From positions 36,937 through 74,341 of the forward strand of contig WELB01000249.1 in assembly GCA_009602725.1 (NCBI GenBank): DNA of 37,405 nt, written 5' to 3'. Position 1 is the first letter of the stretch, and each line of letters begins with the position of its first letter. Below, piece after piece: positions 1 to 37,405 of the stretch. The notes beneath the pieces were generated by a model. The model was not told where the DNA came from and ran no database searches. It worked only from the letters and a program-made list of their open reading frames with translations. A program made the position numbers and the translations under genes. This DNA is from Spirogloea muscicola (lineage: Eukaryota > Streptophyta > Zygnematophyceae > Spirogloeales > Spirogloeaceae).

Positions 1-620
1 AGTTGGCTTGCGCGAGTTGCGCAGCCGCTTGGTGCTTTGCAAGTAGCAGCTGCCACTCCCCACCTTCAAAGAGGTGGAGGCGCAGTAGCAGCTCCTTGCG
101 ACCTGCCTTCCCCTGTGGCAGGCGACCAAGCAAGAGTCGTGGAAACAACACAAACACAGCCCATGCAGCCTCATCCTCGCTGTCACGAGCCAGACGTGTC
201 AGGAGGGGCCGAACGGCTCGCCGTATGTGGGGCCGGGCCCAATACGGGATGTGTCGTAGGAGCTGCGCGTTTCTCGTCCGCAGGATCTCGGAGACGTCCA
301 CGCTCTCTGCCCACCGCCAGTGTTCTGCTGTAGGCCCTGGTAGTGGTGTTGGCATCGCCCCTCTTGAAGGGGCTCTGCGAGCCCGAGCAGTGGCGGATGC
401 CTCTGCCTGCTGCGCCTCTCTCTTAGCCAAACGCACGCAGGCCCGCTCGCGCGAGCTCAGACCCACCTTCTTGGCACAGTGCCGCCGGCAGAGCCGGCAG
501 CGGAGATCCACAGGCGGGCAAGGCGGGTTGCCTCCGCAGGGGGCCGGAGGTCCTCTTGGCCCTGCTCCCCTTCCCCAGGTGCAGCTGATACAGCGGCATC
601 GCCAGCCACGGGCCCGTCAG
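1..620 (-). mobile_element. LINE-like reverse transcriptase ORF, 5' part, cut by window edge
   Basis: One minus-strand frame stays open from a TGA near 621 down to base 1, about 205 codons, and runs out of the window. It starts with a cysteine-rich stretch (CRCISC, then CRLCRRHCAKK near 480-510) that resembles a zinc-binding motif. It continues through WAESVDVSEILRTRN, and towards base 1 comes FPRLLLGRLPQGKAGRKEL and an LFEGGEW motif. Segments of the type 'lfPRlLL...GR...R...l..GeW' sit in front of the polymerase domain in many plant and algal LINE ORFs; this is family knowledge recalled, not searched. The first in-frame ATG is at about 344, so the true start is unknown or lost. It is probably the same family as the 3' half at 18067-18880, but that link is inference because the two pieces do not overlap. 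Confidence 0.5.
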
Positions 621-1195
621 CATCACCAGCGCCACTGCCACCACTCGCCGAACCCATGGCGACAACCACTTCCAAGCGCCGCCTGGCTCCTCCGCTGCGG
701 CGACCTCCCCTCCAAGATGCAGGGGGGTTTGCGAAAGCCGCCTGCCCTGCAGACGCGGGAGAGGTGCACGGCGTTGGTTGTGGGTGGGGCTCGAAGCCCG
801 TGAGTAGAGCAGCATGAGAAGCAGTGGGAGAGGATACTGGGGGAGGGGGTCCTGTGCCCCTCTCCATGTTGTCCTCCTCCATGGCAATCTCGGATGATGT
901 TGGGGCCGTGGTTGGGACAGCCGTCTCGTCCATCCCTGGGCCTGGTGGGGCCTGGGATGAGCGCGTAGCGCAGCAGCTCCTGGAGCTCCGGTGCACTGAC
1001 CAAGGAGGGGGGGGGAGTGGCGGCGTGATCACTAACGGAGCCGAAGGAAGCTGCCGTGCCGTTTGAGCCGACGAGCCGACGAGAAGCCGAGAACCGCAAA
1101 TTGGCTATGCTAGGCAACCAAGCACCCCACGAACGTTGTTTGGACCATTCCCATTGCGAAAGTTGCTGCACGTTCATAAAGTGATTGCAGCCTTA

Positions 1196-1365
1196 CTGCA
1201 TCTGAGGCACCTCACTCGTAACTACTGAGTGATCCATCCTCCCCCTGCTCTGCCATAGCATCTTCCGGCCCCTTTGTAGCTGCTACACGCTTGTAGGCCC
1301 CTCCGAACCTTTGTCAACTCGGTTTTGGCTGACTTTTTGCAGCCCTTGCCCCCATTGAGGAGAAT
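1196..1365 (+). repeat. LINE tail and 3' flank copy (plus orientation)
   Basis: This copy reads LRHLTRNY-stop (TGA at 1226-1228). After it come the motifs seen behind other tails: TGATCCATCCTCCCCCTG, a GGCCCCTTTGTAGCTGCT box, a second GGCCCCT box, and a weak hairpin GGCTG...CAGCC at about 1327-1345 followed by CCTTGCCCCCATTG. Over about 170 bases it matches 16159-16330 closely by eye, in the same orientation. It has no upstream coding part, so it is a 5'-truncated copy. Confidence 0.75.
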
Positions 1366-1914
1366 TCGTGTATTGGGAGTGCCACTTCTCTCTACTGCAT
1401 CCCCTCACATGTGCTCTTTTCGAACCCTATCTTTACTGGCTAGATGCACACCCTACTGACTGCCCTTCTCCTTGTCTACCCAACAACGGCGAGCAAACCA
1501 CCAACAAACCACAGAAGACCACCTGTCCTAGTAAACCCTCCATCATATGCAGGACGACCTGCTGCATAATATATGCTGCCCGACATGTGGCAAATATGGG
1601 CTGCCTTATCAAGGGACAAGCGAGTCTGAAAGACAGCATGCACATTACATGATTTGCTTTTGATTCCCAAAGGGAGCCGCTTGATATGCCCTGGGTGTTG
1701 GCAAAGTGAGCAACTTCCAGTCTGTGCCTCAATCAAGCTCCATACAAACAAGAGACTTGAAGGGCTTCCCCTGTGCTGCTTTCATTCCAGGGGAAGAACT
1801 GCCTGCCCTATTCCACACCTTTCAGTAAAGCCAACACTGAGCTCCAGCAATGGAAGGGGATCGCCTCAATAGGCATTCTCCTTGCAGGCACCAGCTTCAA
1901 TCTCACGCCTCTCC
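1366..1914. other. Intergenic, no gene seen
   Basis: Lies between a repeat copy and the stop codon of the minus-strand UAP56 gene. The part next to 1915 should hold the 3' UTR of that gene. The short open frames here overlap on both strands and show no recognisable protein. Confidence 0.5.
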
Positions 1915-5207
<3,293 letters not shown>

Positions 5208-5251
5208 GGCTGCAGGTCCTGAAAGCGACGCGGAGGCAACGGTGGCGACGG

Positions 5252-5252
<1 letters not shown>

Positions 5253-5290
<38 letters not shown>
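5253..5290. repeat. GGCGAC hexamer repeat in the UAP56 leader
   Basis: Six perfect tandem copies of GGCGAC lie 46-84 bases upstream of the UAP56 start (GTCGCC on the transcribed sense), after two imperfect copies. They make every frame of both strands open, which explains the long spurious ORFs here. Confidence 0.85.
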
Positions 5291-5291
<1 letters not shown>

Positions 5292-5294
5292 TCC

Positions 5295-6045
5295 GGCGGC
5301 GCGACGGCGAGCTGACTGTACACAGGATCCGGCAGCGGCTGCAGCTAAGGCGGCAAGAGCGGCTGAGGTGGTGGAGACAGTGGTTGCGACGGTGATCGAC
5401 AGCGACGGCGCCTGCGACAGCGGCGGCGGCGGCGGCGGCGACGACGGCGGGCGGCAGTCACCCGAGCAAGCAGGCAAGCAGGCGCGGGCGGGCGCGGGGA
5501 GTGCGGCTTTGGTCCGGAGCTTGCGCGGGCGCTCGACTATGGCGGGGCAGGGGGGAGCAGGTCCAACAAACCCTAGCCCGAGGGCCGCTGGGGGGGCCCG
5601 ATCCGGATGCGCCCATCGGAGCCGTCGGTTGGGGTCGATCTGCGCCGTCCCGACGGCGCCCGGCCAGCCTGCGCCGTCGATCAAGGAGAGGCGGGACCAG
5701 GGGGGTACCGGGCCTGACGCGGCCAACGACGGCACATCGACCTCCGTCCCGTCGGCGTCCCGTCGCGAGAGCGTCTAGTCGGAGGAAGTCAGCCGTCCGA
5801 TGCGCCAGATTAGGGCTCCGATTGACCAGCCTTTTGGCCAGCCGAAAATTGAGGAGACGTCAAAGTAGCCCATTCCCTGTGTTCCGACTTGCCGCTGCTG
5901 GTTTACAGAAGAACGTGGCTCTTTCCAAAGGGGGCACTGTTACAGAGCATCCTTACAGATCTAAACGATTTTCAACTGATATTGCCCTTCGCCTTTAGCG
6001 CCTTCTTCATTCCTTTAAGAGAAAGTTAGCTCTTCCAATGTGAGG
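5295..6045. other. UAP56 upstream region, GC-rich, no gene
   Basis: GC-rich leader and presumed promoter of UAP56 (reading leftwards), with GGC/GAC-rich runs at 5400-5460. Beyond about 5830 the composition returns to normal. I see no recognisable protein on either strand; the long open frames are low-complexity Ala/Arg/Pro/Gly translations. Confidence 0.5.
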
Positions 6046-6500
6046 CGATGGCTGTGAGAGGCCAGCCCAACGGAGTTAACAGGTCTGAAAGGGCTGGAAT
6101 ATATACGAAACGAACTTTTGTGACTTCCGCAAATATACGCTTTACTTGCTGACGTCTTGGAGACTAGTATCCTGCTTGTGCGCCATCCGGCCCTTTCAGC
6201 ACTTTCCTTCTCAGACCTTGTCCACTCCTTTGGGCTGGCCTCTCACAGCGATTGCTGTCAATTTGGAAGAGCTGCTTTCTGCTGTGAAAGCCAGCCTAGA
6301 AATTTCAAAACAAGGTCCAAAAGGGCCGATAGGCGCCAAAAGCACACAGCTATGCAAGAGACTACAGCGAAATGGAGCTTAGTAACCCCGAGTCAGCAGC
6401 TGCAAGTTGGAGTATTTTGCAGGTGGAGCTGGAGTAAGGAAGTGAGCTCTTGCAAAGGGAGAGGGAGAAAGAGGGAGTAGAGAGAAGGCGCGCTGTGCGC
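6046..6500. repeat. Cluster of hairpin-repeat copies in both orientations
   Basis: Three hairpin motifs lie close together: GGCTG/CAGCC at 6050-6067 with loop TGAGAGGC, a plus-oriented copy at about 6185-6250 (GGCCCTTTC box, ACCTTGTCC, GGGCTGGCCTCTCACAGC), and a minus-oriented copy at about 6284-6345. The last two face each other as an inverted pair. On minus, a LINE tail SNLQLLTRGY-stop ends at 6379-6381 and leads into the minus-oriented hairpin. At 6486-6501 is the recurring GGCGCGCTGTGCGCATG motif. Confidence 0.65.
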
Positions 6501-6858
6501 ATGAAATTGAATGGGAGGCCAATTCTAGCCTTACAAGTGTCCTGTTAACTGGTTAATGAGCTGGCTAAGGGGGACACCAACATCCCCTTTTGAGCACATG
6601 CATATCTGACAAGCTATACTGAGGCGCCAAACCACCATCACGGAAGCCATTAGCCTGGGCTAAAGCGCGACCAGCACGCTGGTGTATCGAGTAGAGGGAC
6701 ATGGCTCAATCGGCCAGCTCAGAAAAGGAGTGAACAGGGAGTCGAAGGGGCCAGAGAAGCGCTAATTATACAGCGACTCAAGTGGCCACTGGGCCCTCAA
6801 TGTCCCCTGGTGAGCAAGCCGCAGGTCTCAAGCCATTGCCCTTTCTTTGAGAGAGCTG

Positions 6859-7135
6859 CGGCCCTCCTTTCCCCCACCCGCCCTCCCCCCTGCCATTGCT
6901 GCTTCCTCAGCCTCCACGAGCAGCTCCACAAGCGGTACAGGTCGAGTCGACATGGCCCCCGTCAGCATGGCTCCCCCCGCTCTGTGGCACCTCCGGCCCT
7001 CCCTTCCCCCACCCGCCCTCTCTCCTGCCATTGCTGCTTCCTCAACCTCCTCTAGCAGCTCTACAAGTGGTACAGGTCGAGTCGACATGGCCCCCGTCAG
7101 CACGGCTTCCCCCACTCTGTGGCACCTCCGGCCCT
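6859..7135. repeat. 135-base tandem repeat, two copies plus a stub
   Basis: CGGCCCT occurs at 6859, 6994 and 7129, a period of exactly 135 bases (45 codons). Copies 1 and 2 differ by scattered substitutions, with little or no length change. Both contain GTACAGGTCGAGTCGACATG. All plus-strand frames are open across both copies, so the open frames alone do not prove coding. No known domain is visible. Confidence 0.85.
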
Positions 7136-7136
7136 C

Positions 7137-7420
7137 CTAGTATAGGGCGTCATTTCATGTAGCCACATTCTTTGCGCTGCATTCTTTGCACTTTCTGCAT
7201 TTTCTGCCTGAACAATGTATTGGCTTGAATTGGCCTAGCTTTAATCTCATGCGCACCGCGCGCCTTCTCTCTCTGAGAGAGCTGCTTCTTCTTTGTATAT
7301 TGCGCATTCTTTTGTGGGCTGGCTTTTCACAGCCCTTCGCCCCATTGTGGACGAGAGCTGCGTATTCTCTAATTCTTTGCCCACCACAGTGGGGGCCGCA
7401 GCTTCGTCCCGCTTTCGCTC
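7137..7420. repeat. Dispersed repeat copy with hairpin
   Basis: Starts with TAGTATAGGGCGTCATTTCATG and matches 33713-33850 in the same orientation. It continues through a TTGGCTTGAATTGGC segment, the CATGCGCACCGCGCGCC motif (7249-7265) and a perfect hairpin GGGCTG/CAGCCC at 7316-7335. Confidence 0.7.
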
Positions 7421-8067
7421 CCACAAAGCCTGCATTAGCATGATCGCAGCCCCGGGCATGGCGGCGCGAGCGCCAGCCCCGGGCCGCGGGCCGGCGGCGC
7501 CGGGCTGCCGTCGGCCTCCGGCGGCGGCGCGATGGCGGGCCGCCCGCGGCCTAGCGGGCTGAGAGCTCGGCGAGAGCGCGCTGCTGTGTCGTCCAGATCG
7601 TGGCTCTCGTCCAGCCGGCTCAAGCCTCCATTGCAGCCTCCGTCGTCAGCAGCGTACCACAGCTCCGACTCCCCGATGTCTCACTGAGATTGAGGCGCAA
7701 CGATGCAGGCGAGTCATTCGACGCATGCTGCGTCGCGTGGCGTGCCGGACCCTGGGCGCGGTAACTGTTGATTGTTGCTCTGAGAGCTGGCCTGACGGGC
7801 AACATCAAGGATTGTCGACCAGAGATGAGGCTCTCGCCCGTGCGCGCAGGAGATAAGGGGTTTATTGAAAGAGGCTCTTCGGTCTTCCTTTGTAGCATTC
7901 AGTGAAGGGTTTTATTGGTAAAGGAGGCCTCTGGTTGCTCTGTGCTACAGCTAGCCCGAACGGCTTCCTGAACTCTGGGCGAGCCTGTCACTCACTTGCT
8001 GCATTTGCTAGTCCGCTAACAGCAGAGCTTTTTGGGGTCCCCATGTGTGCTCCGCGTACAGGGCGCC
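7421..8067. other. PPR-SMR gene upstream region
   Basis: A CpG-dense block at about 7440-7570, then sequence of normal composition up to the ATG at 8068. It probably holds the promoter and 5' UTR of the PPR-SMR gene. No protein recognised. Confidence 0.45.
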
Positions 8068-11000
8068 ATGCTGCGCAGCAAGGTCGCTGTCCCGCTGCTG
8101 AAGGGCGCACGGGCCGTCTTTGCTGCTGGCGCCACACACAGCTCGCGCTCGCCGGTGGAGACCGTGCTGCAGCAATCGCAGCAGCAGCAGAGCGACGAGC
8201 AGCATCGCTCGAGGCCAGCGTTTGCTGGATTGCCCCAGAGCCAGCCCCAGCCCCAGCCCCAGCCACAGCCGCTCCTCGCTCCCTACTTGCCCCCCATCTC
8301 ACCGCCGCTTCCGGTCTTCGCAGCAGAGCAAACCCTGAGGCATGGCAAGGCGAGCGCGAGCACTGAAGGCACTCCCAATGCTGTGATCAGTCCGGCCCTG
8401 CTGGGGCCTCCACCGAGCTTCTCGTCCCTAAGGGGCTTGAACGCATCTGCAACTCCCTTTCCTGATCCAAGGACCAAGGTGGTATACACTATACCCAATG
8501 CCAAGCAAGGTGGTCTGGCATCCCCAACAAGTGCAAGCCCTCAGACGCAGCTCGCCCCCACCATTGAAAGCACCAACACGAAAGGAGCGCCTCCCTACAT
8601 TGCCGGTCAAGGAACTTGCGCGGAGAACAATGGAGGGAAGCTCGTTGCACCCTCCCATGGAGCTGAGTTGGAGGCGGCAGATACAGGGCTGTCAGGCCGG
8701 GAAGCGGAGGCCGGCGTTGTGCATCAAGGAGGGCCCACCTCTGACTTAGGGAGTAGTCCAAGTGCTGCCGCTAGTCAAGCGGTTTACAGAGCTCCGCTTG
8801 TGAGAGGTCCCGTGGAGGACAGCCAATGTTCCTTACCGCAGGCCCATGGCACACCTAGGGGGAGTAGCACACCTTTGGCAACGACCGGGGCAATTGCAGG
8901 CTCCAGAGGCTTCCACAGTGGCACACATTCTCAAGGGTCTACACAGCACAGCCATGCCAGGCAATCTGCGGTCGAGACTTCCATTCTGTATAATCAGCCC
9001 CAGAGACACCCTCAATGGCTGCCAATATCAGGCCACTCGCAGGTAGCAGTCACACCAGCATACAGACAGCCAGGTTCCTCAGTTGAGCTAGCAGCAACAC
9101 GTGCTGAAGAAGGACCCAGACTGGGCGCGTTCTTGCCAAGCAGCCCTGGCCAGGCAGAACTGCATGTCCAGCTGCCTGTCTTTGGCCCGGCCTTGCAACG
9201 TCCTCATGAGGCTGCTGGCAGCGAAAGGAGAGATGTAGTCAGGCCAAGCCATGGGGATCTGAAGTCTGGCAAGGGGCATGCGCACCAGTTCCACAACACC
9301 AGCCGGAAGCCCAAGTTGGGGCCTCACCACGAGGTGGTTGGAGATGTCATTGCTGCCCTGCGGAAGGTGCGTCGTGCCGCACAATACCAATTTTGCATTC
9401 CAAAACACGTGCTATTACTCTATTTCCGTCAATGTGTTTAAGAGCCCCTGTTCCATGTTCTAAAACGTGGCACCTTCCTTGCATGGTAGATTGACAATGC
9501 AAAGCTGCACAGGTTAGGGATTGAGCAGCAGCATGCAACTCGTGTCGCAGATGCATTCAGATGCCCATGGAAGCTTGGACCTTGCTTTGAAGCCCTGGAA
9601 GGGCGCTCTCAATCCATACCACATGTGTGACGTTCTAAAGCAGCAGCGTGATCCGAGACTAGCAATGGACTTGTTCCAGTGGTACAAGAGTCAGGCGCGC
9701 TCGAAGAATGACGTCTTTGTGAGTACTCTCAATAACAAGCATATTTGCAGCATTTACTTTCTCTGGATGTTGGGGCCAACTTTTGATTGCGAGGTAGCTA
9801 CTCCATGTCTCAGTTATGGCTCTGAGGCTTACATGCTGATTCAGGTCAGGTTGTATTGCAGCTCTACACGACACTGATTGTACTCATGGGTAGGACGAAG
9901 AACATTGCGGCTGTGGAACAACTGTTCAAGGAGATGCAGGACGAAGGCTGCGAGCCGTCTCTTGTGACTTACAATAGTGTCATGCATGCATATGGCAAGG
10001 CCAACCTGCTGGATGAAGCAAAGGCAGTGTTTGACCACATGAGCACCCTGGGCAAGAAGTTGGACACAGTAACCTATGGGTATGCTCACGCATGGATCTT
10101 GACCTCAATGCGTGTGTAGCGACAAACATAAGAGAGGTGTAGAAGCAAGGCATCAAATATTCAGGCCCACTCAGATGGTGTGTATGATTCATGGTTCATT
10201 CAGTACTTGTTGTATAAGAAGCTGATATCTTTTATCATTATGGTGCTGCAGCACATTGATTGACCTTTACAGTAAGGCAGGCCGCCACAAGGACGCCATC
10301 GACATCTTCAATAAGATGAAGAGCTCAGGCTTGAAAGGCGATGTCGTGTCATATAGCATGCTGATATCTTCATTCGGACGAATAGGCGATCTCGTATCTG
10401 CTGCAAAGCTTTTCCAAGAAATGTCTACAAAAGGCATCCCGCCGAATCACATCACATGTAAGTGGCCTGCTCACTGGCTACTGGCACATGAGTTTCTTGT
10501 CAGCTAAGAAGTCAAATGATGGGGGCTTGAAAGCCAGACAAGCTTTTACACGATCTTGACCGAGCATTTCTGGAGCAACTACTGTGCTGATATTACTAGT
10601 ATACTTGTCTGCAATGGCATCACAGTTGTGCATTACTTGCTGATTTGCTAAAATGCAACTGCTTGACGCTACATGAACAGACAATACAATGATAGACCTG
10701 TATGGAAAGGGAGGGAGGTACTCTACAGCTATCAAGCTTTTCCAGGAGATGAAAGACTCTGGCCTCAAGTGCGACAGGGCGACTTACAGGTGCATTTTCT
10801 GCGCATAGAGCAGCAGATACCATGTGATACTACCTTGTGTCTTTGACAAGATTCGTGCAATTTTCTCCTTGCTGACTTGTGAGGTCGCTTGGAGGGCCAA
10901 CTGTCAACTTTAGGTGCACAGTAGTCACATGCAGCATTTGCCATGTCCCTGCAGTGCAATGATCAATCTGTGTGGGAAGGCTGGTTACTATGCTGAGGCT

Positions 11001-12429
11001 GAAGCCTTCTTCACCGAGATGGAGGATGCCGGTATTCAAGCTGATGCAATAGCATACTCCATCCTAGTTGACATGTGGGGCAAAGCTGGACAGCCGAAAA
11101 GAGCTGGCAAGTGGTTCAGGACTATGATACAGGCCGGCTTGACTCCTAGCCCTCCTGCCTGTAAGCTATGTTCCGATCCCAGTTAGCAGATTCTTAGCGT
11201 GCACTCCCTACATGACTTCCATGTGCAAACCTCAGTGCAGGTTAGCAGCAGCAGTAGCAGCACGACTGTCATTGCCTGTGCACACTGCTTGCTTCTACCG
11301 GTGTTTTTGATTTTCAAGGCAGCCCTGCTGAATGTTTAACTGTGTTCTCTGCTCCTTCAGTTAATGCGCTGATGCATGCATACCTGAAGATGGAAATGTA
11401 TTCCGAGACCAAGCACATCTTTGAGACAATGTTGCGGGGGAGCGTTGTTCCCAATCTGAAGACATACACCCTGCTGCTGTCGTCATGCACTGACTGCTCT
11501 GAGCAGAATGGAGTTGACATATGCTTGGAGCTCATGGCCTGCACAGGACACCCTGTACACAGCCTGGTCAAGCTTCTCCTGCAGGTGAATAAAGACTACT
11601 CGATAATTGGAATGTGTTAATATGTTACTGTTGATCTGCAGGCAAGTTGTTTTTCTCCCTTTTGGATTACTCAGCTTGCCCTTGTGCCAAAGCAGGATAC
11701 TGCGGACCCATCAGAAGAGGATGCAATGATGAAGCAGGTTGGGCAGTTCATGGAACAAATCAAGCAGCACGAGGAACACGAGTCACGCCGCGCGTTCACC
11801 GACTCTCTCATAAGTTTCCTGTACCAGTACGGCAGGAGAGAGAGGGCGGCACGTGTGTGGAGAGAGGCCAACTATCTCCACATGTTTCCGTCAGCATTTC
11901 GGGGGTCTGACAACAATCTGTGGAGCCTAGATCTACATTACATGTCTCCAGGCACAGCTATGACAGCAGTCAAGGCGGAGCTTAGTACGTTGCGTGAGAG
12001 GACCATGAGCGGAGGTCTTTTGCCACAGAGACTGGAGATCATCACAGGTTGGGGGAGGCGGAGTCGTATCATCGGAACATCCTTCATCAAGAAGGTGATG
12101 TGGGAATACTCATGTGTGTGTAGAAAATTGCTATGTGCAGCAGCCCGGCCTTAGAGCCACAATAAAGTATGAATAGCTTGCTCTATGGGAGGCACTAGAG
12201 TTCCTCCACTTGCCTATGCTGTACATTTGCTGCATGTTACCTGTAGTTGACACTGTCACTCTTGGCTCCTCAGGCTGTTGAAGACTTGCTGGATGGGGTC
12301 GGATCTCCATTTAGGATGGATGTCAACAATGTAGGCTGTCTTTATGCGCATGCCCCCGAGGTGATAGAGTGGCTCATGCAGCCTGAGCTCGATAGAATAC
12401 TTGCGGCACGCAACTTTGACCCGCCTTAG
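8068..12429 (+). CDS. PPR-SMR protein (At1g18900/At1g74750 type), probably mitochondrial
   Basis: RNA-binding pentatricopeptide repeat protein with a C-terminal SMR domain. Exons: 8068-9366, about 9518-9718, 9862-10079, 10252-10457, 10681-10789, 10955-11160, 11361-11584, 11675-12094 and 12274-12429. The second acceptor is uncertain (between 9518 and about 9553); all other phases agree. The protein has about 1010 residues. It starts MLRSKVAVPLLKGARAVF, an Arg/Ala-rich mitochondrial-type presequence, chosen because in-frame position 8032 is TTG. A 430-residue first exon of low complexity (PQ repeats near 8230) precedes about seven PPRs, for example LVTYNSVMHAYGKANLLDEA. The SMR domain keeps LDLH (about 906) and TGWG (about 945). 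The linker (LLSSCTDC...MACTGHP) matches my memory of Arabidopsis At1g18900/At1g74750. The gene is divergent from UAP56. Confidence 0.93.
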
Positions 12430-13097
12430 CGGGTGTCAGGCAATTATATCAACGTCATCAGTGGTAGGCCCCTTAGGCCACCCAGTACTATCAAATCTCT
12501 CTTTCGAAACTTTCATGTCCTATGTGTCCAACATTGAGTAAGCGTGGTGTCAAAGTGCGTGAACTAAGTCACATGTGGATCTTATTGGCTGTAGCCTGCT
12601 GCACCTGCAGAAGAAGTTCACAAGCATGCCCATCAATTCCTGGGTATGCAGCATGAATGTGTGACATGGCTTGCTGGATCGTGTGCTGGGGTGGAATGCC
12701 ACTCGCAGTGGCCTTATTGACCCAAAAGGAGAAGTCAAGCATACTCGAAGTTATTGCTTGAGACCCTCTAGCTCTATAGGAAGTACAAAGCCTACGTGAA
12801 GCTTTCAGCTTCTCGTCTTTTCGGGTCATGAACAATGCACCTCTGCATTGCTGCTTCACTGAGTCAGAGCAATTTATCAGGTGACGAGCTACCTCTTCAG
12901 AGCATCAAGGTCCTGATGAACCTATGGTGGGCTAGCTCTGTGGTTAGCACTCACATTGGCCAGCAGTACCACATCCCCAGGCAGCACTCGAACCCTTCTG
13001 AATTCCACATTTTGCAGTGAAACGATGTTGTCCTGGATATAAGGTGAAGTTTGATGAGATGAGGGGAGGAATTGAGAGTGTTGCTGCGAGGGGCCAG
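12430..13097. other. Downstream of the PPR-SMR gene, nothing firm
   Basis: Includes the presumed 3' UTR. A minus-strand frame of 96 codons at 12569-12859 looks mildly protein-like (IPPQHTIQQAMSHIHAAYPG) but matches no family I know and has no supporting neighbour or splice evidence. Confidence 0.35.
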
Positions 13098-13477
13098 TGT
13101 AACGATTCGGGATCTAACGACTGGTTGCTAAGCAGCCGGAGCCAAGGCAACGCTAATGGTAATGGAAAATGGATTGAAGCGTCTGCCGAGACTGTCCAAT
13201 ACAACAGAAGCCCTCTTTATAGGAGGGTCCTTGACGCGGTGCCACTGGCAAGGCCCGGTGGCCTGAACATTCGCCCGGCGGTGGTGCCAGTGGTGCCACC
13301 ACTGGCGCAAGCTGTGTAGGACAGTGGCCAAGTGGTGGCAGTGCTGTAAGCACCTGGCCAGGGTTGTGGACGTTTCGTCGTCTAACCTCCAGCATCGTCT
13401 CTAAGGTTAGACACGGTTATGCTAACGTGATGCTAACACACTTCTATGATTGTCCCGTAAGTATCGGGTCCGTTACA
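13098..13477 (-). mobile_element. LTR of an LTR retrotransposon, 380 bases
   Basis: On minus it starts TGTAACGGACCC and ends CGTTACA, so it has TG...CA ends inside a 7-base terminal inverted repeat TGTAACG/CGTTACA. A TATAAA box followed by GAGGG lies at 13221-13216, about 256 bases into the LTR. Immediately outside the start is a purine tract. The 5-base flanks (GCCAG and CCACT) are not duplicates, so this is the 3' LTR of a longer minus-strand element or an old solo LTR. I found no second LTR in the window. Confidence 0.7.
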
Positions 13478-13493
13478 CCACTCCCCCCTCACA
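13478..13493 (-). other. Polypurine tract (second-strand primer) next to the LTR
   Basis: The minus strand reads TGTGAGGGGGGAGTGG directly before TGTAACG. This is the usual form and position of the polypurine tract of Ty3/Gypsy-like elements, and it fixes the LTR as a 3' LTR in minus orientation. Confidence 0.65.
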
Positions 13494-14249
13494 GGGAGTC
13501 ACGTCTTCACATCTCATAACTGGTCATTGTGGTAGCAGCCAGGCTGTGAATGGCGAGCAGGGCTTGAGCTTCAGCGAAGAACACTTACGCTGCAAAGCAG
13601 CTGAGTCTTGCGCTCGGACTTCTGAATCTCATCACAGTTGTCTTCAGTTGCAGCAGGTCAAGATAGCTGTCGCTCAAAGACGTCAGAGCCAGCGTCGTCG
13701 GTGATGCAGCACTTGCGAGAGTTGTATGAATCACTTGAGGTTTGTCGTATGCACGGGACCCATACTTGCCAAAGCGTAGCACTGAGCAAACGCGCAAAGG
13801 CCACTTCGTGCTGTGCTCATCAATCACCAGGTTCGACTTCCTGCTTCGATAACTTATCAAAAAATGTCGAATTCCTGCAGTCGTCTCGCCCCCTTCAGGG
13901 GCTCGTCTCCTGATCCCCTGCTGCCCTGTCAGCAGGTCGTCTCGCAGCAGGTCGTCTGGGCCCCTTCAGGGACTCGCCTCCTGTTTGCTTGCTTCACTGC
14001 AGGTCGTTGCGGAGGCTCGATTTCACTAGCCTCCTTACCATCTGTCCTGCAGGTCGTATCGCCTCCTGGTGAGGCTCTCCTCCATCCTGCCCCCCCCCCA
14101 GAAACTTCCGGGGGATCTGTGTCCTGCTTCATACCGTGGCCTATCTGTTTCTTCGTGTGCAGCGTGGAACATAACTTCGCTGCTCTCTTCCTTCTTTCCT
14201 CCCCTTCTGCTTCACTTTCTGGCGAAACTAAAGTTCTCATATGTTATCG
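13494..14249 (-). other. Presumed internal region of the decayed LTR element
   Basis: Lies on the internal side of the polypurine tract. The sequence GCAGGTCGT recurs at about 13933, 13946, 14000 and 14049, with a repeated CCCCTTCAGGG...CTCG...CTCCTG phrase at 13890-13985. A minus-strand frame at 13585-13860 is uninterrupted, but I could not recognise integrase or RNase H motifs with confidence. Assignment rests on position. Confidence 0.3.
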
Positions 14250-14650
14250 TAGACATCATTGTTGTCGTCGTCGTGGTCGGCATCGTCGTCGTTGCTGACA
14301 ATCATCGTCATCGTCTTCCACGCCATGTTGGGGCAGCGCGCCGCGCTCCGCAGCATCGTGGGCATCTTTCTTGCAGACTGCGAAGAAAGGTGAGAGAATA
14401 AACCCCATCTCCTCCCTCGTCGTCGTCGTTGTCGTTGTCGTCGTCGTCGTTGTCAGCTTCGTCGTCGTCGTCGTCGTCATCCACGAGCCATCTTAGTGCC
14501 ACATCTCGTGTCCTTGGCGTCAAAGGCATCCATGGGTTGTCTAGTCGTCATCTACAAGCCATCCTAGAGGGCAATTCCATGTCCTCGGCTGTGTGGGCAT
14601 CCATGGGAGAAAGTCTTCGTCGTCGTCGTCGTCGTAGTTTGTGCTGCAGC
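14250..14650. repeat. GTC/TCG triplet-rich low-complexity block
   Basis: Three runs of imperfect GTC/GTT/TCG triplets at about 14260-14312, 14415-14480 and 14605-14640. On minus they translate as Asp-rich strings. Triplet periodicity alone does not show coding. Confidence 0.8.
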
Positions 14651-14676
14651 TGCCTCATCTGCTGCGACATGTAGAT

Positions 14677-15198
14677 TTAGCATGTCCCAGCAATGAAGCG
14701 TCCTCGTTCAAGCCATGGGGAAGCCACTGGCGGCGGGTTGTCCCAGTTTAACAAATCCTCGCCGTCTTCTGGCGAGGGTAGTGGCGGTGGTTGTGGTGAC
14801 GGCGTAGGCGGCAGTGACAGCGTTGATAGCCAAACAACCTCTGGTTGAAGGCGTGATGGTGCTGGTGGTAGCAGCCCTGGTGCTGGAGGCAAGCGTGCTT
14901 CGGGTACTGGCATGTCCTCCTGCCGCATTGCATCGCGAGGTCCAGGGTCTTGCTGCCGCATGCCCTCGATAACCCGCTGCCGGAACTCGACCTCGGCTAT
15001 GCTTGCCGCTTACAGAGCTCGTAATCTTGCCGCGTCCCGTCGTTCACCCAGTCGGCTCTGGTTTATCCTGAGTTGCTGAAGGTGCCCCCGAATGTCTCGT
15101 TGTAGGTCTGGCAAGTCCGCGGCCGTCGCCGCTCGAATCGCCGCTTGCTCTTGTAGCCAAGCCCTCCGGCGTGGAGAGTCCGGCGGAGGAGCCGCCAT
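14677..15198 (-). pseudogene. gag-like ORF with an in-frame stop
   Basis: On minus a frame starts ATG at 15198 (MAAPPPDSPRRRAWLQEQ), rich in Arg, Gln, Ala and Leu. It hits TAA at about 15010 and then continues in the same frame (AASIAEVEFRQRVIEG) to 14677, becoming proline-rich. Composition, orientation matching the LTR at 13098, and size suit the start of a retrotransposon gag. This is inference; no zinc knuckle or conserved gag motif is visible. Confidence 0.35.
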
Positions 15199-15343
15199 GG
15201 CGCGCGGCAGGCGTCGGTGTCATGTGGCGCGCTACCCGAAACGGTAGGTGGCGGTGTGTTGAGAATGGCAATTCCTCTGTTGTGAAGCTGGCGTCAACCT
15301 TTCCGGTCAATAGGTAGACTTGACTGAATGGAAAGCCACAGTG

Positions 15344-15361
15344 CTAACCTAACCCTAACCC
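15344..15361. repeat. Short telomere-like run
   Basis: CTAACCTAACCCTAACCC, about three telomere-like units in an interstitial position. Too short to be more than suggestive. Confidence 0.5.
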
Positions 15362-15614
15362 AGGTAGACTACAGCAGACTTCCCGGAGGTTGCGTAGTGC
15401 AGCGAGGAGCCGCCAAGTGGCGGCACCACAGGGCCTGGCCGCCGGCCTTGGCCGGTGAGCAGGTCAGGATGGGTCAAGGGTTGACTAGAGGCAGACCATG
15501 ACCGGCGCCGTCCATGGCCGACCAGACCTTTTTGGTGACCCGGTGCCCGACGCGCTTTGACGGCTAAGAATAACAAGCACTTCTCCCTTCTCCCTTCTCG
15601 TACTTTATTATTCT

Positions 15615-15745
15615 TTTTTGGGCTGGCTTTTCCAGCCCCTATCCTCAATGGGCGAGCCCTTTCTTGCTCTTTCTTTCTTCTTTGACGGCGGGCTCGGACA
15701 CTCACCCACATAAGGCGGGCACATGCCCCCCCCCCCGCCCACCCT
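15615..15745. repeat. Hairpin-unit copy plus a segment duplicated at 16345-16425
   Basis: A perfect stem GGGCTGG (15620-15626) / CCAGCCC (15632-15638) with loop CTTTT is followed by the standard CTATCCTCAATGGGCGAGCC. Next comes a stretch (CTTTGACGGCGGGCTCGG, then CACATAAGGCGGGCACATGC) that is repeated almost exactly at about 16370-16422. Confidence 0.85.
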
Positions 15746-15829
15746 TCTTCTTGGCATTTCACAGCCGACTCTTTCATATCAGCAGCCGCTTTCTCTTTCT
15801 TCTTGGGCTTCTTGTACTCTGCTCATTCT

Positions 15830-15942
15830 TTTTTGGGCTGGCTGTTCCAGCCCCTATCCTCAATGGGCGAGCTCTTTCTTGCTCTTTCTTTCCGCGGGCT
15901 CGTGGGCTCAGGTATATCGGATGCGCCTCTCTATATCCCTGC
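15830..15942. repeat. Hairpin-unit copy fused to a LINE tail
   Basis: Perfect stem GGGCTGG (15835-15841) / CCAGCCC (15847-15853), loop CTGTT, then CTATCCTCAATGGGCGAGC. From about 15909 the plus strand reads AQVYRMRLSISLQRSM, the start of the LINE tail that continues into the inverted repeat. Confidence 0.85.
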
Positions 15943-16712
15943 AGCGGTCCATGGCCCACGCTCTGCATCTGCGAGCTGGCCGTGCTCTCGCTGCGGGCTC
16001 TGGCTTTCGTCAGGGTGATAGCTTCCCGGAAGAAAGGGCTCGCCCATTGAGGATATGGGCTGGAACAGCCAGCCCAAGAAAAAGAATGAACACAGTTCAA
16101 GAAGGGGGCTAATCGAAGCACTTAGGTGAAGCACTACTTCCCGGCAGCTAGTCTGTCGGATCTGAGGCTCCTCACTCGTACTTACTGAGTGATCCATCCT
16201 CCCCCTGTTTTACCATAGCATCCTCAGGCCCCTTTGTAGCTGCTCACCGCTCTTAGGCCCCTCTGAACCTTTGTGATTTCTTTTTGGGCTGGCTTTTCGC
16301 AACCCTTGCCCCCATTGGGAGTGCCACTTCTTCTTTCTTTCTTCATGCGCCCCGCGCGCCTTCTCTCTTCTTTGACGGCGGGCTCGGACACTCACCCACA
16401 TAAGGCGGGCACATGCCCCCACCCAGCTCATAGAGAGAAGTGGCACTCCCAATGGGGGCAAGGGCTGCGAAAAGCCAGCCCAAAAAGAATTGACAAAGGT
16501 TCGAAGGGGCCGAAAAAGCGTGGAGCAGCTACAAAGGGGACTGAAGAGGCTAAGGTAGAGCAGGAAGAGGATGGATCACTCGGTAGTGACGAGTGAGGAG
16601 CCTCAGATCCGACAGACTAGCTGTCGGAAAAGTATCCCCCTGTTGAAAGCCGGAGGCCGCAGCGAGAGCACGGCCAGCACGCAGATGCAGAGCGTGGGCC
16701 ATGGACCGCTGA
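15943..16712. repeat. Large inverted repeat of two LINE tails, arms about 280 bases
   Basis: The left arm (15943-16331, less an insertion at 16030-16144) and the right arm (16433-16712, reverse complement) carry the same series in opposite orientations. The series is GCAGCGGTCCATGGCCCACG, the HALHLRAGRALAA codons, the SLSDLRLLTR tail, the GGCCCCTTTGTAGCTGCT box, hairpin GGGCTGGCTTTTCGCARCCC and CCCCCATTGGGAGTGCCACTTC. The spacer is about 100 bases. The left tail stops with TGA at 16186-16188. The right tail has CGA in that position and reads through. Confidence 0.9.
16030..16136 (-). mobile_element. 107-base hairpin mobile unit with 8-base target duplication
   Basis: CTTCCCGG occurs at 16022-16029 and again at 16137-16144. 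Between them lies a unit with the perfect stem GGGCTGG (16057-16063) / CCAGCCC (16069-16075), loop AACAG. It begins AAGAAAGGGCTCGCCCATTG and ends GAAGCACTTAGGTGAAGCAC-TA. It interrupts a LINE tail between the codons for FP and AAS. Removing the unit and one 8-mer rejoins the frame as DSFPAASLSDLRLLTR, which is how the uninterrupted copy at 18957-19010 reads. The unit is inserted opposite to the LINE tail. It has no ORF and no terminal inverted repeat that I can see. Confidence 0.85.
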
Positions 16713-17189
16713 AGAAAGAGCTCGCCCATTGAGGATAGAAAATTTTCGTGTATTTGAAATAATCGAAGGCCAGTATGGCCAAGTACAGAGGTAAGCACAT
16801 CTTATGACGTAGCAGCTAGCATCTAGCAGCTACTGGAGCTGCTAGTGGAGTGAGGCAGCAGCTGTGCCAGGAGGAATGGAGGGGTGTCGGCTGACGAAAG
16901 CACCGCCCTTGGGGCACGCCGGTCGTGAGGGGCCATCCCGTACGGGAGGGTGTCAGCTCACGCACGCCCGGGCCTGCTTGTCACACCCCGGGCGCGCCGA
17001 GCTGGGACCTCGCCCAATCAGGACCGCCGGCTGCCACCTGGCCGTGCAACTTGCAGATGCGAGGAGGGAGGAAGCGAGGGAGGGAAGAGAGAAGGTCACT
17101 TTTCCGTTTTACAGAAGACGAACTTTCCAGCAGAGGGCGATGGCTGCTAGAGCGGGAGAGGGAGATGGCGGGGTGCGAAGAAAATGCTC
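16713..17189. other. Partial hairpin flank, then GC-rich unassigned sequence
   Basis: CTCGCCCATTGAGGATA at about 16720-16737 is the flank of a hairpin unit that breaks off before the stem. At about 16760-16800 GGCCAGTATGGCCAAGTACAGAGG resembles 17378-17400. The rest (16860-17100) is GC-rich with no recognisable gene. Confidence 0.5.
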
Positions 17190-17525
17190 GTCCATAGAGA
17201 AGAGGGGCTGGCAAAGCCAGCTATGAAAAATTTGAACAATGCCCAAAGCTAAAAGAAAAGGTGCCGAAAAAGGACTACACTACAAAAAACGGGACGATGC
17301 GGAGGGGAACAAAGAAAGAAAGAGAGAGAGAGAACAAGAGAGGGAGAAGAATGCGTGTATATTAAGAGATGGGGAGGCCATGTGTGGCCAAGTACAAAGG
17401 CAAGCACATTGGACAAATGTACGTCACCTGCTGCTAAGCTGACCCGCTCAGTAACCACGAGTCAGCACATAGAGGTCGCTAGCTGACGCTCGAATACCGG
17501 ACGGCAATTGACTAGCTCTTGTGCC
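17190..17525 (-). repeat. Repeat block with hairpin and LINE tail, ends at assembly gap
   Basis: Hairpin GCTGGC/GCCAGC with an AAA loop (17207-17221). It is followed by a stretch through GGACTACACTACAAA that matches 37205-37310. From about 17373 a second segment (GGCCAAGTACAAAGGCAAGC, then AAATGTACGTCACCTGC) matches 28253-28412. On minus a LINE tail SDLYVLTRGY ends with TGA at 17448-17450. Confidence 0.75.
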
Positions 17526-17590
17526 NNNNNNNNNNNNNNNNNNNNNNNNNNNNNNNNNNNNNNNNNNNNNNNNNNNNNNNNNNNNNNNNN
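17526..17590. other. Assembly gap, 65 N
   Basis: Run of N. The repeat on its left (17373-17525) and the GC-rich sequence on its right are unrelated, so the join may be incorrect. Confidence 1.
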
Positions 17591-17639
17591 CCTGGCCTGC
17601 GTCCGTTTCAGAAGCTGCTAGAGGTATGGAGCAGCAGCA

Positions 17640-17955
17640 GTGGCAGGAGGGGGCGCCCAAGGGAGCCGCGGGGCCTGGCACAGCGGTGGCGGGGGCGGCG
17701 AGGAGGACTGAAGCCGCCGCCGTCGCCGTCGCCGGGCGCCACGACGGTCGGGGGCAGAAGAAAGGCTTGAGGAGGATGACTGGAGGAGCTCGGCAGCCGG
17801 CAAGGCGCCTGAGGGGGGCCCGGGAGCCTGGCGCAGCTTTGAGCGGAGCGCCCGAGGAAGCCCCGCGGCCTGGCGCGGCCATGAGCGCGGCGGAGCGAGC
17901 GCGCCAGCCGGCGGCAGCAGGGGGCAATGGAGCCGCCGCCGTCGCCGCCGGCCAA
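17640..17955. repeat. GC-rich diverged direct repeat
   Basis: Two related stretches, about 17660-17740 and 17848-17952. Both start GCGCCC-AGG-AGCC, contain GCCTGGC-C-GC and end in CCGCCGCCGTCGCCG. The open frame across it is low-complexity Ala/Gly/Arg and I do not call it a gene. Confidence 0.6.
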
Positions 17956-18066
17956 AAAAGAATGAGCAGAGTTCAAGAAGCCCAAGAAGAAGGGGGCCAG
18001 GCGAAGCACTAAGGCGAAGCACTAAGAAAGAAGCACACAAGTAGAAACAAAGCAGCTACTAACTAC
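17956..18066 (-). repeat. 3' flank of the LINE fragment with half a hairpin unit
   Basis: Downstream (minus) of the LINE stop is a duplicated GCTTAGTGCTTCGCC, then GGCCCCCTTCTT and CTCATTCTTTTTTGGC, the standard lead-in to the hairpin. The copy stops at the stem, replaced by GC-rich sequence. Confidence 0.6.
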
Positions 18067-18880
18067 TCAGTAACCCCTGCTAAGCAGTCGCAGGTCAGAG
18101 AGGCTATGTTCCTGGAAGGACGTCCCCTGGCCAGAGCCAAAGGCAGCAGCGAGGGCTCGGCCGGCACGCAGGTGCAGCGCACGGGCCATTGACCTCGGCA
18201 GCGAGACGGCCAGGCGCATGCGATACACCTGGGCGAGCGACCCGGCTGCAGGAAAGTCCACCGGCTCCCCATGGAAGCGGCGAGCGACGGCGTGACGGGC
18301 AAGCTGGTGGAGCAGTTCGAGCCACCGAGCACCCAACGCCCCGTGTGTATCGATAGCCAGCGGGAAGAACTCGTCGGCCGGCGGATGGTCAGCGTACTTC
18401 AGTTCTTATGCCCGAGCGGCGCAGGCGACCGCGTAGCCAGCCTTGGTGGCACACTGGGCTGGGTGGGAGCGGTCGAATGCGTCGGTAGTCACCACGTCCA
18501 GGAGGAGACGTGGCCCACCAGCTGGAGGGGTGGCCACCAGGTCGACACGACGGGCGTGGAGACCGTCGGCCCTGTTCCTGGAGCGGCATGACGCCGGAGT
18601 GCTCCGCAGCCACGGAGAAGCCCGCCTCCACCAGGATGCCATGCATGGCGTCCCGGAGGCGGTCATGGGCCGCTGTCCGCTCGCGGCCGTGCGAGCAGCG
18701 CAGAACGTGCGCAGCCAGCTCCCCCTGCTCGGCCCCGCGCTCACCGCACTCACATTGACGGACACCCTGGAGGCATGCGGCGGCAGGCCGAGGAGCCTGA
18801 AGGGATACAGACAGTCTCATCTGGTAGACCTGGGCCCAGGAGCCAGCGGCGTTGAAGTCAGCCGGCTCGCCGCGCCTACG
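18067..18880 (-). mobile_element. LINE 3' half: zinc knuckle, endonuclease-like region, tail; frameshifted
   Basis: Three minus frames join into one protein. First, RRGEPADFNAAGSWAQVYQM leads into a zinc-knuckle-like region QCECGERG...HVLRC and AHDRLRDAMHGILVEAGFSV. After a frameshift near 18575 comes VDLVATPPAGGPRLLLDVV, resembling a PD-(D/E)xK core. After another near 18405 comes KYADHPPADEFFPLAIDTHG and LGARWLELLHQLA, then the tail SLAQVYRMRLAVSLPRSMA and SLSDLRLLSRGY-stop (18067-18069). The order knuckle then restriction-like endonuclease after the polymerase is that of R2-type LINEs; this is recalled, not searched. The polymerase itself is missing, so this is a 5'-truncated dead copy. 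Confidence 0.65.
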
Positions 18881-18882
18881 GA

Positions 18883-18896
18883 TTTAGGGTTTAGGG
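18883..18896 (+). repeat. Two plant-type telomere heptamers
   Basis: TTTAGGGTTTAGGG, two perfect copies of the plant telomere unit. They sit directly beyond the 5' truncation point of the LINE fragment on minus. Confidence 0.7.
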
Positions 18897-18943
18897 GCCG
18901 CGACAAAGGGGTCGGAAGATGCTATGTCAGAACAGGGGGAGGA

Positions 18944-19020
18944 TGGATCACTCATCAGTAGGTACGAGTGAGTAGCCTCAGATCCGACAGACTAGCTGCC
19001 GGGAAATTATCACCCAGCTC
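18944..19020 (-). repeat. LINE tail copy, uninterrupted (empty site)
   Basis: On minus it reads NFPAASLSDLRLLTRTY-stop (TGA at 18955-18957), followed by the GATCCATCCTCCCCCTG flank. It preserves the junction that is split by the hairpin unit at 16030-16136 and so serves as its empty-site control. Confidence 0.85.
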
Positions 19021-19355
19021 ATAGTCCTCGAAATCGTCGTCCACCATACGGACGACATCGGGTTGGTTACGTCGTCCTCTACACCCAGCTACACCCAGAG
19101 TGTACAGCTCCTGGGACTTCTTACCCGCTCGCATACCACTCTGTACGGTGAAGTTCATGCGAAGCTGAATGCTCGTACCAACCCAATGTCATTCGTATGC
19201 TGGACGACGATCTTGAGGACTGTGTACGGCGTTTTCATCTGTTATTGATGAAGTGCGGCAACATGAACGCCATGGACCAAGTCTATATCAAGGCGGGCCT
19301 CCAGACCATGTGGCTGTACTTACCCAACTTGACAAGCTCACGAATGAAGCAGTAA
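19021..19355. repeat. Inverted pair of an unknown coding fragment
   Basis: Minus 19070-19021 encodes RNQPDVVRMVDDDFEDYE; plus 19173-19222 encodes SYQPNVIRMLDDDLEDC. They are about 80-85% alike at DNA level by eye, with mostly conservative protein changes. The plus copy continues as RRFHLLLMKCGNMNAMDQVY to a TAA at 19353-19355. The minus copy runs straight into the LINE tail at 18957. The parent protein is not recognised. Confidence 0.55.
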
Positions 19356-19765
19356 AATCCCCCTGATACCAGATGTGACATACCAATCCCCTCACTGTGT
19401 GTATAGGGATCAGGACGTCACAACAAAGGGCATGCAAGCAGTTACTCTCATCCATAGTTTAGCTTGATTCCTTATACTGGGCGCCAGCAAGGACAGGGGC
19501 GGCGCGCAGTCCTTCAGAAAGCAGCTTGAGCCTGTGAAGATGTCACTTAGTTGGCAAGCAACTGCCGTGGGAAAGGTGGCTCAACAGATGCATAGGAATG
19601 GATAGCTACCTCAACTAGACGGGGTAACAAGAAGGAGGTCTGCTTCTTTGGCTCTTCTTGTGGCTGTGAACTTAGGATCACTGAGTTGCTCCCCATTTTC
19701 GTCACTTGCTTTGCTGTACTCTCTGCGCATTGTGAAGTGGTGCTTCCCATAGACCTTGTCTATTT
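19356..19765. other. No gene seen
   Basis: Unremarkable composition, only short overlapping frames. Confidence 0.4.
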
Positions 19766-20110
19766 CTCAGGGCTGGCCTCTCACAGCCACCGTATCCTTC
19801 TGAAGCTCTTCTTTGAGATTGTAATGTAAACAGAGTCTTGGCGCGGGGGAGCTGGCCCAGGTGCTGCCTCGGGAGTCAATGGCGCAATATATCTTGTTCG
19901 TTTTTACCAGTGGGAGACCTAATTGCTCATATCGGCTCACAGTCGGCTGGGAGCTGGCCCAATGTGCAAAAACACCTTGCTACTTTGATTGACTGTGTGC
20001 TTTAGCGCTTTCCCTGGCCCCTTCAAAGTTCGTTCAATCTCTTTTCTGGGCTGGCCTCTCACAGCCATCGCCCACTACTGGGAGCGTCTCTCTATCTTTG
20101 AGGTGAACGG
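19766..20110 (+). repeat. Two hairpin-type 3' flanks
   Basis: Hairpins GGCTG/CAGCC with loop GCCTCTCA at 19771-19788 and 20049-20066. The second is preceded by the usual TTTAGCGCTTTCC...GGCCCCTTC and GTTCGTTCAATCTC lead-in. They match the minus-oriented copy at 21127-21144, whose loop is the complement. Confidence 0.7.
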
Positions 20111-20860
20111 CCTGCCGAATACCTCAGAAGGGCAAGGCCAGTGGCTTATGTGTCCCTTCTAGAAGGCTTGGCTGCACATGGTGACTTGTGACAGCTGTGG
20201 TGGCGCGAAGCTCAGCTGACTAAATACCGAGCCACTTGTTGACAAAGTTTTGTTGGTGAAATTGTTGGTCAGAACGGGCGCTGGGGAGGAAGATGTGAAT
20301 TGCAACACATGGACTTATCTTTGCCAACGGGGTGCAGTGATAGCCAATCCAAGTGCACGGGAATGTCACCTGCCATGCTGCGTGCAGGGCTGTGACGAAC
20401 CTGGTTCTCGTGGTGGGGAGGTGACTTATGACCTGCGGCCGGCCCGACAATGGGGTGTCGAGTCATTAGGAGAGACTCGCTGTGGAAGTTTTCTATTATT
20501 TGCCAGGAGAAGACACCCTGGCCTTACATGGAACAAGCGGCAAATCAGGTCGGAGGAGATATTCATTGGATGACTGGAGTAATTCGCTTTAGGAGGATGC
20601 ATGGAAGTGCCTGGCACATTTCTGGCCCCTTGGGACTCTTTGGTGTTGTACCACTCGACCCCATTGTCTTCTCCAATATGTTGACGTTACCGCACACCTG
20701 GTTATTTGTGACTGTATCCTGCAATTAAGCGGCACGGGATCGCGCTTGGGCTTAGCGATTGAATGTCTTCATAGGGCCACTGCCACCTCCTAGAAGAGCT
20801 GCCTCCTAAAGGGCGCCGATAGTGGACTGGACGGTGGACTTCCCAGTTGGCTCTATGACC
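20111..20860. other. No gene recognised
   Basis: A plus frame of 107 codons at 20250-20573 has no recognisable motif and overlapping frames on both strands. I do not call it a gene. Confidence 0.35.
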
Positions 20861-21715
20861 AGCGCAAGAGAAAGGCGCGCGGTGCGCTTCGAATGGGGAG
20901 GGAGGCCAAAGGAAGCCAATACACTGCAAGGAAAAGAAGGAGATCATTTTGAAGTAATTAATCATAATCAATGCAACAAAGCGGAAACGCACAACTGAAT
21001 AATTTGCAGCTGGAAAAGTGGCACCACGACTAGACCCAGAAGTAGCAGCCATAGCGCGGCCTGCCTGCAAGGGCACTGCGTGAGCCTGTGACCAGTCGAA
21101 ACAGTAGAGCTTCCAGAATGACTGGTGGCTGTGAGAGGCCAGCCCCAAAGAATGGACAAGTTCTGGAGGGGCCGGATGGCGCAAAAGCAAGATACTGATT
21201 GCTGAGACGGCAGCAAGGGGGCTCTCAGTAACCTCGAGTCAGTAAGTGCAAGTCAGAGTTGAACGGAAATGGATACCGGCATACCCAACACCTGGGCAAG
21301 CGACCCAGCGTAGTTGAAGCCGGGCAGATCCACTTGCTGTCCCTGCGGAGGATCGATGGCCCGCCGTGCAAGTCGCTGGAGAAGGTGGAAAAGCACTCTC
21401 TCTGTGCAAGTACCAAGAAGAATGGGAGCTCAATAACCCCAATTGAGCCATTTCTTTCTTTCTTATCAAGCAGCCGCAAGTCCGAGTAACTTGCTGGAAA
21501 CAAAAAAAATGGCTGCGAAATGCCAGCCCAGAAAATATGGACAAGGTCCACCCGTCGACGAGAAGAGTCACGCCGACGAGATTAAGAGCAGCCGCAAAAG
21601 CGCGGCCTGCCAGCAATTGCACTGCATGAGCCTGGGAACGCCGAACCAGGACAGAGTGCCGCATGCGGAGAGCAACTGGGCAAGCGACCCAGGAGAAGCA
21701 TCTTCAACTTGGTAG
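20861..21715 (-). repeat. Tandem chain of LINE tail / hairpin units
   Basis: Reading on minus: GSLAQLLSACGTLSW, then HAVQLLAGRAFAAALN (about 21700-21560) and hairpin GGGCTGGCATTTCGCAGCC (about 21530-21512). Next come YSDLRLLDK (about 21490), a second unit with FNYAGSLAQVLGM (about 21325-21280), SDLHLLTRGY-stop (TGA 21225-21227) and hairpin GGCTG/CAGCC (21144-21127). A third starts SQAHAVPLQAGRAMAATSG (about 21095-21040), and the GGCGCGCGGTGCGC motif lies at about 20874. Units follow head to tail. Confidence 0.75.
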
Positions 21716-21816
21716 TGGCTGGAAAAGCCCATCTAGCTACCGGCGGTGCAAACGGCGGGCGAGGTCAAACGGGAGGGCGCCCGAGGTGGGGCCGCCACGC
21801 GGCCGCGGCTCCGGCC

Positions 21817-21890
21817 CACGTGGCCGGCCAGCAGGGCGCCGCGAGGCCTTCCACGTGGCGACAGCAAAGGAAGTGGTCCAGCCACGTGGC
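21817..21890 (+). promoter_or_regulatory. Three perfect G-box/ABRE elements CACGTGGC
   Basis: CACGTGGC occurs at 21817-21824, 21852-21859 and 21883-21890, spaced 35 and 31 bases. This is the core bound by plant bZIP (ABF/ABI5, GBF) and bHLH factors. The cluster lies 550-625 bases upstream of the ATG at 22442, with a pyrimidine-rich leader between. Regulation is inferred from motif and position. The region is GC-rich, which raises the chance rate somewhat, but three identical 8-mers in 74 bases are unlikely by chance. Confidence 0.6.
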
Positions 21891-21959
21891 GCAGCCATGC
21901 GCCGCGCTGCTGCGGCTTGCAGGCCGCCTCTTTTCGTTACTTAATCAGTAGCCGCATTT

Positions 21960-22441
21960 AATCACGTCCAAACCTCCCCCCTCCCTCCCCGCTTCCCCAT
22001 CAATGCACAACCACCGGGCTCTCCCTTGTCCCCCTTCCCCCCCTCCTCCACTCCGCCCGTCCTGTCGCCCACATCGCCTCTCTCCTCTCACCCCCCCCGG
22101 GGCGTTCCAGCACCGCCCACCTGCGAGCTCCGGGTCGCCCCACCTCGCCCCATCGCTCGTGTTGCACATTCAAGCTTGACGACAACCTTGCCATCTTCCG
22201 CCCCTTTTCAGGCCTTTTACATACCCTCTCATAACCACTTCCTCGAGTCGGAGACCTTCTCCTTGCCTCTCCTTCTCTTCTTTAGCCACCGCACTCGCCG
22301 CCCTTGCTGCCGCCGCCGCCGCCCACAAGTTCCACTCCGCTGCTGCTTGTTCTCACCGAGCTCGCCATCCTCTAGTGGTCGCTAGCGGAGAGTGCCATAC
22401 CATCTCCGCTTTGTTTTTCTGCCGGAGCGGCCGCCTTCACC
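21960..22441 (+). promoter_or_regulatory. Pyrimidine-rich leader of the small gene
   Basis: Long C/T-dominated sequence (Y-patch like) from about 21968 to 22330 on the plus strand, ending before the ATG at 22442. It probably contains the core promoter and 5' UTR. No TATA box stands out. Confidence 0.45.
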
Positions 22442-22883
22442 ATGTCTTCGATTGCCGAGTCCGTGAAGAACAACCCGCGGGAGGCCTGCCTGCAGGCGCA
22501 GGAGAACGTCAAGTGAGCGCCAGGGCATGCACTCAGTTAGCCAGGGCATGCACTCAGTTAGCCAGGCCTAACTCATGCGGGCTCGCACCAAAGCAAAGTA
22601 GAACTGCTCTCCAAGCTGCCACAGCCTGTACACAGCAGTGCACCTTGATCTGCCAAAGCTTCCTCTTTCACATTCCTGATGTCATCAGTGTCACGGTGCA
22701 TTTCTTTCCCATGGCAGGCAAGACCTTGATGCCGAAGCTGGCGGCCGCGGCCTTGCTGAGGCAATCGGCGGGACATTCCAGGAGGAGTATGATCGCTCGG
22801 CGGAGAAGGACAAGGACTTCACGCCCGACCAGGCCAATGTCTCCGAGCAGGAGGGTGACACGGAAATTCCTGTTTCTGAGTAG
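22442..22883 (+). CDS. Small hydrophilic acidic protein, 78 residues, unknown function
   Basis: Two exons, 22442-22512 and 22718-22883, joined by a GTGAGC donor and a CATGGCAG acceptor. Splicing turns two short frames into one 78-residue ORF. It starts MSSIAESVKNNPREACLQAQ, continues ENVKQDLDAEAGGRGLAEAI and GGTFQEEYDRSAEKDKDF, and ends EGDTEIPVSE-stop. It is strongly charged and Gly/Glu/Asp-rich, with no signal peptide, membrane segment or catalytic motif. The profile resembles small stress-type disordered proteins (LEA-like), but I recognise no LEA motif. The start has a CACCATGTC context after a pyrimidine-rich leader, and three ABRE/G-boxes lie upstream. The alternative is a non-coding transcript; the clean phase and splice sites favour a gene. 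Confidence 0.62.
22521..22562 (+). repeat. 21-base tandem duplication in the intron
   Basis: CAGGGCATGCACTCAGTTAGC at 22521 is repeated at 22542 with a short further remnant (CCAGGCC). It lies 8 bases after the splice donor of the small gene. Confidence 0.9.
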
Positions 22884-25101
22884 GTTTCCCATGGTGGCAA
22901 CCTAGCTCCGAGCTCCCAGCTGCTAGCTGCCCAGCACAGTGGCAATGAGCTGGCAAGCTTGCCAGGCCTCCTGTGCAGCTCGGGCTCGGCTTGTACTTTG
23001 ATCAATAATACTGGAGAATTACGATGCATCCTTTACCTCTGACTGGGCAATTCTTGTGATTTGCTATTCATGCTTGCATCTGCCTTCGCTCTTCCAAGAT
23101 CAGCTGCCATGTATATGTAGTGCAAAGAAGCTGGCTCTCTTCACAAGTGATTGGGGAGGACAGACGAGATCACTGTGATAGCAGACATATTCCCCTTTGT
23201 CAGACGAGACTGCAGGACCTCCAACTTTTTCCTACTGGTCTGCTGCGCTTCCGTCTTGTTGGAGCCTATGATGGATGTCTTCAATAAGCTTCTAAGCAAA
23301 TGGCAACAGATGTCTACAGATACTGTTACTGATTCAGTGATACTCATTTTCTTAAGTATGGCGCTTTTCCAGTATATAGTGGGACAGTGGCAAGTCAATG
23401 GCAAGTCAAGCTGAAGTGATACTCTTCGCCCTCAGGGGAAGGGATGCACAGCTCGACTTGCGTTATTCTTATGTATCTCACATTTAAGCAGAGAAGCTCA
23501 TGTATTAAGCTTCTGAGCAAATGGCAACCTCTGTTTACAAATACTTTTTCGTGTTAAGGTTGTCAGTACTACACAGCAGTGGGAAGAAGGCAAGTTAACT
23601 AGGAGATGCCCGTCCTTGTTGGGAGGAGGAATTTTCAGCTCGACAGTATCGCAAGCCATTGAAGCCTCTCGGATTCAATGACAGAGACTACGAGTAGTGA
23701 GATACAGACTCTCGTGTGAGCTGCATGGATTGCTATCACAACTCTTCCTGAGTTATCCTGTGATCACTTGCTGCACCTAAATGGGAATATTGTGAGGGGC
23801 TACATGCAGAAGGGCAGACCCACCAAGCGCTAAGACAGAAGTAATTCCGGCCCAATGTTTTGACTCTAGACAGTTGTGCAGCTAATAAAGAAGATCCTTT
23901 GCAAGCAACTCGGTGCACAAAATAGAGGAGCAGAGCACCGTGAGGCGAGCACAGGATGTGCATCTGTCAATGGGCTTGCTTATGTACTGGCCACTCAGGC
24001 CCTCCATCCCTCAATACACTCTCCACCTCATGCACGGCGGAGAGTAGAAAAGGCAGGCAACATTATGGTGTGGCAGATGGAGCATATGATGTTCCGGGCA
24101 AGAGAGGATGCTGGCTCGCCTCAAGTGAGCAGGATTGCCTTTAACTCCCACATGGACTTCAGTAGAAATCACCAACAGGCAGCTCTGTATGCTACGTTTG
24201 AGACCATTAACTCTTATGCGACCCCCTTATTTGATGAGTATTTCGCTCTTGACGTCCTTGACTCTTAGGACTTGGCAATATCTGCCCTTCGCCACGGCCA
24301 GCTATCGAGTCGGCTGGCCTGCAAAGAAAGCAAAGAAGGCAGACAACTCGCGCGCCGGCCGATCATTTCAGACATCAGCCTCGACCAACTTATCCATTTT
24401 AAGTTGTAGGTCTTACTTATTGATCTTATACTCGCACGCCACGCTGCTGCCTAGCAGCAAGCGTTCATAGGAGGGTAAGTCGCTTCCGTGTTACCATTAT
24501 AATTTACACATGTGGATGTTGGTGTCTGGGTAGATACCCTTGACCTCTGCTACACACCCTTTGGGAGATTTTGCATATGCACTGTCTCAAACATATGCTA
24601 TGCATCTAATCCTCTATCAGGCTCTGGCTGTCGTCTGACTCCTAGCTGGCATAGTTGGTGGCCCCAGCGATTTCCTCCAGCCCGTTGGCCTCCTCGCATA
24701 TTGCTCCAATAGTTTTTGGTTGGTCACACAGCCCATCCGACTTTGCTATTTGTCCAGATAGCTGGTTGTTGCTTCTTAGGCTATGGAGATCACAGTCAAG
24801 TTCTCCAGTCGACTTTCCTCACTGTCTGGTTTTTGCAGCTCGCTCTAGGAGCTGACTCGCTTGCCATAAGGTGCACGACTAACAACAAGATATTTCATAG
24901 CCAATAACGTGGCTTTTGCATATTGAGCAATTGCCCTGAGCTTGATGTCACAGAGGCAACCTCAAAAGTAAGCACTTTAATGTTTCAGACTAAAGGTTGT
25001 GGGGATGACGAGGTAAGTGAGCAGACAGTACATGTCACTGTTTGTACAAAGTTTGTACAAGTTTGTAACACTGAATGAGAGGAATGTACAGAGTTGCCGC
25101 A
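22884..25101. other. Gene-poor stretch with a diverged direct repeat
   Basis: A diverged direct repeat pairs about 23279-23455 with about 23502-23645 (AAGCTTCT-AGCAAATGGCAAC and CAGCTCGAC shared). A plus frame of 130 codons at 23876-24268 has fair amino-acid composition (MVWQMEHMMFRAREDAGS) but no recognised family and no splice or neighbour support. The last part near 25100 should be the 3' UTR of LESV. No firm gene. Confidence 0.35.
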
Positions 25102-28100
25102 TCACAGGGTCCGCTTCTTGCGCCGCTCCTTGAGCTGCTGCGTGCGGCCGACCTGCTGCAGGCGACGCGAGTTGTTGAGGCACTCGCGGAAGCCAAAGTG
25201 CGGGCGGCGCTCATACCACGTGTCCATCGGCTCGCTTGTGTCCCACCACTCGCCGCTGCTGCTCTGACCGTACTTGTGCACCCACCCAGACCCGTTATGG
25301 TCCTCGCCCCACGTGCGATTCCAGCGCTCGCCGCTCACGCCCTCCCACCACGTCTCGCCCTTCTTCACGCCGTGTGCACTCTGGTTGAAGTCCTCGTCCC
25401 ACTTGTCGCCCCACTTGGTCCACCCTCCACCGGGCTCCTTGCGCTCTGCCCACTTGTCCGTAAACTTCTTCGCCGCCCCCTTGCCATCGAACTCCTCGCC
25501 CCACCTGCAAGCACCACTCACAACCGTCTCACCTGAGCTCGCAATTGGGCACACGACTAGATGCACGGCGCTGTGGAAAGCAGTTGCAGGATCCTCAAAC
25601 AGCTAGTGCAACTGGTCTGAGCAGGTAGTACAGCCACAGTGAAGGAGGTCGCACTTCTCGTGCCACACATGGCCGTGCCCTGCCTCGAGCGGCGTGTCAA
25701 TGTCGATCTTGCTCCACTTGTCCGCCCACTTGGACGCCCTCCCAAGCGCATCATAGTGCTCGTACCATTTCTCGTGCCATTCTCCACCAGTGCCGTTCCT
25801 GGCCCACTTGTCCGCGCTTTTTTCTATGTGCGGCAGCCCATTCTGGGCATCCTGCAATTCGCAAGTTATGGAGCAAGCTGACGGCCAGAGCTGACATGAT
25901 CACGATACTCAATCTAAGCATCTGCTGTACCACCTTGGCAAGGCAGCAGAAGAAACTGTGTAGGCTCCTATAGGACAATTATGCCGGAGCTTGGCGAGCA
26001 CCTGCCACATGGCCTCCCGCCACGTCTCTCGCCACACGCCACCGAATGCATCCCGGCCCGACTTCTCGGCTCCAAGCTCCTTGTAGTCGAACGCGTCGCT
26101 CGTCTCCCACCACTTCTCCTCCCACTCGACACCTCCATCCGCACTCACACCACGGACCACTGTCCAGTGGCAAACCTCTCCATTCTCGCGCTCCTCCACG
26201 CCCGTTTCCTTCCACCAACGTGAACCGTCGAGATGCACGCCCTCGGTCTTCGCACTCTGTTCAGCGGCGGCCATCATGATGGCCGCCTCCGCCAGCTCTG
26301 GCACGCGCAGCGCCTGATCTCTAGTTTCGCTCTGCTCTTCGTCAACCTCAGCCTTCTCCTCCACCTCCAGCAGGGACTGCATGGGTGGCAGGGAGGGCAT
26401 TGCCCTGCTTTGGAGCAATATTGCCAGGTCCTTTGTCTTCTCGCCTGCCACTTCAGTCTGATGCACAAGCACAATCACTTTCACTTAGACAACAAGCCGG
26501 TATTGCACCTTCGCAGTCAGAGGTCACTTTACCTGCAACCTTCTGCTGAGAACAGGTACACATGCTTGCAGAGTCAATTCTATGTCCTCAAAGCATCCGG
26601 AAGTTGGTTGCAGGAAGGCTCCAACTTTCACAGGGCTGGGGCGCTTGCTTAATCAACAGTGACAGGAGTATATTTATCAAGTGTTGACTATAGTACAGGA
26701 GGTAACATGCACACCTCAAATGGGAGAGGGAGTGGAGTTGCATCGCGCTCTTTCAGCAGCAGCGTCGGCTGCGGCAGTGCAGCCGCCTGCTTCTGCAGCT
26801 CCGGCTTGGTCGAGGTGGCCTCGGAAGCAGCGGGCGGTGACCAAGTCCAGAAGTCGGGCCCTGGCGTGGCGTCGCCACCAAGCGTGGGGCTCCCAGAAGG
26901 TGAGCTGGAGATGCCACGCTGGGGCCGCACGGGAGCTGAGAACGACACCGCCGCACCACTGCCGGGAGTACCTGAGTAATAGATGGGGTTACAGCTGCTG
27001 TACAAGAGGGCCAGCCTATAGGAGCCTGGGTTTGCATGTGCAGCCGAGCTTGTCACCAGTAGAGGAGAGAGTGCTAGAGGAGCAGTGAGTACCATCAGAT
27101 GCATCCTCGCCCTCGCTCGGATACGTTCTGCGGATGCTGAGGCGGCTCCCTGACAGCCACTCGGGGGGCCGCTCGCTGGTCGGCCTTCCCAGGCTCGCTT
27201 GACGGCGGGCCCGGTCGCTGGCGGCGTCCGCCAGCACCGACTCGGCGGCCGCCAGCGCGGCTGCCGCACGGTCCAGGATCTGCTGCCGCTCCACCTTTGC
27301 ACGCTCCTCCGCAGGGACCTTCCACGGCAGGCCAACACAAAACCCGTCAGTGTTGATCTTTGTCACGTCACCGTGAGAAGCCTACTCTAGATGACCAGGG
27401 ACTCGGTTGTAATACAATGCGGAGGCGGCTGGGAGGAAGCTGTCCTGCAGTGGCGCGGATGCAGCAAAGCCTTCAATGCCGCATCTCTTCTTTCTCTTTG
27501 CTACGAAACTGGAATTTGATATGCTGGATCGTTTTATGCTAAATTACTCCTTGAGATAAAACATCACTGGAAGTAGGTGAGCATATCGTGGACTTGGTTG
27601 GGGTGGAAGGTGGTTATAAAATCCCGTGGACAACGCTTCTCTTATGCCTTGGCTTGTAGCAACTGCTGCTACTCTTTCTCTACTTCCACCTGGACATAAC
27701 CCTTGGACCTTTGATATTGTTGCTTTCACCTTCTAGTAAGTATAATAGGCACTTTCCTTCAAGGGCAGGCCTGCGATCAGCTCCATTGCTCCACTGTGGC
27801 ACTGTGTCGGAAGGATGAGCCGTGCGGAGGACCGATATCTCTGCCACAATGGAGTGCTCTCCGCTTACCTGCAGTATGCTGGCAAACTGCTGCTCGCGGC
27901 GGAGCATGGCCCCTTGGTCGTCGGCGGCGGCGGCGGCGGCGTCCCGGCGGCGGGCCTGCTCGTCGGGCCGCCGCTGCTCCTCCGCCTCCCGCTCGCGCCG
28001 CTTCTCCTCCTCGCGCTCCCGCGCCCGCCGCCACATCTCGAGGTACGACGAGCCGCCACCGCTGCCGCTCGCCGCTGGTGCCGCCAGCGGGGCTGCGGCC

Positions 28101-28223
28101 ACGCCCCTGCCGCGACCTCCGGCAGGCGGCGGCGGCTGCCNCCGGCGCTGGCGCAGGGCGGGCTCCGGCTGCGACTGGCGACGCCGCCGCCGCGGCCGCG
28201 GCTGCCGCGGCCCATGCCGCCAT
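25102..28223 (-). CDS. LESV: LIKE EARLY STARVATION (LESV), starch-binding plastid protein
   Basis: Glucan-binding protein of the plastid stroma; with ESV1 it organises starch glucans during granule formation and turnover. Exons on minus: 28223-27869, 27381-27093, 26971-26715, 26457-26002, 25851-25655, 25504-25102. Phases agree, giving about 651 residues if the single N at 28141 is not a real base. Exon 1 starts in a GCCATGG context, is Ala/Pro-rich (possible transit peptide), then has YLEMWRRAREREEEKRRERE. Exon 2 has GFCVGLPWKVPAEERAKVER. The C-terminal half is the Trp-rich tandem region typical of ESV1/LESV: WEEKWWETSDAFDYKELGAE, then EKSADKWARNGTGGEWHEKW, WGDKWDEDFNQSAHGVKKGE and WNRTWGEDHNGSGWVHKYG. 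Only exon 1 is uncertain, because of the N and repeat sequence just upstream. Confidence 0.92.
28141..28141. other. Single ambiguous base breaking LESV exon 1
   Basis: With the N counted, the ATG at 28223 is out of frame with YLEMWRRAR. Without it, exon 1 is 354 bases, an exact multiple of three, and runs open from ATG to the donor. The N therefore probably stands for no base. Confidence 0.7.
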
Positions 28224-28252
28224 GGCCGGCACCGAGGACTGGAGCGTGATTG

Positions 28253-28450
28253 AGTGATGGATGGTCTGAGTGGCCAAATACGACGGGACGCACTTCGACA
28301 GATGTACATCACCTGCAGCTAAGATGACCTGCTCAGTAACACGGGTGAGCACGTTGAGGTCGCCAATTTGATGCCCAAATACGGGACGGCAAATGACTAG
28401 CCCTTCTGCCACCAGCTGATGCTCGACCAGCTCTCGGGTGCAAAGCATGA
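28253..28450 (-). repeat. Repeat block upstream of LESV
   Basis: Matches 17373-17525 in the same orientation, including AGATGTACATCACCTGC and TACGGGACGGCAAATGACTAG. On minus it carries a decayed LINE tail (HALHPRAGRASAG, then GDLNVLTRV) in which one lost base destroys the usual stop. It starts 30 bases upstream of the LESV ATG, so the LESV leader or promoter lies in repeat-derived DNA. Confidence 0.75.
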
Positions 28451-29170
28451 GCCTGAGCTGCCAAACAGGCTGACACACAACACCAGATGAACGACATATT
28501 TGCTGCCCGACAGTATAACCGTCGCGGCTGGAAGCACATCCTCACATCGTGCATATCCTAGACTGGCGATGCCCTCAATATGAGCAAAGAGAAGCTTGCC
28601 GAGGTGTCAGACGATAGAGGGATTGAGCGGCCAAAGACATGTAGGAAGGCACAATCGTAGTCCAATGCTGCCATACTGACTTACTCAGTAGTTGCAGGTT
28701 TGCACCGGAGAAAAGGTGTGCGGTGCGTGTTGTATAGGTGGCCAAGCCTAGAAAATTCTTCGCCCATACGGAAAGGCAACAGCAGAACAACTTAATGGCT
28801 TGACACAAGCAAAGCTCTGGTCCAGGAGGGGCTAGGAAGCAGGCCGAGAAGAGTGCTCATGCTAACGCTACACCAAGCCAAGCATGGGCCCCTGGGGAGG
28901 GGGAAGAAAGGGGTGACTGTGACTGCAGAATGAGCAACTAGATTTTCGAGATGCGAGGGCTATGAGACGAAGAAAGCTCTTCCCAGCTCTTCTTCTTACG
29001 TCCAGTGTACTGGCTTGCTATGGCCTCCCTCTCATTTCATGCGCATTGTGCACTTGCTTACAGAAAGGGGCGAAGGCTGCGAGAGGCCACAACCCAACTG
29101 GACATGGACTTAAGGGGCCGACAAGCGCTTGAGCAAAGATAAGCATTGATGAGGGGGGCTTAAACCGACA
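28451..29170. repeat. Degenerate repeat remnants
   Basis: Old copies of the same families: minus GANLQLLSK near 28690, the GCGCGC-type motif in decayed form at about 28714 (GGTGTGCGGTGCG) and 29039 (CATGCGCATTGTGCAC). A weak hairpin flank lies at about 29063-29130 (GGCTGCGAGAGGCCAC, then AAGGGGCCGACAAGCGCTTG). No gene. Confidence 0.5.
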
Positions 29171-30110
29171 AGTGAGCACATCCAAATAGGACAGGCTGCT
29201 TCTTTCTTGACAGGCTCACCCGAGCGACCGGAGCACCCCCACAGAAGCGGTGGCCTTGCTCAGGGCGCATTCAGCACACTGATGAAGGGAATGCAGGCCC
29301 AGCAAGAGCGGCATCATGTAGCACAAAATGAAAGGCTTGCAATACACTGCTGTCCCCAGCTGGCCCTCAGACAATGGCTGCGCATGTTAACCTGCTCACC
29401 ATGGCACAAAGCTCGCCGGAAGGAGGGACGGGGGAAGGGGGGAGGAGGGCAGTGCAGCTGCAAGCGGACATGCTGCAAGTGAACGGTGACAGAGAACTGC
29501 ACTGTATGTTCTTGTCTCTTTCCGTCTCTTATTTGTCTATTCTCATTTCTCGTATTTCAAGGAGCTCAGATACAAAGTGCTGCAGATCATGCAGCTGGAT
29601 GAAGTAGTGCTGACTATCATGTGCTGTTTCAAGGGCAAGACGTGGCTTTTTGAGGTGGTAGGAGCATGGGTGGTGGGGGCCTGCCTGGAAAACTCCGGTC
29701 TGTATCCTCTTCTATTGGAGGGGCGATGTCCATTGTAGGTCACTCGCCTTTGAATTAGAGCACACTGATGCGAGTGAATAAGACCAGCTTGCCAAAGAGG
29801 GACCTTTGCTCCACCTCCACCTCCACCATCTCGGCCAGCGTGGCTTTGTATCTGCCACACGCCCCTCGTCTTCCTGGTTGAAAGAGGTAGGATGAAGTGG
29901 AGGCCCAAGCCCGAAAGTGCACCTACACAAGTGCGTAAAAGCAGAAAATGGTGAATGCCTCCAGAATGGCAGCTTGCCCATGCCGACGGCGTTGACTTGA
30001 TGCGTTAAGCCACCAGCCGGAATCACTTACACCAATTGCGCCAATATTGCCGGCAGATGCTGCAGCAATCAAGAGCCAAGGTGATGCACTCTGCTGGCTT
30101 GACTTCCTTG
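29171..30110. other. Possible exons of an unrecognised plus-strand gene; otherwise nothing firm
   Basis: On plus, after TTGACAG at about 29211, the frame reads GAFSTLMKGMQAQQERHHV. Later, AVQLQADMLQVNGDRELH and, after TTTCAAG at about 29561, ELRYKVLQIMQLDEVVLTIM look protein-like. I could not join them with consistent phases or name a family. They could be decayed exons. Confidence 0.2.
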
Positions 30111-33100
30111 TTATGGTCTTGTCTCTCTGTGGAGCACGTCCTCCTTGTCATCGCTGCCTCGCTTCACTTCAATACTCTCTAGCTCGTCTATGCTGCTTGA
30201 CTGCAATGCCAGTAACTCCAGCCGCTTGTCAAAGTGAGCCGCACTCACGTCCCGTTCCTCAAGCTCGGCACCCTCTATCTCCAGCCACTTCTCGCGCAGA
30301 TCGTCCAGAACATTGGCCTGTTCAGAGCCAACCTCGCCACCCGGAGCACTGGGAGCGCTGGTTCGTTTCTCCGAGTCTCCTGATGGTGGCGGCAACCTCC
30401 TAAGCAATCTCCGGAACTCTCTTGATACAGCGAATGACTCAAAATTGGCTGCCACCGTGTCCAGGCAGTACTCTCGAAGCTTCCACACCCCATAACTGCA
30501 ACAAACATATATCACCTGCTTGCTCAACACAAGTGAACACTATTGACCCCTTGATAGTTGTGATGAAATTTTATCTTGCCATTAGACAATATCATCTGCA
30601 ACAAGGATGACCAGCAGGCTTCTCTGACAAGACAATACAGATATGCTATGAAGACCATAGCAGCCTGCTGGTCATCATGCAGAGGCAGATCACATACAGA
30701 TCAGCAATCTCAAGCCAGCTGCAAATTTCTGAGATGCTGGCTGTCTCCAACTGAGGTATGAGAGCATCTGCTGTAGCCCGTTTCAGTGAGAACAGTAGAT
30801 ATCTTGAGGCTGCCTCAAAAACCTCTTCTGCCTGTTATGTGTGCAAAAGTTGCAACTTTAGCAGGCTGAAGATAAGCACTCCTGCTCCAAGAGCAGGAAT
30901 TCCAACAGAATTACAATAGGACGTCCAACAACCTCCGAGTGAAAAGTTGAATAAGATTGGCTCTACCAGTGCATGTTCTGATTGACTGCAATGCAGAACT
31001 GTAGGACCAATACAGTACCTGAGAGGGCTGAATCTCCTCTATTTTGTCAGTGTAACTGCCAGTGAGAGATTTGTTACAGGAAATCAGTCACACTGCTGCA
31101 GTCCAGGACGTGAGGATGCGGCTTCGCCCAGCAAGGGGCTCTGATACGATGAATGACAAGATGGCTTCAGAATGCAGTGGCATATGACACAAATAATGCT
31201 ACAATCACAGAGATCAGTTTTCTAGGAAGTGTTGCTCACATGTACTCAAGTAGTTTCTCAAGTGCGTTGATACTGAGGTCATGAACTGGTCGCACAGGGA
31301 GGTATCCAGCTACAGCAGCACTGCCCTCCAGGGTAGTACCTTGTGGTAAAGCCAACCCTTCCTGGAAGTCCTCCGTCCTAGCAAACAGTGCTCTGAAGTA
31401 CTCTGACCTGCTGGCCAGAATGAATCTATGACTTCTGAGCAACCTTTGGTCCACCAGAAAGCAAACATCTGCATGGTCATCAGCCAGCTGCAGATGTCCG
31501 TTGTCTGCTACCTCTCGTTGCAGTGTCTTTCCACTTTGCTGGCAGTCCTCAACATCAGCTGCAAATGCATTGCTATCCCCATTCATAAGGCTTGCTGTCT
31601 GATGTGCATCTGACATTCTTTGAGTATGTGTATGAATGTTGTGAGTTTCTAGCCTTCGATTTGCCGAGTGCATCGGGCCTGCCAGTGCTGAATACACAGC
31701 AGTCCTTGCCAACAGATTTCTGAGAGCAGCAGGTAATCTACTGTCTTCAGGAAGAGAAATTGCCTGCAACACACATGAAACAAGATCTCGCTCATTCAAT
31801 GAGCAATCTCATCTTCAAGTGGTGTTCAACACCAGCCAGAAGGCGCAACATTGTCAGGTAATCAATGGGTTCTGCTTGCCAAGATCTCTGGACCTACGCA
31901 TGAGCCAAATCCTCACCCCTTGGCAAGCAGGACCTCAGCACTTAGTTAGACCTGAAGCATCTGGACCTGAAGAGGCTTACACTACGCCCTGTTGGAATGC
32001 GAGAACCTGAAAAATGTGGCGTCGTTGAGAGCGATCGTCTAGGTGAAGAGATTTATGATTTGCATACTTCTGGTGCACTATTTCTTTCTCAAGAGCTTCT
32101 TGAAGGCTCTTACACCTGCAAACCTTACAAACACGTGCTAGATCTTCCAGGTCATCCACTGCAATTTCCAATCTGGGCCAAAAAGAGGAGGGCAACTCAC
32201 TGTCAAACTACTCATCTGTCTTTTTTACAATTCGAAAGTAGCAGCATTACAATTGATCGACTAAATTGCTGCCAGTCAGTACTAGAGTGATGCAAGTTGA
32301 CCTTCTGAGGAATTGTCTCTCATATAAGGTTTCCACAAAATGATGCTGAAGCTCGTGGAGATGATGGCCGCTTATCAGAAGCCTCCATCACAATTTCCAG
32401 ATGTACAGTGCATGGCAAAAAACTGGGCAGGGTATTGTGATCAGACAAGTCTTGCAAACCTGTCTGTGTAGAAAAATTGAATAAGAGCATGAAGAGCAGC
32501 GTACGTCAACTTAAGGTTTGCAAAGCGAATCTCCGACTTTCCTCTCCAGCTAGTCTGGAGCTTGTGAGCCAAAAAGGACGAACGAGCAGACAGAAGAGCT
32601 CGGTGTGCCCTGTCCACGACGAAAATGATTGAGATCATATGAGCTACGTTGTGGAAGTTCCAAATATTGACATACCCCATCTATGCTGCTAAACAAAACT
32701 CTTCACAGCTGTGAGGTGCTCTGCAAAGTTTGGTTTGGGTACACAAGTGGGTGTGCTCACCTGATTGGCTTTCCGGCAACACATAAGGTGATGTCGGCCC
32801 ACCAAGAGTTGCTATCGATGCAGCAGTCGCGGAGAGAGGCAGCCAGGGGATCAAGCGGGGGGGGCCTGGCTTCGTAGGCCTGCAAGACACCACATAGAAG
32901 ATGGTCAAAATTCTTTTCCTGGCCATCTGCAGTGTGATATAGCACTTTCGACCTGCCTAGAGATATCCCCTCTGATTGACAACTGCAAGACACATGGCTT
33001 TCTCCAGTACCTGTTGCTGATGCACGGAAAATTACATATTTACAACTTCACATCAGCTACAGAATGGGCATAGACTTGCACCCTTGCAGATACATTGAGG

Positions 33101-33585
33101 CTGTGCTGGCAGTACTTGATATGCATCACGTGATGTACACCCGATGCTCATAAGCTCTGCTGCCTCACCTTAAGAATGCGGCGAATGCGGAGGTTGAGCG
33201 CAGAGTAGTGGCAGCGGTCGCCGTCGAAGGTGTGCTCGCTGCAGATGGCGCCGGCGTCCAGGAGGATGCGGGCGGCGTCCAGGTGGCCGGCGAGGCAGGT
33301 GTAGTAGAGGGGCACCGAGTCCCACCGGTCGCGCACGTTGATGTCCACGCCCTCCTCCTCCACCAGCCGCCGCACGCGGTCCGCGTCGCCCGCCCGCGAC
33401 GCCTCGTAGATGTCGCCGTGCGGCACCCTGCGCCGCGGCCGCGGCGGCTCCGCGTCGTCGCCGTAGTCGAATTCGTCATCGTCGCCCAGAGCCGCCGCGT
33501 CGCCGGCGGCGACGGCGGCGGCGGCGGCAGGCGCCTCCTCGCCTTCCTCCTCCAGGCTCCACAGGAGGTCCCCGAACTGCCGCAT
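30111..33585 (-). CDS. ABTB1: Ankyrin repeat and double BTB/POZ protein (ABTB1 family, At2g04740 type)
   Basis: Probable substrate adaptor of a CUL3 ubiquitin ligase, by family knowledge of BTB proteins. Exons on minus: 33585-33169, 32879-32761, 32609-32460, 32172-32007, 31763-31240, 31055-31019, 30831-30698, 30495-30111. All phases agree, giving 643 residues. Order: acidic low-complexity N terminus; ankyrin region (about 70-139: [60 protein letters not shown]); first BTB (about 150-230: [20 protein letters not shown]); a linker with [20 protein letters not shown]; second BTB (from about 381: [20 protein letters not shown]); BACK-like helices ([18 protein letters not shown]); and a C terminus [20 protein letters not shown]. 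The sixth exon has only 37 bases. About 70 low-complexity residues precede the second BTB. I took the ATG at 33585 as start. Confidence 0.93.
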
Positions 33586-33702
33586 GGAGCCCGCGGCTCC
33601 GCCTCCGGCGGCGGCGGCGGCGGCGGTGCCTCCTGCAGCCCGATGGCCTGCGCGACCAGCTGAACGAGCCTACGGGTGGCGTCGTGCCTCACCGTCATCA
33701 CC
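33586..33702 (-). promoter_or_regulatory. Short unique leader of the ABTB1-family gene
   Basis: Only about 120 bases of GGC/GCC-rich sequence separate the chosen ATG from repeat DNA starting near 33703. Either the promoter lies inside the repeat block or the core promoter is very short. Confidence 0.35.
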
Positions 33703-34260
33703 TTAAGCCACCTTAGCATAGGGCTTCATTACATGCAGCCCCGTTTCCTGCACTGAGTTTTGCCTGAGCATTGCTTTGTGTTGGCTTGTATTGGCTTGGC
33801 TTGTCCTTTGCCACCCTTCTTTCAGTTCAAAGCGCACAGCGCGCCTTCTCTCACCGTCATTGTTGGAAAGCGTTTGACCTGAAGCCGCTGCCTCTTCGAT
33901 TGCACGATGTTGTGAGCTGGACATCAGACGCCGAAGTGGAGGATTCGGAGAAGTAAGCTCTTCCAAACTAACAACAACTAAGTGGTAAAGTGGCTCTCCC
34001 AAAAGGGTCAAAGGGCTGTGAACAGCCAGCCCGAAAGAATTCGACAAGGTCCGAAGGGGCCAACAAGCGCTTCTCAGAAGAAAGTGCTCGCCCATTGAGA
34101 ATAGGGGCTGGAACAACCAGCCCGAAAAAGAATGAACAGAGTACGAGAAGGGGGCCAGGGGAAGCGCTAAGTAACAGAAACAAAGCTGCTACGAGACACT
34201 CAGTAACCCCTGCTAAGCAGCCGCTCAGAGCTTTCCCGGTAGGATAGAGGAAGTGGTAGC
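33703..34260 (-). repeat. Repeat block with two hairpin units upstream of ABTB1
   Basis: 33713-33850 matches 7137-7265 (TAGCATAGGGCTTCATTACATG; GCGCACAGCGCGCC). On minus a LINE tail SERLLSRGY-stop (TGA 34200-34202) leads into TTAGCGCTTCCCCTGG, the ACTCTGTTCATTC lead-in and a perfect hairpin GGGCTGG (34105-34111) / CCAGCCC (34117-34123), loop AACAA. A second hairpin GGCTG/CAGCC lies at 34014-34027. Confidence 0.8.
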
Positions 34261-34943
34261 AGTGGCTGTCCTTGGCCAGCCAAGAATAAGCAAGGCCACA
34301 CCGTGAGCAGCAGCTTACTAGAACGTGTTCAAAATACTGGGGCAGGACTGCGCCAGCAGAGAAGGCCACTATGGCAGTAAAAGCACCCCCTACCTCCTCC
34401 TTTTTTTTTTTTTTTAACTGCAACAGCAGCAGCCTGGGACTAGCCAAAGGTGGGATGGCAGACACGTCTGTTGGCGAAGCTAGCGGCTTCTCAAACTCAG
34501 CAAATTCATGCATGATGGAAGCATAGAGGTCTGCAGCCTGTGGTCACTGCAGTACCTTAGCGAGCAGACCCATCGATAGCCTTGAGAGCTGCAAAGACAG
34601 CATCAATTTAATGAGCAAGATATACAAGGGTGTGTTAGCTGAAACATCCAAACCAACCTTGGTCAGTATGATGACACTTGCATTTCTGTGCCACATACGC
34701 TTTCCAGGTTCGTCAACTTGCAATACAAGTGAGACCAAGCTTTGCCAATGAGATCCATTCCTTGCAGAAGATACAGCACCAGTTAGAGGATTTGGAGCTT
34801 GGCTTCTGTGAAGACGGCAGGAACAAGGAACAAGGAAAATGGAGGACAACATGAAGTACACTGATTATGGCGGGGCATACAAGTGCAGCAACTCTTGCAA
34901 TGGCACAGACATTGTCAAGCAGCAGCAAGGGTACAAGTCTTAT
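34261..34943. other. No gene seen; 3' side of the acetyltransferase gene
   Basis: Contains a T-rich run at about 34402-34416 and short frames on minus (for example 34544-34861) without recognisable motifs. The part next to 34943 should be 3' UTR. Confidence 0.4.
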
Positions 34944-36862
34944 TCATTTGACCAAAAAACTTAGCAGCAGTCGTCGTGGACGTTGTAATCTCTTCTCCAC
35001 GCTAATTGATTCCTCCTGTTCTACAACATAACCTAGACCCTTGTATAGAGCAATTGCACGGGCATTGATAGCTTCTACATGAACATATAGCACGCTAATG
35101 TCCATAGCGCGTGCCACTAGCAAGGCCTCCTCCATGAGTGTTGTGGCTACGCCTCTCCTCCTGGCTGCTTTGAGTATACACAGGTTGAATACGTAGGCTA
35201 TCCTTGTTGCAGCTCTGCTTGTGGTGGGATGAGCACCTTCCAGGTATTCACCTGGGAGAGACTTGCCAACCTGTAGACACAGGACAACCAGAGGTGCAAA
35301 TGTCCTATAAGAAAGCTGTACACGATGTCCAGCACAACTTCCTCTTCCTATTTCGTACTGTGTGAATATTAAGATTGCACCACAGACACTTGGGCGTGGG
35401 GTTTGCCCATATCTCTGCCACACCAACCTTGGTTGGGCTCCTAGTTTGGAGTGCCAACATGTACAATTGGAACAAGACCTCGTTCGAGTCCACACTGGGA
35501 TGCGTGCCAGAACTGTCCTACAGCAACGAAAATCCTCAATGCTTACAAAGGTTCACACGTGGCAGTTGAAACTCAATCTGCTGTAGGACTGCCGTATGTG
35601 TGTTGCTTGCGAGTTGGCCTGATGATGAGTATTGAAGGTTGACTACCTTTCACGAGCACGCCCCTGCCATGTGTAGAGGAAGATATCGCTACTTGAAACC
35701 CTACTGCTTGCAGCTAGTGACAAAAGCGCAAGTCAGCCCCTGGCCGGCATGAGGACTGGACATCAGAAGCATTCAAAGCATTACCTGTACATCGAGCGTG
35801 CCAATGGCGACCAGCTCGCCCTTTGGTTGTAGCAAGTCAGGCTGCCGCCGCGTGATCTCGGGTGGAATGGAAAATATACTTCGCTCCACCCTGTGCCTTT
35901 GACCATCTTGCCCCAGTAGAGCCTCGTGCTCAGCGCGCTCGCACACAGCGAGCAGGCATTTCACATTCATCCCAAGTGACTCCATCTTACTGTCCTGGAC
36001 AAAACGTGACAAGCCGAGTGAGCGTACTCATCTCTGAGAGCATGTCTTAGCAGTCTGCAGTCATGCAATACCCAACACAATGCAGAGTACAATGCAGATC
36101 ACTGACATCGTAATACAGCAGCATAAAGTACATCTCCTGAGTTTTAAGTCAATGTCATACCCTCTCATATTCTGATTGTATCCGTTTTTTTAAGAGGACT
36201 TGCAGTCGATATTCATGTGCAGCCTTTTGCCGTGCAGACTCAACGTCGTTGAGATTGCTAGAGGTAACATTTGCTGGGTATTCATAGAAGAGTTGTGCTC
36301 GTAAAGTAGCAGCTGCAAGATGCTCATCAGGAGTCTTCGCCGGAATGACCCAGAATCTGAGCCTGGTTCTGGAGCCTGTGCAGAAGCCATCTTTCACTTG
36401 CACAAGAATGCACTGGCTGCTGTAGTATGAATACCTCTTCTGGATGTGAGCCCAGCACCAGAAGGACTGGCCAGAAGCTGGCCTATATCTGCGCACACAC
36501 TGATATCACTTCAGTTGTAGCATCTATCAAATACTGTTGCTTCAGACTCTCACTGAGATAGTCAAGCAATGCAAGATCGTCTATTAAATGCAGTGGCAAC
36601 CTGATACTCTAAGACTTTTGGTACTGAGCAGGAGTTTAGCAACAGCTCAAATGCTGCTGCATCAGACCAAATATTCTGATGCACTTGACTTGTAGAGCAG
36701 ATCTAGATGTTGTTATCGGGAAGGTGCAAGGGTGCCATAGCTCATGAGTACTCGGTACCTTCTGAGAAGTCGGCCAGCAGATGGCTGCAGGCTCAGCTGT
36801 GGAGGCGAACATGCTGAAGGAAACCCGGGCAGCAGCTCCTGAGCGGCTGCAATGTGCTTCAT
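34944..36862 (-). CDS. GNAT-family N-acetyltransferase, probably plastid
   Basis: Transfers an acetyl group from acetyl-CoA to an amine, probably protein N-termini or lysines in the plastid, by analogy with plant plastid GNATs. Exons on minus: 36862-36759, 36488-36161, 35994-35785, 35270-34944. Phases agree, giving 322 residues. The first exon (MKHIAAAQELLPGFPSACSP, then LSLQPSAGRLLRRYRP) is rich in Ser/Leu/Arg and poor in acid, like a transit peptide; position 36496, the next candidate, is GTG. Then come WVIPAKTPDEHLAAATLRAQ, ELVAIGTLDVQ, the acceptor-adjacent loop LPGEYLEGAHPTTSRAATR, the strand YVFNLCILKAARRRGVATTL with the acetyl-CoA pyrophosphate-binding pattern RRxGxA (about 250-255), and INARAIALYKGLGYV, the closing helix of the fold. 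The substrate is unknown. Confidence 0.88.
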
Positions 36863-37405
36863 TTGGGCGCGCTGCACTCTTTGTCGCCCAAATTTTGAAG
36901 GACTGAGGGTCTGAGCTTTGAGGGTCAGCCTTTGAGAATTAAATGGAAAGGTTCAGGGTATTGGTAGCTCCGCTCAGTCTGGGGTTGGGCCTGCGCCATT
37001 GCTACCAAATGTCCGACCTTCCTATGGAGCGCACAGCTCCAGCGCCGAGGTCACAGGCACGTCGACCTCGCGGCGGTCAAGGAGGGGCCCGGTCCGTTGG
37101 CGACCACTGCAGACAGTGTGGACCCCTGTGGTGCGGCGTCGAGCTCCTGGAGCCGTGCACACTGAGCTGGCCTCGCCGGTGAGAAAGCCCGTCGCACAAG
37201 TGAGCAGAAGGTGCTCGCCCATTGAGAAGAGGGGCTGGCAAAGCCAACCCAAAAAGAATGGACAATGTTCAAAGCCAAAGAAAGAGGTGCTGAAAAAGGA
37301 CTACACTACAAAGTGCAAGATGGTGCAGAGGGAGATGCAGATGGCTGCTCAGTATCCACGTGTGAGCAACAGCAGATCAGAGTAACTCGGAGCAGGAGAA
37401 GCGGC
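36863..37405 (-). repeat. Repeat copy at the right edge
   Basis: 37205-37310 matches 17190-17295 (ATTGAGAAGAGGGGCTGGCA; GAAAAAGGACTACACTACAAA). The hairpin GGGCTGGC/GCCAACCC has one mismatch (37232-37250). On minus a LINE tail SDLLLLTRGY ends with TGA at 37349-37351. The stretch 36863-37200 contains the acetyltransferase promoter and GC-rich sequence without a gene. Confidence 0.75.

Follow-up and report, generated by a model that had tools for sequence, protein, structure and literature searches.

The 107-base insert at positions 16030-16136 of the window, which is the whole 37,405-nucleotide stretch of Spirogloea muscicola DNA analysed here, is almost certainly a 'dead on arrival' copy, truncated at its 5' end, of a non-LTR retrotransposon. 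The initial annotation had described it as a mobile insertion with a flanking duplication and an empty site, which holds, and as a 107-base unit of its own, either SINE-like or a MITE, which is not supported, since one end alone is shared among copies. An ordinary LINE tail is the preferred reading because the copies agree in their 3' end, are ragged at the 5' end and have duplications of variable length, because empty sites are present, and because the parent element bears a reverse transcriptase (RT). The features of the insertion site and its host repeat are the following.

16030..16136, minus strand: insert of 107 bases, read as a 5'-truncated LINE copy comprising solely the last 107 bases of the 3' UTR
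16022..16029, no strand: target-site duplication CTTCCCGG, one copy
16137..16144, no strand: target-site duplication CTTCCCGG, other copy
16057..16075, minus strand: 7-bp stem-loop GGGCTGG-N5-CCAGCCC near the LINE 3' end
15939..16334, plus strand: host, formed by the C-terminal coding end plus the 3' end of a related LINE family; both outer limits are approximate
18951..19030, minus strand: uninterrupted (empty-site) host paralogue, reading ...DNFPAASLSDLRLLTRTY and then the stop
16561..16720, minus strand: second uninterrupted host paralogue, reading ...DTFPTASLSDLRLLTRHY

The LINE sense of the insert is the minus strand, with the LINE 3' end at 16030. The 8-base duplication round the insert had been called correctly, CTTCCCGG standing at both insert edges. 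The insert was also rightly said to split a LINE tail, and excision of the insert together with one 8-mer, 115 bases and no multiple of three, yields LQRSMAHALHLRAGRALAAGSGFRQGDSFPAASLSDLRLLTRTY followed by the stop, the same reading as in a host repeat that has no insert. The residues across the restored junction read ...GSGFRQGDSFPAASLSDLRLLTRTY and then the stop, and a natural uninterrupted copy at L048:298-723 matches them. The host stop codon TGA lies at 16186-16188. The empty site reported inside the window is confirmed in the minus-strand paralogue at 18951-19030, and the second one, at 16561-16720, was absent from the earlier account. Genome-wide, 1,670 uninterrupted junctions (839+831) match the junction pattern with at most 3 mismatches, and the reversed-pattern control gives 0. 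The two patterns of the host lie about 140 bases apart elsewhere, for example at C1:1315597 and C1:1315766. The duplication and the uninterrupted junctions together indicate that the insert is newer than the host repeat and that one host copy has been broken. Between 15939 and 16714, the window holds two host LINE ends as a large inverted pair with arms 84-92% complementary, in which 16138-16261 pairs with 16507-16630, 15939-16028 with 16625-16714, and 16253-16331 with 16436-16514.

This dense arrangement of inverted and nested repeat pieces is what might favour gene conversion or recombination between repeats, placing the copy with no retrotransposition, but conversion would not be expected to leave a flawless 8-base duplication exactly at the insert ends together with an otherwise intact empty-site sequence, and this explanation is extremely improbable.

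The parent of the insert can be followed in the genome, of which 153 Mb in 471 contigs, window included, was searched; a missing match does not amount to absence, as assembly stretches may be gapped. The 107-base query gave at least 42 matches, a lower bound because 40 of 1,139 candidates were scored. Among the matches listed, 42/42 start at query position 1-5, the LINE 3' end, in a ranking that favours complete matches, and 3/42, the window copy included, show identity over the full 1-107. Homology continues beyond the far end of the unit into a common longer sequence in 8/10 of the loci listed first; it ends near position 107 in the other two, the window copy (L001) and L008. At the shared end the minus-strand order is the hairpin, TATCCTCAATGGGCGAGC and CCTTTCTT, and the copies diverge past CCTTTCTT. 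About 45 bases beyond the other end of the unit lies the stop codon of a long frame. In L051, this stop codon is followed by a UTR of about 150 bases, which ends in the counterpart of the unit (97% identical) and belongs to the unit's own subfamily. Because the L051 frame is interrupted by a long N run, the complete RT frame was taken from its sister copy L052, whose 1,357-codon open frame contains a reverse transcriptase match (RVT_1, E 8.5e-16, Pfam). A C2H2 finger in L052 scores E 0.093, below the Pfam cut-off, and inspection by eye adds a second finger-like motif.

The closest solved proteins to the parent are R2 retrotransposons (E 7.9e-7), the best stretch lying over the RT. No AP-type endonuclease is found in the L052 frame (Pfam, E<=0.1). 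Inspection of the parent C-terminus by eye finds a zinc-knuckle-like motif and an RxD...D-like motif, the latter resembling that of restriction-like endonucleases. The C-terminal part has no Pfam match, a profile search of solved structures with this domain returns no R2 match, and its predicted fold has a mean pLDDT of 38.5. From these motifs, the C-terminus looks like a zinc knuckle with a putative restriction-like endonuclease. A literature search with all terms combined found no paper on restriction-like-endonuclease LINEs in algae. The C-terminal 467 residues of the parent as query gave at least 91 matches from 21,050 candidates, and many of those listed lack a stop codon and are about 90% identical or higher, suggesting that the parent LINE family may be young. 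LINE coding sequence lies upstream in 10/40 sampled copies, with doubt over two of the ten (L012 and L042). Near the L007 copy, at L007 2816-3073 on the plus strand, stands the C-terminus of a second and distinct LINE (QCECGFRAEGGDRATHMLRC...), with 38% identity to the parent over 87 residues.

The 3'-terminal 26-mer CCAGCCCNTATCCTCAATGGGCGAGC has 2,696 exact copies in the genome, with 0 for the reversed-pattern control, and the sequence that marks the subfamily of the unit itself (CCAGCCCATATCC...) occurs 129 times. The first sample comprised forty copies taken as listed (33 from C1, 7 from C2), except that two close neighbours near C2:231 kb were passed over; a further 60 copies of the unit's subfamily were added. 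The sampled copies keep the 26-mer by selection, so that the quantity measured is the 5' end. The 3' end is sharp and common, and the 5' ends are scattered over a range of roughly 34 to 800 bases. The initial annotation had proposed aligning at least 50 copies with their flanks to look for sharp common ends and duplications of constant length; in 107 placed copies, one end is sharp and the other ragged, and the duplications are of variable length. Five fetched loci (L005, L006, L007, L051 and L052) are outside the placed set. Because L001 and L008 seemed to stop together, a length class at 107 was looked for, and no sharp class exists among the 102 placed copies whose alignments reach the 3' end, measured against a single-subfamily reference: lengths run from 34 bases up, and 5/102 fall within 101-113. 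This reference understates some lengths, and several references were used for the 40- and 60-copy sets.

With several references, the median length is about 124 bases in 38/40 sampled copies, L024 and L031 being unmeasurable and excluded (121.5 if both are taken as zero). Copies of 155 bases or less, that is, of UTR alone, make up 25/38 of those measured, and two of the 38, one of them (L042) doubtful, are about 800 bases or longer. The lengths of L012 and L042 come from a coding match that is possibly a neighbour's; their nucleotide match alone gives 37 and 73, which would bring the copies of 155 bases or less to 27/38. In the subfamily set, 34/60 copies are of 155 bases or less and 10/60 reach the edge of the fetched sequence. 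Even fragments of 34-36 bases, which lack the 5' arm of the hairpin, retain the same 3' end. Five exact 26-mer copies, all in the same orientation, are packed into about 2.1 kb at C2:569960-572062, as a cluster or as tandem LINE tails.

Duplications were counted in 89/107 copies, 18 being dropped for an alignment short of the 3' end, a boundary near the edge, or N. A word of 7 or more bases is common to both junctions in 24/89 copies and one of 8 or more bases in 16/89, against 3.0 and 0.69 expected when flanks are swapped between copies. Copy by copy, the evidence for duplication is clear for a minority alone, as 65/89 copies have no duplication of 7 or more bases, which may come from age, short duplications or misplaced 5' boundaries. 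Some of the counted copies are themselves duplicates, as identical flanks in L069/L085 and L079/L089 indicate. Among the 24 clear cases, the duplication is 7-12 bases long; its first base is C in 15, and the next four places are T in 13, 13, 15 and 12. The apparent resemblance of the targets to the CTTTCTT tail is only a hint, because the CTTT-rich tail and the duplication are hard to separate. L004 and L008 occupy the same position in two host-type LINE ends (GGCCC before CTTTGTAGCTGC) and differ in their own 5' ends, an arrangement consistent with a preferred site.

These same copies bear on a transposase-moved MITE or other small DNA element, for which the short, non-coding sequence, internal hairpin and flanking duplication would speak; this reading was rejected as hardly credible, since a terminal inverted repeat is absent by eye, one end alone is common to the copies while the 5' ends are ragged, and the duplication length is not constant but varies from 7 to 12 in the 24 clear cases.

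A true SINE, with its own short transcript and a fixed 5' end, borrowing the tail and machinery of a LINE, is the strongest of the alternatives and still very unlikely. The window copy (107), L082 (108) and L008 (about 108) do end close together, and LINE-tailed SINEs are known in the green alga Chlamydomonas (PMC3747384). Against these points, the 5' ends are widely spread, and past position 107 the longer copies carry further LINE UTR of the same kind. If a SINE had been built on the LINE tail, several copies should have a common non-LINE head, and none was recognised in 91 flanks. Seven pairs among these 91 flanks have sequence in common next to the junction. By inspection, four of the seven come from loci that are duplicates or nearly so (L069/L085; L079/L089, each also with L068), and three are insertions into like repeats (L004/L008, L038/L111 and L042/L056, the boundary of the last being doubtful). 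The SINE reading was therefore rejected on the sampled copies, with no discrete common 5' end and no non-LINE head.

The 5'-truncated LINE copy retains the hairpin of its parent. The hairpin noticed in the initial annotation is real, GGGCTGG-AACAG-CCAGCCC at 16057-16075, and it is the 3'-terminal stem-loop of the LINE. Its GGGCTGG-CCAGCCC stem recurs in related LINE 3' ends of the same genome. Another family, whose tail CGCAGCCCTTGCCCCCATTGGGAGTGCCACTT has 738 exact copies (control 0), carries a shorter GGGCTG...CAGCCC stem. At the level of sequence, the hairpin is conserved. The tails were aligned as 54 profile hits spanning model positions 16-64, drawn from 107 profile hits without the exact pattern, plus the window copy, giving 55 sequences, 53 of them distinct. 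Standard pairs occupy 82.7% of the cells in these 55 tails, the inner helix being paired in 88.1% and the two outer helices in 83.0% and 73.0%. Shuffles match the observed value in 16/500 cases for cells paired, 22/500 for cell changes on both sides and 36/500 for the covariation score, and in 203/500 for pairs changed on both sides and 221/500 for pair types, with the caveat that related sequences may exceed shuffles without structure. In an alignment-free comparison of the 45/55 sequences that are splittable, the mean longest helix is 7.2, versus 5.0 with shuffled 3' letters, in a set made of few subfamilies whose events are not independent. Six single-strand tail folds give z of -1.77, -3.20, -4.94, +0.20, -2.46 and -0.82, and the window unit folded as 115 bases gives z -1.11.

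Other ends of the same kind are frequent in the window, and the main ones are listed here.

17951..18775, minus strand: decayed LINE end of the parent family, with C-terminal coding, stop codon and a UTR matching the unit
about 15592..15665, plus strand: 3' end of the same LINE family
about 15808..15880, plus strand: 3' end of the same LINE family
34079..34152, minus strand: 3' end of the same LINE family, within a related piece at 34078-34171
about 37206..37272, minus strand: 3' end of a related LINE subfamily, unlisted earlier
17179..17245, minus strand: 3' end of a related LINE subfamily, overlapping a related piece at 17178-17230 that was unlisted earlier
16713..16737, minus strand: terminal fragment of such a 3' end, 25 bases long

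The related pieces that had been attributed to the 107-base element are real, but each is the end of a LINE copy, from one family or several, and no copy of such an element. With a sequence profile, 14 of these 3' ends or parts of them are detected across the window (E<=0.05), the weakest having E of 0.04-0.01. The part that had been placed at 17990 likewise exists (17955-18024) and proves to be UTR of the decayed parent LINE end, in which the coding end, the stop codon and the UTR stand together within the window at 18.2-17.95 kb on the minus strand. Coding in this copy closes with SMARALHLRAGRALAAAFGSGQGTSFQEHSLSDLRLLSRGY and the stop, and the UTR corresponding to the unit comes next; the copy has a stop codon inside (17951-18775), and its own hairpin and 3' end are absent. 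The minus-strand sequence breaks off just inside the hairpin at 17951-17992 (TTTTTTGGC, with GC-rich sequence beyond), and because this break is abrupt, the 3' terminus seems to have been removed by a later event. An N run lies nearby, at 17526-17590.

Several genes were noticed beside the copies. A tRNA-Phe (GAA) gene at L002 1131-1204, plus strand, lies about 250 bases from the 5' junction, outside the LINE copy, and it is absent from the other first-ten copies compared. The same locus, on contig C107, has a bacterial-type transglycosylase domain at 2207-3106, plus strand (PF00912, E 6.6e-12), incomplete where the locus stops, which is perhaps, as a guess, a penicillin-binding protein of a plastid-bearing host. 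In the window, minus-strand frames at 31239-35552 encode a BTB domain (31239-31808), ankyrin repeats (33151-33669) and a GNAT acetyltransferase (34947-35552).

A plausible course of events for the insert is target-primed reverse transcription. The LINE protein would nick the host repeat, and the freed 3' end would serve as primer for copying the LINE RNA from its 3' tail. Reverse transcription would then halt early, with 107 bases copied, and the other strand would be joined at a second nick 8 bases off, where fill-in would create the 8-base duplication; the order of these strand events is inferred. The family has several features by which LINEs are known: RT in the parent, a common 3' end with variable 5' truncation, and duplications of variable length. 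The shortness of the copies is the sole mildly unusual point, and it bears on the distance that the enzyme copies before stopping. Tentatively, and less likely than not, this could be a dispersed LINE with an R2-like RT that is unusually prone to stop within 35-155 bases and has left thousands of structured tails of about 100 bases, with a weak preference for sites whose duplication starts with CTTT, like the CTTTCTT tail, that would arise from priming microhomology. If such early stopping is true, it would impose a SINE-like load without any SINE. For annotation, the "element" of 107 bases is replaced by a LINE family with an annotatable 3' end, a parent frame and a truncation pattern, and repeat finders that treat tails of about 100 bases as separate families would overcount the elements in the genome.

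Comparisons with several described retrotransposons show both likenesses and differences. In ZfL2, a zebrafish stringent-type LINE, the protein binds a 3' stem-loop (PMC4176376). As in ZfL2, the unit's LINE has a stem-loop near its 3' end, a putative recognition signal for the LINE protein; its sequence differs from that of ZfL2, and by analogy the LINE protein may bind it. SINEX-2_CR of Chlamydomonas ends in (CTTT)n with a RandI tail (PMC3747384), and the tail here ends similarly in CTTTCTT; unlike with SINEX, a SINE was not recognised among the sampled copies. Dualen has both endonuclease types (PMC4640811), and, unlike RandI and Dualen, the L052 frame is without an AP-type endonuclease match (Pfam, E<=0.1). 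The R2 retrotransposons provide the nearest solved proteins by sequence, and finger-like motifs before the RT (by eye, with one weak Pfam match) are a further likeness; R2 targets one site in 28S rRNA genes (PMC4640811), unlike the scattered copies found here. CRE, R2, R4 and NeSL are mostly site-specific clades, and HERO is a restriction-like-endonuclease clade with many non-specific families (PMC4640811). The family resembles HERO in its copies scattered over contigs and perhaps, by eye, in the C-terminal motifs of the parent. If the endonuclease reading is right, scattered insertion would fit HERO better than CRE, R2, R4 or NeSL. With 5'-truncated LINEs generally, the copies have in common the same 3' end, variable 5' truncation and a short target-site duplication, and with 25/38 at 155 bases or less they lie at or below the short end of the usual range.
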